Virus record (IMG/VR): IMGVR_UViG_3300047472_000125 | Location: 1 to 62,066 of that record | Origin: a virus | Direction: 5' to 3' (one strand) | Length of the DNA: 62,066 nucleotides | Part shown: positions 1-62,066 of the stretch, one piece after another | Numbering within the stretch: the first letter of the stretch is position 1 | How the letters are laid out: each line of letters opens with the position of its first letter | Made by a program: the position numbers and the translations under genes | The notes under the pieces: generated by a model | Databases searched by the model: none | Seen by the model: the letters and a program-made list of their open reading frames with translations, nothing else | Told to the model about the DNA's origin: nothing

Positions 1-127
1 GTCAAAATCATTCGGATCGATCTTGCCATCGCGGACTGTCTCGTAATTCGTCATATAGATGCCGGTCAGGCCGGCTTCCTCAATGCGCCGAATGAACTTG
101 ATGGTCACCCCGAGCATCTCGCCGTCG
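1..127. repeat. Direct terminal repeat (assembly overlap), left copy
   Basis: Bases 1-127 are identical to 61940-62066, and the helicase-methyltransferase reading frame continues across the join. The window is therefore a closed circle or a circularly permuted genome of 61,939 unique bases. A length of exactly 127 equals a commonly used maximum assembly k-mer, so the repeat is more likely an assembler overlap than a biological terminal repeat. Confidence 0.95.
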
Positions 128-399
128 CGCCGAAACTCCTGGCGGACGCCGAGAGGCAAGACGATCAGCGCCCGGCCGCCGGCGATCGCCGTGATCAGCC
201 GAAGAATTTCGATCTGCACGACAGACTTGCCAAGACCGAAGGCAGCGAAGATCGCCCGCTTCCCGCCGCGCACAGCCCACACGACCATGTCGCGTTGATG
301 ACCCTTCAGGATCGGGTTCACGTCGCCAGGCGAAACGTCTAGCCCCGATACAGGCGCAAGTCTGACCTTGTTTTTGAGGAAGTCGGCGTAAGCGGTCAT
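1..399 (-). CDS. Helicase-methyltransferase fusion, N-terminal part (continues at 61939 across the join)
   Basis: The ATG at 399-397 overlaps the stop of the upstream gene by four bases (ATGA). This piece encodes about the first 132 residues of an 833-residue protein whose remainder is at 59837-61939. It contains the helicase ATP-binding loop AFGLGKS (residues about 53-59) and motif Ia LIVLPLG (about 78-84). The next motif, DEAS, follows just across the join at about 138-141. The assignment to a superfamily 2 / SNF2-like translocase rests on these motifs. See the larger piece for the methyltransferase half. Confidence 0.85.
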   Translation of the reverse strand, partial: MTAYADFLKNKVRLAPVSGLDVSPGDVNPILKGHQRDMVVWAVRGGKRAIFAAFGLGKSVVQIEILRLITAIAGGRALIVLPLGVRQEFRRDGEMLGVTIKFIRRIEEAGLTGIYMTNYETVRDGKIDPNDFD

Positions 400-656
400 T
401 CGACCACCTCGAACTTCCGACGCGATGGCGGCTTGCGCGGACTATATCCGGCGCCGAAGGCATTATCATCATTGATATGGCCGACCGGATCGTCTCGCAG
501 CTCGGCGCGAACCTTTTCAACGCCGACCTCGACGCCCATCTGATAGACACGGTCGCCGGGGCAATGATCGCAAACGACGAAGAATTCGATAGGCTCATCG
601 CTGATGATCGACCAGCAGCCCTGCTCATCCATGTTCATGACGACGCGGTTGACCAT
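396..656 (-). CDS. Hypothetical protein, 86 aa
   Basis: Short acidic protein not recognised as a known family. It has one CxxC pair (CDHC, about residues 29-32), too little for a complete zinc site on its own. Its stop overlaps the start of the helicase-methyltransferase by four bases, which implies translational coupling and shared regulation in the leftward early operon. A purine-rich stretch precedes the start. Confidence 0.7.
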   Translation of the reverse strand: MVNRVVMNMDEQGCWSIISDEPIEFFVVCDHCPGDRVYQMGVEVGVEKVRAELRDDPVGHINDDNAFGAGYSPRKPPSRRKFEVVE

Positions 657-710
657 CAGTTGCTTCCCTCATCGAGTTCGGGGCAAACCCACCCTGCCCA
701 CGCGGTGCCC

Positions 711-1124
711 TTATCTCTCAGCCATGCCGCGAGCTTCATCCGACGCGACAAGCTCAGCCATCTGACGAATACGGGCGGTTTTCTTTTTGTATTCTGCATG
801 CTCGTCCCTCGCCCTCCGGAGTGCTTCTGCCGTTTCGTAAAGCTCCATCATCTGGAAGTGCCTCACGACGTTGCTTTCGTTGTAGCGCCAAGCTTTCAGG
901 CGCTTCTCGGTCCATTGATTTTCGGGATCGTCGCGATGCGGAAACCTCGAACGAAGTTCTCGGCACGCCGCGCGAAACATATCCCCAATGTGGCGCCTCG
1001 CGCCGATCTGCTCGACCAGGTAATTTGCGGTTGCTACATCAGACATTTGCTTTGCATTGCCCTGTTTTAGTTTTTCTGAATCTACGGACGTCTTTTCTGC
1101 CACTTCGAATTTCCTTCGGTGCAT
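711..1124 (-). CDS. Hypothetical protein, ~137 aa, basic and helical
   Basis: Unrecognised, charged, mostly helical protein with many Arg/Glu residues (for example RRARDEHAEYKKK near the C-terminus), perhaps a nucleic-acid-binding or coiled-coil accessory factor. The start is uncertain. The frame is open to an ATG at 1196 without a convincing ribosome site. The ATG at 1124 has a weak AAGAG upstream, and an ATG at 1046 follows CAGGGC. It belongs to the leftward early gene set, but a long spacer separates it from the gene upstream. Confidence 0.6.
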   Translation of the reverse strand: MHRRKFEVAEKTSVDSEKLKQGNAKQMSDVATANYLVEQIGARRHIGDMFRAACRELRSRFPHRDDPENQWTEKRLKAWRYNESNVVRHFQMMELYETAEALRRARDEHAEYKKKTARIRQMAELVASDEARGMAER

Positions 1125-1506
1125 CTTGCTCTTGCTAAGGAGTTGCAGATGACCAAAGGCACTCAAATTGATGACGGGACCGGACGCTGCCCACATGCGG
1201 TAAGCGAGTTACCGGTCTCGTCATCGAGGTCCGCCGCTGGCGGGTCCTTAATTCAATTTCCCTTGCGGAACCTTCCGCCGCCTCGGGGTTCTGCTGCGGC
1301 CGGTGATCCGCCCTCGGACCCGGCCGCCTCGAATTCGTTTGTCAGCCTCGGCGCCGCTGTACTGCCGGTCGTGATGCGATTGCAGAAAGGTCGCCCTCGG
1401 TTGAAGCTCGCGCCGGTCTCCACGGCATTGGGGGATGACAGAGACCGGCGCGAGTAATCAGAGCGACGGGGCCGGCCAGGCCATTCGGTCGCCGCTCCGA
1501 TGGTGT
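1125..1506. other. Non-coding spacer of ~380 bp in the leftward early region
   Basis: No convincing gene is visible on either strand. Long open frames here are arginine/proline-rich and look like shadows of GC-rich DNA. The notable element is a perfect 14-bp inverted repeat (1407-1420 / 1441-1454), listed separately. The spacer breaks an otherwise tightly overlapping gene string, so it may hold a processing, termination or promoter element. Confidence 0.5.
1407..1454. repeat. 14-bp perfect inverted repeat with 20-nt loop
   Basis: The arms at 1407-1420 (CTCGCGCCGGTCTC) and 1441-1454 (GAGACCGGCGCGAG) are fully complementary and GC-rich, so the transcript would form a very stable hairpin. There is no T-run after it on either strand, so it is not a standard intrinsic terminator. 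It lies between the 43-aa membrane protein gene and the 711-1124 gene in the leftward transcript. An attenuator, RNA-processing site or protein-binding dyad are all possible. Confidence 0.6.
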
Positions 1507-1638
1507 TCAGTATTCGAGCTCGGCCCGTTCGATATCGCGCTCGGCCTTGGCGATGAGGTAGGCAATGCCGAAAGCAGTAGCGACGGCGGCGGCGGTCCAG
1601 ATTCCAAGGCCGATTGCGCCGTATTCCAGAATGGTCAT
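1507..1638 (-). CDS. Small single-pass membrane protein, 43 aa
   Basis: Short gene with one hydrophobic segment (about residues 7-30, rich in Ala, Ile and Gly) followed by a charged helix of Lys/Glu/Arg/Asp. The N-terminus is probably outside and the tail cytoplasmic. Its ATG overlaps the stop of the upstream zinc-motif gene by four bases (1635-1638), which supports real translation. The function is unknown. Confidence 0.65.
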   Translation of the reverse strand: MTILEYGAIGLGIWTAAAVATAFGIAYLIAKAERDIERAELEY

Positions 1639-1850
1639 GAGCATGACAGCCTCGCAAAACGGTTGGATTGGAAACGCTTGTGGTAATCGTGGCCTTCGAC
1701 TTCCCGCTGTCCGATCTCGCAGATGCAGGGGAGACGACGGGGGACGATGGTTCGGCTTTCGAGAGCGCCTGTGTCAGAGCATCGCCAGCAGGATGGGCGA
1801 AGGGCTTCGACTTCGGAATGGACGTCGAGCGATTGGCGAGTGGTGATCAT
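1635..1850 (-). CDS. Hypothetical Cys-rich protein, 71 aa
   Basis: Small basic protein with a CWRC motif (about residues 21-24) and a second pair spelled CIC further on, suggesting a metal-binding fold. It overlaps both neighbours by four bases: its start lies in the cupin-like gene's stop, and its stop in the start of the 43-aa membrane protein. It is therefore part of a translationally coupled cluster. The family is not recognised. Confidence 0.65.
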   Translation of the reverse strand: MITTRQSLDVHSEVEALRPSCWRCSDTGALESRTIVPRRLPCICEIGQREVEGHDYHKRFQSNRFARLSCS

Positions 1851-2338
1851 GCGTCATCCTCTCCGCAGCCAGCACCGACGGTCTCGCCATTCTTGCCAGA
1901 GGTGAACTGACGCCAATGAACCCAACGCTTAGGGCAATGAAAGCCCCACTCGCGAATGCGAGGACCGGTGATGAAAATCGTCCAGCAAGGGCCGTCGTGA
2001 AGCTCGACGCGATGTGCTTGCGAGGCATAGCGGAACTTCATCTGACCGGCGGTGCGGATCGATCGAACGTTGGTGCCGCCGGCGCTGATCGTATGCTCGG
2101 TATAGGAGCCACGAAGCAGGATCGACAGGTTCCACCACGGATGGTCATGAAGTGCTCGGTCATCGTCGGAGCGCTGAAAATGGTGGAGATAGATGTTGAA
2201 CCACTTGTTGCGCGGAATCAGCCACCAGCGGGCGAGATAGGTATCGTCGCGGCCACCGATGTAGACGTCTGCGTCTCGCTTCTCGGACAGGGCGATCAGC
2301 TTAGGAGCAATGATATTGGAGATGAACTTGGTGATCAT
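1847..2338 (-). CDS. Cupin-like protein, 163 aa
   Basis: The sequence has the His/Asp-rich LHDHPWWNLSILLRGSY segment (about residues 62-78) and later histidines typical of a metal-binding double-stranded beta-helix (cupin) fold. Similar proteins are common in phages of alphaproteobacteria, and their role is unestablished. The N-terminus is hydrophobic but not a clear signal peptide. The gene is coupled by a four-base overlap to the downstream Cys-rich gene and lies just after the 68-aa gene. Catalytic activity cannot be inferred from sequence alone. Confidence 0.65.
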   Translation of the reverse strand: MITKFISNIIAPKLIALSEKRDADVYIGGRDDTYLARWWLIPRNKWFNIYLHHFQRSDDDRALHDHPWWNLSILLRGSYTEHTISAGGTNVRSIRTAGQMKFRYASQAHRVELHDGPCWTIFITGPRIREWGFHCPKRWVHWRQFTSGKNGETVGAGCGEDDA

Positions 2339-2541
2339 GCCGCGGCTCCCCGGAATTCAATCAGGGACGTCAGGAACGCTATGCGCTCGAGGCTATACGA
2401 ATGACCCGCTTCCTCACCCATGCAGAAGATGACGTATCGGTCGCCGATCTTCTTTGCGGTGATCTGGCGGTGATAGTGGGTGGAGGCGATAAGCTCGAAG
2501 CGCGCGATGATCGGGTGCTTGAACGGTAGAACAGATGACAT
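2335..2541 (-). CDS. Hypothetical protein, 68 aa
   Basis: Small unrecognised protein. The start at 2541 (protein begins MSSVLPFKHP) was chosen because it overlaps the stop of the upstream gene by one base (TGATG). The longer open frame to 2667 reads as a low-complexity arginine shadow. The stop region overlaps the start of the cupin-like gene. Confidence 0.65.
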   Translation of the reverse strand: MSSVLPFKHPIIARFELIASTHYHRQITAKKIGDRYVIFCMGEEAGHSYSLERIAFLTSLIEFRGAAA

Positions 2542-2864
2542 CAGGCCACCTCGCCTTTCTCGACGCCGAGCCGGTCGGCGACGATCGGGAAGTTGGCGCG
2601 CAGCCATGCATGATGCTGATGCTCGCTGTCGTCCATGTGCGGGAACCATGGGAAGTCTTCTTCCCAAAGGCAGTTCAGATCGGCATAGGCTCTGGCAGCG
2701 TCATCGCACTCCACATGCATGTGCATGGAGTAGAAGTCGCCCTCGTACTTTCCGGCGGCATGGCGAGCGGGGCTGCCGAATGAGATCGGCCGATTGCACT
2801 GCTCGCAGATATGAACCTTACGGGTCCGCTTTATGTCGGTCGTCGAGTGAAAATCGTAGCTCAT
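2541..2864 (-). CDS. Zinc-ribbon-like hypothetical protein, 107 aa
   Basis: The N-terminal region carries a CEQC motif in a context (KRTRKVHICEQCNRPI) that resembles half of a treble-clef or zinc-ribbon finger. Several histidines downstream (HMHVEC) could complete a metal site. The start at 2864 (MSYDFHST) overlaps the upstream gene by four bases. Proteins with this CEQCxRPI opening are common in phages and are of unknown role. Confidence 0.7.
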   Translation of the reverse strand: MSYDFHSTTDIKRTRKVHICEQCNRPISFGSPARHAAGKYEGDFYSMHMHVECDDAARAYADLNCLWEEDFPWFPHMDDSEHQHHAWLRANFPIVADRLGVEKGEVA

Positions 2865-3631
2865 GCTGCCTCCCCGTTTGCCAGGGCGACAAGGCACAGG
2901 TGGCAATGATTGCTGCCGTAGCCGCCGCAGTTCTCCTTGCCTGGACGCTGACAATGAGGTCGGATGTTGCTGACCGGCTGAGCAAACGCGCTGCTGGTCT
3001 TCATGAAGGACGGGACGTAATTATCGACGGTTCCACTCTCGTCACCGACAACCGCCACGGTTTCGTTCCCGTCCGTCTGGCTCTCAGGGTAGCGACCAGC
3101 TGCCTGCCCGTGGCTCCTTCCGCTCATGTCTTCATCCTCACCACGGGTTGGTTCCAGAGGACGAGACGCGTTCAAATCACTCTCATTTTCATCGCGGCGG
3201 GACGCGCGCTCCGCGCTGCTCTCTACATCTTTGCCTCCATGGGGTGCGAGGGCACCGGCTTCGCCTTGAGTGGCCGGGGCGGATTCTTCTTCGAGGATGA
3301 CACCGGTTTCGGCGTCGTACTTGGTGCCGTCTGTGGCAATTTTCTCAACGATTTCTCGCGTGGCGCGCGGCGCGCGAGTGATCTCTTCAAACACCTCGTC
3401 GACGAGAGCGTCTTTCTCGATCAGAGCGGTCTTGTCCTTCACCGATTCCCGGCGACGCTTGATCGCGACCTTTACCGCCTCGATCTCGGCTTTGATTTCA
3501 GCCTTCGGCTGGCGAGCCGCGATCATCTGATTACGGTAGTCGTCAAAGGTGTCGCGCTTGCTTTTGTTGAGATCGGCGATCTGCTCGTCATAGCCGTCGA
3601 TGATGTCGGCGAGGGATTTGCGCGTGATCAT
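2861..3631 (-). CDS. GapR-like (DUF2312/UPF0335-type) N-terminal domain protein with C-terminal zinc motif, 256 aa
   Basis: Residues about 8-85 form a charged coiled coil (YDEQIADLNKSKRDTFDDYR and following) resembling DUF2312/GapR, an alphaproteobacterial protein that binds overtwisted DNA. The central part is acidic and low complexity. The C-terminal ~30 residues contain a CGGYGSNHCHLC cluster likely to bind zinc. The domain fusion is longer than typical GapR (~80-90 aa). It lies in the early leftward operon with four-base overlaps on both sides. GapR-like DNA binding is inferred from similarity of pattern only. Confidence 0.6.
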   Translation of the reverse strand: MITRKSLADIIDGYDEQIADLNKSKRDTFDDYRNQMIAARQPKAEIKAEIEAVKVAIKRRRESVKDKTALIEKDALVDEVFEEITRAPRATREIVEKIATDGTKYDAETGVILEEESAPATQGEAGALAPHGGKDVESSAERASRRDENESDLNASRPLEPTRGEDEDMSGRSHGQAAGRYPESQTDGNETVAVVGDESGTVDNYVPSFMKTSSAFAQPVSNIRPHCQRPGKENCGGYGSNHCHLCLVALANGEAA

Positions 3632-3837
3632 GCTGCGTCTCCATCATCGAAGACGGTCGGCGCGATCCTGTCTCGCGAAGTCCCATGGGCCGCGCCACGT
3701 TCCGGAGCCCACTCATGACGGCAGGTATTGCATTCGAAAATCGGCCTGCCGTAGAAGTCGCTTCCCTTGCGGGCAAAGCCGATATGGCCGCATTGCGGAC
3801 AGGAACGCTGATGGCGTTTGACGAGGGTGCTACGCAT
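3628..3837 (-). CDS. Zinc-ribbon protein, 69 aa
   Basis: Two CxxC knuckles (CPQCGH at about 13-18 and CNTCRH at about 36-41) spaced as in a classic zinc ribbon, followed by a disordered tail. It probably binds zinc and perhaps nucleic acid. The gene abuts its upstream neighbour and overlaps the GapR-like gene downstream by four bases. Confidence 0.75.
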   Translation of the reverse strand: MRSTLVKRHQRSCPQCGHIGFARKGSDFYGRPIFECNTCRHEWAPERGAAHGTSRDRIAPTVFDDGDAA

Positions 3838-4128
3838 TTAAGCCCCGCCTTTCGGATCGCGAATATCGACGGCAATCTGCAGACGGGCGCTGAAATGCCC
3901 GTGCATTGCATCATCGCAGTCATAGAGGGCTTTCTCGAAGTCGAATTGCTTGACGTTTCCTTCAGCAATCTTCGCGCACCGCTCGCGCTCCACTCTGACG
4001 GCCTCGTCGAGCAACGCGACGCATGCGCCCCATGTGAAGGTCGAGCCGGGACGGCACTCGTTCTTTCGGAGAAGTTCGAAGACTTCAGGGTATTCCGGTA
4101 TCTCGGGTTTGGTCTGGGAGGAGGTCAT
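3838..4128 (-). CDS. Hypothetical protein, 96 aa
   Basis: Start chosen at 4128 (MTSSQTKPEI), which overlaps the preceding gene by four bases. The frame is open further upstream, but that part is an arginine-rich shadow. The protein contains a RERCAKIAE segment of the kind widespread in small phage proteins, but no function is known. Confidence 0.65.
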   Translation of the reverse strand: MTSSQTKPEIPEYPEVFELLRKNECRPGSTFTWGACVALLDEAVRVERERCAKIAEGNVKQFDFEKALYDCDDAMHGHFSARLQIAVDIRDPKGGA

Positions 4129-4328
4129 GCTGCACCGCCAGTTCTCAGCGAGCGCATCGCAATCTCTTGCGCAACAATCATCCAAGCCAGAATGCCGCCG
4201 TCGGCGCATACTTCGTCCGGGTCTATGTCCTGCAGTTCGCATTCGATGCGTGCTTCGAGCTCTCGCTCCTGCTCGGGAGTGATATCGTGATAGCCAGAAT
4301 CGATAAGGTAATCGCCGAAAGTGATCAT
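4125..4328 (-). CDS. Hypothetical acidic protein, 67 aa
   Basis: Small acidic protein, not recognised, second gene of the leftward operon after the Cro-like gene. It is coupled to both neighbours by four-base start/stop overlaps. A hydrophobic helix near residues 46-60 (GILAWMIVAQEIAM) is more likely amphipathic than a membrane span. Confidence 0.65.
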   Translation of the reverse strand: MITFGDYLIDSGYHDITPEQERELEARIECELQDIDPDEVCADGGILAWMIVAQEIAMRSLRTGGAA

Positions 4329-4579
4329 GCCGCGTTCTCCCCGACTTCAACGCCGCGCACGGCGCAGTTCGCCGAATGCAGTTCGTCAGGCGAGGTCGCA
4401 GTCAACGACATGAGCAATGGCCAATGCCGATCTGGAACGCCGGTTAGTGACCACTTGTACACAGCGTCCACTGACAGCGGGCGCTTGTTCTTTTCGTCAA
4501 GCGGTCCGCTGCTCTCGCTGATCTGGCGAGCGCCACCGCAGTCTTTGATGATATCGGCGAGGTTTCGAAATGTGCTCAT
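4325..4579 (-). CDS. Cro-like repressor (carph-isopro type helix-turn-helix), 84 aa
   Basis: First gene of the leftward early operon, divergent from the CI-type repressor and separated from it by about 90 bp of operators. That is the position of Cro in lambdoid switches. The sequence SVDAVYKWSLTGVPDRHW fits the HTH of the YdaS/Cro-like group often annotated as carph-isopro domain. It is expected to bind the same 13-bp operators and favour lytic growth. The ATG at 4579 was preferred over one at 4588, although neither has a strong ribosome site. The role is inferred from position plus motif. Confidence 0.75.
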   Translation of the reverse strand: MSTFRNLADIIKDCGGARQISESSGPLDEKNKRPLSVDAVYKWSLTGVPDRHWPLLMSLTATSPDELHSANCAVRGVEVGENAA

Positions 4580-4596
4580 AGCCCACATCTCTTACA

Positions 4597-4649
4597 GGAT
4601 TTTAAATCCAACTTCAAAGGATTTTATCTCCAGACCGGGAAATAAATCC
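4597..4649. promoter_or_regulatory. Operator cluster of three 13-bp sites between cro-like and repressor genes
   Basis: Three related 13-mers occur: GGATTTTAAATCC (4597-4609, a perfect palindrome around the central T), GGATTTTATCTCC (4619-4631) and GGGAAATAAATCC (4637-4649). Centre spacings are 22 and 18 bp. The same motif recurs at 6003-6015 and 6043-6055 before the rightward operon. This fits a lambda-like arrangement in which repressor and Cro compete for three sites. Confidence 0.75.
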
Positions 4650-4654
4650 TACGC

Positions 4655-4667
4655 TATGATCCGCGCA
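4655..4667 (+). promoter_or_regulatory. Putative repressor-maintenance promoter -10 box, giving a leaderless transcript
   Basis: TATGAT at 4655-4660 lies seven bases before the repressor ATG (4667), and no ribosome-binding sequence precedes the ATG. Transcription would begin at or next to the start codon, as for lambda cI from PRM. No good -35 box is visible, which fits a promoter needing activation by bound repressor. Confidence 0.5.
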
Positions 4668-5371
4668 TGAATTGGTGGGATAGACTTGAGTTGCGAATGA
4701 ACGAACTCGGCTGGAATAAGGCCGAGCTTTCGAGGCGTTCGGGCATTCCTTACGACAGCATCAACAAATATCTGCGTGGTGATACTGAGAACCCTCGGGG
4801 CAATGTTCTGCAGGTTTTGGCTGACGCGATCGGAAAATCTCTACTATGGCTTCGGGATGGCATAGAGACCGAAGGCGACATCCGGCAGGTCGCGACAGCG
4901 ATCGTCGCCGCCCGCGTCGCCGGTGTCGTCGAGGCTGGCTCGTTTCGTGAAGTCGATGAATTCGACCAGTCCGTTCCAGAACAAATTATGCTGCCGCGTG
5001 ATGATCGGTTCCCGAACGCCAGGCTGCTAGTTTTCGATTGCAGCGGGAATAGCATGAACGATCTGCGCCCTCGCCCGATCTTCCCCGGCGACCGGCTAGT
5101 CTGCATCTCCTATGAAGATGTCGAGCACGAGGTCGAGCTGCGGTCCGGCATGGTCGTGGTTGTCCAGCGCGAGCGGGACGGCGGCCACTTTCGGGAGTGG
5201 TCAGTGAAGCAGATCGAGCTTTTCCCCGATCGGGCTGAATTTCACCCGCGATCGACTGATCCGAAGCACAAGCCGATTATCGTCCGGCGCGACCACGATG
5301 TTGATGACGGGACGACTGTGCAGGTTATCGCGCTGGTCAGGCGCGTGATGAATGAGATGCCGGGGTTTTAG
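4667..5371 (+). CDS. CI-type repressor, HTH plus LexA/S24 self-cleaving domain, 234 aa
   Basis: Residues about 3-62 form an XRE-type HTH (KAELSRRSGIPYDSINKYLRG includes the recognition helix). After a linker, an Ala-Gly pair (90-91) marks the probable self-cleavage site. Ser129 in GNSMND and Lys181 in SVKQIE form the Ser/Lys catalytic dyad of S24 peptidases. This is the lysogeny repressor, expected to be inactivated by RecA during DNA damage. It probably binds the 13-bp operators on both sides. Its stop is directly back-to-back with the stop of the convergent gene at 5372. Confidence 0.92.
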   Translation: MNWWDRLELRMNELGWNKAELSRRSGIPYDSINKYLRGDTENPRGNVLQVLADAIGKSLLWLRDGIETEGDIRQVATAIVAARVAGVVEAGSFREVDEFDQSVPEQIMLPRDDRFPNARLLVFDCSGNSMNDLRPRPIFPGDRLVCISYEDVEHEVELRSGMVVVVQRERDGGHFREWSVKQIELFPDRAEFHPRSTDPKHKPIIVRRDHDVDDGTTVQVIALVRRVMNEMPGF

Positions 5372-5710
5372 CTACTGCAATCGGACCGAAGACAGGCTAC
5401 TGACGACGCGCAGCGCGGTGCGAGGTTCTCCTAAATCGAATTCCTGGCAGGTGCGGCCGATATCCGCCATAAGCCAGAGCTTCGGATAGACGCACATTTG
5501 CATACGCCCCTCGTCGTCGACAAAGTTCATGACCGGAATCACGGTGAAGTCCTCTTCATCATCGACGGGTGCGACTGGCACGACCTTGAAAGCATAGCCG
5601 GGGAAGCGCGCCGCAAGGAAAGCCGTGAACCGCTCCTTTGCCCTGCAGATCGCGTCTCTATCGTTGTACGGCGGCACGATGATGAATTCCGTGACCTCGC
5701 GCTCATTCAT
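5372..5710 (-). CDS. Hypothetical protein, 112 aa
   Basis: Unrecognised soluble protein with alternating beta-like hydrophobic stretches. The start at 5710 (MNEREVTE) is preceded by AGGAG at a good distance. The ATG at 5737 would overlap the upstream gene deeply. It is transcribed towards the repressor and ends at the base next to the repressor stop. It may be expressed in lysogens because it lies inside the immunity region. Confidence 0.7.
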   Translation of the reverse strand: MNEREVTEFIIVPPYNDRDAICRAKERFTAFLAARFPGYAFKVVPVAPVDDEEDFTVIPVMNFVDDEGRMQMCVYPKLWLMADIGRTCQEFDLGEPRTALRVVSSLSSVRLQ

Positions 5711-5936
5711 AGCTATTTTCTCCTTCGAAGCTGACAAGATGGCCGATGATGCTGCCGCAGTGGCGGCAATCGAAGGCCAGATTGTTGAGCAAGCCGCTTT
5801 CGGCTAGCTCCTCCAAGTCGCTTGGCACTCGCATCCACGTCGGAAGCGCCAACACCTTTTCCTTCTCCCTCATGCAGTTCTCGCAACGGATTTGAAGCCG
5901 GATCGCCGGCGCGCTCTTCAGTGCTGCACAACCCAT
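5703..5936 (-). CDS. Zinc-finger-like hypothetical protein, 77 aa
   Basis: Contains CENC (about 18-21) and CRHC (about 57-60), a four-Cys set suited to a zinc ribbon. A clear AAGGAG precedes the ATG. It is the first gene of a two-gene leftward unit inside the immunity region, divergent from the rightward early operon. It overlaps the next start by eight bases. Confidence 0.75.
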   Translation of the reverse strand: MGCAALKSAPAIRLQIRCENCMREKEKVLALPTWMRVPSDLEELAESGLLNNLAFDCRHCGSIIGHLVSFEGENSYE

Positions 5937-6002
5937 TTTTGTTCTCCTTACGTTCTATTGAAGCCAGAACGCGAGCCCTGAGTCGAGTCGGAAAATGCAT
6001 AT

Positions 6003-6055
6003 GGAAAATAAATCCAGAAAGTATTTGACTGGCCGATAAATTGGATTTATTGTCC
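6003..6055. promoter_or_regulatory. Two repressor operators in the rightward promoter region
   Basis: GGAAAATAAATCC (6003-6015) matches the operator at 4637-4649 at 12 of 13 positions. GGATTTATTGTCC (6043-6055) matches its reverse complement at 11 of 13. The second site overlaps the -10 box of the rightward promoter. The repressor thus probably shuts off both the cro/leftward and the recombination/rightward operons. Confidence 0.7.
6025..6053 (+). promoter_or_regulatory. Rightward early promoter
   Basis: TTGACT (6025-6030), a 17-bp spacer and TATTGT (6048-6053) resemble a sigma-70 promoter. It reads into the 6106 gene and the whole rightward operon. The -10 is covered by an operator site, which supports repression in the lysogen. 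Confidence 0.65.
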
Positions 6056-6105
6056 AACTCAACTGATCAACGAAGCGCCACCGGCGATGAGGATGGAGAC
6101 GGAAG

Positions 6106-6429
6106 ATGGGAAATCATGACGTAGGAAGAGGAATGGCAGCGGCAGCCAAGGTGTTTTGGTTGACGAAGGGCCGCGGCGACGAAGTCAGCCAGGAACTCGC
6201 GCTCAAGGTTCTTGACGCGATGGCCGAAGATTATGTCGGAGCCGACGCTGAGTTCGATGACGAGCTCGATACTGAAACCGATCTGAGCGAGTTGGTCGCC
6301 ATCGCGTTCAACGCTTCCGACAAAGCCCGCGGCTTCCTCAAGGGTGAGGATGATGAAGACGAGACTTGCTACGATGAGTGGTACGCGACCGTCTATCGCC
6401 CCTTCAGAGAACGCTACCGTTTTTGCTGA
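6106..6429 (+). CDS. Hypothetical acidic protein, 107 aa
   Basis: First gene of the rightward operon, with GGAGACGGAAG before the ATG. The protein is strongly acidic in its middle (EFDDELDTETDLSE) and near the C-terminus. Acidic first early proteins of phages are sometimes DNA mimics or host takeover factors, but nothing here proves that. The family is not recognised. Confidence 0.7.
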   Translation: MGNHDVGRGMAAAAKVFWLTKGRGDEVSQELALKVLDAMAEDYVGADAEFDDELDTETDLSELVAIAFNASDKARGFLKGEDDEDETCYDEWYATVYRPFRERYRFC

Positions 6430-6493
6430 TCGCCTTCGGCATCCCCTTTGAACACAGGGGATATCGAAAGTGATCAACGCGAAGGAGCGCAGA

Positions 6494-6811
6494 ATGAACA
6501 TCTTCCCTGATTTTGAATCGATCGAGCGGCGCAGAGATGAATGGCGCAAAACCGCCAAGCAGGAGTTTGTTCCTGGGATCGACCCAGCGGAACTCAAGCC
6601 CGGTATGCGGATCACTATTTCCCCAAATCTCATGATCCTCGACAGAAGCTACACCCGCGACATTCACACGGTAATTGCTGTGAATGCTTCACACGTACAG
6701 ACGCGCATAAACGATGGATATCACAAGAGCCCCATCCTCTTGGCGGTGCACGAGCATCATTTTTACGACGCGTCTTCCTTCTCCGACGAATCCGAAACCA
6801 AGGAGACCTGA
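6494..6811 (+). CDS. Hypothetical protein, 105 aa
   Basis: Start set at 6494 because AAGGAG lies eight bases upstream; an in-frame ATG at 6470 has none. The C-terminal half is predicted beta-rich. No family is recognised. It stands as the second gene of the rightward early unit. Confidence 0.7.
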   Translation: MNIFPDFESIERRRDEWRKTAKQEFVPGIDPAELKPGMRITISPNLMILDRSYTRDIHTVIAVNASHVQTRINDGYHKSPILLAVHEHHFYDASSFSDESETKET

Positions 6812-6869
6812 TCGGGCTTCGGCATGGTCCCTCGGGGCCATTTCGAAATCGATCTACGAGGACGGTTCG

Positions 6870-7127
6870 ATGCAGCATTTCAAAAATATCTCGACGGAAG
6901 CATCGCGGCGTGACGGCCGCTGGAGCGCAGCCCGAACCCTCGCCGACTGTGATCGGTACATGGCGATCGAGGCCCAGAACGCCGCGCGCCGCTGCAGCCA
7001 GAGCATGATCGACAACGCATGGAAGGGTTTCTCCTTCCTCCGTTCCGTCGAGGCCGCTCGCGCCGAGCATCACCACTATTCCCGCACCATTCTCGGCATC
7101 ACCGAAGCCGACCAGCTTTATTCGTAA
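6870..7127 (+). CDS. Hypothetical protein, 85 aa
   Basis: Start at 6870 (MQHFKNIS) with GAGGAC upstream. The frame is open further back, but that part overlaps the previous gene. Helical, Ala/Arg-rich, unrecognised. Confidence 0.65.
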   Translation: MQHFKNISTEASRRDGRWSAARTLADCDRYMAIEAQNAARRCSQSMIDNAWKGFSFLRSVEAARAEHHHYSRTILGITEADQLYS

Positions 7128-7138
7128 GGGGAACGAAC

Positions 7139-7429
7139 ATGAACAACGAAACCACATTCAAGGCCAGAGCGCTTGCGGAATCGATCGGTCGCGAACTGAC
7201 GATCGCCGCTGCCTTCGCCGGCAAGCATGATCCTGAACTGAATTACGACGTCAATTGGCACCACGGCCATGCTCGCGAGGAATTCGAAAAGCTCGCCGGA
7301 CTGCTTGGATATTCGGTTGCGCGCCTTGATCCGATGATGGGCCACAACGCTGCATCTCGCGAGCCCACCGTCTTCCAGTACCGAGATAACATGCCGATGG
7401 GGTTTGCAAAGGGAGCTTCGCTGTCATGA
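7139..7429 (+). CDS. Hypothetical protein, 96 aa
   Basis: Start at 7139 (MNNETTFK) with AAGGGGAA upstream. Mostly helical, with no recognised domain. The stop overlaps the next gene's start by four bases. Confidence 0.7.
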   Translation: MNNETTFKARALAESIGRELTIAAAFAGKHDPELNYDVNWHHGHAREEFEKLAGLLGYSVARLDPMMGHNAASREPTVFQYRDNMPMGFAKGASLS

Positions 7430-7794
7430 ACAAGGATCGCATTTTGGCACTTGCTGACTTGGTCGAGAGGCAGCCGCACTCCGATTACTATGCCGATGCT
7501 GGATTCAATATGGAAACATATATCCACAAATGCGGCACGCCATCGTGCATCGCGGGCTGGGCTATTTTCACCTTCGGGGGAAGATCAGATCTCGATTGCG
7601 CATCAGATCGAGATACTGAAAATCGGGACGCCGGGGAATTGCTGGGGATTGGCGAAGAGCAATCGTACGCATTGTTTCAGCCGCTTCACCTTGAAATCCC
7701 TCTCCGGAAGATCACTCCGAAGCAGTCCGCCGCCACCCTCCGTCACCTTGCAGAAACCGGTGAAGTAGACTGGTCGATCGGCGGTGCAGCATGA
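7426..7794 (+). CDS. Hypothetical protein with CGTPSCIAGW motif, 122 aa
   Basis: Contains the KCGTPSCIAGWA segment (about residues 36-46) found in a widespread group of small phage and bacterial proteins of unknown role; the two cysteines may bind metal or form a structural pair. It is coupled to both neighbours by four-base overlaps. Confidence 0.75.
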   Translation: MNKDRILALADLVERQPHSDYYADAGFNMETYIHKCGTPSCIAGWAIFTFGGRSDLDCASDRDTENRDAGELLGIGEEQSYALFQPLHLEIPLRKITPKQSAATLRHLAETGEVDWSIGGAA

Positions 7795-8063
7795 GCCAGA
7801 CCTTCTGCCACCTTCGCGGAACTGAGTGCATGTGCACTGACGACCAGTGCGTTGCCTCTCCCGTCATCCGTATTGATCTTCGATCTTCTGATCGTGATCC
7901 CCCTATGACGTCCACCATCAACAACGGCTGTGAGGTCTTCAAGCGCGGGTGCGTGGTTGCTTTCGTATTTGGAATGATGACGGCCGGCCTGATGTCCGCT
8001 GAGAATTTCTACAAGAAAGACGACCTTAGAAAACAGGAGATCACCCATGTCGCACGCCGCTGA
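7791..8063 (+). CDS. Small membrane protein, 90 aa
   Basis: The N-terminal part is Cys-rich (CHLRGTECMCTDDQC) and one hydrophobic segment (about 54-69, CVVAFVFGMMTAGLM) probably spans the membrane, leaving a charged cytoplasmic tail. Unrecognised. The 3' end overlaps the next gene by 17 bases. Confidence 0.65.
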   Translation: MSQTFCHLRGTECMCTDDQCVASPVIRIDLRSSDRDPPMTSTINNGCEVFKRGCVVAFVFGMMTAGLMSAENFYKKDDLRKQEITHVARR

Positions 8064-9153
8064 AAAGATCGTTGAACTGAATGATGGCGAAGCAGCGGCT
8101 GATGTCGTGGCGCTCGTCAAGGAAAACCCGAGCGCCGTCCTGCTCGACGACAACCTCTATGATCGGTTCGTCGCGCAGCTCCGCAAGGACGTGTCGACTT
8201 TTGTTCCCGACCTTTCCACGGCCAGCAGCCGGCAGAAGATCACCTCCGAGGCATTCAAGATCACTCGCCTCAAGACGTCGATCGACGAAGCCGGCAAGAA
8301 GCTGAACGAGGATCGTCGCAAGGAAATCAATGCCGTCGATGCCAAGCGCCGCACGGTCAAGGCCGATCTGGAAGAGATTGCCGAGGATGCCCGTCGTCCG
8401 CTCACGCAGTGGGAAGTTCAGGAAAAGGCTCGCGTCGATTCCTGCCTAGCTATCATCAAGCACATCGAGGATTGCGGCAATGGCCTGATCGGTGGCGAGC
8501 CGCAGGCATACGGTCTGCTCTTCCATGAACTTGAGCAAAAGATCGTCATCAACTCCGATCTTGGCGAGTTCGAGGAACAAGCCCGAGTTGCTCACCGGAT
8601 CGCAACGGAAAAGCTGACGGCTTCATTTGAGGCGCACAGAAAGGCCGAGGCCGACCGAGTCGAGCTTGAAAAGCTTCGCGTTGAAAAGGCGGAGCGAGAT
8701 CGCCTTGATGAAGAGCGACTGAACAAAGAAAGGCTCGCGGCCGCCCTCGTCGAAGCTCAGGAGCGCGAACGCGCCGAAAAGGAACGGCAGGAACGCGAAG
8801 CATCAGCCCGCGAAGAGCGTGCTGCACAGTTAGCGCGCGAAACTGCCGAGCGGGAGGCCAAGGAAGCAGTCGCTAAGGCTGAACGCGAGGCTGCCGCCGC
8901 TGTCGCAAAGGCAGAAGCCGAAGCCCGCGCGGTCAAGGACGCAGCCGAAAAAGCCGAATATCAGCGCCAGGCCGCCGTTCGCAAAGAGCAGGAAGACCGC
9001 GAAGCCCGTGAACAGGATCGCGAGCACCGCGGCAAGATCATGTCGGCGGCCAAGGAAGCCCTGATGGCTCAAGGCATCGACGAAGAGCCGGCCAAGAAGA
9101 TCGTGCTGGCGATCATTGCCGGCGAAATCCCCTCAGTCCGATTGGAGTTCTGA
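8047..9153 (+). CDS. Coiled-coil protein upstream of recombination genes, 368 aa
   Basis: Residues about 195-345 are an almost uninterrupted Ala/Glu/Arg/Lys coiled coil resembling TolA-like low-complexity repeats. The N-terminal ~190 residues are globular, and the last ~45 (from KIMSAAKEALMAQGID) look like a small folded domain. Such proteins commonly precede Erf in phages of alphaproteobacteria, so a helper role in recombination is plausible but unproven. There is no signal peptide, which argues against true TolA function. Confidence 0.75.
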   Translation: MSHAAEKIVELNDGEAAADVVALVKENPSAVLLDDNLYDRFVAQLRKDVSTFVPDLSTASSRQKITSEAFKITRLKTSIDEAGKKLNEDRRKEINAVDAKRRTVKADLEEIAEDARRPLTQWEVQEKARVDSCLAIIKHIEDCGNGLIGGEPQAYGLLFHELEQKIVINSDLGEFEEQARVAHRIATEKLTASFEAHRKAEADRVELEKLRVEKAERDRLDEERLNKERLAAALVEAQERERAEKERQEREASAREERAAQLARETAEREAKEAVAKAEREAAAAVAKAEAEARAVKDAAEKAEYQRQAAVRKEQEDREAREQDREHRGKIMSAAKEALMAQGIDEEPAKKIVLAIIAGEIPSVRLEF

Positions 9154-9155
9154 TC

Positions 9156-9926
9156 ATGGGCACTGCAATGGAAATCCAAAAAGCCGACCAGATGCCGGTC
9201 CACGAGCCGCAGGTTTTGGCGATCACGCCGATGACGATGATCGACCGGGCCCTGTCCAGCAACGCGACGCCCGATACATTGGAGCGCTTGCTCGCACTTC
9301 AGGAGCGGTGGGAGGCGAACGAGGCACGTAAAGCTTTCGACGCGGCGATGGCGGCAGCAAAGGCCGAAATCCCTGTAATCGTCAAAAATCGCAAGGTTGG
9401 CTACGAGCACAAGGACGGCAAAGGCGAAACCAGCTATCGCCACGAAGACCTTGGCGCCATCGCTCGCACCGTCGACCCGATCCTCGCCAAGCACGGGCTT
9501 TCCTACCGCTACCAGACAGTCTCGGAGCCGAACCAGCCGATCAGCGTGACATGCATCGTCGCTCACCGTGACGGGCACAGCGAGAAAAACACACTGGTGG
9601 CCGGCCGGGACGACAGCGGCAAGAAGAACAGCATACAGGCGATCGGCAGCACGATCACCTATTTGCAGCGCTACACCCTCAAGGCGGCCTTGGGGTTGGC
9701 GGCCTCCCATGACGATGACGGAAAGTCTTCCGAGGATCATGTCGTCGAGACGATTTCCGAAGAACAGGAGATCCAACTGCGCGAGCTAATCGAGGCATCC
9801 GAAGCAAGTGAACGAAAGTTCCTCGCTATGGGCAACATCCAGCGCCTCTCTGATCTGCCGGCCGAGAAATTTGACGAAGCGATGTCGATCCTCAAGCAGC
9901 GCATTCATGAAAGGACCGGCCGATGA
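9156..9926 (+). CDS. erf: Erf-family single-strand annealing protein, 256 aa
   Basis: The core carries the Erf signature region, including QAIGSTITYLQRY (about 161-173) and the following ALGLAASHDDDG. Erf proteins (P22 type) form rings on single-stranded DNA and anneal complementary strands during phage recombination and genome circularisation. The next gene is a YqaJ-type exonuclease, giving a two-component system like Red beta/exo. The stop overlaps that gene's start by four bases. A second ATG at 9168 is possible. Confidence 0.9.
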   Translation: MGTAMEIQKADQMPVHEPQVLAITPMTMIDRALSSNATPDTLERLLALQERWEANEARKAFDAAMAAAKAEIPVIVKNRKVGYEHKDGKGETSYRHEDLGAIARTVDPILAKHGLSYRYQTVSEPNQPISVTCIVAHRDGHSEKNTLVAGRDDSGKKNSIQAIGSTITYLQRYTLKAALGLAASHDDDGKSSEDHVVETISEEQEIQLRELIEASEASERKFLAMGNIQRLSDLPAEKFDEAMSILKQRIHERTGR

Positions 9927-10591
9927 TCCAGATTTTCAATTGCGAGCAGAACACGCCAGAATGGTATTCTGCCCGCGCCGGCATCCCGACAGCATCTGAA
10001 TTTCACACGGTTATGGCATCGGGCCGCTCCGGTGGAGAGAGCAAGACCCGCAAGACATACATGTTCAAGTTGGCGGGAGAAATCATTACTGGTGAGACCG
10101 TCGAGGGATATACGAATTCCCACATGGAACGCGGTCATTTGGTGGAAGACGAGGCGCGCCAGCGCTATTCATTCATCTCAGACGCCGATATCGATCTTGT
10201 CGGATTCATCCGCAACGGCGACAAGGGCGCGAGCCCGGATGGGCTGATCGGCACGAACGGCATGTTCGAGGCCAAATCGAAGCTCCCTCACCTTCTTATT
10301 GAATGCCTTGAACGCGACGGCTTCCCGCCGGAGCACAAAGCACAATGCCAGGGCGCACTCTGGGTCGCTGAGCGCGAATGGATCGATATCGTCGTCTACT
10401 GGCCGAAGATGCCGCTCTTCGTAAAGCGCGCCTATCGAGAAGAAGCCTATATCGCCTCGATCTCGACCGCCGTGAAGCAGTTCAACGAAGAGCTTGCCGA
10501 GGTCGTCGACCGGGTGAAGCGATACGGCGCGCCGCCGCTTCCGGCCAATGATGTCGAAGCTATCCGCAATCATCCTTTGATGGCTGGATGA
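9923..10591 (+). CDS. YqaJ-type viral recombinase (lambda exonuclease family), 222 aa
   Basis: Shows the family's metal-binding set: Glu76 in GHLVEDEAR, Asp106 in GASPDG, and Glu116-x-Lys118 in FEAKSK. A helix with HKAQCQGALWV follows. This PD-(D/E)xK nuclease is expected to degrade double-stranded DNA 5'-3' to expose single strands for the upstream Erf protein. Length is typical. Four-base overlaps with both neighbours indicate coupled synthesis. Confidence 0.9.
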   Translation: MIQIFNCEQNTPEWYSARAGIPTASEFHTVMASGRSGGESKTRKTYMFKLAGEIITGETVEGYTNSHMERGHLVEDEARQRYSFISDADIDLVGFIRNGDKGASPDGLIGTNGMFEAKSKLPHLLIECLERDGFPPEHKAQCQGALWVAEREWIDIVVYWPKMPLFVKRAYREEAYIASISTAVKQFNEELAEVVDRVKRYGAPPLPANDVEAIRNHPLMAG

Positions 10592-11025
10592 GCGTCATGG
10601 CCGCGAAGAAGAATTCCGAAAATCCACCGATTTACGTCATCCGCCAAGGCGACCGTTTGGTCGGCGAAATGGAAATGGACCGCGAGTTGGTACGCCAGTT
10701 CCCAGAAGGTCAAAGGATCCGCGTCGAGCTGCGCACCGGGCGCGTGCCGGATCGCCTCCGCTTCTACTGGGCGTTCCTACGCGAGGTCGTCAAGGCGACC
10801 GGCTGTGCGCCGACCGACAAGGCCCTTCATCAGATGGTGAAGCTTCGTACCGGTTTCACCGATGACATTCTGCTCGGCGGCTACATCGTCAAGGTGCCGG
10901 CATCAATCGCTTTCGAAAACATGGACGAGCCTACCTTCGGAGAATTTCTTCGCGAGGCTCTGGCCTTCATCGCGAGCGAGTTCGGCATCACTCCCGAGGA
11001 CGTGAAGAAGGAGTTGGCCGCATGA
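10588..11025 (+). CDS. Hypothetical recombination-associated protein, 145 aa
   Basis: The RVPDRLRFYWAFLREVV and CAPTDKALHQMVKLRTGF segments recall a conserved protein that often follows exonuclease genes in phage recombination cassettes. NinB/Orf was considered but not supported. Both the ATG at 10588 (overlapping the exonuclease stop) and the ATG at 10597 are possible starts. Function unknown; position suggests a recombination accessory. Confidence 0.7.
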   Translation: MSVMAAKKNSENPPIYVIRQGDRLVGEMEMDRELVRQFPEGQRIRVELRTGRVPDRLRFYWAFLREVVKATGCAPTDKALHQMVKLRTGFTDDILLGGYIVKVPASIAFENMDEPTFGEFLREALAFIASEFGITPEDVKKELAA

Positions 11026-11270
11026 CGATCGAATGGCGCAAGGATGAAATGCCGAAAGACGGCACGGTGATCTATCGCCGCGTCTGGTCGGCCTACCGTT
11101 TTCAGCCCTACAGCCCGAAAAGCCAGGAATTCAAGCGCGGCATCAAAGGCCGGTGGCAGGAAATGAACGAATACGGCGGCTGGCAGAACTGCAATCACCC
11201 TCTCGGTGACGAATGGTGCTCTGAGCGGGATATGCAGCACTACTTCGCGAAATCGGAGGCCTTGGCATGA
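11022..11270 (+). CDS. Hypothetical protein, 82 aa
   Basis: Small protein rich in Trp and Tyr (five Trp), overlapping both neighbours by four bases. No recognised family. Confidence 0.65.
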   Translation: MTIEWRKDEMPKDGTVIYRRVWSAYRFQPYSPKSQEFKRGIKGRWQEMNEYGGWQNCNHPLGDEWCSERDMQHYFAKSEALA

Positions 11271-11770
11271 CCGTATATCGCAAGTGCGCCCCATGCCTAA
11301 ATCGTGACGGATGCGAGATCAAAGCCAAGCTTTCCGAGGCTATCAAAGGTTTTGGCGTCAGCTCGATCAATCATCGCTGCTCATCGTTCAAGCCTGAATT
11401 CCAGCCCGGCGACAATATCACGGTTCGCACTTTCAATGGAGAATACGATCCGAACGGTTGCGGTGACGGCGCAAACGACTTCGCCGAGTTTCCGGCTCAT
11501 TTCGTCCAGTACAACGACAATATGAGCCGAGCGATAATTTACATTGCACCCGGCACGAAAAGCGACTGCGAAGAATTCGAGTTTCAGCCGACCAACGGCA
11601 AAGACGGATTCTGCAGCGTCTCTTACACGCCGATCCGACAAAACCCTGTCGACCATCGCTCAAAAGGCATCATAGCCCGTCGGGAAGGATCGACGGCGCT
11701 AGAGAAATGCTGCGGCCGACCGATCGGCAACCCTTGCGAGGAATGCAACAGAGGGAGGCATTATTCATGA
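11267..11770 (+). CDS. Cys-rich hypothetical protein, 167 aa
   Basis: Has CAPCLNRDGC at the N-terminus and CCGRPIGNPCEEC near the C-terminus, suggesting separate metal-binding clusters flanking a beta-rich middle. No family recognised. Coupled by four-base overlaps. Confidence 0.7.
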   Translation: MTVYRKCAPCLNRDGCEIKAKLSEAIKGFGVSSINHRCSSFKPEFQPGDNITVRTFNGEYDPNGCGDGANDFAEFPAHFVQYNDNMSRAIIYIAPGTKSDCEEFEFQPTNGKDGFCSVSYTPIRQNPVDHRSKGIIARREGSTALEKCCGRPIGNPCEECNRGRHYS

Positions 11771-11994
11771 CCCTCGAACAACTCATCCGCAAGACCATCC
11801 GCCTCTGGTCCAAGTTCCGCGCCTCCCGGCTGCAGTCCATATCCGACCGTCGCATCGAGCGCGCAACGCCTGGATATCTAAACCGCAAGCGCGAGATCGA
11901 AATCCGCCGCCGCCAGCATCGTCCTGTGAAGCCGATCGAAAAGGCGCAACGGGACGCGATGACCGAGATTTTGAGAGGGCGCGCCAATGGCTAA
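11767..11994 (+). CDS. Basic hypothetical protein, 75 aa
   Basis: Start at 11767, overlapping the previous stop by four bases. Strongly basic and helical (many Arg), consistent with nucleic-acid binding but otherwise unrecognised. Confidence 0.65.
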   Translation: MTLEQLIRKTIRLWSKFRASRLQSISDRRIERATPGYLNRKREIEIRRRQHRPVKPIEKAQRDAMTEILRGRANG

Positions 11995-12343
11995 GTTCTT
12001 CCACGGCGGCTATGGCGATCTAAAGGTCGGTCAGTTCGTTCTTCCGCCTGCGATCACCAAAGCGCCATCGACCGCCCGGTTCGGCGCCCGCGCCGTCTGT
12101 GACACGACCAAGGTCTATGTCTGCACCGAGTTCGACGGCGCACTCATCTTCGGCTGCATGCATCATAGCGGCGCCGGAAAGGTCTACGAAGTCGAGCCGA
12201 TCGGTGATCTCGTCGATGATCCCGACGCCGTGACGGCCGGCCATTCCTATTCATGCGACCGCGCTCGCGTCCTCAAGGTGATCCGCCTCAAGGGCAAGAC
12301 GATCAAGCGCGTCCAGAAATTCATGTTGGAGGATGCCGCGTGA
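11987..12343 (+). CDS. Arr-like (rifampin ADP-ribosyltransferase fold) protein, 118 aa
   Basis: The order FFHGGYGDLKVGQFV near the N-terminus, VYVCTEFDGALIFG in the middle and KVYEVEPIGDLVDDPD later matches Arr, whose conserved FHGT, Tyr and Asp residues bind NAD. Candidate equivalents here are His6, Tyr44 and one of the aspartates at about 77-80. Arr normally modifies rifamycins. In a phage early operon the target is more likely a host protein, nucleic acid or small molecule. The fold assignment is by pattern; activity is not shown. Confidence 0.65.
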   Translation: MAKFFHGGYGDLKVGQFVLPPAITKAPSTARFGARAVCDTTKVYVCTEFDGALIFGCMHHSGAGKVYEVEPIGDLVDDPDAVTAGHSYSCDRARVLKVIRLKGKTIKRVQKFMLEDAA

Positions 12344-12777
12344 GCCGCAAAATCCCCGAATGGATCGGCAAGCACGATGATGTCGCCATCCCGACCGAAG
12401 TCAAGCTCCGCGTCTGGAACCGGGCCGACGGCCGCTGCCAGATCTGCACCCGAAAAATCCTCACCGGCGAGACGAAGCACTACGACCACATCAAGCCGCT
12501 CGCCGACGGCGGCCGGCATGCCGAAGGCAACCTACAGATCGCGTGCGTGAACTGCCATTCGGCAAAAACGTCGGCTGAATCGACCGAGCGCGCCAAGGTT
12601 CGCGCCAAGGCTAAATCGGTCCTCGGCATCGTCGCCCCCAAGGCCCCGATCAAATCCGCCGGCTTCCCGACCTCCGCTCACAAAGCCAAGCGCGCGATCC
12701 GCGAGCAGCTTCCACTTCCACCCCGCCGCTCGCTCTTCGAACCATCCGATCGCAGCTCTACTACGAGGGAGAATTAA
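12340..12777 (+). CDS. HNH endonuclease, 145 aa
   Basis: GTG start at 12340, overlapping the previous stop, with TTGGAGG upstream. It contains a complete HNH core: CQIC, YDHIKPLADGG, GNLQIACVNCHSAK. The four cysteines bind structural zinc and the His/Asn residues form the catalytic beta-beta-alpha-metal site. The C-terminal third is basic. Small stand-alone HNH proteins near recombination genes may act in homing or packaging; the terminase is 35 kb away, so a packaging role is less likely. Confidence 0.85.
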   Translation: MSRKIPEWIGKHDDVAIPTEVKLRVWNRADGRCQICTRKILTGETKHYDHIKPLADGGRHAEGNLQIACVNCHSAKTSAESTERAKVRAKAKSVLGIVAPKAPIKSAGFPTSAHKAKRAIREQLPLPPRRSLFEPSDRSSTTREN

Positions 12778-12778
12778 T

Positions 12779-13075
12779 ATGGCAGAGAACCTATCAGCGC
12801 TTTCCGATTTCGACCTCGCCTCTTTGCTTCACGAAACTATGGAGCGCCACGACCGATTGATTGACAGCGCGCCGATGGGCGATGAGCGTATCTATTTCGC
12901 CGGCAAAAAGTGCGATGCCATCAAGGCCGAGCAAAAGCTTCGCGGATATACGCCCTGCCCCAAATGCTTCGATTTTGGTGACGACGACGATGGCTATTGC
13001 GCCTGCGTCATGGGTGATCGGCTGAAGGAAAAGTACGAACCCCGCGCCACCCCCAGAAATGGAGAGGACGCATGA
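12779..13075 (+). CDS. Hypothetical protein with CxxC motifs, 98 aa
   Basis: Helical N-terminus, then CPKC (about 60-63) and CAC further on, a possible metal site. Preceded by GAGGGAGAA. Overlaps the next start by four bases. Unrecognised. Confidence 0.65.
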   Translation: MAENLSALSDFDLASLLHETMERHDRLIDSAPMGDERIYFAGKKCDAIKAEQKLRGYTPCPKCFDFGDDDDGYCACVMGDRLKEKYEPRATPRNGEDA

Positions 13076-13500
13076 AGCGCAAAACATGGCGTTGCTTCCA
13101 TTGCGATGATGTCTTCACGTCATCCCGGCAGGCTAGAATTCATTTTGGATCGACTGAGGGCAGCACGCCCGGTTGCCTGATGGGCGGAGCGGCAAGCTTG
13201 CTCGAGGCTTTGCGCGAGGCGGAAGATGACGCTGGCAAGGCGTGGGCTGCGATTCACGACGAAACCACGGAATCGGCCAAGGCATATTACGCTCAGCAAT
13301 CCCGTCATCGCAAGCAGCTAGAGGCAGCCGAGGTTGCCGGATACGAACGCGGGCTGCGCGATGCTGGATATGAACGCGAAAGCTTTCGTTTGGCCGTTGA
13401 ATGGTGCCTTGAGCGCGACGAGCGCAACGGCTCACTGCCCGAACCGTATGCCGAAAAGCTTCGCGCCGCCCGTTCCCCTTCCTCCGCAAAGGGAGAGTGA
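13072..13500 (+). CDS. Zinc-finger hypothetical protein, 142 aa
   Basis: Begins with a C2H2-like finger (CFHCDDVFTSSRQARIHFG, residues 8-26), followed by a long acidic/Ala-rich helix. Proteins starting with WRCFHCxxVF are common in phages. A DNA- or RNA-binding role is inferred from the finger only. Confidence 0.7.
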   Translation: MKRKTWRCFHCDDVFTSSRQARIHFGSTEGSTPGCLMGGAASLLEALREAEDDAGKAWAAIHDETTESAKAYYAQQSRHRKQLEAAEVAGYERGLRDAGYERESFRLAVEWCLERDERNGSLPEPYAEKLRAARSPSSAKGE

Positions 13501-13501
13501 G

Positions 13502-13744
13502 ATGGTGGAGAAAAAAGAAACTGCAGAAATCATGCGTGTAATCGCTCAGGGCCTTGATGATGTCCTCAATGGGCAACAGCGTCCGAAGCACAACGGCTTT
13601 GTGTTGCTGGTCTTCCCCTTCGACATGCCAGTCGGCGCTCGCACCAACTACGTCAGCAACGCCGATCGTAAGGATATCATCGTCGCCCTCAAGGAAATCG
13701 TTGCCCGCTTCGAAGGGCAAGCCGAAGTCAGCGGGAGGGCGTGA
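13502..13744 (+). CDS. Hypothetical protein, 80 aa
   Basis: ATG at 13502, directly after the previous stop, with GGGAGAG upstream. The core segment NGFVLLVFPFDMP resembles a small alpha/beta protein family seen in rhizobial phages. Function unknown. The stop overlaps the next start. Confidence 0.65.
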   Translation: MVEKKETAEIMRVIAQGLDDVLNGQQRPKHNGFVLLVFPFDMPVGARTNYVSNADRKDIIVALKEIVARFEGQAEVSGRA

Positions 13745-14364
13745 TGGTGAAGAAGCTTGTCTATCGACCGAACGAATTTGATGACTGGGGCATGATCCGC
13801 GACGAAAACGGCAGTCTGTTTGCTGTCGTCCGTCGTCCTGCCACAGAGGAAGAGCTATCCGAGCATCGCCGCGACGGAACCGATCCTTACAAGGATTTGG
13901 CCGATAGGCTGATCTGGACCTATGCCGATCCGGCATCCCAGTTCGCTCTCCACGCCTCCATTGTCGAGGAAAACGAAAGGCTGCGGAAGGCGCTGGAGAC
14001 GAGGAGCGGCCTTTTAGGAGCGTTCGAGCGCGATTATCCTGAGCTATATTGGCATATCGCAAAAGGAAAAGTCAGTGCCGGCGAACCTTTATATGGCGCA
14101 ATCATCACTTTGCAGGGTGGCACGGAGATCGGCCATGGTGAAAGCAATCTGAGCGCGGAAGATGCTTTCCGTATCGCCTTCCTCAATAGCGGCATTCCGA
14201 CGCCACCGTCCTATTCTTTGCCGTCAAGGGCGGAAGTCCGTCACGCACTAGAGACAATCTACAGAGCAAACGGAGCCGATCTGGACCAATGGGCATGCGG
14301 CGCATTGCCGTCCGATGATATCAAGGAAGCTATCGCCGCCCTCTCTTCCAAGAAGGAGGGATAG
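13741..14364 (+). CDS. Hypothetical protein, 207 aa
   Basis: GTG at 13741 (overlap) or ATG at 13744 may start it. Mixed alpha/beta, no recognised domain. It contains an internal region (SAEDAFRIAFLNSGIP) similar in style to neighbouring phage proteins. Member of the rightward accessory gene string. Confidence 0.65.
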   Translation: MMVKKLVYRPNEFDDWGMIRDENGSLFAVVRRPATEEELSEHRRDGTDPYKDLADRLIWTYADPASQFALHASIVEENERLRKALETRSGLLGAFERDYPELYWHIAKGKVSAGEPLYGAIITLQGGTEIGHGESNLSAEDAFRIAFLNSGIPTPPSYSLPSRAEVRHALETIYRANGADLDQWACGALPSDDIKEAIAALSSKKEG

Positions 14365-14367
14365 GGG

Positions 14368-14622
14368 ATGTCAGTCATCGCGTTTACGAAAAGAGAATAC
14401 GCAGCCAAACTCTTCGAAGAGGAAACCATCCACGGCACTTGGCAGGCTGCGGGCACACTTTGCGGCCACATCGATTTCGTCATTCCTCAGATATGCACGC
14501 ACAGCATCAGTCCAGACGAGGCTTTGCAAATCGTCAACATGCTCACAGCAGCCAGGAAAGACGTTCTGGAAAACTCTCGGACGTTTGACGACCAGAGACT
14601 ATATGACGGAGATCGGCCATGA
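14368..14622 (+). CDS. Hypothetical protein, 84 aa
   Basis: Preceded by AAGGAGG. Small soluble protein, no recognised family. The stop overlaps the next start by four bases. Confidence 0.65.
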   Translation: MSVIAFTKREYAAKLFEEETIHGTWQAAGTLCGHIDFVIPQICTHSISPDEALQIVNMLTAARKDVLENSRTFDDQRLYDGDRP

Positions 14623-15068
14623 CCTTACCAGAACTCATTGATGCGCTGGAGAAGGCTAAACGCCCGAGCCGGGAACTGGATACGCAGCTTTGGTTGGCTA
14701 TAACGAAAGGTGCCACGCGAAATTCAACTCGCGTTACCTCCAGCACAGGAGCATGGGGGCCGTACAACATTGATGAGACCAGGGACGCGACTGGCGCCCT
14801 AATTATCGTACCGGCCTTCACCGCCTCTGTAGACGCGGCCATAGCCCTTTGCGAGCGGGTGTTGCCTGAGCACGGGTGGGAGTTGGCGTCCAAAACATCG
14901 CATATCCTCAACTGCCTTAACCCCGAATACGGCAAGCCTATCGGAAAATACCCTCATTGGGCGGCGGTCGCGAAAATATCATCCAAGAAGTTCGAGGACG
15001 GTGCAACGCCAGCGATCGCGCTTTGCATAGCCATCCTTAAGGCCCTTCAGGAGACCTCCAATGACTGA
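14619..15068 (+). CDS. Phage ABA-sandwich-type protein, 149 aa
   Basis: The pattern DAAIALCERVLPEHGWELAS followed at the C-terminus by ATPAIALCIAILKAL matches a common phage domain described as an alpha-beta-alpha sandwich. Its function is unestablished. It occurs in many accessory regions of temperate phages of alphaproteobacteria. Confidence 0.7.
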   Translation: MTLPELIDALEKAKRPSRELDTQLWLAITKGATRNSTRVTSSTGAWGPYNIDETRDATGALIIVPAFTASVDAAIALCERVLPEHGWELASKTSHILNCLNPEYGKPIGKYPHWAAVAKISSKKFEDGATPAIALCIAILKALQETSND

Positions 15069-15145
15069 ACTGAATGAAAATGCCTTGGAAGCCACCCCAC
15101 CACTCCCACACCCGATAAAGGGGAGGATCAGCAATCATGACACAT
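15061..15145 (+). other. Possible 28-aa leader ORF
   Basis: An ATG overlapping the previous stop opens a 28-residue frame that ends inside the start region of the 15137 gene. It could couple the two genes by re-initiation. There is no conservation evidence, so it is listed only as a possibility. Confidence 0.25.
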
Positions 15146-16159
15146 GAAGAAGCGCTGAAGGCTGCTTGCGAAGCAACTATTCTTGGCGAAGGCGAGAACT
15201 ACGAGCCGGTGCATCTCGAAATGCGTGAGGCTGAAACCGCGATATCCGCCTACCTCAAGGCCATGGGCTCGGAGCCGGTTGCTTGGCGCGCTCGACATAG
15301 CGAACAGGAAAACTGGTATTTTCACCATGGCCATGTCGGTTGGTGGGAATGCCAGCCCCTTTTCTCCGCTCCTGTCGCCCATCCCCTACGAGATGAAGAG
15401 GTGGAGCGGGAGCCTGCGAAAGAGCGCAGTGGCCCGGAGATACTCACGCAGGGTGTATCGGCAGTACCCTTTGATCGTGCCGACTTCAATCTTGCCTATC
15501 AGAAGTTCAACGAGGTGCTGTGGGCCGACATCAACGATCCTGTTTCGGCACTTGCTGCCGCCTTCGAGACTCTGCTGGCTCATTCTGACGATGCCAAGCT
15601 CGCCGCCCTCCAACCCGACCGGGCTGGAAGCGGTGATGCGGTAAGGGTGAAGAAACTCGAAGATGCGCTGAAAAATCTGCTTGGAGTTTATGATACTCCA
15701 TTATCGCGTCGTAGGTTCCCGCAAGATGATTTTATGCGGGAGGCGATCGAAGAGGCCCGTTCCGCCCTCACCACGGACGCCGATCGTCCCGATACCGGGA
15801 AGGAGGATAACCACACGCCCGTTTCAAGTCTGGTGGGATCGGAAGCCGATGTCGTAGAGGCCATGATCGAAAGTCTGCGCGATCCTTTCCCCTTGACGAT
15901 GCTTTCGATCAGCGGCGGCATAGACCGTTGGCGAGAGATCATGGGAACCGCTCTTCGGGCTGCTAACCGCTACCGCCAGCCGAGCGTCACAATGTCCGCC
16001 GAAACCGTTTTGGCGATCCGCGATGCCCTGATCGAAGAGAGCGTCGAAGAGGCCTATCACCAGCTTTATAAGGCGGTCGATCCCGACTTCGTCAAGTTCC
16101 GGCCTTGGGAGGAAATCGAACGCGCCGCCCTCTCCACCACAGCGACGGAGGGCGAGTAG
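15137..16159 (+). CDS. Hypothetical modular protein, 340 aa
   Basis: Patchwork of short segments. The N-terminal part has the SEPVAWRARHSE motif seen in small phage proteins with WxxR-type repeats. The middle is helical, and the C-terminal part repeats an EEARSAL style. GGGGAGG precedes the start. It is unlike typical enzymes and no function can be given. Confidence 0.65.
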   Translation: MTHEEALKAACEATILGEGENYEPVHLEMREAETAISAYLKAMGSEPVAWRARHSEQENWYFHHGHVGWWECQPLFSAPVAHPLRDEEVEREPAKERSGPEILTQGVSAVPFDRADFNLAYQKFNEVLWADINDPVSALAAAFETLLAHSDDAKLAALQPDRAGSGDAVRVKKLEDALKNLLGVYDTPLSRRRFPQDDFMREAIEEARSALTTDADRPDTGKEDNHTPVSSLVGSEADVVEAMIESLRDPFPLTMLSISGGIDRWREIMGTALRAANRYRQPSVTMSAETVLAIRDALIEESVEEAYHQLYKAVDPDFVKFRPWEEIERAALSTTATEGE

Positions 16160-16741
16160 ATGAGCACTTCCGACCTCTACATCCTCAACCGCAAGAGCAC
16201 GACGCATTGCGCCGAATTCCGCAACGGTTGGGGCTCTGGCCCCTGCATATGGGATCATCTGGCATCCAAATACTTTCCGGACGTCAATTTCTCAGACTAC
16301 GACCGCAAGGATTATGTCGGTCATGACCGCAAGAACCGGATGGTTTGGGATTTGGCCAGCGACAAGAGGGTGACAGGCGAAGAGCGGGCAGTGCTGATGA
16401 TCAGCTTCGACAAGGCATATGTGCCAAAATCTCACCTGAAAGAGGCAGGGGAGGCATGCGTGGCCGCGCATGGCATGATCGAGGCGCACGGCTTCTGGAA
16501 TGGCGTCAACCACTGGAAAGCCATTGGCGAGGCGCTGATAGGCCTGTCGAAGCGAAAGCTCCACTGGCAAGCGCGAGGCGTGGTCCTCAACTGCACGTCA
16601 GTCCAAGACATGTGGATACAGCCGAGCCGGGACTACCTCGCAAATGCGTGGCCAATCTTCGAAGAAAACCCCACGCCCGCACCGAGGTCAGACGCTCCCG
16701 CTCCCGGCTATTCCGAAGATACCGGGAAGGAGGGCAAGTAG
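16160..16741 (+). CDS. Hypothetical protein, 193 aa
   Basis: Soluble protein with a conserved-looking core (FDKAYVPKSHLKEAGEACVA) and a disordered Pro/Ala tail ending APAPGYSEDTGKEGK. A 20-bp stretch encoding that tail (16695-16714) recurs at 17382-17401 in another gene. Function unknown. Confidence 0.65.
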   Translation: MSTSDLYILNRKSTTHCAEFRNGWGSGPCIWDHLASKYFPDVNFSDYDRKDYVGHDRKNRMVWDLASDKRVTGEERAVLMISFDKAYVPKSHLKEAGEACVAAHGMIEAHGFWNGVNHWKAIGEALIGLSKRKLHWQARGVVLNCTSVQDMWIQPSRDYLANAWPIFEENPTPAPRSDAPAPGYSEDTGKEGK

Positions 16742-16954
16742 ATGAGATATTTCGAAAATCTCCGCATCGGCTGGATTATCGAGACGATTGAAATCTTCGG
16801 CTTTATCAACCGAAGCCATGTCGTCAAGAAATTCTGCGTTTCTCCGCAGGTCGCGTCCAGCGACTTCGGCAAGGTTCAGAAACTCCATCCGCACCTCATG
16901 CGCTACGATACCAGTCAAAAGTGCTATTTCCTCAAGGAGAACGATCATGCATGA
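16742..16954 (+). CDS. Putative winged-helix/HTH protein, 70 aa
   Basis: The segment INRSHVVKKFCVSPQVASSDF fits a helix-turn-helix followed by a wing-like HPHLMRYDTSQKCYFL. Similar minimal proteins act as regulators in phages. It sits close to the integrase end of the rightward operon, so a role in regulation or excision is possible. The start directly abuts the previous stop. Confidence 0.6.
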   Translation: MRYFENLRIGWIIETIEIFGFINRSHVVKKFCVSPQVASSDFGKVQKLHPHLMRYDTSQKCYFLKENDHA

Positions 16955-17207
16955 CGCCATCAAAGATTCTTCTCGCCCTCTTGACAGCAACGAACGCGAA
17001 GTATTCCGACAGCTATTCTTTCACGGCCCGACGTGGGATGGCGATCTATGCTCAAAGTCAGGACGAGACGGGCTTGTTGATCGTGGCCTAGCCGTGCGCC
17101 GAGAGGGCTGGCAGACACTGACAGAGGCCGGTTTTGTCGCTGCCGTCGAGGCCGACTACGGCGGCCAGAAAGAGGCGTGGGTCAACCGACGCAGGAGCCG
17201 GTCATGA
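16947..17207 (+). CDS. Hypothetical protein, 86 aa (paralogue of 52343-52585)
   Basis: Shares the pattern GPTWDGDLxSKSGRxxLxxxGxAxR followed by GWxxLT with the 80-aa protein encoded on the other strand at 52343-52585. Start at 16947 with CAAGGAG upstream. It looks like a small winged-helix-type domain. The duplication within one genome suggests a useful, possibly regulatory, role. Confidence 0.7.
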   Translation: MHDAIKDSSRPLDSNEREVFRQLFFHGPTWDGDLCSKSGRDGLVDRGLAVRREGWQTLTEAGFVAAVEADYGGQKEAWVNRRRSRS

Positions 17208-17431
17208 ACGAGTGGGTCCACCACGATACCCCAGGATGCCCTGTCCCGCCCCGCACTAGGGTGATCGTTCGCTTCCGAGACGAGACGCGCGAGCACGCGG
17301 AGCGGTTGGGTTCGATCTGTGCCGATGAAATCGGCTGGAACGCTTCATACCGACCGATCGAGTACCGGCTTCAAGCCCCTCCTCCCGCTCCCGGCTATTC
17401 CAGCGCCTCTACATCGGGAGATGGTGAATGA
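17204..17431 (+). CDS. Hypothetical protein, 75 aa
   Basis: Start at 17204 overlaps the previous stop by four bases. The C-terminal tail (APPPAPGYSSAST) shares a 20-bp DNA stretch with the tail of the 16160-16741 gene. Possibly a small beta-barrel; no family assigned. Confidence 0.65.
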   Translation: MNEWVHHDTPGCPVPPRTRVIVRFRDETREHAERLGSICADEIGWNASYRPIEYRLQAPPPAPGYSSASTSGDGE

Positions 17432-17721
17432 GTAGGCCAACCGATCCGAACGACATCCCATACATGCAATCGATCGATAAGATCAATGTGATCTATTACG
17501 ATTGGCTTCCCGATCGCCATTGGGATGACTGCGTGCTGTGCGGTGAATATAGACTGATCAACCATGCGGTCGCATTCTACGAAGAGCCCGTTCACGAGGA
17601 GATCGGCACTAAACTCTGGCATGGCGGAGTTGTCGGAGGAATGTCGTGCTGCAAAGAGTGCCACGATAATCACTACGCCGCCATCCGCGCTCTTCCTATC
17701 GATAAGGGGGTGGAGGGGTGA
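17428..17721 (+). CDS. Four-Cys zinc protein, 97 aa
   Basis: CVLC (about 35-38) and CCKEC (about 74-78) form a probable zinc site, followed by HDNHYAAIRAL, which gives an HNH-like look, although the full HNH set is not complete. Overlaps neighbours by four bases. Confidence 0.65.
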   Translation: MSRPTDPNDIPYMQSIDKINVIYYDWLPDRHWDDCVLCGEYRLINHAVAFYEEPVHEEIGTKLWHGGVVGGMSCCKECHDNHYAAIRALPIDKGVEG

Positions 17722-17900
17722 AACCATCCAGCCTTATGTTCCTTGGAGCCTTCGTTGCTGCATGCTGCGCGGTCATCTCAATTTTTTCCCCAAGCCTTGA
17801 TGTGTCAATTCTCATGTTCGGTGGCGGTGCACTGTTTGGCAAAGGTTATGGGATTTGGGAAATTCGCGCTCTCAAGGATACAGAGGAGCGGAAGCCGTGA
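17718..17900 (+). CDS. Small membrane protein, 60 aa
   Basis: GTG start with GGGGTGGAGGG upstream. Two closely spaced hydrophobic segments (about 6-24 and 29-42) suggest a membrane hairpin. Unknown role, just ahead of the integrase. Confidence 0.6.
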   Translation: MKPSSLMFLGAFVAACCAVISIFSPSLDVSILMFGGGALFGKGYGIWEIRALKDTEERKP

Positions 17901-18073
17901 CAACGCCAGCCCTCGTGAAACAGTCCGATCTTCGCCGCCTGGCCGCTGTTGTCAAAGAAAAGGGCGTCTGCGTTGAAATCGACTTCAAGAGGTCAATAAT
18001 CCGCATTTCACCCGATATCCCCGATAACCACAGGCAAAAGGCTATTGAATATTACGCGGATATTGATCTCTGA
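17897..18073 (+). CDS. Small protein before integrase, possible excisionase, 58 aa
   Basis: GTG start overlapping the previous stop. The pattern LVKQSDLRRLAAVVKEKGVC followed by a short beta-hairpin is widespread just upstream of rhizobial prophage integrases. Size and position fit an excisionase or recombination directionality factor, but no direct motif proves it. It overlaps the integrase start (TGATG). Confidence 0.55.
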   Translation: MTTPALVKQSDLRRLAAVVKEKGVCVEIDFKRSIIRISPDIPDNHRQKAIEYYADIDL

Positions 18074-19107
18074 TGGAGGACATGCCGCGCAAACAGTTCC
18101 TGTCCCACGAAAAGACCCGCCATGGAAAAATGGTGTGGTATTTCAAACGAAACGGCCGGCGCGTCCGGTTGCCGGCCACCTATGGGACTGACGAATTCAA
18201 CGCCGCTTATGAAAAGGCATTGACCGGATCGACAACCATTGTCGAGGCGCCAAAGCTGAAATCCGGATCGATTAAGTGGCTTATCGACCAGTATAAGAGG
18301 AGCAGCGATTTTTCAAATCTGGCAGCGTCGACCCGACGCCAACGCGATAATATCCTGCTTCAGGTTCTTAAAGACGAAAAAACGGCGGGAATGCCATTTG
18401 TCTTACTCAGCAAGCAGCATATCAAAAAAGCGATAGACAAGCGCGCCACCACTCCGGAAGCTGCAAACAACTTCCTGAAGACGATGAAACATCTGTGCTC
18501 ATGGGCTCTGTCTGCCGAGCATATCGATATCGATCCGACTGCCTCGTTTAGCAAAATCAATGTCAAAACCGATGGATTCCACACATGGAGCGTTGAGGAG
18601 GTCGAGAAATATCGAGCGTTCCACAAGGTCGGTACGCGTGCCAGGCTGGCGATCGATCTACTTCTTTTCCTCGGGCTCAGGAGATCGGATGTCGTTGTCG
18701 TTGGGCGGCAACACCTCAAGGAGGGCGTGATCTCCCTGAAAACTACCAAGACGGGCGTATGGGTGTACCTGCCGGTCTTCAAGCAACTTCAGGAATCAAT
18801 CGATGCCACGAAGACCGCCGATCTAGCCTTCCTGGCGACTGCGGCTGGTAAACCGTTCAGTTCTGCGGCGTCATTCGGGAATTGGTTCAGAGACCAGTGC
18901 GTCGCCGCGAAGATGCCGGACGATTGCAGAGCGCACGGACTTCGAAAAGCCGGGGCGACCATAGCGGCAAACGAAGGCGCTACGGCTCACGAACTGATGG
19001 CGATGTTCGGCTGGTCGAGGCTGGCGATGGCCGAAGTTTACACGAGGGAAGCCGACAAAAGGAAACTGGCGCGGGCCGCGTCGGAACGGTTGTCGAACAA
19101 AATGTAG
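18073..19107 (+). CDS. int: Tyrosine-family site-specific integrase, 344 aa
   Basis: The catalytic set is visible: Arg203/204 in GLRRSD, Lys223 or Lys226 in the SLKTTKTG beta-hairpin, His288-x-x-Arg291 in HGLRKAG, Trp314 in FGWS, and the nucleophile Tyr323 in AEVYTRE. The N-terminal half carries arm-binding and core-binding domains. It integrates the phage genome into a host attB site. It is last in the rightward operon and directly followed by short direct repeats and a candidate attP. A start at 18082 (MPRKQF) is also possible. Confidence 0.92.
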   Translation: MEDMPRKQFLSHEKTRHGKMVWYFKRNGRRVRLPATYGTDEFNAAYEKALTGSTTIVEAPKLKSGSIKWLIDQYKRSSDFSNLAASTRRQRDNILLQVLKDEKTAGMPFVLLSKQHIKKAIDKRATTPEAANNFLKTMKHLCSWALSAEHIDIDPTASFSKINVKTDGFHTWSVEEVEKYRAFHKVGTRARLAIDLLLFLGLRRSDVVVVGRQHLKEGVISLKTTKTGVWVYLPVFKQLQESIDATKTADLAFLATAAGKPFSSAASFGNWFRDQCVAAKMPDDCRAHGLRKAGATIAANEGATAHELMAMFGWSRLAMAEVYTREADKRKLARAASERLSNKM

Positions 19108-19138
19108 GTCGCACCTTTGACCCTAGCTGGTCGCACCT
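19107..19138. repeat. Pair of 10-bp direct repeats behind the integrase
   Basis: GGTCGCACCT occurs at 19107-19116 and 19129-19138, 22 bp apart (two helical turns). Short, evenly phased repeats next to int are typical of arm-type integrase or excisionase sites. A GACC/GGTC dyad lies between them. Confidence 0.5.
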
Positions 19139-19168
19139 ATAGAAAAATCAATAACTTACGTATGCCAA

Positions 19169-19185
19169 TGGCGACCCCTGCAGGA
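19169..19185. other. Candidate attP core (tRNA 3'-end-like)
   Basis: TGGCGACCCCTGCAGGA reads, on the reverse strand, like the T-arm/acceptor 3' end of a tRNA ending in CCA. Integrases of this class often use such sites as attB. It lies 60 bp downstream of int. No host sequence is available to confirm identity. Confidence 0.3.
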
Positions 19186-19256
19186 GAGTGAGGAATAGCC
19201 AAAATCAATTGTTTAGCAGCAGGTGGGACCGAAATTCGTCCCGTTGATAACGTTGA

Positions 19257-19571
19257 ATGAATCGCAATGCTTGGTCATACTATAGCATGCCTTACTCTCC
19301 CCGCTACACTTGGCGTCAAACCAAGCTCGACGAACGAGATACCGCGACAAAATACGACTGGTGCGGATATGACGGTGATCAATACATCGGCCGCATTTGG
19401 AAAGAGTTCGGAGGTCCAATGAAGGGCAAGTGGCATTGGGCAGGATCCTACCCGAAAGCCCTCAAGGGCGCGCCACCTACTCCGAATGCCGGGTTTGTTG
19501 ATTCCGCTCGTCTCGCCACGAAGATGGTGGAGGAATATTGGGATAGGTGCTTTGAGGTGATGAAGGGTTAG
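19257..19571 (+). CDS. Hypothetical protein, up to 104 aa, moron-like
   Basis: Compact protein with many aromatic residues (DWCGYDGDQYIGRIWKEFGG), of a type frequent in rhizobial chromosomes. The start may be 19257 or the ATG at 19287. A TTGAAT(17)CATACT promoter-like pair at 19253-19281 would give a near-leaderless transcript for the latter. It stands alone between the integrase/attP and the convergent membrane-protein gene, the usual place for lysogenic-conversion genes. Confidence 0.6.
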   Translation: MNRNAWSYYSMPYSPRYTWRQTKLDERDTATKYDWCGYDGDQYIGRIWKEFGGPMKGKWHWAGSYPKALKGAPPTPNAGFVDSARLATKMVEEYWDRCFEVMKG

Positions 19572-19598
19572 CCAAGGTCGCCTCAAAGGCAATCTGCA

Positions 19599-20303
19599 TC
19601 AGTTGCTCGCATCCCACTTCGGCGGCGAGAATCCGGCGCCCCTCGCCTCCGCCTCGCTCCGGAAGCAATATTTGGGGACGACGAGATCTCGATAAGGACT
19701 GAGCGGCGTATGGTAGATATGCCGAGACGTTCCCCAGATCGGGCGTTCGTCTCCGCATCGAGGACGGTTAAACAGGGCCGGGCTGATCCAAGTCTCCCTA
19801 TAGACCGGGTTCCTGAACTGCGTTCCGGCCCAGAAGCAGGCAGCAGCCATCATAGCGAGCAGGACGTACACCCATGTATTGCCGGGCAACTTGATGCCTT
19901 CCTTGGTGACGTTCGGGCTTGCGCAGACGAGCGCGAAGCCTGACATCAGAAGGAATCGGCCGAAGTTGGAGAAGGTCGTACCTATCCAGTCGAGCGGCTG
20001 GCCTGCCGACACCCAGGTCAGTCCGTAGGCACCCGAATAACAAGAGCCCGCGGCAAGGAGCCAGATGCCATAGATCGCAAGATGGCTGCCGTGCCCGCGC
20101 TCGTCCGGGCTCCGCTTGCCCTTGATGACGATCGCCCAGGTGTCCGGTGAGTACCGGGCCATGGTGATGACACCGACGATCAGTAGCAGGAGCGAAACAG
20201 CACTTGAGAGATAGGGGTCTGGAGTGAATGCGCCGGCAACCCAATAAAAAGCCAGGACGATAATCGTACCGAGAAGCAATTGATTTCGACTAATCGCGGC
20301 CAC
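19599..20303 (-). CDS. Polytopic membrane protein, 234 aa
   Basis: About four hydrophobic segments (near residues 7-26, 31-48, 76-98 and 144-162) and a soluble C-terminal tail of about 70 residues. Last gene of the leftward late region. A role in superinfection exclusion or host-membrane modification is possible, but no family is recognised. Overlaps the upstream gene by 14 bases. Confidence 0.65.
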   Translation of the reverse strand: MAAISRNQLLLGTIIVLAFYWVAGAFTPDPYLSSAVSLLLLIVGVITMARYSPDTWAIVIKGKRSPDERGHGSHLAIYGIWLLAAGSCYSGAYGLTWVSAGQPLDWIGTTFSNFGRFLLMSGFALVCASPNVTKEGIKLPGNTWVYVLLAMMAAACFWAGTQFRNPVYRETWISPALFNRPRCGDERPIWGTSRHIYHTPLSPYRDLVVPKYCFRSEAEARGAGFSPPKWDASN

Positions 20304-20520
20304 GGCGGGCCTCCATCATTATGATTGCCTGCGTCATTGTGTTCATGACGCGAGAACTGGAATCGACGATCTGTGCATGCTGGCGGACAGCTCCTCTGAA
20401 CTCGACACGGTGATTGTCGATCTTCTCTTTCTCGGTCTCGATCTCGCGCTCGATCTCATGGCGACGCTCGACAAGCCGGCGCCCGCGGATAATCCGTTCC
20501 ACGATCCCCTTTATCGTCAT
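20290..20520 (-). CDS. Coiled-coil protein, 76 aa
   Basis: Charged helix (RRHEIEREIETEKEKID) likely to form a coiled coil. Overlaps the upstream membrane-coil gene by four bases and the downstream membrane gene by 14, so the three genes probably act together. Unrecognised. Confidence 0.6.
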   Translation of the reverse strand: MTIKGIVERIIRGRRLVERRHEIEREIETEKEKIDNHRVEFRGAVRQHAQIVDSSSRVMNTMTQAIIMMEARRGRD

Positions 20521-20810
20521 GAGCGCATCCTTTCGGAGCGGAATAGCTCAATCATCGCTTTGGTGGTTTCCGTGTGGGTTTCGACGGAGGTGATGGTCTT
20601 TGCCAGGACGGCGCGGGTCGCCTCGCCCTCTGCGGCATATTTCTTGACGTCATCGAGGTGCGCCTGCTTTGCCTCGTCCATGTCCTTCAGAATGCTTCTG
20701 ATCCACATGATCAGGAAGATCACGGCAAGGATGAGGAGAATGCAGCATGCCCCGACGACGCCAACATCAAGTATCTTCGTGCTCGCGGACGCGGCGGCTT
20801 CTTCTGGCAA
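20517..20810 (-). CDS. Single-pass membrane protein with coiled coil, 97 aa
   Basis: N-terminal transmembrane helix (about 18-37) followed by a helical domain. The topology resembles an inner-membrane spanin, but the lysis-type genes lie 4 kb upstream and no spanin partner is adjacent. Alternatively part of an exclusion complex with its two neighbours. Confidence 0.6.
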   Translation of the reverse strand: MPEEAAASASTKILDVGVVGACCILLILAVIFLIMWIRSILKDMDEAKQAHLDDVKKYAAEGEATRAVLAKTITSVETHTETTKAMIELFRSERMRS

Positions 20811-20917
20811 TTTCGTGCCCTTTGATATGCGGAGTCATCTGCGCCCAAGGTTGGCCCGAGGGTCTTTCATGGAATTGAATTTCTTTTGCAGAGAAATCGG
20901 CTGCCGCCGCCCTACCC

Positions 20918-20945
20918 TTGACGACTCGAAAAATGAGAACATAAT
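20918..20945 (+). promoter_or_regulatory. Promoter of the 21007 gene
   Basis: TTGACG (20918-20923), a 16-bp spacer and CATAAT (20940-20945) form a strong sigma-70-like promoter about 60 bp before the ATG. It points opposite to the surrounding late genes. The locally lower GC content supports independent transcription. Confidence 0.6.
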
Positions 20946-21006
20946 AAGAACTAAATCACGAGATTGCGGCTCTCGAAATCAACCTTCAGCGAGGGGTCGA
21001 GATCGC

Positions 21007-21237
21007 ATGCGCAAATTTGTCGAAATAAGGAACTGGTCGCCCGGCTATATCAACGTCGCGCCGCATCATGTCGAGATCAGGGTGCAGTGCCGGGCGTGCG
21101 ATAAGGAGGTGGATTTTGATCGCAGAAGCCTACCGCCGTTGCTGCATCACGCGTTGATCACCGACATAGAAGCCCGCATGAAATGCTCCTGCGGGGCAAA
21201 ACAGGCGAAGATGCTATTCGGGCATTATAGCGGCTAG
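21007..21237 (+). CDS. Zinc-ribbon protein, 76 aa, moron
   Basis: CRAC (about 30-33) and CSCG (about 60-63) form a four-Cys zinc site. The protein is of a type found in rhizobial genomes. It has its own promoter and a bidirectional terminator behind it, and lies on the opposite strand to the tail genes. These are the marks of a moron expressed in the lysogen. Function unknown. Confidence 0.7.
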   Translation: MRKFVEIRNWSPGYINVAPHHVEIRVQCRACDKEVDFDRRSLPPLLHHALITDIEARMKCSCGAKQAKMLFGHYSG

Positions 21238-21238
21238 T

Positions 21239-21267
21239 CACCCCCACCCTTGATCGGGGTGGGGGTG
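21239..21267. terminator. Bidirectional stem-loop terminator
   Basis: An 11-bp perfect GC-rich stem (CACCCCCACCC 21239-21249 with GGGTGGGGGTG 21257-21267) and a 7-nt loop lie between two convergent genes. There is no long T-run, so efficiency is uncertain, but placement fits a shared terminator. Confidence 0.6.
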
Positions 21268-21274
21268 GAAAAGG

Positions 21275-22750
21275 TTATGGTTGGTAGGTAATCGCCACCC
21301 GATCCGGCATCTTCAGATCCTGGCCCAAGATCGGTATCCATGGATTGATGAGGTTCATGATCGGGATAATGTCCATGTCCTCGCCACCAGTCTTCAGATC
21401 GCACAGGGTTTTGATGCCATCATAGCCGGTCTGCCCCGCTGACTGCAGATAGCTATCATGCCCCATGACCACGTAATAGCCGCCGAACTTGTTGGTATTG
21501 TTCAGGCCTCGGCATGCCTTGTGGGCGTTGTACTGAGCAATAACACCATCGTGCGTCGTCGTGCCACCAGGGCCGCCGACGCCGGCCATGTCATGAACCT
21601 GAATGTTGTACGGGTCGGCGGGCGGCCAGACCTGCGGAACGTTCCACTGCGGAAACGCAGCCTGACCGAAGTCGGCTCGCTGAACAGTTCGAAGACCAAC
21701 GGTGTAGCGTCCATATCTGTCGTAACTGCAGCCGTAACCCTCGCCGCTGTGGTAAGAGCCGTCACCAAGGCCTTGGATGTTTATTCCCTGTGCCTTGATG
21801 CCGTCTTGCTCGGCCTGATAGTTTGCCTGCGCAGCGGCGAGAGACGTCGCGACGGCCTCTGTCGTTCCCGCCTGCGAAAAGCCCTGATGTCCTGCCGCCG
21901 CGCTGTCGGCATATTGCGCCCACGTAGCTCGGCCAGGCCTCCCATATCCTGCGGAAGCGTCGAGTGCCGCGCCGCCGTTGAACATGCCACGACCGCCTGC
22001 CGCTTCGATCATCGGGCGAATGACAGTATGAAACGAAGGGGAAGCATCATCGGCTCGGGCGCCTGTAGCCGGGCGATCTAGAATGTAAGGCGTGAAATCG
22101 ATCTTGCCGATACCGAGAACCGGCGCGTTAGCTGATCTCTGTCCAACAAGCGTCGGGAAGATGATGGCACTGAGGTCCGCACCGCCATTGACGGCCGAGA
22201 ACAGGTGGATCGGTATCCAGCCCCATTGCCAAGCACCAGTGTGGAGATTGGTGCTGGATCCAAGCGACAACTTGGAGATCATGAAATAGGAGACGTTGGC
22301 ACGATGGTAGCCGACACCAGGTGATGCAAGGGTCCCCGCGCTGTAAAGGCGCATGTCCATCGTCACGTTGCCAGTGCTCGCCCCGGCATAGGCGACCGCG
22401 CGATACCGGAGCCGAACGTACCCATCTCGAACGTCCATCGGTTGCGCGAGAACGCTGGCCGGTTTCAAGGTCTGCGTGCTCGCAGGCAGAACCCAGTTCA
22501 GACCCTTATTGCCGGTATCGTAGGTGTCGAGAAGGGTAGGATCTTCAGACAGGCCAGTGACGCCTGCACCGCCATTATAGATGTCAGACAGGCCGGAGAA
22601 TTCCGCTAGGGTATGACGCTCCCACAAGGGGTAGCCACCTCCCAATGCGCGGATGATTTGCCCACCCCCACCCTGTATTATGGTTGTCGGGCTGGCACCC
22701 CCGAGCTTGAAAGTGGATGAGGCAACGCCTCCGAGATATGCTGTCGTCAT
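21275..22750 (-). CDS. Tail spike / fibre-like protein, 491 aa, with possible degenerate NodB-like domain
   Basis: The N-terminal ~250 residues are Gly/Ser/Thr-rich beta structure typical of virion fibres. From about residue 235, DDASPSFHTVIRPMIEAAGG and later TWAQYADSAAAGHQGFSQ resemble the start of polysaccharide deacetylase (NodB) domains. The metal-binding HxxxH after the second motif is replaced, so catalysis is doubtful. It probably contacts host surface polysaccharide. It is the last gene of the tail-spike group, terminating at the shared stem-loop. Confidence 0.6.
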   Translation of the reverse strand: MTTAYLGGVASSTFKLGGASPTTIIQGGGGQIIRALGGGYPLWERHTLAEFSGLSDIYNGGAGVTGLSEDPTLLDTYDTGNKGLNWVLPASTQTLKPASVLAQPMDVRDGYVRLRYRAVAYAGASTGNVTMDMRLYSAGTLASPGVGYHRANVSYFMISKLSLGSSTNLHTGAWQWGWIPIHLFSAVNGGADLSAIIFPTLVGQRSANAPVLGIGKIDFTPYILDRPATGARADDASPSFHTVIRPMIEAAGGRGMFNGGAALDASAGYGRPGRATWAQYADSAAAGHQGFSQAGTTEAVATSLAAAQANYQAEQDGIKAQGINIQGLGDGSYHSGEGYGCSYDRYGRYTVGLRTVQRADFGQAAFPQWNVPQVWPPADPYNIQVHDMAGVGGPGGTTTHDGVIAQYNAHKACRGLNNTNKFGGYYVVMGHDSYLQSAGQTGYDGIKTLCDLKTGGEDMDIIPIMNLINPWIPILGQDLKMPDRVAITYQP

Positions 22751-22754
22751 CGGC

Positions 22755-22985
22755 TCAACCCGTGATCACGTAAAGGGTATTCGGATCGGGGTTGGCAAGC
22801 GCGTTGTATGCGGCCTGCGTGATGCCGACAGTGATCGTATAAGCAACCTGCGTCCAGCCATTGGCGCGCATGACAAACCCGTCCTGGTCAGGGACTGTCA
22901 AGGCTTGGCCGACAGCGCAAGAATAGCTTCGGCCGTTCACGGTGATGGGATTGCGCGAGCCATCCGTCGGAGGCGAGACGTGCAT
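22755..22985 (-). CDS. Small virion protein, 76 aa (shares domain with 46043-46327)
   Basis: The first ~45 residues match the 94-aa protein beside the portal gene: NxIxVNGRxYxCAxG, then VxDxDxxVMxANGW. The shared domain is probably a small beta structure that binds the virion. The C-terminal part contains the TQAAYNALANPDPNTLYVI motif common in tail proteins. It lies between two spike genes. Confidence 0.7.
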   Translation of the reverse strand: MHVSPPTDGSRNPITVNGRSYSCAVGQALTVPDQDGFVMRANGWTQVAYTITVGITQAAYNALANPDPNTLYVITG

Positions 22986-23012
22986 AGCAGTTCTCCGTAT
23001 TTTTTGAGATTT

Positions 23013-23561
23013 TCAGGTAAGTTGGCGCCAGGCTAGCGCGGATCCGGTATCGTAGCAGCCGAACCGCTTGTTCGTGTTCAGTGCGAGGGAAAGCGTTGAG
23101 CCGATGCCGGTCCCGAGTATGTTCAGCGTCCCGAGAAGAGACGAGAAAGAGGAGCGGATCTCCTTCACCATGCCGGGAACCGCATTATCGGTCCCAAGCG
23201 TGACATTCCATGTTGTCAGCGTTGGAGGCCCGGCGCCGATGAGTTCCATGATGGGGAGCGACGTCAACGGCTGCACGGTGGCGTTTCCTATCAACGTCAC
23301 CTGCCCCAGCAACTGAGGCTGGGTCGTCGGTTCCCAATAGTAGATGCGCCCATTGTAGCCGCAGCGCATGACGCCGAATATGCCGGCACCCCATAGGTCA
23401 GTCACTTGGGCATACTTGCCTTTGTAGGTCGGACCGGCTGGGAAGTTAGCCATGAGATCGGCGATCAACTGCGGCGTCTGGCTGACGAACTGAACACCGG
23501 CTGGCAGGTCGACGGTTTTCAGGTAGGCCGAGAGATCTGGGAAAACGGAACCGCCGCTCAT
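23013..23561 (-). CDS. Tail/virion protein, 182 aa
   Basis: Start at 23561 (MSGGSVFPD), just after the upstream stop; the open frame to 23933 is a shadow. It contains TYKGKYAQVTDLWGAG, a beta-rich pattern common to phage fibre-associated proteins, and has no cysteine pairs or catalytic motifs. Structural role inferred from neighbours. Confidence 0.65.
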   Translation of the reverse strand: MSGGSVFPDLSAYLKTVDLPAGVQFVSQTPQLIADLMANFPAGPTYKGKYAQVTDLWGAGIFGVMRCGYNGRIYYWEPTTQPQLLGQVTLIGNATVQPLTSLPIMELIGAGPPTLTTWNVTLGTDNAVPGMVKEIRSSFSSLLGTLNILGTGIGSTLSLALNTNKRFGCYDTGSALAWRQLT

Positions 23562-23562
23562 C

Positions 23563-24036
23563 TCAGGCCCCCTGCGTGAATTCGACGACCATGTTGACTT
23601 GCGCCGTGGTCGATGTGGTGAGGATGAGAGCGGTGTTCGTCGAGGTCTTATACCAAGGCCGCGTCGAGAAATCATAGGTAAGGAATCCAGGACCTGCGAA
23701 CGTGATCGTTTCCAGCACCGTCGTGCCGTTTTTAATGACAAGCGTGTTCGCGCCGGCGACATTGAACCGAACTCGGTATACCCGCGTTGCCACGCCAGAA
23801 GCGGCCGGGACAAGAGAAGTGTCGCCGACTGCCGTGGACACCGCTGTGGCGATAGAGAGATCAGACGTTGATAGCGGCGCAGTCGACGTGTTGAGCGGAT
23901 TGGCTGCCGTCCCGAAGGCTGCGCCTGTCGCATCCAACAGCATCGCGATCACCCTCTGCGCCCAAGTTCCGTCTCCCATATCTTTGTTGTAGCGGATCAG
24001 GGCATCGCCGCTGTCAGCGATTTTCTTGTCGGCCAT
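23563..24036 (-). CDS. Tail/virion beta-sandwich protein, 157 aa
   Basis: Thr/Ala/Val-rich beta structure (RVYRVRFNVAGANTLVIKNG), likely a jelly-roll-type virion or receptor-binding component. First of four consecutive spike-region genes. Confidence 0.65.
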   Translation of the reverse strand: MADKKIADSGDALIRYNKDMGDGTWAQRVIAMLLDATGAAFGTAANPLNTSTAPLSTSDLSIATAVSTAVGDTSLVPAASGVATRVYRVRFNVAGANTLVIKNGTTVLETITFAGPGFLTYDFSTRPWYKTSTNTALILTTSTTAQVNMVVEFTQGA

Positions 24037-24048
24037 AACATCGCTCCG

Positions 24049-24141
24049 TCATGTCAAGAATGGAAGCCACGCCAGCACAATGATTGTGACTAGCGTGGCG
24101 GATGATGTGAGGAAGCCGATGAAGCAGACGCGGTCGATCAC
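24049..24141 (-). CDS. Possible 30-aa membrane peptide
   Basis: GTG start overlapping the stop of the holin-like gene by four bases (GTGA). Nearly all of the peptide is one hydrophobic helix (FLTSSATLVTIIVLAWL). It may act with the holin. No ribosome site beyond coupling is visible. Confidence 0.4.
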   Translation of the reverse strand: MIDRVCFIGFLTSSATLVTIIVLAWLPFLT

Positions 24142-24398
24142 TTCTGGACGGGTGGCTGCGGCTTAATGAGGCCGCTCAGACCGTCGCGCCAGATGTTGAC
24201 CAGCGTCTTGATGCCACCGAGAACCGCCAGAGCGGCGGTCGTGTAGGTCGGGTTTACCCACGACTTGGAGCATTCGAGCGCGCCGGTGGCGAGCGTGGTG
24301 CAGCCGGTGGCAAGCAGGAATGCCGTGAAGGCCGCGAGAAGCGCGATCACGATGTTCATGACATTGTGAAGGGTGTTCGTATTGAGGAACTTGGACAT
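24138..24398 (-). CDS. Holin-like membrane protein, 86 aa
   Basis: Start at 24398 (MSKFLNTN) with AAGGAG upstream. Hydrophobic segments occur at about residues 12-31 and 48-63, with a short Lys/Pro-rich C-terminus. It lies in a cluster with an endolysin-like protein and two small lipoproteins, so a holin role is plausible. The family is not recognised. Confidence 0.6.
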   Translation of the reverse strand: MSKFLNTNTLHNVMNIVIALLAAFTAFLLATGCTTLATGALECSKSWVNPTYTTAALAVLGGIKTLVNIWRDGLSGLIKPQPPVQK

Positions 24399-24408
24399 GG
24401 CGCGCTCC

Positions 24409-24648
24409 TTAGGCGGCAGGGGGAACGTAATCGGGGTCGCCGGCCTGCGGCGCATTCAGCCGGTCGCGGAATGCCTGGAGAGCGGCTTCGGTGTCCTGGC
24501 GCTCCTGAACCGTCAGCGTCTCCTTCTCGACAACGATCCGGTAGAACTGCTGGACGTAGGGAGCGACTTCTTCGCCATACTCGATCGCCATCTTGGCGAG
24601 GTTGGCGACGATTTCCGCATCGGCGATGATGGTGGCGAGATCGGTCAT
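24409..24648 (-). CDS. Hypothetical protein, 79 aa
   Basis: Helical, acidic, no membrane segment. Sits between the lipoprotein and holin-like genes and overlaps the lipoprotein stop by four bases. Possibly a lysis regulator or simply a virion-associated protein; unrecognised. Confidence 0.6.
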   Translation of the reverse strand: MTDLATIIADAEIVANLAKMAIEYGEEVAPYVQQFYRIVVEKETLTVQERQDTEAALQAFRDRLNAPQAGDPDYVPPAA

Positions 24649-25076
24649 AGAGTTTTCCCCGTGATGTTGGAGTAAGTCGTCTTGGTGGTTGCGATCAGCG
24701 CCGTGAGGGCGTGATAGTCAGCCGTCAGGGCGCTGCAGGAGCCGGCCGCCTTCGTCGTGATGCCACTGACACCGGGATTGCAGGCGTTGATGTCCGCCTG
24801 CGCCTGGTCGAAGCCAGTGGATACCTGCTTGTCGGCATCGCGCATGATCTTGACATTGGCATAGACCGAACATGGAACGGCCAGCGTGGCGCTCTGGCCG
24901 GCGGCGCAGCGCGGCAGCTCGTTGTAGGTGGCTGCGGCGGCGAGAACCGGCGCATAGCCCGTCTTGGCCGCATCGAGGTTGCTCTGCGTTACGACGCTCA
25001 GGTACTTGTCGACCGTGCTGCAAGCAGCAAGCGAGAGAGTCACGGCGGCGATTGCCACCATGTGGATAAGGCGCAT
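24645..25076 (-). CDS. Lipoprotein, 143 aa
   Basis: Signal peptide with lipobox LAAC (Cys about residue 19) followed by a helical periplasmic domain with several cysteines. Longer than most outer-membrane spanins, but it could serve that role together with a membrane partner. The chosen start at 25076 (MRLIHMVAI) gives the proper signal sequence. Lysis-cluster context. Confidence 0.65.
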   Translation of the reverse strand: MRLIHMVAIAAVTLSLAACSTVDKYLSVVTQSNLDAAKTGYAPVLAAAATYNELPRCAAGQSATLAVPCSVYANVKIMRDADKQVSTGFDQAQADINACNPGVSGITTKAAGSCSALTADYHALTALIATTKTTYSNITGKTL

Positions 25077-25096
25077 GAGAATGTTCCTTCGTGGTT

Positions 25097-25252
25097 TCAG
25101 TCGTTGAAGTAGGGATTTGGCTTGGCAGCCTGCGTCTGCTCTGCCTCGATCGAATTCGATAGGAGCTTCGTCGCCCGATCGGAGGCGCATGCATGCAGGA
25201 AGAGGATCGCGATCACGGAGACCGCGATGGCAAGAATGGCGCGCGGGCGCAT
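25097..25252 (-). CDS. Small lipoprotein, 51 aa
   Basis: MRPRAILAIAV opens a signal sequence ending in a lipobox-like LHAC, followed by about 30 residues. The short length and placement right after the endolysin resemble an outer-membrane spanin or entericidin-like peptide. The start overlaps the endolysin stop. Confidence 0.6.
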   Translation of the reverse strand: MRPRAILAIAVSVIAILFLHACASDRATKLLSNSIEAEQTQAAKPNPYFND

Positions 25253-25734
25253 TACGCCATGCTCGTCATGGCTTTGAACTGGGCATCGGCCAGGGTCGGA
25301 AGCGTGGCATTCGGAACAGGGCCGTAGCGATCCGCCCAACGCGCGCCAAGCAAGTTCTTCCTGCTCTTGAGCGAGATGTTGATCGAATTGTCCTGGTTGC
25401 AGCCGAGGCAGACGAAATCGCCCTGATACTGACCGAGGCAGATCGTGACGTGACCACCGCCATTCCGGACAAAGACGAGGACCGCGCCAACCTGCGGCGT
25501 GCAAGGAACGCCGAACTTAAGCCAGTTCTGAGCCCATGCCGGATTTGGCGGCATCGGCTGCTTCGGCAGCGAATTGTGGAAGATGGCGGCGAGGCCGATA
25601 CCGCACCATGGGGTTTGAACCGGGTCATAGTGAAGATTGGCGGTGGCGAAGTAGGCCATGAGCTTGGCCTTGTCCCGCACCTCCTGCAAACCGACGTGTT
25701 TCTTCGCCTCGGCGACCCAAGGGAGATCTGTCAT
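25252..25734 (-). CDS. Endolysin candidate, TIGR02594/CHAP-like cysteine peptidase, 160 aa
   Basis: Cys44 in TPWCGIG and His95 in GGGHVTI form a Cys/His pair as in NlpC/P60 and CHAP-like peptidoglycan hydrolases of the TIGR02594 type. No signal peptide, so it would depend on the holin. Start at 25734 (MTDLPWV) with AAGGACAAT upstream; the frame also opens at 25782. Expected to cut peptide cross-links during lysis. Confidence 0.75.
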   Translation of the reverse strand: MTDLPWVAEAKKHVGLQEVRDKAKLMAYFATANLHYDPVQTPWCGIGLAAIFHNSLPKQPMPPNPAWAQNWLKFGVPCTPQVGAVLVFVRNGGGHVTICLGQYQGDFVCLGCNQDNSINISLKSRKNLLGARWADRYGPVPNATLPTLADAQFKAMTSMA

Positions 25735-25754
25735 TGGATTGTCCTTTAGACGTT

Positions 25755-26753
25755 TCAATTGTTGAGAGCAGTGGCCGAGCAACCCGAGTGGATCACGACA
25801 TTGGTGCCGAACCCATTCAGGAAATTGCCCATAATCTTGATGCCGCTAGATCCGGTCGAAACTTCAAAGCCTTCCAGTGAAGGCGCATACCCGGTCAGAA
25901 TGTTGTTCATTGCGTTGACCGAGTTGGATGCGTTTGCGATTTCAACCGCATAGTTGACCGGAATCTGAACGAAATTCTGCGCGATCAGGCCACCCGACAC
26001 ATTTCCGAACGATATTCCGATCCGGCTTCCGGAAATCTTGTTACCGATGACATGGACATGCTGTGAATTCCAAAATTCGATCGCGACATTATTCGCGGCC
26101 GCCGACGAAGGCAGCAGGACTTCGGAATTGGTGACAGAGGTGCCGATGACCCATTTGCCGTCGGCAGCTCGAATATTGATGCCGCCGGCGCTTACTGTGG
26201 ACGGATTTTCACCCGATCTATCGCACAGTACCCGGTCGATCGACGGACCGTGCATCGTCGTCGCAATCTGATTCCGCCAGATGATGCACGAATTGAAGAT
26301 GTTGGAAAATCTGACGTTCGACAAAAACATCTGACCGTTGTCGATCGCCACTCCCCAGCCGGGTATGTTCTGCATGGTGAAGTCGCGGCCATCAAAGGAA
26401 TAGCCCGTCCCATCTATGCCAACCGCAGCATTCGGGTTAACGCCTCTCGCCCCATCGAGGATACCGCCGCGAAGTTTCAACCCATCTGCTTGAAGCGTAA
26501 TGATTGCCGTTGTCGACGTCGGAGAGCGCTGGAGAACGGCGTTCTGTTCCAATACCCACGTCTGGTTGGGAACCGAGTTTTGCAGGCCGTCCACGATATA
26601 GGTGCATGAAGGGAAAGAGACTGTCCCGCCGACACCAGCAGCAGTTATGGCCGATTGTATGCCCGTTTGATCGCATGTCGCGACTGTCGCAGGTGCAGCG
26701 AGCGCAAGCCTAGAGAACAGGCTGAAGAATGCAGCCAGCAAAAACCGCTTCAT
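25755..26753 (-). CDS. Secreted right-handed beta-helix (pectate-lyase-like) protein, 332 aa
   Basis: A clear signal peptide (MKRFLLAAFFSLFSRLALA) precedes repeats with short hydrophobic strands and Asn ladders (for example VIGNKISGSRIGISFGNVSG), typical of parallel beta-helix polysaccharide-binding or -cleaving proteins. Phage depolymerases usually lack signal peptides, so export to the periplasm or outside the cell is unusual. It sits between the tail fibre region and the endolysin gene, divergent from the TIGR04325-type methyltransferase gene. Confidence 0.75.
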   Translation of the reverse strand: MKRFLLAAFFSLFSRLALAAPATVATCDQTGIQSAITAAGVGGTVSFPSCTYIVDGLQNSVPNQTWVLEQNAVLQRSPTSTTAIITLQADGLKLRGGILDGARGVNPNAAVGIDGTGYSFDGRDFTMQNIPGWGVAIDNGQMFLSNVRFSNIFNSCIIWRNQIATTMHGPSIDRVLCDRSGENPSTVSAGGINIRAADGKWVIGTSVTNSEVLLPSSAAANNVAIEFWNSQHVHVIGNKISGSRIGISFGNVSGGLIAQNFVQIPVNYAVEIANASNSVNAMNNILTGYAPSLEGFEVSTGSSGIKIMGNFLNGFGTNVVIHSGCSATALNN

Positions 26754-26774
26754 TTTGGAGACCTTAAATTATGA

Positions 26775-26785
26775 TTGACTTGACG
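26775..26785 (+). promoter_or_regulatory. Possible -35 elements of the methyltransferase promoter
   Basis: Overlapping TTGACT (26775-26780) and TTGACG (26780-26785) occur in the 73-bp divergent region, 42-52 bp before the ATG. No strong -10 is visible, so the promoter is tentative. Confidence 0.35.
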
Positions 26786-26826
26786 ATTCCAGGTTGCAAC
26801 AACGGCCTCCCCATAGGAGGAAAAGC

Positions 26827-27609
26827 ATGCGCGCCAGGATTGCTCGATTGTTTACCAAGCGACCGGAGCCAGTTGCGGCTCCTATCGAGGACAGAATTCG
26901 GTTCGAAGGAGATTTCAACTCATACGAAGAAGCGTTAGCCGCCTGTAACGGCAGCGCTGGCTATAGTTCCGATACGGCGATTGAGCGCTCTATTAAACGG
27001 TACCAAGAGGTATCGGCTGACCCCGCCAAGGCTATCCGTGATGCATCTGATCAGGTCATCCGGTTCATGGCTGCATTCAGCCTTTGCAAACCGATCGATG
27101 GCGTTTATCGCGTCTATGATCTTGGAGGCGGATATGGCGCAATCTACCACCTTTTCCGATACCTCTATCCAGACGCTAGATTTCACTGGACTGTCGTTGA
27201 ACTGCCAGCCTTGGTCGCTAGAGCGTCTGAAATTGGCGCATCCGCCGAAAAGGAATTTTCTACGGAAATTCCGCCCGGGCCTTATTCTCTCGGGATTTCA
27301 AGTGGGACCTTGCAATATCTGAAGGACCCGTCTGCCGGCTTGGCAAATATGGCAGTCGCCAATGCAGCCGTGACATATCTCAACCGATTCCCACTCGACA
27401 GACGGTCGATAAAAGATCGACTGGCCGTCCAACATGTCCCTTCAAGCTACTTCGAGGCGTCTTTTCCGGTCTGGTTTTTCTCGCTCAAATGGGAAAGAAG
27501 TTTCCCCGGCTTAGGGAACCTTTTGGCAGAATGGAACTCGCCGGGAGATGTCGTTGAGCTGGATGGGAAAACGCTCGCGTATAGCGCATTCCTTTTCAAG
27601 CGCCCTTAG
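26827..27609 (+). CDS. TIGR04325-type putative methyltransferase, 260 aa, moron
   Basis: The FEGDFNSYEEALAACNG opening, GYSSDTAIE, and the glycine-rich SAM motif YDLGGGYGAIYHLF (about residues 99-112) match TIGR04325 (LIC12133-type) methyltransferases, which are mostly found in polysaccharide biosynthesis clusters. AGGAGG lies at the right distance before the ATG at 26827. It is transcribed against the tail genes with its own upstream region, so it is probably a lysogenic-conversion gene that alters host surface glycans. Its 3' end overlaps the convergent 27596 gene by 14 bases. Confidence 0.75.
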   Translation: MRARIARLFTKRPEPVAAPIEDRIRFEGDFNSYEEALAACNGSAGYSSDTAIERSIKRYQEVSADPAKAIRDASDQVIRFMAAFSLCKPIDGVYRVYDLGGGYGAIYHLFRYLYPDARFHWTVVELPALVARASEIGASAEKEFSTEIPPGPYSLGISSGTLQYLKDPSAGLANMAVANAAVTYLNRFPLDRRSIKDRLAVQHVPSSYFEASFPVWFFSLKWERSFPGLGNLLAEWNSPGDVVELDGKTLAYSAFLFKRP

Positions 27610-27778
27610 GTTTCGTTTTATCGGCACCTTCGACGTCTTCTGCGAACTGTTCCGGGTATTCCAGCCCTGATCCGTCGAAAACCAACGTAGATGCGACCAC
27701 AGGCTCAAGCCAAGAAACAATGTTCGACGCTTCTTCAGCGGTGCAATCCAAGTGCTTTACTTCTGTTGCGTCTGACAT
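27596..27778 (-). CDS. Hypothetical protein after tail fibre, 60 aa
   Basis: Small acidic protein directly downstream of the fibre gene. Position suits a fibre chaperone or cap, but no motif supports this. Start at 27778 (MSDATEV), since an ATG at 27787 overlaps the fibre stop more deeply. Confidence 0.6.
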   Translation of the reverse strand: MSDATEVKHLDCTAEEASNIVSWLEPVVASTLVFDGSGLEYPEQFAEDVEGADKTKPKGA

Positions 27779-27779
27779 T

Positions 27780-29192
27780 TTAAACACCTACCCTTGATCC
27801 TGAGAAATGGCCGGTGATGCTGGACGTCTGCGACGATCCAGTGTTTTGAAGCATAAGCGGGCGCACCGTGTCACCTGCCGCCAAGTTGATTGTGCCACTA
27901 ACGGTGGTGTTGCCAGTCCCCGCCGTTCCAGACACTATCGGCTCAGCGTACGCAAAATTGCCGGAGCCATTCTTTTGCATCGAGACCTTCGAAATCCAGC
28001 CATTGAAGTTTGTATTGATACCGAGGTTGGTCGAAAACTGCCAAACCCCTGCGTCCTTAGCCCCGATTGTCAAGATGCCGCCTGACAATGTAGTCCCAGC
28101 ATCAAGAAAATTGCTGGAGGCGATCGCCAGATCTGTGGATACGCTCGCAACGTTGTTTGCATACGTTGCGCCGCCAGCGGAGCCGTTGGCGATGAAGTAC
28201 GGTGCTGTCTGCGGCGGTCGCCCGGCGGCAATATACCCGGCAGAGACCTCGCTGGCGACGACCGAGAGAACCTGGAAGTTGGTTCCGTCGTACTGAAGCA
28301 TCACGATCGAGCCGGACAGAAGGTCTCCCGAAACAAGAGCGTTGCCATTCGGAAGGGTGATGCTCTTGGCACCCAGCCCGTTGACGTTGATTGTCGCCGC
28401 GCCGGTGTTGTTGGCCGTGAGCTTTACCTGAAGCGTGACGCCGGCAACATATGCGAGAAGCGCTGGGAACAGGGTAGCAGTCAGGGCGTTCGCCGTGCCC
28501 CCGGCAATCGCATAGGTCCACTGCGAATTCTGAACGGCGGCCGGGACCTGAGGTAGGGGCGTGAAGAACGGAGCCGTTGCAAGCAGGCTGATGTTGCCCG
28601 AGGTGATCGTCGTCTGCCCGTTGGCGACGGTGATCACATAGATCCCCGTGAAACCCGCGTCCGGAGCCGGTGTCGTCTGCGAGCCGCTGGCCGCCGGAGT
28701 GCCCGCTTTCAACTGAACGACACAGGTGTCCTTGCGTACGGTATTCTGCGGCGTGCCCGAGTTGTTCGGTCCCGACCACGCCACGGAAGGATTGGCGGAG
28801 TTGTAATAGGGAAGAACGACCGGCGTTCCGTCCACCTCGGAAAAGGCGATCTGAACGAGGTAGTTGATCGATTGGCCGACTGTCCCCGGTGGCGTCAACG
28901 TCAGCGTTGCTGCTGAAGCAAGGATACCCTGCTTTGTGAACTGATTGGCGTCAGTTCCCAGAGACCCGTAAGCCGAGACATCGACCGTCTGCAGGCTGTA
29001 GATCGCGCCGGGCGCGACGTTGACCTGCAACGAGGCAGGCGACGTTGGTGTGACCCCGAGCCCGCTGCAAACAGCATTCGTGCCGATTATTGATTCCGAC
29101 AGCCAGCCGACGCCATAGTAGCCGTCCTTGATTGCCTTCAGGATATCGGTGTCGAGCGGAATCGCGCCTGGATAGACGATGTGGCGGTCCAA
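27780..29192 (-). CDS. Tail fibre protein, 470 aa
   Basis: The N-terminus (MDRHIVYPGAIPLDTDIL) is typical of proteins attached to the baseplate of Mu/P2-like myoviruses. The centre is Gly/Thr/Ala-rich beta structure. The last ~130 residues (DAGVWQFSTNLGINTN, AAGDTVRPLMLQNTG) resemble a C1q/TNF-like jelly-roll knob used for receptor binding. Follows the baseplate gpI-like gene in the usual order. Confidence 0.8.
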   Translation of the reverse strand: MDRHIVYPGAIPLDTDILKAIKDGYYGVGWLSESIIGTNAVCSGLGVTPTSPASLQVNVAPGAIYSLQTVDVSAYGSLGTDANQFTKQGILASAATLTLTPPGTVGQSINYLVQIAFSEVDGTPVVLPYYNSANPSVAWSGPNNSGTPQNTVRKDTCVVQLKAGTPAASGSQTTPAPDAGFTGIYVITVANGQTTITSGNISLLATAPFFTPLPQVPAAVQNSQWTYAIAGGTANALTATLFPALLAYVAGVTLQVKLTANNTGAATINVNGLGAKSITLPNGNALVSGDLLSGSIVMLQYDGTNFQVLSVVASEVSAGYIAAGRPPQTAPYFIANGSAGGATYANNVASVSTDLAIASSNFLDAGTTLSGGILTIGAKDAGVWQFSTNLGINTNFNGWISKVSMQKNGSGNFAYAEPIVSGTAGTGNTTVSGTINLAAGDTVRPLMLQNTGSSQTSSITGHFSGSRVGV

Positions 29193-29207
29193 GATGGTGC
29201 TCCGAGG

Positions 29208-29891
29208 TTAGTTGCTGATTGCCACCCAGGCTGTGATGCCTGCGGCGCGAACGTTGTCGACGGCGCTGTAGATGTCAGCATCCGTCACGGACCCCTCGAT
29301 CATGTCGAGGTTGCCATATTCAAAGGTCGATGGCGTCGAATAGCCGCCAGCTGGGGCCCCGTAGCCGATGACATTCGGAATGCCCGCGGTCGCTGGCCGG
29401 AATGCCTGCACGAGGATCTGATACGGCATCAGCAATGAGCCGTAGCCGCCTGCCAGATTGTAGGCCAGGCCGTACCCATGGCCGTCGCCAGCTGGCCCGG
29501 GCGCATAGCCGCCGGTGTCCTGAGGACGTGCAGGCTCGAATACGATCGGAACCTTACCCGTCAGTCCCGTCAGGATGTCGATGATCGCCTGCCGCGTCTG
29601 CCGAGGACGAAAGAGCTCGGCGATGATGGCAGACCGGAACAGGTTGTCCGACCGTGTGCCTCTGACCATTCGGCGGCCAAAGAAGTCAAAGGCTATCAGG
29701 TCGAGCCACCCGTCGGTCGCGGTCATGATCCGCGTCTGAAGCTTGGCATAGGCAATCAGGCCATAGATGAAAGCCGCTACATTGGCGAAAGCGGTCAGTA
29801 GCCCGTCGACGATAGGAGCTGAGCTCGGATACCACCCTTGCGGCTTCGTGGCCTTCAGTCTTGCAATGAAATCATCCTGATCGCCGGTCAT
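29208..29891 (-). CDS. Baseplate protein, gpI-like, 227 aa
   Basis: Lies between baseplate J and the fibre gene, where P2 has gpI. It contains RPRQTRQAIIDILTGLTGK and a Gly/Tyr-rich C-terminal region. Assignment is mainly positional. The stop and start overlap the J gene by four bases. Confidence 0.65.
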   Translation of the reverse strand: MTGDQDDFIARLKATKPQGWYPSSAPIVDGLLTAFANVAAFIYGLIAYAKLQTRIMTATDGWLDLIAFDFFGRRMVRGTRSDNLFRSAIIAELFRPRQTRQAIIDILTGLTGKVPIVFEPARPQDTGGYAPGPAGDGHGYGLAYNLAGGYGSLLMPYQILVQAFRPATAGIPNVIGYGAPAGGYSTPSTFEYGNLDMIEGSVTDADIYSAVDNVRAAGITAWVAISN

Positions 29892-31015
29892 CCGATGGTC
29901 ACCACGCCGGATTTTGCGACCTGAACCACGCTGATTGCCACATCTGACGTCCCTCCATTCAGAAGAACGCTGGTGAGTGTGCCGACACCCGGCGAAGCAT
30001 CGAACGCCACCTGGATCAACCTGTTGTATGAAACGCTGGTGCCGATCGGGATAGAGTTCAGATAATTGGTGACGACCTGTCCGATCGCACCCTTGACGGC
30101 CTCTACGTCATATCCGGTCTTGACCGTTGCGATGGCGCTGAAGCCCACCGTGACGATGTTCGGAGCAAAGACGCCGAATGTGATGCCGGCCGCCCGGTAT
30201 AGATCGACAGCCTGATAGACGCTGTTCAGCAATGATGTGGGCGGTGCGCCTGTTCCGTCATCGACGATGATGGTCAGGTTTCCGGGCGTCGCGACCAATG
30301 CGTGGTTGACGTTTTCGAGGATGCTATATTTCAGCCCGAGTTGAACGCTCGAAATCGCATAGCCGATCGCCGCGACCGTGCCACGGGCGAGAGACGCCAG
30401 GTAGGCGACGAAGCGGCTCCGCAGCGCCCCGTCGCTTTCCCCGTCCGAGCCGCCGGTGAAGGCGGCGGAATTGTTGACCGTATCAACGCCAAGAATGGCG
30501 TCAAGAATGACAGATACCGTGTTGGCCTGCACGTTCGACCCGGAGGACGCCGCAGACGCGACAACAGGAACCGTGACGCTGGCGACGGTCGCCGGGATAA
30601 GATACCCACCCATCGCCGCGTCATAGGCGGCGTTTGAGGTGTCCACCGTTACGGTGAACGTCTGCGTGAAGTCCGAGGTCTGAACCCGCGAGCCAATCGG
30701 CACCAGGGCCGAAGTCGTCGGCGTGAACCGCGAATAGGTGACCGACCCGACAGCCGCCGTCGAGCTGAGACGTGTCAGGCCATAATCGGCGACCCAGCTA
30801 TCAAGATCCGTTCCTGAGGATGTCGCGGCACGAGTGAGCGCCAGAACCTGCAGGATGAGGCTTTCAAGCCATAGCCCGACGCCGGCATTGGATTCCGAAA
30901 CAGAGCGCAGGATCGAGCCGACGGTGAAATCGACGAGAGCGTTCGCCTTCGCCTGAATAGCGGTAGCCTGATCGCGGACAAGCGTCGCGAATGTCTTAAT
31001 ATTCAGCGTTGCCAA
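29888..31015 (-). CDS. Baseplate J-like protein, 375 aa
   Basis: Matches the J family: an early SVSESNAGVGLWLE helix, the DLDSWVADYGLTRLSSTAAVG region, and GGSDGESDGALRSRFVAYLA before the C-terminal domain. J proteins form the baseplate wedge ring with gpI and W/gp25, and trigger sheath contraction. Confidence 0.88.
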   Translation of the reverse strand: MATLNIKTFATLVRDQATAIQAKANALVDFTVGSILRSVSESNAGVGLWLESLILQVLALTRAATSSGTDLDSWVADYGLTRLSSTAAVGSVTYSRFTPTTSALVPIGSRVQTSDFTQTFTVTVDTSNAAYDAAMGGYLIPATVASVTVPVVASAASSGSNVQANTVSVILDAILGVDTVNNSAAFTGGSDGESDGALRSRFVAYLASLARGTVAAIGYAISSVQLGLKYSILENVNHALVATPGNLTIIVDDGTGAPPTSLLNSVYQAVDLYRAAGITFGVFAPNIVTVGFSAIATVKTGYDVEAVKGAIGQVVTNYLNSIPIGTSVSYNRLIQVAFDASPGVGTLTSVLLNGGTSDVAISVVQVAKSGVVTIG

Positions 31016-31025
31016 TTGGATATCT

Positions 31026-31391
31026 CTATTGGTTGATGTCGAATGACAACGTCGATTGCTGCCCGGTCGCCGCGCTGTAAAACAGGATCGAGACAGACAC
31101 GCCGTTCAGGATCTCGGAGACGGTGATGGTCGGTGCCGGCGTCCGGGCGACCGTAGCCTCAAGCGCGATCTGCGATCGAATGACACTGGTGATCAGTGGA
31201 ATGTCGACCACATCTCCGACACGCGCCGGTACGCCGCCCCCATATGAAAGGTTCCAGATATAGCCGCCCTCGGCGGTCATCAGCCGACGCAAGATCCGCT
31301 GGGTTGTCAGGTCGTCCCCGTCAACGGTCAATATGTCGCCGGTGGCGGAGACCTGAAGGTCTTCGCCCCATAGATGGGAAAGGTCTGGCAT
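31026..31391 (-). CDS. Baseplate wedge protein, gp25/W-like, 121 aa
   Basis: Short protein with a DGDDLTTQRILRRLMTAEG core similar to the gp25/W family (helix plus strand), placed between the spike and J genes as in P2 and Mu. Gp25 homologues have a lysozyme-like fold without need for activity. Confidence 0.75.
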   Translation of the reverse strand: MPDLSHLWGEDLQVSATGDILTVDGDDLTTQRILRRLMTAEGGYIWNLSYGGGVPARVGDVVDIPLITSVIRSQIALEATVARTPAPTITVSEILNGVSVSILFYSAATGQQSTLSFDINQ

Positions 31392-31400
31392 GGATGTTCC

Positions 31401-31934
31401 TTAGACCGGCGGTCCTGTGTCGCCGCCGCCTGGTACGACGCCGCTGTGTTCGTGGGTGTCGCCGATATTCTTCCCGTTGTGGGTCAGAGTGGCGCTGGTG
31501 AGTGCAATCCCGCCGCCCCCGGCGTCTATGGTGATTGCTTGGCCGCCGCTGGTGATGGAAACCAGCCCGTTCTTGTCGCACTTCAAAATGAAACCCGAGG
31601 CGCTCTGAAGAACGATCTCGCCGGCCTCGGCGCGCGGTGGGCGCTCCTGGTCGGAGTGCATACGACCCATCATGTACGGGCTTTCGATATCGCCCTCGTG
31701 GAAGCCGATGACGATTTGGTCGCCGATCTGCGGGCCGATAGCGAGGCCGAAATTGTTGCCGACATGCGCGGTGACGATCGGCATCCATCCTGTCTCAACG
31801 CCGTCAGGCTGAAGCATGGCCTTCACGGAATGCCTGTCAGGATCATAGGAGGTGACGGTCCCTGCCCGCGGGTGCGGGACCCGCGTCATGTACTCGTCGA
31901 TGTAGGATTTGATCAGGTCCGGAAGGTTACCCAC
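31401..31934 (-). CDS. Baseplate spike protein, gpV-like, 177 aa
   Basis: N-terminal OB-fold region (RAGTVTSYDPDRHSVKAML), then beta-helix repeats and a C-terminal GDTHEHSGV with the HxH pair that coordinates iron at the tip in P2 gpV and Mu gp45. The needle that pierces the outer membrane. Confidence 0.88.
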   Translation of the reverse strand: MGNLPDLIKSYIDEYMTRVPHPRAGTVTSYDPDRHSVKAMLQPDGVETGWMPIVTAHVGNNFGLAIGPQIGDQIVIGFHEGDIESPYMMGRMHSDQERPPRAEAGEIVLQSASGFILKCDKNGLVSITSGGQAITIDAGGGGIALTSATLTHNGKNIGDTHEHSGVVPGGGDTGPPV

Positions 31935-32973
31935 CTTTCCCTCCCCGCTTCTTAGACTTTGACTTTGCCGAAACTGTCATGCGATAGCCGCCGTCCTGGC
32001 TCAACGAATGCTCGACTGTCTTGATCTCGTGTTGCTGGTCGTAAGCCGTTCCGGTCCCGCTCAACTGCATGTCGAGGCGAGGCGTGACGCTCGGATCGCC
32101 CGGCATGTCGAGGCTGAAGTTCAACTCGTGGCTGGTGTTTTCGGCCAACCGCTTGTCGGCAAGCTTTTCGACCTGATCGCCGGTCATGCTGGGTTCGTTG
32201 TAATTGTAGATCAGCGGATCGCCTTCACCGGGCTCGGTCTTCTCGCTGCTGTAGGCCTTCTTTTCCTTGTGGTTCCAACTCTGGACCTTGACGGTCACGG
32301 GGCGCCCGAGGATGACGTTCCGAGTGGTGGTCAGCCGCATGAAATTGCCGCTGGCATAACTGAGTTCCGTCGGCGGCTGGTAGGTGACGTTCAGGACGGG
32401 AAGCGTCTCGTCGATCGGCTTGAAATAGAGGACGCCGCCGGTCATGTAGGCGTTCATGCCAAAGTGGTCGGCAAGCTTGGTAATCATCGTCCACTCTGGC
32501 AGCCGGTGCGCCATGCTGGCATAGTCGAGCTGGAAGGTCTTGCCGGCCCTGACACTTGTCTGGTCGACATCGGCCGTGATCCCGTGGCGCGCGCAGATTG
32601 CCTTGACGACCTCTTCCGGAGGCTGGTTTGAGAATTTCTCCGTGGTCTTGGTGTCGTGCAGCGCGGCGCTCTTGTCGCGCCCCTGCACCGTCAGGATGCG
32701 GTTTGCAAAGTTATGGCCGACCTGGTCGACCTTCCCATCGAAGAGTTGAACGGCGCCTGAGAACTCATCCGTCTGGATTTGCACCTGGACCGATATGTCG
32801 TTCTGCACAGACCACCAGTTTTCGTCCATGCCGGGCGGCAGCGCGCCAAATGGAATCGTCGTGTGAAACGTGTCCGACTTGTGGGTCTTTGACAGGCTTA
32901 CTTCGACCGAGAGACAGTTCAGCGATGTGCCGCCAACAATGATGAAGGCCCGCGGAGTTCTGACTGGCATCAA
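31927..32973 (-). CDS. Baseplate hub protein, gpD-like, 348 aa
   Basis: Similar to the late control/gpD hub family (gp27/gp44-like): DGKVDQVGHNFANRILTVQGRDKSA, KFSNQPPEEVVKAICARHGI, and the C-terminal RLDMQLSGTGTAYD. It forms the trimeric hub to which the spike binds. Starts at 32973 or 32970. Overlaps the spike gene by eight bases. Confidence 0.85.
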   Translation of the reverse strand: MMPVRTPRAFIIVGGTSLNCLSVEVSLSKTHKSDTFHTTIPFGALPPGMDENWWSVQNDISVQVQIQTDEFSGAVQLFDGKVDQVGHNFANRILTVQGRDKSAALHDTKTTEKFSNQPPEEVVKAICARHGITADVDQTSVRAGKTFQLDYASMAHRLPEWTMITKLADHFGMNAYMTGGVLYFKPIDETLPVLNVTYQPPTELSYASGNFMRLTTTRNVILGRPVTVKVQSWNHKEKKAYSSEKTEPGEGDPLIYNYNEPSMTGDQVEKLADKRLAENTSHELNFSLDMPGDPSVTPRLDMQLSGTGTAYDQQHEIKTVEHSLSQDGGYRMTVSAKSKSKKRGGKGG

Positions 32974-33192
32974 TCAGTATCCGAGGATCCCGCCATTCGA
33001 GGCGACGTTCGATTGCGGGATGACCAGGGTCTGAAGACCAACGATCATCGGGTCAGTCAGGCCGTTCGCCTTGGCGATCTGATACCATTTCGTTGCGTCG
33101 CCGAGGTACTTGGCCGCGATCGAGTATAGATCACCGCCGGCGACGGTGATGACGCGGTTCGTGGCGACAGACGGGATCGAGCTATCTGCCAT
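32974..33192 (-). CDS. LysM-domain tail protein, gpX-like, 72 aa
   Basis: Single LysM-like repeat (GGDLYSIAAKYLGDATKWYQIAKANGL). Small LysM proteins lie between tape-measure and hub genes in many myoviruses and join the hub to the tail tube. Confidence 0.85.
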   Translation of the reverse strand: MADSSIPSVATNRVITVAGGDLYSIAAKYLGDATKWYQIAKANGLTDPMIVGLQTLVIPQSNVASNGGILGY

Positions 33193-33959
33193 TATGCCGC
33201 CTCCAGCGCCAGGTTCTTGCCGATCAGGTCGATATTGTCCTTGCTGCCGAGCGCGACAGATTCGTCGGTGATGCTTTGGAATTGCGAAGTGACGAACGCC
33301 GCCATCTGGTCGGGATCGACACCGGCATCTGTCCCGGCACCTACGCCAATCGAGGCATCGAGACCGGTTGCAAGCGTGCCGAGTGTCGTCGATGCTGTGT
33401 AGACGGTCGTTGAGACAGACTGGAGCGTTGCCGCCGAGGCATCCTGCAATGATCCGGCTGCGGACACCGCGTCTGAGACCGACGCCACAGCTGCCGCCGT
33501 CTGAAGTTCCGCGCTGGTCGTGCCACCGAATGAAAGTGCGGTGGCAACAGTCAGCGCCGCACCGACAAGAACGTCGAGACCATTGACCACGGTCGCGAGC
33601 GGCCCATTGACGTTGTCAGCGACCACCGTGCAAGTGATCTGATACGGGATTTCGTAAAAGCGCTCTGCCCCAGGCTTGAACTCGCTGACGACGACCGTCA
33701 GGAACTTGCCGAGATAGAAGAGTGGCACTTGCGCGCCAGACGCGCGCAACGCATCAAGAGCATTCGCCCGGTTCAACGCGCTCGGTCCGCGGAACCGGCC
33801 TGACCAGCGCACGTCATCCGGATCTGGTCCCATCGCATCGACGACACGAGACCCGCCGATCAGCTTGTGAACCGTCAGTTGCTGGCGGCCGCCGAAGTTG
33901 ATGCGCTCGGGGATTTCCCATTCGTTCAGAGAAATCCCGCCGATGATCAGTGTTGCCAT
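33192..33959 (-). CDS. Tail protein, DNA-circularisation-N-domain-like, 255 aa
   Basis: Start at 33959 (MATLIIGG) with GAGG upstream. The N-terminal ~110 residues, with the core HKLIGGSRVVDAMGPDPDD, are of the type annotated as DNA circularisation N-terminus in Mu-like phages, in practice a baseplate or tail-tube component. The C-terminal half is Ala/Thr-rich helix. Lies between tape measure and LysM genes. Confidence 0.7.
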   Translation of the reverse strand: MATLIIGGISLNEWEIPERINFGGRQQLTVHKLIGGSRVVDAMGPDPDDVRWSGRFRGPSALNRANALDALRASGAQVPLFYLGKFLTVVVSEFKPGAERFYEIPYQITCTVVADNVNGPLATVVNGLDVLVGAALTVATALSFGGTTSAELQTAAAVASVSDAVSAAGSLQDASAATLQSVSTTVYTASTTLGTLATGLDASIGVGAGTDAGVDPDQMAAFVTSQFQSITDESVALGSKDNIDLIGKNLALEAA

Positions 33960-33967
33960 GATTGACC

Positions 33968-35773
33968 TCAGACCGACGACATACTGGTGCGCGCGGGCAT
34001 CGCTGAACCGTCGAACGACGTTGACGAGTTGCCCCATGTGTTGTCGCCGGCGATGTGCTGGCTGACGGCTTGGGCGATGCGGCGCCCGTCAATGTTGAGC
34101 GCCGTATGGACCGTCACTCCACCAGCGCCACCCGGCGGGGGTGCCCAGCCGAGTTCATCCTTGCCGGCATGAACGCCCGGGTTTGGAAAGCTGAACTGCG
34201 GGGTGCCAGGCGCGTTTGAAGAACCGGGAGCACCGACGCCCGGACCACCGAGGATCGCTGCCGGCAGGTTCCGGATGTTGTTGATGAAGTTGACGATCGC
34301 ATTGTAGACGCCATTGAACACGTCAACGATGCCTTGCCAGTGGAAGGCGGCGATGGTGGCGATAATCGACCCTATCCCCACGACAGCAACCGCCACCGCG
34401 CCGCCCGGGATCAAGGCCGCTGCCGCAGCGACGACAGCCGCGACGCCAAGAGCCGCGAGACCGGCACCGAGTCCGATCAAAGCCTCACCTATCAGCTTGA
34501 TTGCCTCAGGGTGCCCTACTGCGAAACCTGTCAGAGCCTTCATCACATCGGCGATGCTGTTCATCGCCTGCACGGAAAGCGGCACGAGGGGAGACCCGAG
34601 CGCGGTCAACAGGTTATCGAATGACGACGCGAAGTTCTTCGCTGCCGTGTTCGGATCGTTTGCCAGCATCTCGCCGGATGCGCCGATCCCCTGCGCCTGC
34701 CCGATAATCCCCGCGTCCTTGTTGATGCGGTTGTTTTCGAGCAGAAGGGTGGCAATTGCCTGCGCCGATGTCCGGTTGCCGAACATACCGCCAAGCAGCG
34801 TGATTGCGCTTTCGTCGCCGGCCGTGACAGGATGACCGAGCTTGGTCTCGACCAGAGGCTTGAGAACTTCCTGAGCCCAACGATAGGGATCGCGGGTCAT
34901 AAGGTCGGTGCCCTTGATCGCTCCGGGGTTCATGCCGGTTGGATCGCCGAGCTTGTTGTAAATGATCTTCGACGGGTCTCCGATCAACCCGAGATCATCC
35001 ATCATCCCCAGCGACCGCTTCGTGACCTTGCCCTGAACCGTCGTGCCGAATAGCGACATCAGCGCGGTACCAGTCTGCGACGGCCCCATTTCCTGGATCA
35101 TTGACGGCAAATAGCTGGTGTAGAACTCCTCGTCCCAACCCTTTGAGGCCAGTCGACCGTATTGCGTGGCCTGAAGGAACGACTTCGGGTCGACCTTGCC
35201 GCCTGAGGCTGTGATCGCCTTCGTCATCTGGTCGAAATAGGACATGAACTGGTCGGGGCCCTGTAGGCCCTTCAATTCCCCTGCCCGCGCCATCTCGTAG
35301 ACGGCATCAGATGCTTTGTTGCCAGATCCTTCCGTGACAGCGTTCAGGACGACACGCATCTGCTCGAGCGGGCCAATAAAGTCCATCGCATGTTCGGTCG
35401 AGCCGAAGACCATGCGGGCTTCTTTGATGTCACCGAGGACGTCAGAGACCTTCAAGCCGTACTGCGAAGCGACCTTCCACGAATCCGCCGTGGCCTTCGC
35501 GATGTCGATCTGGTTGACGCCGGCCGCCGCCATCTGCTGCTGAACGTGGATCAGCTCCTGCCCGTGCTCGGCAAGCTTAGCAACGCCAGCGATGATCGCG
35601 CCGCCGGCGAGAATGCCCACGGTCCCGGCGAGAGCCGTATTCCACGAACTGAAAGCCTTCTCGACTTCGCTGACCTTACCCTTCAGACCAAGGAGATCGG
35701 CGGCGATGATCGCGATGACCGGCGACATGCCGTTGGTCAGGCTGATCGCTACGCCGATTTTCCAGACGTCCAT
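33968..35773 (-). CDS. Tape measure protein, 601 aa
   Basis: The longest tail gene, following the tail-completion genes. N-terminal helix bundle, central globular region, a highly hydrophobic segment (about residues 420-480, rich in Ala, Gly, Val and Ile) expected to insert into the membrane, and a Pro/Gly-rich C-terminus. Length suggests a tail of roughly 90 nm if the usual 0.15 nm per residue holds. Confidence 0.88.
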   Translation of the reverse strand: MDVWKIGVAISLTNGMSPVIAIIAADLLGLKGKVSEVEKAFSSWNTALAGTVGILAGGAIIAGVAKLAEHGQELIHVQQQMAAAGVNQIDIAKATADSWKVASQYGLKVSDVLGDIKEARMVFGSTEHAMDFIGPLEQMRVVLNAVTEGSGNKASDAVYEMARAGELKGLQGPDQFMSYFDQMTKAITASGGKVDPKSFLQATQYGRLASKGWDEEFYTSYLPSMIQEMGPSQTGTALMSLFGTTVQGKVTKRSLGMMDDLGLIGDPSKIIYNKLGDPTGMNPGAIKGTDLMTRDPYRWAQEVLKPLVETKLGHPVTAGDESAITLLGGMFGNRTSAQAIATLLLENNRINKDAGIIGQAQGIGASGEMLANDPNTAAKNFASSFDNLLTALGSPLVPLSVQAMNSIADVMKALTGFAVGHPEAIKLIGEALIGLGAGLAALGVAAVVAAAAALIPGGAVAVAVVGIGSIIATIAAFHWQGIVDVFNGVYNAIVNFINNIRNLPAAILGGPGVGAPGSSNAPGTPQFSFPNPGVHAGKDELGWAPPPGGAGGVTVHTALNIDGRRIAQAVSQHIAGDNTWGNSSTSFDGSAMPARTSMSSV

Positions 35774-35837
35774 GGGCTACCTCGACTTTTGCGAGAAAAG
35801 GGCTCATGTTCACCCCGTTTTTCAACGGAGCGCTCGA

Positions 35838-36563
35838 ATGGGCCAAGAGTGGGATTTTCCTCCGCGCCGGGGATGGCAGGAGGAGACATATGCAAGGCCT
35901 TCGATCCGGCCTCGATTTGAAAGGGTCGTCGAACACGTTCAGCCGAAGCCGAAAACTGCGTGGCGATGGTATCGTCAGCAGATGCGCGGGAGCGGATCAT
36001 GGCTTTACAAGGCCAATGTCACCGCCGTCTATCTCGTACTGGTCGGCTTTCTCATCGCTGCAGTTGCGATCGTAGGCGTTTTCTTCGGTGCGTGGATTTC
36101 GACTTCAGCCAAGGCGGAGACGATCGCCGTAACCAACGTTGAAAAGGCGCTGAACGCTAAAGCCAAGGAACTTGATTACAAGGTCACATTCCGGCGTCAC
36201 AATTGCCAAATGGCGGCTCAATATGTTTGTGACGTGAACGCCTTCAGTCCTGCGGGCAACTTCAAGATTTTGGTAGCGAGCCCGAGCAAGGATGCTTCTG
36301 TCTCGCATTTCACGCTGATCTTTAATGGAAGCGACGCATCATCCGTTGCCACTGAAATGGCCGCATACTCTGTCGTTTTGAGCGCAACAACCGGCGATCA
36401 TTATGAAGTCGATGAGGCCGCATCACTTCTCGCTGACGCCGTTTCGAAAGCGAAGGATAGCGGCGAAACTCAGACCATACCGATGGGCGAGGCGATGGAA
36501 ACAGTTTCCGTCATCCAGCAGATTGGTGTCGTTGTCGTGGTAGGAGACGCAAGCTCCAACTGA
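35838..36563 (+). CDS. Membrane protein on the opposite strand in the tail operon, 241 aa
   Basis: Start at 35838 (MGQEWDF) with ACGGAGCG upstream; the open frame continues back into the tape-measure gene but that part is antisense. A basic N-terminus, one strong transmembrane helix (about 63-88) and an extracytoplasmic C-terminal domain with two cysteines. Convergent with the secreted PLD nuclease. Probably a moron acting at the cell envelope. Confidence 0.65.
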   Translation: MGQEWDFPPRRGWQEETYARPSIRPRFERVVEHVQPKPKTAWRWYRQQMRGSGSWLYKANVTAVYLVLVGFLIAAVAIVGVFFGAWISTSAKAETIAVTNVEKALNAKAKELDYKVTFRRHNCQMAAQYVCDVNAFSPAGNFKILVASPSKDASVSHFTLIFNGSDASSVATEMAAYSVVLSATTGDHYEVDEAASLLADAVSKAKDSGETQTIPMGEAMETVSVIQQIGVVVVVGDASSN

Positions 36564-36566
36564 TTT

Positions 36567-37079
36567 CTATTGGCTGGCTGCCTCACCGAAAACTCTTGAT
36601 GCCGCCAGCCTGCTCTTCCAGTTCTCCGTGAACTTTTCCGCGATAGACGGCGATTCCGTGAACGTCACGTTCTCGGCGTTCCGCTTTTCAGCTGCCATCG
36701 TGTAATTGAAGCTGCCCCCGATCGTCAGATGCTCATCGATGATGATGACTTTGTTATGGGCGATGGCCGGAGCATAGTCGATCCAAACCGGAATTCCAGC
36801 TGCTTCAAGCAGCGTGGCGCCGGAGTAGCGCCGCTCATTCACTTTGTCCAAGATCGCCAGCACCTCGACGCCGCGATCGGCGGCACGCTGCAGTGCATGG
36901 ATGATCGGCTGCGAGGTGAACCCATAGGCCTGAACTTTGATCGTGTCCGTCGCGCCGTCGATCGCCTGGACGATCTTCGGCTCGCATTGTTGCGCTGGCG
37001 TGAAGCACACGGTGACATCTGCCTGATCGGCGAAAGCCGGGAAGGCGGAAAGAATCAGAAGGGCGAGAGCAGCGCGCAT
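36567..37079 (-). CDS. Secreted phospholipase-D-family endonuclease (Nuc/EndA-like), 170 aa
   Basis: A signal peptide (MRAALALLILSAFPAFA) precedes a single HKD motif HNKVIIIDEHLTIGGSFN. Proteins of this length with one HKD dimerise as periplasmic Nuc-type nucleases. GTG at 37094 is an alternative start, but 37079 gives the better signal peptide. It lies between a tail-completion gene and the tape measure, an unusual place. It may degrade incoming DNA of competing phages or plasmids in the periplasm. Confidence 0.75.
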   Translation of the reverse strand: MRAALALLILSAFPAFADQADVTVCFTPAQQCEPKIVQAIDGATDTIKVQAYGFTSQPIIHALQRAADRGVEVLAILDKVNERRYSGATLLEAAGIPVWIDYAPAIAHNKVIIIDEHLTIGGSFNYTMAAEKRNAENVTFTESPSIAEKFTENWKSRLAASRVFGEAASQ

Positions 37080-37095
37080 GCCCTGCTCTATCACG

Positions 37096-37581
37096 TTACG
37101 GTATGTCGATCACCTGCCTTGCACCGTTGGCAAACTGCGGCGCGTCAGCCTTAATCAGAGCGGCATGCATTTCGCGGCCTATAACGTCCCTCACCTCCCC
37201 AGACTTGCGCGCCGCCGCGCCGCCAAGGAAAGAACGCGGCGGGATGCCGCGAGATGTGCCGAGCTCTTGCCAAACTGCCTTGTCGTTATCAGATCCGACA
37301 TGAGCCTCATGATCCTGGATCACAGTGCCGATGCTGTCCCGCATCTGGCCCGTCTCCAGCAAGGGAGTGTCGCCATTCGCTTTTTGGGCAATCGTTTCCG
37401 GCTTGAGCGGTGCCCATGCAGCGAATGGGCCGGCTGCGCCCTGATAGTGGCCGATTTCGGCTTTCGCCTCGGTCTCGACGATCGCCGCTGCCTGGGCAAG
37501 AGCATTGCGCTCCGCCATCGGCATGGCAACAGCCATTTCCAGCAAGAGCGACGCCATGCTATCGAGGGTGAAATCCGTCAT
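37096..37581 (-). CDS. Tail completion / HK97-gp10-like protein, 161 aa
   Basis: The C-terminal ELGTSRGIPPRSFLGGAA motif is characteristic of the gp10/virion morphogenesis family that joins head and tail. The N-terminal half is helical. Position just after the tail chaperone is unusual but still in the tail block. The start lies just past the chaperone frameshift product's stop. Confidence 0.75.
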   Translation of the reverse strand: MTDFTLDSMASLLLEMAVAMPMAERNALAQAAAIVETEAKAEIGHYQGAAGPFAAWAPLKPETIAQKANGDTPLLETGQMRDSIGTVIQDHEAHVGSDNDKAVWQELGTSRGIPPRSFLGGAAARKSGEVRDVIGREMHAALIKADAPQFANGARQVIDIP

Positions 37582-37582
37582 C

Positions 37583-38133
37583 TCACTTCGTCCTCCATCT
37601 CATGGTCTGCCAATCGAAGTTCCCGCCATCCTGTTCGCCTAGGATGACGCAATATGCGAGTTTTTCAGCCGGCCCGAGACTGAACGCAACGTCATAGGGG
37701 ACGTTTTTGCTGATCAGGAACAATGTGCTCCTGACGTCCGGGTCGGCCGCTATTCCCCCGCGTCGATTGCCAGTTCGTTGAGATTGGCGCCGATCCCAAA
37801 TTCCTTCTGGAGCGCCATGCCTGCCGCTTCAAAGCCTTCCTCTTCCAACCGGTCGAGCAACGCATCAAACTGCAATTCCGTGGTCGGCGGCGATACCGGG
37901 TCGCCGTCAATCTCGACGACGCACGCCGCAACCATGACGAGGCCGAGATACTGCTGCTTTTTGGCGCTCTCGTCCGACAGAGCCTTATAGACCCGTCGCC
38001 GGATGCTCATGTTCGGCTTCTTGACACCGATTGCGCGCCCGCGCGCATCATGCACGACCGCGATACGATTGGCATCCTGGACGATCTCTTCAGAGGGCGT
38101 CGGCGCTTGCCTTACTGTCAACTTCGTTGCCAT
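37583..38133 (-). CDS. Tail assembly chaperone, long form by -1 ribosomal frameshift
   Basis: The frame of the shorter chaperone ends at 37750. A -1 slip on the G5 run at 37755-37759 (codons GCG GGG GAA) continues in an open frame for 56 more residues, ending at 37583 just before the next gene. The extension (including FLISKNVPYDVAFSLGPAEKLAY and a Trp-containing end) resembles the T domain of G/GT-type chaperones. This is standard in tailed phages, and P-site re-pairing GGG to GGG is perfect. Confidence 0.75.
37750..38133 (-). CDS. Tail assembly chaperone, short form, 127 aa
   Basis: Lies between tail tube and tape measure, the fixed place for the G-type chaperone that coats the tape measure during assembly. 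Acidic C-terminal half, and IRRRVYKALSDESAKKQQYLG in the core. A fraction of ribosomes should shift to give the longer form (see 37583-38133). Confidence 0.8.
   Translation of the reverse strand: MATKLTVRQAPTPSEEIVQDANRIAVVHDARGRAIGVKKPNMSIRRRVYKALSDESAKKQQYLGLVMVAACVVEIDGDPVSPPTTELQFDALLDRLEEEGFEAAGMALQKEFGIGANLNELAIDAGE
37755..37759 (-). promoter_or_regulatory. Programmed -1 frameshift slip site
   Basis: Five G residues (on the coding strand) occur four bases before the TAG stop of the short chaperone. The reading GCG-GGG-GAA can re-pair one base back as GGG then GGA. The downstream -1 frame is open to 37583. Confidence 0.65.
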
Positions 38134-38136
38134 GGG

Positions 38137-38583
38137 TTACTGCACCTTGATCCGCTTGGAAGCCTTCCAGTTCAGCTTCTGCTTCACATAGTCGTCGCCA
38201 TGGTATGTACCGGCGTCAGCGTATGCCAGAGCGACACCATCGAAGCGATACTGGCTGATGGTGCCGTCCGTCTCCGTGATGGTCTCGGTGATGCGCAGCG
38301 CATTCAACGTGCCGTTGGCGAAGTAGCCGGCCTCGACCTGGGCAAAATAGTCGTCGAGAACCGAGCTCGACCGATCCACCGACATATCGCCCGACCATGT
38401 ATCGGGGATGGAAGCAAGCCGGTTGATGCCGTCCAGCCCCTTGCTGTTGAGTTCCTTCGTATTCTGCTTGGCGCTGAAGCTGGTAAGGATCGCCAGCGGC
38501 AGGATGGAATTGTCGGGTAGGACGATGTCGAGCACCGCATCCTTCCCGATATTCATGGCGCCGAAACCGGTATTCACAGGCAT
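38137..38583 (-). CDS. Tail tube protein, 148 aa
   Basis: Directly after the sheath gene. It has beta-rich segments (ISQYRFDGVALAYADAGTY) and the NTKELNSKGLDGINRLAS loop common to XkdM/gpFII-type tube proteins of contractile tails. Confidence 0.8.
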   Translation of the reverse strand: MPVNTGFGAMNIGKDAVLDIVLPDNSILPLAILTSFSAKQNTKELNSKGLDGINRLASIPDTWSGDMSVDRSSSVLDDYFAQVEAGYFANGTLNALRITETITETDGTISQYRFDGVALAYADAGTYHGDDYVKQKLNWKASKRIKVQ

Positions 38584-38596
38584 GGGTCAGGGCTCC

Positions 38597-40129
38597 TTAG
38601 ATGGCAAAGCTGACGCCGGTGCTGGTGATCTGCACCGACTGGCCCGCTTCGAGGTTGATGAGGAAGAATTCGACGATCGAGAAGTATTTCACCTGCACGT
38701 TCGCTTGCAGGTAGCCGAGCGCGACGCGCGCCTGCGGATTGTTGGCCGCATCGATCTCGACGGAGTACGGCACGGAACCGTCGGACGAGCCAATCATTCC
38801 CTGATCCGCGAGCCCCTGCAGGAAGCTGTCGAGCGTGACCTTCGCCTGGCGCTGCGTCTTGGGCGAGTTCAGGTTGCCGACGTAAATGCCCATGGAGGCA
38901 TCCATGGTCGTGGCGACGTAATTGGTCATGCGGGTGTAGTTGTCGCCATGGATGACAGCATTCGAGGATGCGTTCCGACCGTTACGGCAGCCGAAGTAAT
39001 TGCCGCCCGGAACGGGGTTGCAGATCACGTCGATGCCGGCCTGTGCCAGAATCTGGAGATCGGCAGAGGTGTACGGTGCGCCGGTGGCTGACTTCTGCGT
39101 GCCGACGATCGAGTTGAGTTGCTTGTTCAGCGTCGATTGCTCGGGAGAAAGCGCCGCGAGTTCGCCGGCGACAAATGCCGCGGGCGAAACGAGCCGCTGC
39201 GGCACGCCGTTGAGCGTGTCGTTCCAGTAGACCCAATCGCCGAGCATGATCTTCATGGCGTAGCTGTCAATGCCGGCCGTGGCCTTTGCGGTCGCCGCCG
39301 TGGTCGGGTTGTAGCTTCCGGAAGCGAACGAGGTGACCATGTAGATGCCTTCAGACAGGCCGAAGGTCACCTGCGCCGCCCAGCTCGTATTGTCCGTCAG
39401 GTCGCATAGCGTCGCGACCGACACGCCGCTGCCGCGGAGAGCGTACATGCCCTTGCGCGGAGTAGTGTCGGTGCCGAGCATCGTTGTGCCCGTGATGGTG
39501 GTCGCGCCATCGGTGCCGCCGGCGAGCGTGTACGATGCCGTCGTCGGTGCTGTCGTTCCAGCGCCAGCGGTGGCAACGATGATGTTCGAAGGCCCGCGCT
39601 GCGCATTGCCATTGTTGATGGCATTCGCCATCGCCACCCACAGAGCGTTGCCGGTTCCGGGGATATTGTCGAAGATCTCGGGAGCGAGGCCAGGCGCGGC
39701 GATCTTGACCTGGAAGGTGCTTGCTGCCGAGCCGGGTGCGACAAATACTTGGATCTGATTGCCGAAAGTGCCGGAGTACTTCGAGGTGAACGTGATGCAG
39801 GTGCTCTGGACGAGGATCAGCGCTGCGGTGTCCGTGCCGTCGGTGATGCGCACGCCCATGATGGCCGTCGCGCCCTGCTGGAATGCAATGGCTGCCGACG
39901 TGCCCATGTCGAAGAGGCGGTTCTGATACGGCCCGAAGATCGAAACGAACTGGCTGAGATTGCCGGCGATCTGGGTCGATCCGACCGGCCCCCACGTTGC
40001 AGTGCCGACCAGCCCGAGAACGTTAGAAGGGACGCCGTTGATGAGAAACTGCGGCGGAACGATCTGGACGTAGACGTCGGCCACAGTCAGCGCGGTCGTA
40101 TTGAGCGCGCCTAGCTGAGAAATCGGCAT
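38597..40129 (-). CDS. Tail sheath protein, 510 aa
   Basis: Typical sheath size and position. It shows the VPSNVLGLVGTATWGPVG and YPN-like N-terminal motifs, and a conserved C-terminal domain (ARVALGYLQANVQVKYFS). AAGGGG upstream. Its presence defines the phage as a myovirus. Confidence 0.9.
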   Translation of the reverse strand: MPISQLGALNTTALTVADVYVQIVPPQFLINGVPSNVLGLVGTATWGPVGSTQIAGNLSQFVSIFGPYQNRLFDMGTSAAIAFQQGATAIMGVRITDGTDTAALILVQSTCITFTSKYSGTFGNQIQVFVAPGSAASTFQVKIAAPGLAPEIFDNIPGTGNALWVAMANAINNGNAQRGPSNIIVATAGAGTTAPTTASYTLAGGTDGATTITGTTMLGTDTTPRKGMYALRGSGVSVATLCDLTDNTSWAAQVTFGLSEGIYMVTSFASGSYNPTTAATAKATAGIDSYAMKIMLGDWVYWNDTLNGVPQRLVSPAAFVAGELAALSPEQSTLNKQLNSIVGTQKSATGAPYTSADLQILAQAGIDVICNPVPGGNYFGCRNGRNASSNAVIHGDNYTRMTNYVATTMDASMGIYVGNLNSPKTQRQAKVTLDSFLQGLADQGMIGSSDGSVPYSVEIDAANNPQARVALGYLQANVQVKYFSIVEFFLINLEAGQSVQITSTGVSFAI

Positions 40130-40163
40130 TTAGGTGCCCCTTCTATTCGGATGGGTGGAAGTT

Positions 40164-40343
40164 TCAGGCCTTGGGATCGGTCTCGGGTTGTTCCTTGACG
40201 GAACCCGGCACTTGGTCGGGGAGATTGACGGCCACGACTTGGCTGGAATGCTCTTCCAGAACCTCGGCGATCGCGTCGGCATCAGTGATCTGCTCGCCCT
40301 TGGCATACTTGCCGAAGGGCGCTGTAACGATCAGCGCTTTCAT
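40164..40343 (-). CDS. Small protein before the sheath, 59 aa
   Basis: Gene too short to be prominent, but well placed: ATG at 40343, stop at 40164, between connector and sheath genes. It encodes an alpha/beta-like opening (MKALIVTAPFGKYAKGEQI) resembling small head-tail proteins of other phages. Pro-rich tail. Function unknown. Confidence 0.65.
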   Translation of the reverse strand: MKALIVTAPFGKYAKGEQITDADAIAEVLEEHSSQVVAVNLPDQVPGSVKEQPETDPKA

Positions 40344-40353
40344 GTGGATTTCC

Positions 40354-41169
40354 TCAGGTGTTGACGACGACTTTCGTCGAGACGATCTGCGGGTACGTCT
40401 TGATGACGTTGGTGCCGTATTCGACCATGTAAATCAGGTCTCGGCGGTAGATTTCGACGGTCTGGCGCTCGTCCGATATCATCGTGCGCTGGTAGACCAT
40501 GCGAGCACCAGATCCGTCGCCGATCAGCAGATGTTCGTTCTGTACCAGCGCGAGATCAATGATGGGCGCCGCAATGTCCCTCATCTGCGGTGTCGGGCAC
40601 CACAGCGTCACCATGACGCCGCGTTCCTGCCGCTTGAATTCCTGCCATGCCGTACCGAACACGCCGACACGGGCTTGCGCGATGATCGTGGGCGGCAATG
40701 TCAGTAACGCGCCGCTCGATGTCGCTGCTATGCCGGCTGCCACGAGAAGAGCTGCGAGTCCGGCGGCGATCGTGGTCATCGTATCGCTTGGCGTCGCCGG
40801 ATAGACGTAGGCGTTCTTTGCCGGACCCCAATCGCCGATGATGACGCCGACGTTCTGGTTTGCCGTGACGGCGCCCGCAAAGGTGATCGTATGGCCCGAT
40901 ATCGTCGCAGCTATTGTTGGCGCCGGAATATTCAGGACTTGCTCATCTGTGGTGAGCCGGGTCGTGTTGCGCTCGACGCCGGCCATCGGGAAAACGGAAA
41001 CCGTGAGGATCTTCGCTGCGAGATCGGCATCAAGTTGCTTCGGCACCGGCCAGCCGCGCATCACCTTGCAGGCGTTGCTAATTACCGACGGCTGCGATGT
41101 GCCATTAGGATAAAGCGTAGCCGTCACGAGGGCTTTGATGGCTTCCTCGACATCGGATATGTCAGCCAT
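40354..41169 (-). CDS. Tail terminator/connector-region protein, 271 aa
   Basis: Start at 41169 overlaps the upstream stop (TGATG). Position before the sheath suits a tail terminator or neck protein. Central Val/Ala/Thr-rich beta region and the C-terminal YRRDLIYMVEYGT motif. The family is not firmly recognised. Confidence 0.65.
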   Translation of the reverse strand: MADISDVEEAIKALVTATLYPNGTSQPSVISNACKVMRGWPVPKQLDADLAAKILTVSVFPMAGVERNTTRLTTDEQVLNIPAPTIAATISGHTITFAGAVTANQNVGVIIGDWGPAKNAYVYPATPSDTMTTIAAGLAALLVAAGIAATSSGALLTLPPTIIAQARVGVFGTAWQEFKRQERGVMVTLWCPTPQMRDIAAPIIDLALVQNEHLLIGDGSGARMVYQRTMISDERQTVEIYRRDLIYMVEYGTNVIKTYPQIVSTKVVVNT

Positions 41170-41525
41170 CAACGAGCCTCGAGGCGAACGCACGGGATAT
41201 TCCACCCCATGCTGTTTTGATAATCCGCTTCGACCTGGAAGCGCCGCCCAAGATCGTCGGTGATGATGTCGCGATCCTTGATGACATCGTCTGCCACCAA
41301 GCCGCGCTTGATGTAGACGCGCCAAACGATCGGCCCTGGTGGCTGTGCCGGCAGAGAGCCGTTTGGAACGCGGGCCATGGTCGTCTTCGCCTGGATATTG
41401 GCAGCAATGCCAGATACCACCGGCGTCTCGGTGTCAATCTCAACGCCAGAATAGCCGACATCTCCGATGCCAGTCTGTCCCGCGGGCCGTGTGACCGAGA
41501 TCCTTCTCGGATACATAAAGCTCAT
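41169..41525 (-). CDS. Head closure-like protein, 118 aa
   Basis: Contains a beta-rich Arg-Pro-Ala opening (RRISVTRPAGQTG) and DDLGRRFQVEADY near the C-terminus, similar in length and place to head-closure/stopper proteins (gp16/SPP1 type). Confidence 0.65.
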   Translation of the reverse strand: MSFMYPRRISVTRPAGQTGIGDVGYSGVEIDTETPVVSGIAANIQAKTTMARVPNGSLPAQPPGPIVWRVYIKRGLVADDVIKDRDIITDDLGRRFQVEADYQNSMGWNIPCVRLEAR

Positions 41526-41528
41526 CGA

Positions 41529-42122
41529 TCACACCGGGAGCGTGTTTTTGTATTGACTCAATATGGCATAGACCGTGGCAGGCATAGGCACGACAGCGCC
41601 GCCGGACTGAACGAACGGGCTTGCGTATTTCTCTTCAGTGTCACCTGCACGACGGGAGGTAACGAAGCCAGCATCGCCCTTGGTCAGATATCCTGCTTTC
41701 AACCACTCGAGGCATGCCATCTGGAGATCGGCAGGGATAGGATCGAAGCCCGCCGTGTAGGTGATGAGGATATTTTGAAGGCCGCGCCAAAACTGGTCAC
41801 AGCCTCCGAGCACCACAGATCGGTCGCTGAACGCATATCCAATACCGGGAACACCGGTCGCCGCATTGATCGGCTGCCCGTTGACGGAGAGCGACGAAAC
41901 CGCCGTGATCGGCCAGTTCTTCGTCATCAGTCGGCCGCCGCCGTGTCCGTCATAGACCTCGTTATAGGTGGAGACCACGAAATTCCGGCTGCACCACGAG
42001 GCGATTGCCTGCGAATAAGCGCTGATCGCAAGCTGCAGGTTCGCATCATCCGATCCGGCTGTGATGCCAAGCCAAGCATAGGCCTGCTCCAGAGTGACGA
42101 GATCGTTTGCGCCTGCAGCCAT
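41529..42122 (-). CDS. Head-tail connector (gp6-like adaptor), 197 aa
   Basis: N-terminal LVTLEQAYAWLGITAGSDDANL is the hallmark helix of gp6/gp15-like adaptors. Helical C-terminal domain with the LEWLKAGYLT motif. Forms the ring joining portal to neck. Confidence 0.85.
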   Translation of the reverse strand: MAAGANDLVTLEQAYAWLGITAGSDDANLQLAISAYSQAIASWCSRNFVVSTYNEVYDGHGGGRLMTKNWPITAVSSLSVNGQPINAATGVPGIGYAFSDRSVVLGGCDQFWRGLQNILITYTAGFDPIPADLQMACLEWLKAGYLTKGDAGFVTSRRAGDTEEKYASPFVQSGGAVVPMPATVYAILSQYKNTLPV

Positions 42123-42128
42123 AAGCGA

Positions 42129-42656
42129 TTACTCCGCGCTCTTTGCCGGCTCGGCTGCGTTGGCCGCCTGCTCTTCGGTCTTGGCCTCTTCGGCCTCTTC
42201 GGCTGGTTCGGCTGGTTCGGCCTGCTCTTCGGGGGCAGCTGCTGAATCTATCGGCTTCGTGCCGAGCGGGAGCTTGAGGGCCTCGCCGTCTTCCACGTCA
42301 TGCAGATCTTCCGCGCCTGTCAGATCTTCCGGCGCCGGAACAGCTTCGGATTCCTTGATGCCAATAAATTCGAAGTTGTGCGACAGAAGGTCGTCGGCGA
42401 AATCGCGCGGCACAGTGATCGTGTTGTCACCGTCAGTTTCATAGGTCTCGCCGTGCGTCGTAACGGACTGAGCGCCGATAAGCGAACGCATGACGACATA
42501 GCCGTCGGGAATCGGCATGATCTGAAATCCACCGACGCCGACAAGGCCGGGAACGGCGTCATCGGGAACCATGACGTTGCCGTCACTATCGGGCGTGAAC
42601 AGGCGCGCGCCGATGCTTGCACCTTGCGAACCGGATGGGGCCTTGAGCTTCTTCAT
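42129..42656 (-). CDS. Capsid-associated or connector-region protein, 175 aa
   Basis: N-terminal beta region followed by a long acidic Ala/Glu/Pro tail (about 60 residues). Lies between capsid and adaptor genes. Role unclear; could be a decoration or accessory head protein. Confidence 0.65.
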   Translation of the reverse strand: MKKLKAPSGSQGASIGARLFTPDSDGNVMVPDDAVPGLVGVGGFQIMPIPDGYVVMRSLIGAQSVTTHGETYETDGDNTITVPRDFADDLLSHNFEFIGIKESEAVPAPEDLTGAEDLHDVEDGEALKLPLGTKPIDSAAAPEEQAEPAEPAEEAEEAKTEEQAANAAEPAKSAE

Positions 42657-42680
42657 GATCGTTCTCCTTTGAAACGAATT

Positions 42681-42704
42681 CAGGCGCGGCTTTAACCGCG
42701 CCTG
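42681..42704 (-). terminator. Intercistronic stem-loop after capsid gene
   Basis: Perfect 9-bp stem CAGGCGCGG / CCGCGCCTG with a six-base loop, in the 66-bp gap between capsid and the 42129-42656 gene. There is no U-run, so it may attenuate or protect the capsid message rather than terminate fully. Confidence 0.5.
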
Positions 42705-42722
42705 TCATCATTATGAAATCAC

Positions 42723-44315
42723 TCAACCATTCGCGATGTTGGTGATAATGCCGATTGCGAACGGTGCGTAGATCGCCAGCACTTCCTCGGCGTAGACGCC
42801 GACCTGGCGCTGGCGGGTCACGATGGGCCAGTCGATCTGGTAGTAATCGACACGCGTCTTGACTTCGGCGACGTTCGGCACTTCGTTCGACTGATATTGC
42901 AGCGGCAGGTTTTCAGCCCAGGCCAGGATCGTACCAGCCGGAAGGTTCGGGTGGATTTTGATCGGGATCTTCATGCCACCCTGCAGCATGAACGGGTTGA
43001 AGTAGAACTCGATGTAGCCGCCGGCTGCCAGCGCGTACTCGCCTGCCTTCGGATCCTGGAAATACTGCAGGAGCGGTCCAGAGCTACCCTGCAAGCACTT
43101 CGTGGTGATGTTCTTCATCTCCTGCGCGTTCACGTAGATGACGGAGGGGCTCACCTGGTAGGCGTTCCACATGTTGAGAAGCAGGGTGTCGATTTCGTTG
43201 ACCGAGCCCTTTCCAGACGCGGTCAGCACCGAACCGACGCCCGCAGTGCCGGTCGGCATGACGATGACCTGGGCGCCGTTGGAAGGCTTGAAGCCTGCCG
43301 TCAGAAGACCGTCGAAAGCCGTTGCGTTGGAAGAGCTGTCCGCCGTGACAGTCGTTGCCGCCTGCGCGCCACCGGTAAGCGGGGCGGAGAAGGTCGTACT
43401 GTTGATGTTGGTGATGGCCTGCAGCGTTTCGGACCCGGTCGCGCCAACGAACCACGCGTACCCGACGGCCCCCGTAACCGCTGCGACTGACGCGAAGAGC
43501 GTCTGACCAAGCGTGACAGCCTGCGTCGCAGACGCCGACTTGTTCGAGGAGCCACCATTCAGCGTGAAGGTCTTGCCGTCGGCGCCGGTGATGCTCTTCG
43601 AGGTCGGGACACTGAGCGCTCCTGCCAGTTTGACAGAGTTCGCATAGCCTTCGAGCGTCAGGGCGACCACGATGACCGAATAGGTCAAGGCAGGGAGAGT
43701 AGCTCCGGAGCCGGATGCCGACAGGGTCGCCGTGGCAGGAGTGCCGAGCGCGAGGGAGTTGTTGCCGCCCATAAGAGCGAACTCTTCCTTCAGCATCATT
43801 TTCTGCAGGAGACGCATGGACATGCGAGCCTGCACATCCTCAAAGCCGCGGCCTGCGCTGACGGCTTCGAACGATGCTGCATCTTCTTCGCCGAGCGTCG
43901 CGTAGTTCGCGGCCTTCGGCGTCGTCGAGTAGGACATCTGGCCGGACCGCTGACCTTCCGGCACCCACCCCATGGCATCGAAGCCGGAGCCGACGATCGC
44001 GTTGACCTGCACCCAGTTGGTTGCCTTGCCGGTGCCGCCGCCAACGCGCGGCAAACGGTTGCGGATCGGGGTTGCGACCGGATAAAGGTTCTTCGCCGGG
44101 GCCTGAAGATCGTAGGCGACGAGGCCGGTGCCAGTGGTGATCGTCTTCTGGATCAGATCATCGGACACGCCGAGACCCTTCAAGATTTCCGCCATCGGGT
44201 TCGGCTGGGAGTTTGCGCCGGATTCCGTCATGATCAGCCGAGCGACGTCCTCGGATGGGTTGCTGAGTGCCGCCTTCGTCAGTTGTTCGAAGGTTTCGCC
44301 CTGAGTATCGGTCAT
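42723..44315 (-). CDS. Major capsid protein (HK97-fold), 530 aa
   Basis: Large capsid protein following the protease/scaffold gene. Start at 44315 (MTDTQGET) with AAAGGAAA upstream; an ATG at 44342 lacks this. The segment PVATPIRNRLPRV and the E-loop/P-domain style patterns match HK97-like capsids. A Thr/Ser-rich insertion near residues 210-350 is probably a surface domain, larger than usual (typical capsids are about 300-400 aa). Confidence 0.8.
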   Translation of the reverse strand: MTDTQGETFEQLTKAALSNPSEDVARLIMTESGANSQPNPMAEILKGLGVSDDLIQKTITTGTGLVAYDLQAPAKNLYPVATPIRNRLPRVGGGTGKATNWVQVNAIVGSGFDAMGWVPEGQRSGQMSYSTTPKAANYATLGEEDAASFEAVSAGRGFEDVQARMSMRLLQKMMLKEEFALMGGNNSLALGTPATATLSASGSGATLPALTYSVIVVALTLEGYANSVKLAGALSVPTSKSITGADGKTFTLNGGSSNKSASATQAVTLGQTLFASVAAVTGAVGYAWFVGATGSETLQAITNINSTTFSAPLTGGAQAATTVTADSSSNATAFDGLLTAGFKPSNGAQVIVMPTGTAGVGSVLTASGKGSVNEIDTLLLNMWNAYQVSPSVIYVNAQEMKNITTKCLQGSSGPLLQYFQDPKAGEYALAAGGYIEFYFNPFMLQGGMKIPIKIHPNLPAGTILAWAENLPLQYQSNEVPNVAEVKTRVDYYQIDWPIVTRQRQVGVYAEEVLAIYAPFAIGIITNIANG

Positions 44316-44384
44316 GGGTTTTCCTTTCGCTGCGCTCGGCATCGCCGGGCGAGCAATAGATTGATGTCGTGTGAGGGGTTTGGG

Positions 44385-46028
44385 CTATCGCATCGATACC
44401 GGCATGGGATTTCCCAACGCGATCTTGGTGAGCGCGAACGCTCGATCCTCGTTGCTCATCTTGGCAAGCATTGCTTCTGCGTCAGCCTTACTCATGACCG
44501 GTTCGGCGGCGTTGCCGATCGTGTCTTTTTCCTTGGAGATCGCCATGGATCCGGCTGTCTTGGCCGGCAATGGCTGGTCTTCGAGTTCCTTGATACGCTT
44601 GGTCAGCGCATCCGTGTTGTCCTTCACGCCCTTGAGGATTTCGTCCAGGCGGGCATTGATAAGCTCGTTTGCCTTTTTCAGGAGGGCGTTGTCTTCGAGC
44701 GCCTTGGCGAGATCTTCCGGCTGATCGGCTTTGTTGAGATCGCCGTCGCCTTCGTGTTTTTCCATGCCGCAATCGGCGCCGAGCTTGACGAGCGCATCAT
44801 GCGCTGCTTGAAGGTCGGCCATATCGGACCTTGAATGGCGCGCACCGGCCTTCGCGATGTCGATCGCGATATCGCCGCGCTGGAGTGCCTCTTCCGCTTC
44901 TTCATCGCTCATGGAGATGAGGACCAGGTCAAGCGACTGGCGGATGATGTCACCGAACTCGACCAGAAGAGCTCCAAAGCGCGTTTTGAGTTCTGGCGGC
45001 GGATTGATCGCCTCGGACCAGATGTAATCGTATTCGTAAGAATCCTCGGCGCGGTCGATGCAGGCGAGGAGTTGCAGCATGTTGGCGATGGATTCGAGCG
45101 ACAAAGCCTTCGAGATGTCGGCGGCCTCTTCGGCCTTCTTGACCCAGCCTTCGGGAAGCTTGTCGGTGGCGCCGAGCGCCCGCGCCCGCTTGATGATATG
45201 CCGCTTCGCCTGAACCTTGTTCTTCGCCCGGCCGTAAGCCTTCACGGCGTTTTCAAGATCGTTGACGGTATCGATCGGGAACGAGCCATCCGGCAGTGCG
45301 TGACCGGTCTTGGCGTCTTCCTTGCGTTCCTCGGTTGAGACGTCACGCTTGGTGATCGCTTCGATTTCGCCCATCTTGCCCATGGCATCGCCGGTGATGG
45401 CCGCAAGTGCAGCGGCATCATCGAGAGACTTATGGTGGGCGACCAGATCGGCCTTCTTCAGGTGGATCGACTGGTCCCGCTCAGAGCGCCAGACCTGGAC
45501 AAAATCATCACCCTTGTTCGGGGCAGCCACAGGCGTTTCGATTTCTTCGGCGCCTTCCGTCTTTTCGACGATCTCTTCCGCTTCATCAAGGGTCTCAGCT
45601 TTCCACATGCTGATCACAGCGTCTGGATTGGCCGGGCGATCGACGAGGGAGATTTCGACAAGCCGCACGCCTGTGACATGCTTTTTGTTGAGGTCATCGC
45701 GGTTGGTGACCTTGCCGCCGATCGAGAACCCCTTGTAGACGCCGGCCTTCACCTTCGTGATGGCAACCGGATCCACGACGGTTCCGGTGATCAGGGTCTT
45801 GCCCTCGATGACCTCCGCCTTGTCGACGGTGCCGGCCGCCATGGGTTGATGCATCTCGCGCATAGCGCCGGAGCCGTAGCGCATGAAATCCGGAATTGCT
45901 GCCTCGATAGCAGCAGCCTTGACCACTTCGCCGTCGCTGTCGACAGACTCGGTGGACGCGATGCCCTCGATCGAGAGCGTGCCGTCGGCGTTGTCCTCGA
46001 CCTTGGAAAAGGCGGCGAAAAGCTTCAT
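44385..46028 (-). CDS. XkdF-like prohead protease fused to scaffold, 547 aa
   Basis: Start at 46028 (MKLFAAF) with GAAGGAAG upstream. N-terminal ~150 residues match the XkdF-type protease (GIASTESVDSDGEVV, MREMHQPMAAGTV, VEISLVDRPANP). The middle has a DUF6582-like region (HALPDGSFPIDTVNDLENAV). The C-terminal ~150 residues are coiled-coil scaffold. Cleaves capsid protein precursors during prohead maturation. Confidence 0.82.
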   Translation of the reverse strand: MKLFAAFSKVEDNADGTLSIEGIASTESVDSDGEVVKAAAIEAAIPDFMRYGSGAMREMHQPMAAGTVDKAEVIEGKTLITGTVVDPVAITKVKAGVYKGFSIGGKVTNRDDLNKKHVTGVRLVEISLVDRPANPDAVISMWKAETLDEAEEIVEKTEGAEEIETPVAAPNKGDDFVQVWRSERDQSIHLKKADLVAHHKSLDDAAALAAITGDAMGKMGEIEAITKRDVSTEERKEDAKTGHALPDGSFPIDTVNDLENAVKAYGRAKNKVQAKRHIIKRARALGATDKLPEGWVKKAEEAADISKALSLESIANMLQLLACIDRAEDSYEYDYIWSEAINPPPELKTRFGALLVEFGDIIRQSLDLVLISMSDEEAEEALQRGDIAIDIAKAGARHSRSDMADLQAAHDALVKLGADCGMEKHEGDGDLNKADQPEDLAKALEDNALLKKANELINARLDEILKGVKDNTDALTKRIKELEDQPLPAKTAGSMAISKEKDTIGNAAEPVMSKADAEAMLAKMSNEDRAFALTKIALGNPMPVSMR

Positions 46029-46042
46029 GGTGATCTTCCTTC

Positions 46043-46327
46043 TTAAACCACGCCGCCGGTGGCGATCGAACGCCAGTTGACGCCGTCCCAAACGATCAGG
46101 ACATTGAGGGTCGTGTCGTGGAACTTCGCGTTGACATTCGGAGTTGCCGGACGGTTCGCGGTCGGGCCGCAAAGGCGCGTGGTATCGACCCAGCCGTTCG
46201 CGGTCATGACATACGCATCAGCATCCGTGACATCGATCATCGAGCCGAGCGCACAGGTATAGGTTCGGCCGTTGACCACGATGGTGTTTCTCAGGCCATT
46301 GCCCGGAGGCATCATTCGGCAAGTCAT
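46043..46327 (-). CDS. Small virion protein, 94 aa (shares domain with 22755-22985)
   Basis: Shares the NxIxVNGRxYxCAxG and VxDxDxxVMxANGW pattern with a protein in the spike region. The C-terminus contains FHDTTLNVLIVWDGVNWRS, a fold typical of virion-associated beta domains. It sits between portal and protease genes and overlaps the portal stop. Possibly a capsid decoration protein. Confidence 0.7.
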   Translation of the reverse strand: MTCRMMPPGNGLRNTIVVNGRTYTCALGSMIDVTDADAYVMTANGWVDTTRLCGPTANRPATPNVNAKFHDTTLNVLIVWDGVNWRSIATGGVV

Positions 46328-47724
46328 TCGTCGTTCCCTTCATCCTGTGGGTTCGGCTCGTCTTCGGCGGAGGCCTTCAACGCTTCTGCGGCAGCTTTTG
46401 CGCTTGCGGCCTTGTCGTCTCGGGTGTCCTGATAGGCAGTGAGCGGCACAAACCCTGTTGCGGTGTAGACGAGCGGCTGGCCGGCGAGTGGGTCAGCGTA
46501 TGGGTCGAGCCCCTTACCGTCGCGAACCTCGTTTAGGGTTTTGCTGCCGTTCTTGACGTCTCGGTCGTCGATCTCGCTCTGGGTCTTGGGATCGATGTCG
46601 CCGGGTGCTTCCCAAGCGAACTCGATATCCGGATAGCCGAGGTCTTCCTGGATAATGTCGTCCATCATCCGCTTCGACCAGGTCAGGAGCGGAGACAGGC
46701 CTTCCATCATGGCACGGTCTTGGTCGCTGTCTGCTGTCGCTCGATTCATCTGCTTGACGAAAGGCGTCGGAGGCAGCGAGAAGGCGAACGCAACAATGCG
46801 AGCTAGCCATTCATCGAACTCGTCCTTGATCGGCGCGTCCTTGAATGCCTGATACTTCGTGCCCGAAGGCACCCAGAGTAGTTTGGCTTTCTCGATGGCG
46901 TTGCCGGAAAGACGCGCGTCCATCCAGTCCTGAAACTGTTTGATTTGCTCCGGAGACCAGCCTTCGGCAGCGTTCATGATCCCCGCCGGCACGTTTCCGG
47001 ACGAGAAATGAGCGAGCTGCGCAGTCTGACGCTGTAGGAGCGTGTTGATCGTCACGATGATCTGCTCAACCGGTCCGAACCCATAGAGGTGGTTTGACCG
47101 TTTGTTGCGCGGGGAATACGCCAGATCATTCGTTGTCAGGCTCGCCCAGACGACCCCCTTGATCACCTGCTGGAAGGCGGGCTCGGGAGCGAGCGGCTGG
47201 CGACCGGTTTCGTCGACCAGTACCTTGATCGTGGCGCCGTCAACGACGTCAAGACCGACAAGCTGACCTCCACGGGTTCGACGTTTCTCGATCGACGGGG
47301 CGTCGAGGACCAGCAGGTCTTCGATCACCATCCGAAGCCATGATGCGAAGTGGTTCTTGCCGTCAGGCTTGCGCAGGAACTTCGTTGCGGCCTGGATCTG
47401 CGGGTTATTCGGGTCGGTACGCTTGGCACCTATCTTCTTGATGCGCCAGTCGTGCCTCTCGATCTGATCCTTACGGGTCTCGATCGCCAAGCGCACGAGC
47501 TCTACATTGGCAAATGACCGAAGTGCCGGAAACCCGAAGGGCTCGTAGGCGCGCGGCGTATAGTTCAGATTAACGCCAGTCGGGTAGTCGATCAGCCGGA
47601 TAGGCTGCGCGTCAATCGGCTCCGGCGGCATCCCCGGCGAGAACTTGCCGTTCGTCGGTTGGAATGTCGCATAGGTGCTGAACGACAGGGGCGTCAGATT
47701 AGCACCTGGTGTCAGTGGCGGCAT
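46324..47724 (-). CDS. Portal protein, 466 aa
   Basis: SPP1/DUF935-like portal: RLAIETRKDQIERHDWRI in the N-terminal part, VFAFSLPPTPFVKQMNRATA-type clip region (as FAFSLPPTPFVKQ) and an acidic C-terminal tail. Directly follows the terminase gene. Forms the dodecameric channel for DNA. Confidence 0.88.
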   Translation of the reverse strand: MPPLTPGANLTPLSFSTYATFQPTNGKFSPGMPPEPIDAQPIRLIDYPTGVNLNYTPRAYEPFGFPALRSFANVELVRLAIETRKDQIERHDWRIKKIGAKRTDPNNPQIQAATKFLRKPDGKNHFASWLRMVIEDLLVLDAPSIEKRRTRGGQLVGLDVVDGATIKVLVDETGRQPLAPEPAFQQVIKGVVWASLTTNDLAYSPRNKRSNHLYGFGPVEQIIVTINTLLQRQTAQLAHFSSGNVPAGIMNAAEGWSPEQIKQFQDWMDARLSGNAIEKAKLLWVPSGTKYQAFKDAPIKDEFDEWLARIVAFAFSLPPTPFVKQMNRATADSDQDRAMMEGLSPLLTWSKRMMDDIIQEDLGYPDIEFAWEAPGDIDPKTQSEIDDRDVKNGSKTLNEVRDGKGLDPYADPLAGQPLVYTATGFVPLTAYQDTRDDKAASAKAAAEALKASAEDEPNPQDEGNDE

Positions 47725-47739
47725 TTGGGCGAATGTCCT

Positions 47740-49236
47740 TTATTGGCCGCCCATCGCGGCCATGGCATGCTCTAGTGAGCCCGATGCGTATTCAGGTTTG
47801 GCCGGGTCCGGCTTTTCGATTGCGGATTCCTGCGCTTGCCGCTCCATCAGATCGAAGAGACCGGAATTCGACATAGCGACGAGAAGTGCGTTGAATGCGC
47901 GGGATGTGCTGTCCGCTGCGTCATCATGCTTTGCTTCAGGGAAGCCTTCCAGGGCACTAAACCACGCGTCATTCCACTGGCCTCGTACGACCAAAACGTT
48001 CCCCGCTTCCGCCTGCGCTGAAAATGGGCTGAACCGAGTGATCTTATCTCCCGATTCCGGGGTCGCTTTTACGGTGAAACCTGCGAGAAGTTTCGTCAGA
48101 CTTGCAATCTGCGACTTTCCGGCCTGACCCGGATCCTGCGGGAGAGATATTTGGGTTTCGGTCCCGTCGGCAGTCGCGGTGTTTTTTATCAGAGTCTCGA
48201 CACCCGAAGGCGTAGCATATGTCTCTACATGGTGACCAACAACGTAAGTTCCGTCTGGTAGGCGCCCGATCTTCGTTCCCGATGTGGCATCTGGGTCATT
48301 ACTCTCTGTCTTCGGCGTTGCCGCCAGGTCCCATCCCCTCGCCCATTTCACCCCAGCCGGCACTTCGTCGATGACACGGCACCAACCGCGCTGGAACAAC
48401 AGTCCAGCAGCCGGCCTAATCTTCCAGTTGCCGCCAAGAAGGCGCTCTCGCTCGACGGTCGGCTGCGCCATCAGGTTTGCGAGGTAACCTGGGTCCGCTG
48501 CCATCAGCATTGCGTTATCGCTGAGCTTAGCCGGGATGAAGGTCACAGACTTCGGCGGGATAGGGTCGCCGGTGAGCGGATTGACGTGGTGCGACAACTC
48601 CTCTGGACTGCCTGCCCAAATTATCGAGTCGCCGATGCGGATGAACCAACGAAGGATGCCTGCCCGCTCCGGAATGGAAAGCCCGCTCTCTTGGTCAATC
48701 CACCAGGCAATAAACTCAGCGACCCAACTGTCCGCATCAGGATTGCAGGTTGCCCGTACATAGGGGCGAACCCCACACATCGAGCGGTTACGGCTTAGCA
48801 TGTACCAAAACTGCTTCGCGCTGAAATGGGTCAGCTCATCGAAGCAAATTAGCGGGATCTGTGATCCCTGCCAGTTATAGATCGTCTTCTCGTGCTCAAG
48901 GTGAGCGAACGAAACGCCGGCGCCCGATGGGAACGTCCAACTCAAGTCCGGCGCCGATCGCGGGTTCGCGCTCAGATGTGGATAGAGTTTTTCGCTTTCG
49001 TCCCACAATCCGCCTTCATTGCGAACCTGCGTCAGATTGCGACGGAAGAACACCGCACCAAACGCCGGGTTGCTGACATGGCGCAGCGGCTCCATGAGGA
49101 GTGCCCAAGTTTTGCCGCCGCCGGCAGACCCGCCGTAGATCGCGATATCAGCCGGAGACGACAGGAAAGTCGTTTGTGGCCCGGGTTGCGGCCGGATGAT
49201 GGTCTGGGCTGCCGCGCCCTTCTCAGCTCCTGCCAT
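47740..49236 (-). CDS. terL: Terminase large subunit, 498 aa
   Basis: Walker A at residues 35-43 (GGSAGGGKT), Walker B at 129-134 (LICFDE), and a C-terminal RNase H-like nuclease with acidic residues in RGWDLAATPK, LPQDPG and KHDDAAD. Powers DNA packaging and cuts concatemers. Overlaps the small-subunit gene by 14 bases. Confidence 0.93.
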   Translation of the reverse strand: MAGAEKGAAAQTIIRPQPGPQTTFLSSPADIAIYGGSAGGGKTWALLMEPLRHVSNPAFGAVFFRRNLTQVRNEGGLWDESEKLYPHLSANPRSAPDLSWTFPSGAGVSFAHLEHEKTIYNWQGSQIPLICFDELTHFSAKQFWYMLSRNRSMCGVRPYVRATCNPDADSWVAEFIAWWIDQESGLSIPERAGILRWFIRIGDSIIWAGSPEELSHHVNPLTGDPIPPKSVTFIPAKLSDNAMLMAADPGYLANLMAQPTVERERLLGGNWKIRPAAGLLFQRGWCRVIDEVPAGVKWARGWDLAATPKTESNDPDATSGTKIGRLPDGTYVVGHHVETYATPSGVETLIKNTATADGTETQISLPQDPGQAGKSQIASLTKLLAGFTVKATPESGDKITRFSPFSAQAEAGNVLVVRGQWNDAWFSALEGFPEAKHDDAADSTSRAFNALLVAMSNSGLFDLMERQAQESAIEKPDPAKPEYASGSLEHAMAAMGGQ

Positions 49237-49687
49237 TGTCGGGTAACTGAAATATGGTCACCGGCGAGACTGGCGTAGGCAGATCTTTGCCGTCCTTGCC
49301 CGTGAGTTCGCGCCGGTTGGTGTAGACACCTCCGGATTCCTCTGCCGCCTGCTTATAGAGCGTGGCTGCCAGACCCATGTTACCTTGCGTCTCTGCCTTG
49401 TCGGCCATGCGCTGCAATGCGCGCAATCTCACCGCACGGTGACTAATTGCTATGGTCGCGGTATCCTCAAGGAACGTCTTGCGGGTTTCCTCGAATAGCG
49501 ACTTCCATCGGACCGAAAGATTTCGACCTGCTTTCTTGGTCGGATCGTAAGCCTCGATCGACTGAGGCGTCAGAGTGACCGAAAATTCCTTCCTGAGTGC
49601 CGCAGCAACGACAGTCGGAGAATCGAAGCAGGCGAGCGATTGAACCACAAAGGTTTGCTGCTCACGGTCAAGTTTCGCGTTTGCCAT
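49223..49687 (-). CDS. terS: Terminase small subunit, DUF2280-type, 154 aa
   Basis: The pattern ACFDSPTVVAAALRKEF, YDPTKKAGRNLSVRW and ALQRMADKAETQGNMGLAATL is that of DUF2280 proteins, which precede terL and recognise the packaging site. N-terminal HTH, C-terminal helical oligomerisation domain. Confidence 0.85.
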   Translation of the reverse strand: MANAKLDREQQTFVVQSLACFDSPTVVAAALRKEFSVTLTPQSIEAYDPTKKAGRNLSVRWKSLFEETRKTFLEDTATIAISHRAVRLRALQRMADKAETQGNMGLAATLYKQAAEESGGVYTNRRELTGKDGKDLPTPVSPVTIFQLPDNGRS

Positions 49688-49711
49688 TTGCCTATCAGGA
49701 CGCCTTCAGGA

Positions 49712-50338
49712 TTACGCAACACGCAGTTGGCATGTTCCACACACATGACCGATGCTTGCTCTGGATATCTCGGGTGGCTTGTTTGCCGCGTCGACCATTG
49801 CACGGACACCGGCCGCATCCGCACCATACCTACGAACAACGCCGACAAACTCCTCGACATCGTGGCCTCGGATCGCGAATGCCGGACTGCCGTCCTTCCG
49901 GAACTTCGGACCACCGAATGCATCGCGATCCTGGCCGCAGTGGTAAAGCTCATGCTCAATCAGGGCACAGAACTCAGCATCCGAACATACAGAGGCATAG
50001 TGGGCATCGAAGGTCAGGACGAAGTGAGGAACGTCAGCGAACCATTGTTGTAGTTGCAATTCAATCCGGGCTCTCGACCATTTTCCTGCCGGGGGAAGAC
50101 CCATCTCACACTGACCGATGATGCGCCGACCTTGGCGGCCATTCTCGACGTTGGTCCAGAGGCAGCCTATCGATGCGAAACGCAGATGCGCGTGATCATC
50201 GTTTACGAGCTCGGCGTCAGCATCGATGAATGTCGACTTTGCCCAATCCAGAAGATCAGGGGACGGCTCAAATCGGATGCCAACGTCTTCAAGCATATCC
50301 TCCGGCGGCATAGGCCGCATTGATGTCTGTATGCTCAT
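49712..50338 (-). CDS. Putative phage metallopeptidase, 208 aa
   Basis: Contains HELYH (residues 129-133), an HExxH zinc-peptidase signature, and a C-terminal CGTC. This matches the putative phage metallopeptidase family often found near small terminase genes. The substrate is unknown; it could act in capsid maturation or as a host-directed factor. The gene runs in the late direction just before terS. Confidence 0.8.
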   Translation of the reverse strand: MSIQTSMRPMPPEDMLEDVGIRFEPSPDLLDWAKSTFIDADAELVNDDHAHLRFASIGCLWTNVENGRQGRRIIGQCEMGLPPAGKWSRARIELQLQQWFADVPHFVLTFDAHYASVCSDAEFCALIEHELYHCGQDRDAFGGPKFRKDGSPAFAIRGHDVEEFVGVVRRYGADAAGVRAMVDAANKPPEISRASIGHVCGTCQLRVA

Positions 50339-50447
50339 AGTACCAGCCTGCTGACCTTCACCGGTTCAATGGCATTTTGCGGCCCGGGTTCTTCTGAGGA
50401 TCGAGATCAGCCTTCACAGCATCGCGGTTTGGGTGCTGCAGGAAAGG

Positions 50448-50735
50448 TTAAAGGTGGTCCGCGTCTTCCGCAGGCTGCGGGACAGTTGCGGGGTCGATAA
50501 CGACAGGCTGGGCAACGGAGACGGGCGTGTCGCTCGGATGAGCGGTCGGGTCGATTTCGAGGGGAGCCGGAGCGGCAACAGGTGTGGGCGCAGTCGCGGC
50601 GCCGACTTCGGCCGAGATGACATCGGGCACCATGGCGAGGATCTCGTCCAACTGCTCGATACTGATGTTGTCATGTCCGGCGAGGCCGATTTTGAAGCCG
50701 GCGATGAACTTATCGAATTCTGCTTTGGTGGTCAT
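50448..50735 (-). CDS. Hypothetical protein, 95 aa
   Basis: Start at 50735 (MTTKAEF) with AAGGA upstream. A helical N-terminus followed by a Pro/Ala/Val low-complexity tail. Unrecognised. It starts after an intrinsic terminator, so it may have its own promoter. Confidence 0.6.
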   Translation of the reverse strand: MTTKAEFDKFIAGFKIGLAGHDNISIEQLDEILAMVPDVISAEVGAATAPTPVAAPAPLEIDPTAHPSDTPVSVAQPVVIDPATVPQPAEDADHL

Positions 50736-50793
50736 GGTTGCAATCCTTTCGATGGATTGGGTTGGGTTTGCCCACGGTCCCCTATCTTCAAAC

Positions 50794-50817
50794 AAAAAAG
50801 GCGACCTATAGGCCGCC
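50794..50817 (-). terminator. Intrinsic terminator
   Basis: On the minus strand GGCG-G-CCTATAGG-T-CGCC folds into a hairpin and is followed by six U residues. It closes the small accessory gene block (52.6-50.8 kb) before the packaging genes, so the packaging operon needs read-through, anti-termination or its own promoter. Confidence 0.75.
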
Positions 50818-50842
50818 CCTCGAAACCGTATGGTATGCTATT

Positions 50843-50998
50843 CTACACGCGCCCGATGATCACCAGGATCAGAATGATGACGACGATCAAGCCAAGGCCT
50901 CCGCTCGGGCCGTAGCCCCATCCGCGGGCGTAAGGCCACGCCGGAACGGCGCCGATGAGGAGGAGGATCAAAATCACGAGCAATACGGTGCCGAGCAT
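50843..50998 (-). CDS. DUF3309 small membrane protein, 51 aa
   Basis: Two hydrophobic helices flank WPYARGWGYGPSGG, the hallmark of DUF3309, a family of small membrane proteins common in Rhizobiales. AGGAGACC precedes the ATG. Function unknown. Phage carriage suggests host-derived acquisition. Confidence 0.8.
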   Translation of the reverse strand: MLGTVLLVILILLLIGAVPAWPYARGWGYGPSGGLGLIVVIILILVIIGRV

Positions 50999-51011
50999 AT
51001 TCGGTCTCCTA

Positions 51012-51317
51012 TTAGAGATTGAAGCTTCTGTCCGGCCGCCGGGACTTCATTGAAGCCATAGCTTCATCAACTTCCTTGGCGATCGCGGATGAAGTTTCAT
51101 GCAGCGGGCTAGAGACGACAACATTGGTCACGATCGGATCATGTGCACCAAACAAGTTGTCGAGCGCCACCTTGACCTTCTCAGCCGCGGCGGCGAGCTC
51201 ATTCATGGCTTCAACGGCGCTGGCGATATCGGATGTGTCGCAGTTGATCTTTACGGTGATTTCTTGCATCGCTGCCACTTCCTTCCGATGAAGACCGATG
51301 TAGGATCCATCCGCCAT
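51012..51317 (-). CDS. Hypothetical protein, 101 aa
   Basis: Start at 51317, two bases after the upstream stop, with AAGAGGTGG spanning it, which indicates coupling; a second ATG at 51269 also has a good ribosome site. Helical core (IASAVEAMNELAAAAEKVK). Unrecognised. Confidence 0.6.
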   Translation of the reverse strand: MADGSYIGLHRKEVAAMQEITVKINCDTSDIASAVEAMNELAAAAEKVKVALDNLFGAHDPIVTNVVVSSPLHETSSAIAKEVDEAMASMKSRRPDRSFNL

Positions 51318-51319
51318 CT

Positions 51320-51454
51320 TCACCACCTCTTGAACCGAACGCGCCAGCACTTGCCGCAGATCTGGACTTCGACTGCCGGCCGGTCATCCGTGATCGGGGC
51401 CAGATGCTCCCAATCGTGAGAGCATGGGTGGAAGAGGCGCAGGAGCCAGGTCAT
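51320..51454 (-). CDS. Small Cys/Trp-rich protein, 44 aa
   Basis: Start at 51454 (MTWLLRLFHPCSHDWE) overlaps the 28-aa membrane peptide stop by four bases. It has CSHDW and CGKCW, a likely zinc ribbon of the HxC/CxxC kind. Confidence 0.6.
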   Translation of the reverse strand: MTWLLRLFHPCSHDWEHLAPITDDRPAVEVQICGKCWRVRFKRW

Positions 51455-51537
51455 CGAAGAAAGCACCACCCGATGAAGAGGATGATAGTCACTGCGAAGG
51501 CGATGACCTTGAACGGCTGCGTCTGCAGGTATCTCAT
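51451..51537 (-). CDS. Membrane peptide, 28 aa
   Basis: Tiny frame with one hydrophobic helix (FAVTIILFIGWCFL), coupled to the next gene by an ATGA overlap. The coupling and the adjacent membrane peptide argue for it being real. Confidence 0.5.
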   Translation of the reverse strand: MRYLQTQPFKVIAFAVTIILFIGWCFLR

Positions 51538-51578
51538 GCGACAAAGCCGACGACTAGAATAGCAAGGCTTCAATCATG

Positions 51579-51680
51579 TCAAAATCTCCAGTGAACCGCA
51601 GTTGCAGCCAGATACCAATAGGCTCCGGATATAAGGAAAGCAGCAAGGATGACTCCGCAGACGATCACGATCGGGCGCAT
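51579..51680 (-). CDS. Membrane peptide, 33 aa
   Basis: Small hydrophobic protein (IVIVCGVILAAFLISGAYWYL), directly after the 51682 gene. Second member of a pair of adjacent membrane peptides of unknown role. Confidence 0.5.
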   Translation of the reverse strand: MRPIVIVCGVILAAFLISGAYWYLAATAVHWRF

Positions 51681-51681
51681 A

Positions 51682-51903
51682 TTAGTCTTCGTATCCGGCG
51701 ATGATTTTCGCCTTCGCGCGTTCCAGAAGAGTAATGGCGTCGGGCCGGCCATCAGTCGAAGCGCAAACTAACCCGCCGTTCTCGTCCTCACCAACGAGAA
51801 CTAGTGTGCGGAAAATTCCGACATTGGTTCTGAGGATATCATCGGCATCTAGCTTGCGGCCGTCGCCAACGATCTTCGGTCTGAATTCGCGAACGTCTGT
51901 CAA
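51682..51903 (-). CDS. Hypothetical protein, 73 aa
   Basis: Small alpha/beta protein, no recognised family. Overlaps the upstream gene by four bases. Confidence 0.65.
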   Translation of the reverse strand: MTDVREFRPKIVGDGRKLDADDILRTNVGIFRTLVLVGEDENGGLVCASTDGRPDAITLLERAKAKIIAGYED

Positions 51904-52118
51904 TTCAGCATCACCACTTTCAGATCGTGATTGGCGGCGTGAAAGAACGTCGCCGAGCGAATGGTCGTGAAGATGATCAGTTCGCCTTCGCTGTCCATGA
52001 GAGCGAAACCTGGGGTTCCGTCTTCTGTGGTGGCTTGACGAATGTAGACTTGATGATCAGCGAGCGCGAAAGCAGTTTCGAACTGATCTGTGGCAGCGGT
52101 CATAAGTGCGGGACGCAT
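51900..52118 (-). CDS. Hypothetical protein, 72 aa
   Basis: Start at 52118, one base after the upstream stop (TGA-A-ATG). The alternative is 52103. Beta-rich, unrecognised. Confidence 0.55.
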   Translation of the reverse strand: MRPALMTAATDQFETAFALADHQVYIRQATTEDGTPGFALMDSEGELIIFTTIRSATFFHAANHDLKVVMLN

Positions 52119-52119
52119 T

Positions 52120-52314
52120 TCAGCGGACACGAATGTAAACGGTGTCCGGGAACAGCTTTTTGAGCTCGAGGACGCTTCGCCACGATATGGCTTCAGTCCC
52201 AATTGGCTCGAGGTCGCCGTACCCTACCTTGCGGTACATGTGATATTTACTGATTCCCAACCAGTCTTCAACAACCTCAATCGCCGATGCCATTTCTCGC
52301 AACAGGCTTTTCAT
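52120..52314 (-). CDS. Hypothetical HTH-like protein, 64 aa
   Basis: The EVVEDWLGISKYHMYRKVGYG segment is compatible with a small helix-turn-helix. Otherwise unrecognised. Confidence 0.6.
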   Translation of the reverse strand: MKSLLREMASAIEVVEDWLGISKYHMYRKVGYGDLEPIGTEAISWRSVLELKKLFPDTVYIRVR

Positions 52315-52342
52315 CAGCGCTCGCCTTCGTCTATGGGTGGGG

Positions 52343-52585
52343 TTATGCGGCGCGGTTCTGGCGGCTTTCCTTCGTCACGCCCATGTGAAGCTCAAGAGCA
52401 AGCAGGACGCCGGAAGTCGTAAGCCAATTCCAGCCATCGCCACGCTCGGCGTAGCCCTTGTCGATGAGATCGGAACGGCCGGACTTCGAAGGCAGATCGC
52501 CATCCCATGTTGGGCCATTGCGAAACATGCACCAGAGGGTATCGCGCTCGGCACCAGATAGGCCGGTGGGGCATTCGATTTTCAT
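52343..52585 (-). CDS. Hypothetical protein, 80 aa (paralogue of 16947-17207)
   Basis: Shares GPTWDGDLxSKSGR, a following LIDKGYAERGDGW and LTTSG pattern with the 86-aa protein near the integrase. AAGGAAG precedes the ATG. First protein gene after tRNA-Thr, probably cotranscribed with it. Confidence 0.7.
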   Translation of the reverse strand: MKIECPTGLSGAERDTLWCMFRNGPTWDGDLPSKSGRSDLIDKGYAERGDGWNWLTTSGVLLALELHMGVTKESRQNRAA

Positions 52586-52606
52586 GGCTGCTTCCTTCAG
52601 TGAAAT

Positions 52607-52682
52607 TGGAGCCGGCAGTGGGACTTGAACTCACAGCCTTCCCCTTACAAAGGGGCTGCTCTACCAACTGAGCTGTACCGGC
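52607..52682 (-). tRNA. tRNA-Thr (anticodon TGT), CCA encoded
   Basis: Cloverleaf of 76 nt: acceptor GCCGGTA/TGCCGGC, D-arm GCTC/GAGC, anticodon loop TTTGTAA (TGT, reads ACA), T-loop TTCAAGT, and a genomically encoded CCA. Oddities are C at position 8 instead of T, a G-A mismatch at 27-43, an A-C mismatch in the T-stem and a T discriminator. It may still be functional. It immediately follows a ~690-nt structured non-coding region on the same strand. Confidence 0.85.
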
Positions 52683-52683
52683 G

Positions 52684-53376
52684 GAATGAATAAGCCCCGC
52701 CTCCGGTGAAGTCCGGTAGACGGGGCTCTGGCGCTATTGAAATGGTGCCGGTCTTCGATCGCATTCGCTACTAACCGGATGAGTGAGCTAACCAGGCTTC
52801 GATCCGCCAACTGTGGCCTCACCGCTTATCTTCTGTCCTCTTGAGAGGAATGAGTATCGAGAAGGCCAGACGTTACCCTGGCTATTGAGATTCGCCCCGT
52901 TGTAGTATTGGCCGATGAACTTAATCTCGGCACAGCCGGACGGTTGCCTAGGACCGTTTCTCTGTCTCGTCTCTCGCCCGCGTTCGCGTGTTCCCTTCCA
53001 CGCCGCTTCTCGATAAGGACTGGAGGTGGACCTTGAGCTAGGCTACCCACCACGCGCCCGGTTGACGAGCTGCGCTTTTCCAGAAGCATGGACGGCGACC
53101 GCTGGGCCGCTTGAGATGTTCGAACTAAGCGTCTGCTGCTAACCCAGCATAGCTCCGAACATCATCACCGTCTCGATCTCGTATGCCTTTCGGCAATTGA
53201 TTGCCCTAGTCGGACCCGAAGGCAGCGTTCCTCACGAGGACTTCCAAACGCTATTATCCAACTGCGGCTATATTCGGAGGCCGTCTCCTACGATCTGAAA
53301 GGCTCAGGCCACCATCCAATTCCACGTTAAGGATGATGCTTTGCCGCGTGGACTTAGCCCCGCCTTCCAGAATTCT
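52684..53376 (-). ncRNA. Large structured non-coding RNA candidate (~690 nt) upstream of tRNA-Thr
   Basis: Nearly 700 bases without a credible gene, in an otherwise gene-packed genome. The minus-strand sequence contains many closely packed helices: an H-type pseudoknot (53311-53351), an 8-bp stem 53115-53122/53156-53163 with an inner hairpin, AGCGTT-type stem 53224-53229/53247-53252, a GAAA tetraloop hairpin 53184-53195, and at least six more stems down to a terminator-like hairpin at 52693-52727. Size, phage setting and tRNA adjacency recall GOLLD and ROOL RNAs, but I cannot match a consensus; it may be a new class. Confidence 0.6.
52693..52727 (-). terminator. Nested hairpin at the 3' end of the ncRNA candidate
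   Basis: Outer stem AGCCCCG/CGGGGCT and inner CCGG/CCGG, followed on the minus strand by TTATTCATT. It separates the structured region from tRNA-Thr and could be a terminator or a processing point. Confidence 0.55.
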
Positions 53377-53808
53377 TTACGCCGCCTTCGCATCCCGCCA
53401 TTCGGCGAAGGACTTTTCGAGAGCGGCCTTATCGCCTTCGCCGTACTTGTGGACGAGACGCCAGACGTGATCCCAATTGGGAGACGTGATCGCCGCGCCT
53501 TCGACCTGAGCATAAGTCCGGCCGCGAAGGAAGCCGTAGGCAACGTGGGCGGCGCGTGCTTCGTCACGAACATCATAGATGCGGTGATGACGAAGGCCCC
53601 AGAACGCCAACATGGCTTTGTCCGATGGCTTTACGAGCTGGCGCTCCATCTTCGCGCGCTCTGGCACCGTCAGTTCGTTCGACTTGCGAAGACCGCGCCG
53701 GATCCTGACGCGGGCTCGGCAACCGATATTGCACTTGCGCTCTTCCTGACGGATCATCTGCGCTTCGGCTGCCAGGCTTTTTATTTTCACTTTCAGATAA
53801 ACTTTCAT
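53377..53808 (-). CDS. Hypothetical basic protein, 143 aa
   Basis: Start at 53808 with GGAATAAG upstream. Strongly basic N-terminal half with a CNIGCRARVRIRRG stretch, then a helical domain ending in EKSFAEWRDAKAA. Adjacent to and upstream of the ncRNA candidate, so an RNA-binding partner role is conceivable. Family not recognised. Confidence 0.65.
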   Translation of the reverse strand: MKVYLKVKIKSLAAEAQMIRQEERKCNIGCRARVRIRRGLRKSNELTVPERAKMERQLVKPSDKAMLAFWGLRHHRIYDVRDEARAAHVAYGFLRGRTYAQVEGAAITSPNWDHVWRLVHKYGEGDKAALEKSFAEWRDAKAA

Positions 53809-54124
53809 GATCTTATTCCATCGTTGAACCTCTTGCGAATGCGATCGAGGTTGACGACGGCGGACCTGTGGAAAGCTACTTCATCTGATCTTCTCCGGTT
53901 TGAATGGCCCCTCTGCGGGTACTTGAAACCCGTCTTTCGATTTTAGAGATCGACGCCTCACCGCGAGGCTCCAGAGGGATTAACTTGATTTCAGTGAAAG
54001 GGCACAATGATGGCTTGCATTTCGGCGATATCCCGAAACCATTGAGAACCGGGACGAATCCCCGCCGTTCCGCCAAATCAGTCGTGTCGATATTTAACTG
54101 ATTTGGCGTTAAATGCAACTGCCA
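53809..54124. other. Non-coding regulatory stretch between the NusG-like gene and the 53377 gene
   Basis: About 316 bp with only doubtful frames (a TTG-started 80-aa frame and an antisense 65-aa frame). It holds overlapping inverted repeats at 54071-54108, listed separately. It lies at the border between early/replication genes and the late block, so a promoter, operator or anti-termination site is likely here. Confidence 0.5.
54071..54108. repeat. 12-bp perfect inverted repeat, with an overlapping alternative dyad
   Basis: CGCCAAATCAGT (54071-54082) pairs with ACTGATTTGGCG (54097-54108) across 14 nt. On the minus strand an alternative dyad ATTTAAC...GTTAAAT shares one arm, so the two hairpins exclude each other, as in attenuators. 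Only 17 bp downstream of the NusG-like gene stop. Confidence 0.6.
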
Positions 54125-54811
54125 TTATGCGGCCGCCAACAGTTCGCTGTTGAGCGGGATCGAAATCGTGCCGGCGATATCAAATTCGGCAATCAATTTC
54201 TGTAGTCTCGTATCTTTCTTCGCCTTTTTCCTCAACTCGCGACGAGCTTGGACAGATCTGCGATCGAACTCCACTTCGGAAGCTGCCTCGACAGACCGAA
54301 CGGCCATGATATCGAGGAAGTCGACATTCAGGGGCTTGCCGTCCTGATTTGCTACGATGCCAGATACCCCGGGCGTTGCCTCAAGCTTCGGGAAGCTATG
54401 TGGGTTGCAGATGAAGACGTAGCCTACCATGAGTGCGAACCGCCTGACCTTATAGAGATCGGTATGGCGGCGATCACGGATAAGCCGCTTTTCTGATGGC
54501 ATGTAGTAGGTGAAGCCGGCTTCCTTGAGCGCATGCTCGATCGCCGAGACAGACGGATTGAGGCTCGGGACGATCTTGTAGCCCTTGCCACGGACCTTCC
54601 CATTCTTTCCCGGCTCGGTCGCCTCCACCTCGAACAGACGGCGCGGCTGCTGGGCGCCGGGCTCCGTCCGGATCACGAACCAGTCGAAGCCGCCTTCTTT
54701 GCCTTCTCGCCTGCGGCTGATCATCTCATTGAAAGCTGCTTCCTTGTCTGCATTGACCTTGCGCTGTTCCGCCATCTGGAGTTTGCGCTGTTGTTTCGAT
54801 ATCGCCGCCAT
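54125..54811 (-). CDS. NusG-like (NGN-domain) transcription factor, 228 aa
   Basis: Residues 43-51 (DWFVIRTEP), the AGFTYYMPSEKR segment (98-109), RRFALMVGYVFIC (123-135) and TPGVSGIVANQDGKPLNV (146-163) match, in order, the NGN domain of NusG/RfaH, including the RNA polymerase contact surface. The C-terminal ~50 residues are basic with no clear KOW domain. It probably modifies elongation or termination. It is the last gene before the late block and intrinsic terminators, so a late anti-terminator role is attractive. Confidence 0.75.
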   Translation of the reverse strand: MAAISKQQRKLQMAEQRKVNADKEAAFNEMISRRREGKEGGFDWFVIRTEPGAQQPRRLFEVEATEPGKNGKVRGKGYKIVPSLNPSVSAIEHALKEAGFTYYMPSEKRLIRDRRHTDLYKVRRFALMVGYVFICNPHSFPKLEATPGVSGIVANQDGKPLNVDFLDIMAVRSVEAASEVEFDRRSVQARRELRKKAKKDTRLQKLIAEFDIAGTISIPLNSELLAAA

Positions 54812-54833
54812 GTTGCCCTCGCCTCGTTGAATG

Positions 54834-55055
54834 CTATCGAAATTTCGGATGGGTGATTGCCGCCAGGATCATGTCCATGGCGATCATCTTGTTGATGTGC
54901 TGGGATCGATTGCTCTCGACATAGGCCATGACGCCGGTCGGAACGTGGGTGATCCTTAGGCCCGGGTGATATCCGCAATGCTGGCCGCCTCGCCCATGCA
55001 TGCCGGGTATCGGGTAGACATCGATCTTGAGATCGTCGGCGGGGATATCGGTCAT
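54834..55055 (-). CDS. Stand-alone class I release-factor GGQ domain protein, 73 aa
   Basis: Residues 19-57 (GMHGRGGQHCG, then LRITHVPTGVMAY, then RSQHINK) match the peptidyl-tRNA hydrolysis domain of RF1/RF2 and ArfB, including GGQ at 23-25 and the downstream SQHxNK. The codon-recognition domains are missing. It could release nascent chains or rescue stalled ribosomes. Start at 55055 overlaps the DnaA-like gene's stop by four bases. Confidence 0.75.
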   Translation of the reverse strand: MTDIPADDLKIDVYPIPGMHGRGGQHCGYHPGLRITHVPTGVMAYVESNRSQHINKMIAMDMILAAITHPKFR

Positions 55056-55663
55056 CGCGCTGCCTCGCGCTCGGCCCGAACCTTGTTGACGGCATGAAGC
55101 ACGGTCGTATGGTCGCGGCCACCAAACATCTTGCCTATCTTTGGAAACGACAGGTCTTTGCGTTGCTCGTAGATCTCGAACATGCAAATCTGCCGGGGAC
55201 GAGATAGCCGACGCTCGCGACGGACGCCCTTCATGTCCTCCCATGTGATGCCGGGGAAATCACGCAAGACGTCAGCGACGATCGCAGCAACCGGCCGCTT
55301 GGCTTGGGTTTCCTCGTCTCCGGATTCGCTCACTGCGGCTAGAAGCGTTGAAATAACATCGGCCTGAGAGATCATCCGAGCGTGGGCGTCGGATAGGTCA
55401 AGCTGAAGCCTTGAGACTTCCGCGCGTCGTACCGAGAGTTCCTCGGCAAGCTTTGCTTTGCGGCTCGTCGATATGGCAGCGAGAGATGCCTCAAGCTTTT
55501 CGACCTTGGATCGAAGCTCCGCATTCTCCGCCTCTAGCGCCAATTGTCGCTGGTTGATTCGGCTACCGACATTGATCGAGGAGGCCGGGGCAAACCCGAG
55601 GTTCGCTCTTGCCAGTTTGTGTGCCTCGTTCTGCCTGATAAGCTCTGAATTGTAGATGTTCAT
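55052..55663 (-). CDS. DnaA domain IV-like protein with coiled coil, 203 aa
   Basis: Residues about 145-197 (VRRERRLSRPRQICMF, then SFPKIGKMFGGRDHTTVLHA) form the DnaA domain IV HTH with its signature. Residues about 40-110 are a coiled coil replacing the AAA+ motor. It may bind DnaA boxes in the phage origin or interfere with host initiation. Sits next to the replication-initiator-like genes. Confidence 0.82.
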   Translation of the reverse strand: MNIYNSELIRQNEAHKLARANLGFAPASSINVGSRINQRQLALEAENAELRSKVEKLEASLAAISTSRKAKLAEELSVRRAEVSRLQLDLSDAHARMISQADVISTLLAAVSESGDEETQAKRPVAAIVADVLRDFPGITWEDMKGVRRERRLSRPRQICMFEIYEQRKDLSFPKIGKMFGGRDHTTVLHAVNKVRAEREAAR

Positions 55664-56430
55664 CTCTGGAAACTCCGCTCTGCCGCGCGCTGCATCGCGG
55701 CCTGGTACTCTTCACGGGACTGGTATTTGTTTGCTGGTGTGGAAAAACTGTTCGCGGCCGCTGGCGGCGACTTAGGCGGGGGCTCGGGAGGTTTCGCCGG
55801 GATATCCTTCCATCGGTCCTCGGAAAGCCATTTGACGGGATTGCACCACTGGCGATCGTCAGCCTTGACCGCGTAAGCCTTGGCCCCGGCAACGATAACG
55901 CTGATATCGGCGCGCTTCAGCGCTTTCGAAAGCGCCGCCCTAGCCGCCGGCTCGGCGACCTTGTTAGGGTAAACTTCCCAGAACTGATCGAATTCGGGCG
56001 CGCGCGCGTCTTCCGAACGAAGTGAGGAATCTAGATCTGTATCTGTATCTGGTGCGTTACTAGGCGTTACACCGCGTTCCAAGTGCTGTTTCTTGCGTTC
56101 CCTATATTCGCGAACACGTTGAGCACTGTCATCTTCACGCTTTGGCTGCCGCTTTTCCCAACTTGAAAGGCGACCGCTAATGATCATCCCCTTATCGCTC
56201 ATAGCGGCGACGATCGCCTCAACCTGCTCAGGCTCGCAGCCGTAGAAGTAGGCAAGACCGTCAGCATCATATCCTTCGATCGAGCCGCGATCCTCGGCTT
56301 GCGAGGCGCGATCCATCAATGCCCATGCGACCGCAACCGCGATACCTGGAACGACGCCGGCGCGACGCGCAATGCCAAGCCATTTCGGATCAGTTGGGGC
56401 GCCATGCCAGGAACGGAACCAGTCGGTCAT
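55660..56430 (-). CDS. Replication initiator-like protein, 256 aa
   Basis: N-terminal winged-helix-like domain (WFRSWHGAPTDPKWLGIARR, then DADGLAYFYGCEPEQVE), basic middle with RVREYRERKK, and a C-terminal DUF-like region (FDQFWEVYPNKV) found in lambda O-type initiators. The first domain is paralogous to the N-terminus of the next gene upstream. Likely binds the phage origin and recruits helicase. Confidence 0.72.
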   Translation of the reverse strand: MTDWFRSWHGAPTDPKWLGIARRAGVVPGIAVAVAWALMDRASQAEDRGSIEGYDADGLAYFYGCEPEQVEAIVAAMSDKGMIISGRLSSWEKRQPKREDDSAQRVREYRERKKQHLERGVTPSNAPDTDTDLDSSLRSEDARAPEFDQFWEVYPNKVAEPAARAALSKALKRADISVIVAGAKAYAVKADDRQWCNPVKWLSEDRWKDIPAKPPEPPPKSPPAAANSFSTPANKYQSREEYQAAMQRAAERSFQR

Positions 56431-56945
56431 AGTGCCCACCCCATCTCTTGAGGCGTTCTATCTGACTTCATCCCGTTGCAGGGGCGGCATGCCGTGACGA
56501 GGTTTTTTCGCTCATTCGTTCCGCCGCGCGACAAAGGGATTACGTGGTCGCACTCCAGCGGGACGCCGTGAGCGCCGCAGTATCTGCAGGTGAAGTCGTC
56601 TCGCTGGAACACGCCAAGTCTGATGACTGCCCATTCAGACCATGGCAGTCTCGTGCAGTGCCTGCTATATTTGGTCCACTCGACAACCGTATCGCCATCG
56701 AGCATGTTTTCCGACCGCATCATGTCGATAATGGATTCAATATCGGATAGTTCGCAGTGCAGGAAATATGCCATCTCCGCCGGGTCAGCGGATGTTTCAC
56801 CACCCCTGTCCATTTCCGCTGCGCTTTCCAGAAGCGCGCCCCATACCCAAACGACACGCTCGACCGGTTGCTTCGAGCGGATTGCCGCGCTGACGAGCTT
56901 TTCGTCACGCATCATGCCGGCGTAGTGACGGAACCATCGGCTCAT
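56427..56945 (-). CDS. Initiator-like domain fused to HNH endonuclease, 172 aa
   Basis: Residues 1-95 share length and motifs (WFRHYAGMMRDEKLVSAAIR, MAYFLHCELSDIESII) with the following gene's N-terminus. Residues about 100-172 are an HNH nuclease (CRYCGAHGVPLECDHVIPLSRG, then CRPCN). This looks like an HNH gene inserted in and fused to a duplicated initiator copy. Confidence 0.78.
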   Translation of the reverse strand: MSRWFRHYAGMMRDEKLVSAAIRSKQPVERVVWVWGALLESAAEMDRGGETSADPAEMAYFLHCELSDIESIIDMMRSENMLDGDTVVEWTKYSRHCTRLPWSEWAVIRLGVFQRDDFTCRYCGAHGVPLECDHVIPLSRGGTNERKNLVTACRPCNGMKSDRTPQEMGWAL

Positions 56946-57112
56946 GCCGGTCTCCTGACATTAGCTTGCCGACGGCATTCCATGCGCTTGTCGTGACGGC
57001 GATCCATGGCTTCGTTGATGAGACGATCGGCCTCGTGGGGCTTGATGCCGAGGAGTTCGGCGATAAGCTCGACGTCGGGGCCGACTTTTTCGTACAGTTC
57101 ACCGAACATCAT
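56942..57112 (-). CDS. Small helical protein, 56 aa
   Basis: ATG at 57112 overlaps the upstream stop by four bases and its TGA overlaps the next ATG. Helical (ELIAELLGIKPHEADRLINEAM), possible HTH. Unrecognised. Confidence 0.65.
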   Translation of the reverse strand: MMFGELYEKVGPDVELIAELLGIKPHEADRLINEAMDRRHDKRMECRRQANVRRPA

Positions 57113-57867
57113 GGGCCGACCTCCTTCCAGCGCTTTCTGGCCTTCACGGCGTAGACGAGGGCTTCGGACACGTTAAATTTTGCAGCTAAAGCTGGCGCGG
57201 TTGCCTTCGAAGTTCTGATCTCGACTACTGCTGTGTCGGTGAGTTTTGCGTTAGGGTGCGCCTCTCCAACAGCAAATGTGCCGTGCTGCACCTGGTCTTG
57301 ATGGTTCTCAACTGGGGTGGCCCAACGGAGGTGCTTTTGGTTGGTGCAGGCAAGGTGTCCATTTCCGCATGAATGAGCGGCGTGGTGCGCAGGCGTAGGT
57401 GGCTCCCCATGCGCAACGATGCACATGTAGCGGCTCGCTTGCATGTTGTGTCCGGTTTTTCGAACGGAACCTACATAGAGGACGCCATATCCTTTGCGAT
57501 CTGTCGCGAAAGGGAACCGGATGCAATCATCGCCTTGGTAGTTCTTATGCTCTTCTATCCACTTCAACGCTGACCCTGGTGAGGCATATCCGCCTTCAGG
57601 AGATCCATGCCGGCGATTTCTGTAGTAGTGAGCCTTGCAGAGACCTGTCGCTCCTCCAGCGGTGTAGTGAGAATTCCCCGAGCATCCAGACACGGAACAG
57701 CAAACGAACTTGTCTTTGTCAGTTCGCGAACGGAATGCTCCTCCAGCTAAAGGATCTCCGTATAGCTTGAACCGCTGGTAATGAGGGGAGCAAAGACCTT
57801 TCGATAGCGTAGATCTATCACAGCCGTCGACTGAACACGATTTGATGTAGGCTTTGAGGAAGGTCAT
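57109..57867 (-). CDS. HNH homing endonuclease-like protein, 252 aa
   Basis: Zinc-finger-like repeats at the N-terminus (CSVDGCDRSTLSKGLCSPHY, later CKAHYYRNRRHG), an HNH core (HAAHSCGNGHLACTNQKH followed by LRWATPVENHQD) and a C-terminal HTH. This combination is typical of mobile phage HNH enzymes. It is a separate gene inside the replication region, so a homing insertion is likely. Confidence 0.82.
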   Translation of the reverse strand: MTFLKAYIKSCSVDGCDRSTLSKGLCSPHYQRFKLYGDPLAGGAFRSRTDKDKFVCCSVSGCSGNSHYTAGGATGLCKAHYYRNRRHGSPEGGYASPGSALKWIEEHKNYQGDDCIRFPFATDRKGYGVLYVGSVRKTGHNMQASRYMCIVAHGEPPTPAHHAAHSCGNGHLACTNQKHLRWATPVENHQDQVQHGTFAVGEAHPNAKLTDTAVVEIRTSKATAPALAAKFNVSEALVYAVKARKRWKEVGP

Positions 57868-58598
57868 GATGCCCTCCTAAGCCGTTTTTCGCGGCGTATT
57901 ATCGAAGGCCGGATGAAGCGCACGGGCTGTCGACGAGCTTCTTCCCTGCTGTCGACGAGCTTCTTCCCTGCTGTTTCGAAAACAAGCGATGAGAGGGCCT
58001 CGAAATCAGTCCGAAGCGTATCGATCTCGGCATGATGGTCGATGACAGCGAGGCGGCGAAGCTCGGCGTCCATATTGTTGAACGCCTCGATATACTTTAC
58101 CTTCCAACCGGTCGCGGCGGATCCCGTAAAGCCCATGACGACCAGAGAGAAGCCGTCTCGTGTCAAACGATAGGCGCGGTATTTTCGGCCTTTAGGATCG
58201 ACATAATCAATCGGCGTAAAATTGCGCCGATCAAATTCAGGACCACATTCTTCCCTGATCTTGTCGATCGCGCGCAGAACGTCCTTGTGTGCTTTCGAAA
58301 AATGATCGGCGATGAGATAGCTGAAGCAGGTGGCGTGACCGGCATAGAGCTCCAACGGGACTGTCGTTGGCATTTCATCGTCTTCGACAGAATACCCAAG
58401 ATCACGCAGAGACCTGCGGATCTGCGCACGCTCGTTCAAATAGGCGCGCCGATCGCTGGGCGTTGCCGATACGACATGTAGATGATCGTACTCATGGCCA
58501 AACATGACACGGAGATGCTTGCCGCCGTGGTCGACACGATACGGGACTTCGGCTTTATCCAACTCCTGGATGACAGCGTCGAGGCATGGATTGCTCAT
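57864..58598 (-). CDS. rha: Rha family regulatory protein, 244 aa
   Basis: Has the Rha core HKDVLRAIDKIREEC, YRAYRLTRDGFSLVVMGFTG and KVKYIEAFNNMDAEL. Rha proteins are phage regulators or toxins that interfere with host growth. A 22-bp tandem duplication (57929-57972) changes the reading frame near the C-terminus, so the last ~20 residues may be altered. Start at 58598 (MSNPCL); an ATG at 58610 is also possible. The 4-base overlap joins it to the HNH gene. Confidence 0.85.
   Translation of the reverse strand: MSNPCLDAVIQELDKAEVPYRVDHGGKHLRVMFGHEYDHLHVVSATPSDRRAYLNERAQIRRSLRDLGYSVEDDEMPTTVPLELYAGHATCFSYLIADHFSKAHKDVLRAIDKIREECGPEFDRRNFTPIDYVDPKGRKYRAYRLTRDGFSLVVMGFTGSAATGWKVKYIEAFNNMDAELRRLAVIDHHAEIDTLRTDFEALSSLVFETAGKKLVDSREEARRQPVRFIRPSIIRREKRLRRAS
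57929..57972. repeat. 22-bp tandem duplication
   Basis: GTCGACGAGCTTCTTCCCTG plus CT occurs twice in direct succession (57929-57950, 57951-57972) inside the 3' part of rha. Because 22 is not a multiple of three, the two copies are read in different frames (AGKKLVD, then SREEARR). Confidence 0.85.
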
Positions 58599-58615
58599 GA
58601 TCGCCCCCAAGCTGC

Positions 58616-58633
58616 TACCCTGTCATTAGGGTA
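58616..58633. promoter_or_regulatory. 18-bp dyad upstream of rha
   Basis: TACCCT-GTCATT-AGGGTA is a perfect 6-bp-arm palindrome 18 bp upstream of the rha start. It may be an operator. The gap between rha and the next upstream gene is otherwise unremarkable. Confidence 0.4.
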
Positions 58634-58675
58634 TAGAGGAGATATTGCGTAGAAATCTGAGGAGAGACGGGTCAT

Positions 58676-59377
58676 TCAGCGGCCTCCAAAGCTAAGGCCG
58701 GCCGCGCGGCGCGCGCCAGAGAGATGAGGAGATCGCGGAATGGCGCAGGCGTACCGATCCGCGGCGAACTGTCCGTGCCGCCGCCGCGGGCGCCTACTTC
58801 CCCGAGGCGCTTGGCTCGCTGTAGCCCCATGCGAGCGACAACTGCCGGGTCGAAGCTTGGCTCGCTGTAGCCCCATGCGAGCGACAACTGCCGGGTCGAA
58901 GCTTGGCTCGCTGTAGCCCCATGCGAGCGACGGGAGATCAGCGGCTTCAATGCCGTGAACGTAAAGAATCGTTGGTTTGCGAGCATAGTGTCCGTACTGG
59001 CCCTGCTCGACGCAGCACGTCCAACCGCCCTCGAAGTCAGCCATAATCCAGCCGCCGGCGCGGTCGGGACTATTCAGGCCGAAGTGCGGCCATGCCAGCG
59101 AACCATAGGGATGCTCGATGACGCCGCCAAACTTGCGGACGGATCGAAGAGCATGCTCGAAGCAGCCACCATCGTCGCCGAGCTTCTTGCGCTCGCCGGT
59201 AAGTTTCACCGTCAACGGCTGGCCGAACCACATCTTGCCCCAGCGCGGGCACGGCGGGTGAGCGACGACAGGCCACGGGCCGTCGTACTTTCGAGCGTCG
59301 CGGGATTCATCCCATGGGTCGACGCCGTCGAGTCCGAAATATGATCCGTCTTTTTGAACATAGAGGGCGGCTATCAC
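58676..59377 (-). CDS. Phage protein of unknown function, 233 aa as read; 3' end frame-disrupted by a 46-bp repeat
   Basis: The N-terminal ~150 residues (ALYVQKDGSYFGLDGVDPWD, VVAHPPCPRWGKMW) match a conserved phage family that normally ends in TPxPFRDLLISLARA. Here that end lies in the alternative frame (58672-58986). The 46-bp tandem repeat shifts the ribosome out of frame and yields an arginine-rich tail. Loss of one repeat would restore the family C-terminus. It could be a phase-variable or decaying gene. Confidence 0.72.
   Translation of the reverse strand: MIAALYVQKDGSYFGLDGVDPWDESRDARKYDGPWPVVAHPPCPRWGKMWFGQPLTVKLTGERKKLGDDGGCFEHALRSVRKFGGVIEHPYGSLAWPHFGLNSPDRAGGWIMADFEGGWTCCVEQGQYGHYARKPTILYVHGIEAADLPSLAWGYSEPSFDPAVVARMGLQRAKLRPGSCRSHGATASQAPRGSRRPRRRHGQFAADRYACAIPRSPHLSGARRAAGLSFGGR
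58809..58931. repeat. 46-bp tandem repeat, ~2.7 copies
   Basis: Unit starts at 58809, 58855 and 58901 (last one partial, 31 nt), copies identical. Total 123 bp, shorter than the probable 127-bp k-mer, so assembly could span it. Lies within the 58676-59377 gene and alters its frame. Confidence 0.9.
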
Positions 59378-59604
59378 CAGTCGCCTCCATCATTCGGGAT
59401 ATTGATTGTAGTAAGGCAATAATCCGGGTCGACCCCGCCGTCTTCCATGTCTTCGACGACTGCTCGGCTACCGTCTTGCCTATTACGCATGACACAAAGG
59501 CTACCCGCTCCGGAGAACAGCCACAGGGATTTTGGCCAGCGCTTCGCTAGACGTTGCAGCGTGGCAATAGCACGGCGCTCTTCGGCGGTCGGTTCGATAT
59601 TCAT
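59374..59604 (-). CDS. Hypothetical protein, 76 aa
   Basis: Small alpha/beta protein (GSLCVMRNRQDGSRAVVEDM) common in phages, unknown role. Overlaps neighbours by four bases on both sides. Confidence 0.7.
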   Translation of the reverse strand: MNIEPTAEERRAIATLQRLAKRWPKSLWLFSGAGSLCVMRNRQDGSRAVVEDMEDGGVDPDYCLTTINIPNDGGDW

Positions 59605-59840
59605 GCTACTTCGCCCTTCCGCTGGTTGGAGTTGTCTTCGGAGGAGGAATCCCGCTCAGCCTGAATGCGGGCGAGATTGTCAAAACCTTCGATTGCGTCA
59701 TCAAGCGATGAGATATGACGGCGAAACCGATCAAGCCGATCGGCCGCCATTCTCTTGCCGTTGGCATCTACGGTGTTGATCTTGTCCTGGCGGATTTCGC
59801 GGAGATCAAAAGCAATGGCGGCGGCTGACTTTCTGGTCAT
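59601..59840 (-). CDS. Hypothetical protein, 79 aa
   Basis: Charged helical protein following the helicase-methyltransferase gene, overlapping its stop by four bases. Unrecognised; possibly a partner subunit. Confidence 0.65.
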   Translation of the reverse strand: MTRKSAAAIAFDLREIRQDKINTVDANGKRMAADRLDRFRRHISSLDDAIEGFDNLARIQAERDSSSEDNSNQRKGEVA

Positions 59841-62066
59841 GCTGCGACGCTCCCGCGCTCGAAAATGTCGAACATGGTCGGCGTCGACACTTCGCGCTCC
59901 ATCGCCTGCAGATACTTGATGCCGTCGAGGAAATAGCCAGGGTTCAGCTCGGAGGCGCGACCGCGGCGACGAAGTTTCAGCGCCCGATACGGTACCGTGA
60001 ACAAACCGCCGAACGGGTCGAAGACGAGCTCGCCTTCATTCGAAAAACGCTTGATCAGACGGTCAACGATATCGAACTGAAGTGGGCAGATGTGATTCTC
60101 GAGGCCCTTCTTCGTCTGATCGCCGTTGAGCGTCCGCATGCGGTTGACATCGTGCCAGGTGAACGCATCGTGGGCGCCGGGTGCGAGGCTCATGAAGGTA
60201 GACGGTAGAGCGCCGCGCGCTTCGAGCGCTTCACCGATCCGGATATGCGTCTCGTAGTCATAGACGTTGTGGAGCGTCCAGTCGGTGAAGGCCTTCGCCA
60301 GGAGATCGGGACCGAGGGAAGCGAGTTCGTCCGGTGTTGGTAGACGGTCGCCGGACGAGCGCCAGAAAGCATGCGCATCAACCTGCCAGCGGGCGCGGGT
60401 ATAGTCTTCCTTGTCCTTCGAAACGCGCTCGTCGGCATAGGCTTTCGAGGTGTCAGACGGAAGCTTACGGAAAAGGAGAACATATTCTGGCGAGCCGACG
60501 CCCATCTTTGTCCCGTCTTTGCAGTTCTCGGTCCAGCCAAGGCGGTAGGTCTGGTTATTCTCGCGAACGACATCGGTGTTGATGGTGATCATTCCCATGT
60601 AGGCAAAGCCATGGGAGATCGCGTTCATCGCCGTTTTCATGTGGAAGGGGTTGACCGTGGGCATACCCATACCGGTCACATTGCCGAACATGATCCGGTC
60701 TTTGGTGTGGCAGGCATAAACCCGGCCGGGCTTCAGGATCCTGAGCAGTTCCGGCGTCAAGAAATCCATCTGCGCGAAGAAATGATCATCGCTGTCAGTG
60801 TGGCCGAAGTCATTGTAGCTCGGCGTATATTCGTAATGGTTTGAAAACGGGATCGAGGTAACGATCAGGTCGACCGAATTGTCGGCCATAGACCGGGTCT
60901 CTTCGACGCAATCGTTGTTGGCGACAAGCCAGCCCTCACCTTTCGCCTCGATGCGCTCGACACCGATGGACCGGGTCAGCACGTCGGCGGCACTGAGCTT
61001 ATCGAGGCCATACTCACGGATGATTTCGGACATCTTCTCGACCATGCGATTGTGCGCCTCCCACTTGCCCTGCAGAGTCCGCAGCACTTCGCGCTCGCTC
61101 TCGGCGTAGATGATGTGAATTTCGACTTGGTGCGCTTGCAGGAACCGGTAGATCCGGTGCAGCGCCTGGATGAAGTCATTGAATTTAAAGCCTACGCCGA
61201 GAAAGATCGCCTTGTGGCAATGGCGCTGGAAATTGCAGCCGGAACCGGCAATCACCGGCTTGGCGGCGAGGTACTGGAATTTGCCGTCGCTGAAATCGAC
61301 AATCGCCTGCTCGCGCTTCTCAAGATCCTGGGTTCCGTAGATCGAAACCGAACTAGGTACCGCCTTCTCGATCGCGCGGCGTTCGTCCTCAAGGTCGTGC
61401 CAGATGATGAAATGATCGTCCGGCGCGGCGGCAAGGATATCGCCCATCTTGGCGATGCGGGCGTCGAGCGTGTCGCGCTTTTCCTTGGAGGCCGACACGA
61501 CGCCGAGCGCCATGTCCTTGAACATCGCAGATTGCCCGTCGCGATCGGTACCGCCGTCGGCGATGTCCGATTGGACTTCGTGATAGATGACCTGGAACGG
61601 CGGCAAATCGTAGCCGGCCGCCGAATGCCCGAGATCAGCAGGGCTTTGTAGGAAGATCGCCCACGAATTCAGCCACAACCAAAATTCGCGTTCCTTGTGA
61701 GGGTAGAGCGTCAGATTGTTCGCCTGGGTGCTGTCTCGCTGGAAGAACCGCGTCAAGGCCTGCCCGGTATCCATGATGCCCAGGAAGCCGGCGTAGTGGA
61801 TCAGCTCTTTGTATCGATTCGGGCTCGGGGTTGCGGTGGCGACGAAGCGATAGCGCACGCCGTCAAAGAGCGAGAGGAAAGTCTGATAGGTCTTCGAGCC
61901 GTACGAGCGAAGCACAGACGCCTCGTCAAGCGATGCAGCGTCAAAATCATTCGGATCGATCTTGCCATCGCGGACTGTCTCGTAATTCGTCATATAGATG
62001 CCGGTCAGGCCGGCTTCCTCAATGCGCCGAATGAACTTGATGGTCACCCCGAGCATCTCGCCGTCG
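59837..62066 (-). CDS. Helicase-methyltransferase fusion, main part (5' end lies at 399 across the join)
   Basis: In the circle the protein has 833 residues. The helicase half shows motif I AFGLGKS (53-59, encoded at the left end), motif II DEAS (138-141), motif III ATATPSPN and motif VI QALHRIYRF. The methyltransferase half has TSIPFS (about 494-499, variant of the amino-methyltransferase motif IV) and FDPFGG (about 773-778, AdoMet site), an order typical of beta-class N6/N4 enzymes. It probably modifies phage DNA, perhaps while translocating, for protection from restriction. The window copy beyond 61939 repeats bases 1-127. Confidence 0.85.
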   Translation of the reverse strand, partial: DGEMLGVTIKFIRRIEEAGLTGIYMTNYETVRDGKIDPNDFDAASLDEASVLRSYGSKTYQTFLSLFDGVRYRFVATATPSPNRYKELIHYAGFLGIMDTGQALTRFFQRDSTQANNLTLYPHKEREFWLWLNSWAIFLQSPADLGHSAAGYDLPPFQVIYHEVQSDIADGGTDRDGQSAMFKDMALGVVSASKEKRDTLDARIAKMGDILAAAPDDHFIIWHDLEDERRAIEKAVPSSVSIYGTQDLEKREQAIVDFSDGKFQYLAAKPVIAGSGCNFQRHCHKAIFLGVGFKFNDFIQALHRIYRFLQAHQVEIHIIYAESEREVLRTLQGKWEAHNRMVEKMSEIIREYGLDKLSAADVLTRSIGVERIEAKGEGWLVANNDCVEETRSMADNSVDLIVTSIPFSNHYEYTPSYNDFGHTDSDDHFFAQMDFLTPELLRILKPGRVYACHTKDRIMFGNVTGMGMPTVNPFHMKTAMNAISHGFAYMGMITINTDVVRENNQTYRLGWTENCKDGTKMGVGSPEYVLLFRKLPSDTSKAYADERVSKDKEDYTRARWQVDAHAFWRSSGDRLPTPDELASLGPDLLAKAFTDWTLHNVYDYETHIRIGEALEARGALPSTFMSLAPGAHDAFTWHDVNRMRTLNGDQTKKGLENHICPLQFDIVDRLIKRFSNEGELVFDPFGGLFTVPYRALKLRRRGRASELNPGYFLDGIKYLQAMEREVSTPTMFDIFERGSVAA
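61940..62066. repeat. Direct terminal repeat, right copy
   Basis: Identical to bases 1-127; see that entry. The true end of unique sequence is 61939. Confidence 0.95.

Follow-up and report, generated by a model that had tools for sequence, protein, structure and literature searches.

Two covarying, pseudoknotted RNA modules in a structured-RNA locus of Rhizobiaceae phages and prophages

The window, which is the whole stretch of DNA analysed (a virus record of 62,066 bases), carries on its minus strand, between the stop of a 143-aa ORF and tRNA-Thr(TGT) (53376-52684), what comparison with related phages shows to be a real structured-RNA locus with two RNA families new to Rfam, M1 and M3. Both families are covarying and pseudoknotted, both occupy one fixed place in the genomes and they are rearranged there like building blocks; M1, at 95 nt, is small enough for easy study. 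As had been predicted, the region is without a credible gene and holds short overlapping ORFs only, and the tRNA-Thr adjoins it. The features of the locus and of its surroundings are listed in Table 1.

Table 1. Features of the RNA locus and neighbouring genes, in the order of the minus strand
Feature	Position	Strand	Remarks
NusG-like antiterminator gene, 228 aa	54125..54811	-	Upstream of the RNA; Pfam PF02357, 26.2 bits (cut-off 22.2)
143-aa basic protein	53377..53808	-	Between the NusG-like gene and the RNA; without Pfam or PHROG match
M3 pseudoknot and branched domain	53198-53288	-	34 sequences, covariation
M3a, H-type pseudoknot GGAG[ACGGC]CUCC...GCCG	53264..53288	-	In front of the M3 core
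M3 core	53198..53265	-	Covariance model R3, 70.7 bits
M3 core stem GUUGG/CCGAC	53262-53258/53213-53209	-	
M3 core hairpin AGCGUU/AACGCU	53252-53247/53229-53224	-	Covarying; conserved loop AAGUCCUCGUGA
M3 core tetraloop hairpin CC-UUCG-GG	53222-53215	-	Followed by CUAGGGCA
M6, GCC-GAAA-GGC hairpin	53184..53195	-	Followed by ACGAGATC; few sequences
M1 pseudoknotted RNA module	53084..53178	-	Covariance models R1/R2, 82.9-89.2 bits; covariation
M1 P1 (outer helix)	53172-53165/53098-53091	-	
M1 P2	53163-53154/53124-53115	-	
M1 P3	53153-53148/53140-53135	-	
M1 pseudoknot CUGGG with CCCAG	53147-53143/53106-53102	-	
Stretch between M1 and M2, without homologue	52867..53083	-	No match in the homologue set; drawn helices unsupported, at chance level
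M2, GCCTTCTCGATACTCATTCCTCTCAAGAGGA, 31 nt	52836..52866	-	93% identity with the sequence immediately 3' of M1 in L008 and L031
3' hairpin AGCCCCGUCU...GGCGGGGCU	52693..52727	-	Followed by UAUUCAUU; terminator-like
tRNA-Thr (TGT)	52607..52682	-	L100 and L112 also have tRNA-Thr(TGT) shortly after M1
DUF2280 gene	49223-49687	-	Downstream, packaging side
Terminase large subunit	47740-49236	-	Downstream

Structure and covariation of the two modules

When the whole window was compared with Rfam by cmscan at the gathering score, only tRNA reached the threshold. With E values of up to 10 the stretch 52500-54150 gave nothing like GOLLD, ROOL, OLE or HEARO, tRNAs being the only credible matches, and 13 homologous loci searched at the gathering score gave no GOLLD or ROOL match. 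The original prediction of a structured RNA beside a phage tRNA that is neither GOLLD nor ROOL nor any other Rfam family is supported in this respect. Complementarity proved to be cheap, as 30 of 200 shuffles had a perfect inverted repeat equal to the longest one found here (10 bp, 53015/52864). The folding of the whole region was mildly unusual (z = -2.6, 20 shuffles) and a thermodynamic scan along the strand in 150-nt windows was unremarkable, without a peak at the RNA. Energy was dropped as evidence for this reason, thermodynamics alone being insufficient to reveal the RNA, and with complementarity so cheap and the folding energy so mild it was comparative evidence that had to decide.

The plasmid search with the full region as query returned tRNA matches only, and no relatives were found through the 143-aa protein. 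Apart from tRNA, the only strong match in a sensitive BLAST search of phage sequences was an unannotated stretch of Rhizobium phage RHph_Y1_10 (MN988487), in which M1 is situated at 24,534-24,615. The sequence common to this stretch and the window suggested P1, P2 and P3 with a loop CUGGGNU, and a CCCAG downstream that would form the pseudoknot. Further members of M1 were collected by pattern scans and a covariance model over IMG/VR contigs and Rhizobiaceae genomes; of two exact scans, with a 21-mer and a 15-mer, the latter returned about 90 matches, mostly chance, and a match was retained only if it had the complete pseudoknot. In 17 sequences 15 of the 29 pairs of M1 were changed on both sides, and the 44 compensatory cells compare with 12.0±2.8 in shuffles of the same set, none of 500 being as high. 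Controls in which the pairing was slid had far fewer than 44. Moreover the loop pairing itself covaries, CUGGG/CCCAG becoming CCGGG/CCCGG in L105 and L108. A divergent M1-like element of 22 bits was also observed in L145 (835-945, plus strand); its pseudoknot letters are apparently CCGGA/UCCGG and, if genuine, would represent a third M1 pairing type.

M3 was discovered through a weak match of positions 53266-53187 of the window to L098 and L112, from which a second pattern scan led to 19 further loci. Across the loci its core consists of a stem GUYGG/CCGAC around the hairpin with the AAGUCCUCGUGA loop and a tetraloop hairpin (GAAA, GCAA, GUAA or UUCG), and the 34 sequences gave 40 compensatory cells against 11.8±2.1 in shuffles (0/500). 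M3a is present in the window and in 11 other loci. Its second stem is ACGGC/GCCGU, ACAGC/GCUGU or ACAAC/GUUGU, and in the first stem the window has GGAG/CUCC in place of GGCG/CGCC; the statistics are weaker here (6 cells against 1.6), only 12 similar sequences being at hand. The covariation counts rest on alignments partly fitted to the model, and relatedness inflates the shuffle contrasts, although the slid controls and the variety of the changes argue against relatedness as the explanation.

The helices drawn originally are each complementary letter for letter. Out of eleven, those at 53115-53122/53156-53163 and 53224-53229/53247-53252 and the GAAA hairpin at 53184-53195 recur in homologues, whereas the remaining ones, apart from the 3' hairpin, have 4-5 bp and lie in sequence for which no homologue was found. 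The 5' pseudoknot (53351-53311) turned out to be at chance level, an equally good one being present in 50 of 300 shuffles, and the inner helix 53137-53140/53146-53149 competes with P3 and the pseudoknot of the M1 family. On the other hand P1 and the CUGGG/CCCAG pairing of M1 had been overlooked, as had the M3 pseudoknot. One RNA of 690 nt with the eleven helices as drawn is rejected, comparative support, with the covariation, covering about 215 nt; nor is a single RNA class of about 690 nt supported, M1 and M3 occurring apart and swapping order.

Distribution and mosaic build

In the sampled sets M1 and M3 recur in dozens of phages and prophages, which belong to Rhizobiaceae wherever the taxonomy is known. 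The genome counts of M1 are lower bounds because the scans score few candidates per genome: at least 7 of 398 sampled genomes in the family to which G001 belongs (the genome that includes Rhizobium freirei PRF 81) and, in an order-wide sample of 398 genomes, G001 only. M3 was found in 9/398 genomes of the family and in 1/298 order-wide, and also on a megaplasmid of Rhizobium sp. T1473.

As far as the compared sequences tell, the locus is a mosaic of modules rearranged between phages rather than one RNA. M1 is nearly alone between two genes in L099, L111, L078 and L118, M3 is found without M1 in most of L121-L151, and strong matches to both occur together in only four loci, the window, L098, L112 and L132. 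In the window M3 stands before M1, in the other three after it. Other recurrent blocks move too, for example one placed at +239, +664 and -197 relative to M1 in L008, L101 and L098, and the joint of M6 is found elsewhere with other stems (GCCC-AACA-GGGC and GAGGC-CUU-GCCUC), which is suggestive in view of the few sequences. The window, L100, L112 and some other loci have tRNAs as part of the array, most homologous loci being without tRNA. M1 and M2 are about 220 nt apart in the window and contiguous in L008 and L031, which suggests that 53083-52867 is probably a module that was inserted between them. Hairpins similar to the terminator-like stem-loop at 52693-52727 are found at the same place in L008, L031, L124 and others. 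A further block, GGAGCGTGGTGGCAGAG...GAAACCGATCAGTA, is common to L119, L125 and L139; it contains a GTGGCAGAGTGG motif resembling a D-arm and is perhaps a tRNA-derived module.

Genomic position and upstream proteins

In the loci with enough flank the modules lie on the coding strand, preceded by an early or replication-side gene and followed by genes for terminase, portal or tail. They are as close as 0.5 kb to the terminase large subunit in L099 and as far as 3.9 kb or more from it, the window being at 3.9 kb. Hairpins resembling intrinsic terminators were scored within 500 nt downstream in 8 of 40 loci, with 1.9 expected, and the 3' hairpin of the window is one of them. The scan for sigma-70 promoters was convincing in L105 only, where a near-consensus TTGACG-17-TATATA (shuffle p 0.01) is situated about 90 nt upstream of M1 and is followed by an apparent three-way junction and then M1. 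As a separate observation, L121 encodes in a single ORF (5894-7738, plus strand) a portal protein with a C-terminal Acb1 anti-CBASS domain (PF06381 and PF23474).

NusG paralogues (PF02357) are encoded shortly upstream in six lineages. Besides the window, these are L101 (25.8 bits), L106/L114 (62.7 in L106), L107 (55.2), L115 (42.7, with KOW) and L133 (51.2), and they were assigned by direct hmmscan, the six-frame NusG family search being insensitive (it missed the window's own gene). The families of the paralogues in the window, L115 and L133 are named transcription antiterminators in PHROGs, that of the window being PHROG 25909 'transcription antiterminator' (E 6e-46). The spacers that separate NusG from M1 in L106, L107 and L115 can also be aligned and show compensatory changes, in 3 sequences only. 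About a dozen other loci encode upstream a PHROG 37864-type helical protein with a conserved arginine-rich stretch at the C-terminus (e.g. NERRRQRLARQKAA), predicted as a separate C-terminal helix. Lambda N holds boxB RNA through an arginine-rich helix, and by analogy the tail of the PHROG 37864-type protein looks like this RNA-binding motif. In the remaining loci the upstream protein belongs to PHROG 15385, 6836 or 9306, or none was assigned.

Two further elements were observed in the window close to these genes. The gene at 53905-53978(-) resembles a tRNA and has a CUA (amber) anticodon. ARAGORN calls it tRNA-Pyl, it scores 47.3 bits with the Rfam tRNA model, and it is possibly a phage suppressor tRNA; in a mechanical count 6 of the 28 long ORFs of the window end in TAG. 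Just after the NusG-like ORF there is an inverted repeat GCCAAATCAGT...ACTGATTTGGC at 54109-54072(-), where the 150-nt window folds with z = -4.4, and the CAAATCAG...GTGATTT repeats of L133, L138 and L113 are related to it.

Possible roles and comparison with known systems

Since a NusG paralogue or an N-like arginine-rich protein is encoded just upstream, we favour, tentatively and at somewhat less than an even chance, a nascent-RNA antitermination leader for the late operon as the role of the M1/M3 locus. The constant place at the head of the late genes, the antiterminator-type partners and the terminator-like hairpins downstream point to it together. We infer leader transcription, binding and read-through in the following manner. 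The late (packaging and structural) operon would be transcribed with the locus as its structured leader, and this RNA would fold into its pseudoknotted modules during its synthesis. The modules would then dock on the transcribing RNA polymerase, either directly, in the manner of HK022 put, or with a phage regulator encoded upstream, which would be the NusG paralogue in this phage and the arginine-rich-tailed protein in many relatives. The polymerase could thus pass the terminator-like hairpin that closes the leader, as well as the terminators further downstream, and the late genes would be turned on, with the tRNAs as extra passengers on the leader transcript. A NusG paralogue working through a leader RNA is known, as outlined for LoaP (PMC12691694), and so is protein-free antitermination by nascent RNA, as outlined for put (PMC9378689).

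In favour of the leader, a specialised NusG paralogue or a putative RNA-binding partner is encoded nearby, position and strand in the loci examined would suit a structured RNA at the head of an operon and cotranscribed with it, and the place of the modules is constant whatever other modules are present, M1 alone sufficing in L099, L111, L078 and L118. Against it, a clear consensus promoter is restricted to L105 and a scored terminator to 8/40 loci, put and boxB are much simpler and less variable than these modules, and most of the phages encode upstream a protein that is not related to NusG. In addition, the core of the PHROG 37864 protein resembles sigma region 4 only weakly in its fold: the fold search gave no significant match, and sigma region 4 chains came up at E > 1 only. 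It is a more doubtful step to propose that Rhizobiaceae phages run their late genes through interchangeable pseudoknotted RNA modules and interchangeable proteins, as an undescribed modular class of antitermination. No report of the M1 or M3 modules was found in the open-licence literature, which given that scope is weak evidence of novelty.

The main and serious rival, which we regard as rather unlikely, is a stand-alone large noncoding RNA comparable to GOLLD and ROOL and made in the lytic phase, stable, possibly oligomeric and acting in trans on the host or the virion. The length of several hundred nt, the pseudoknots, the tRNA neighbours, the conserved and variable parts and the location in phages and prophages throughout can be explained in this way, and the window, with its tRNA-Thr, has the phage location near a tRNA that is known from GOLLD, although most homologous loci have no tRNA. 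The M1 loop, moreover, could kiss a second molecule rather than pair internally. In GOLLD the 3' region is conserved and the 5' region variable, and tRNAs are sometimes present in the linker (PMC12286853); with respect to this layout M1 is conserved with variable flanks and M3 lies on either side according to the phage. However, several phages retain M1 alone (about 95 nt), the order of the modules is not conserved, the place before the packaging genes is kept, and GOLLD and ROOL are unmatched in Rfam even at E 10.

An improbable alternative is that the modules are cis-acting mRNA elements that govern not the read-through by the polymerase but how the message of the first late gene is processed or translated, or how stable it is. 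This would suit L118 and L099, where M1 is followed immediately by a ribosome-binding site and a start codon, and L008 and L031, where a hairpin pairs a GAGGA-like sequence after M1, but the identity of the first downstream gene (hypothetical, minor tail Z or terminase) changes between phages, and other modules or tRNAs often intervene and leave it at a distance of hundreds of nt. That the inverted repeats act as DNA, as a packaging (pac/cos) or recombination site near the terminase, is very improbable in spite of the closeness to that gene: compensatory pairs, including those of the pseudoknots, and GNRA or UUCG tetraloops signal RNA, and the terminase distance varies, so a DNA packaging site was rejected. 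Chance structure in a decaying non-coding stretch would fit the mild folding energy and the chance level of most of the helices drawn earlier outside M1 and M3. It can hardly be reconciled with two independent modules in which the compensatory changes far outnumber those of shuffles and slid controls, and it is given next to no weight, being refuted for 53288-53084, a refutation that does not extend to 53083-52867 and 53376-53305.

The known systems resemble the locus in different respects. GOLLD and ROOL, phage-borne RNAs of unknown function near tRNAs (PMC12286853), share with it the phage or prophage location, the tRNA neighbours, the length of several hundred nt, the pseudoknots and the combination of conserved and variable parts, but they have no sequence or covariance-model match to it, and here the modules are small, independent, of changing order and tied to the start of the packaging genes, M1 standing alone at about 95 nt. 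HK022 put, as outlined in PMC9378689, is likewise a short structured phage RNA early in a transcription unit that acts on the polymerase while nascent, as is proposed here, but it is a lambdoid early-operon element of other structure; M1 and M3 are pseudoknotted and stand beside NusG-like or arginine-rich proteins. LoaP, according to the outline in PMC12691694, offers a NusG paralogue beside its operon, a structured leader RNA and the read-through of terminators expected here, although it is a bacterial regulator, and the NusG paralogues considered here, whose binding is a prediction, are phage genes present in part of the loci only. Lambda N/nut (boxB) is similar in the arginine-rich RNA-binding-like helix of the regulator and the structured RNA in the transcript, and differs in that the arginine-rich segment is here at the C-terminus of an unrelated helical protein and that late rather than early genes follow. 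If the modules are antitermination leaders, they would extend the principle of put, N and LoaP to a large group of soil phages; if they are trans-acting RNAs, they would be a compact modular relative in the style of GOLLD and ROOL.
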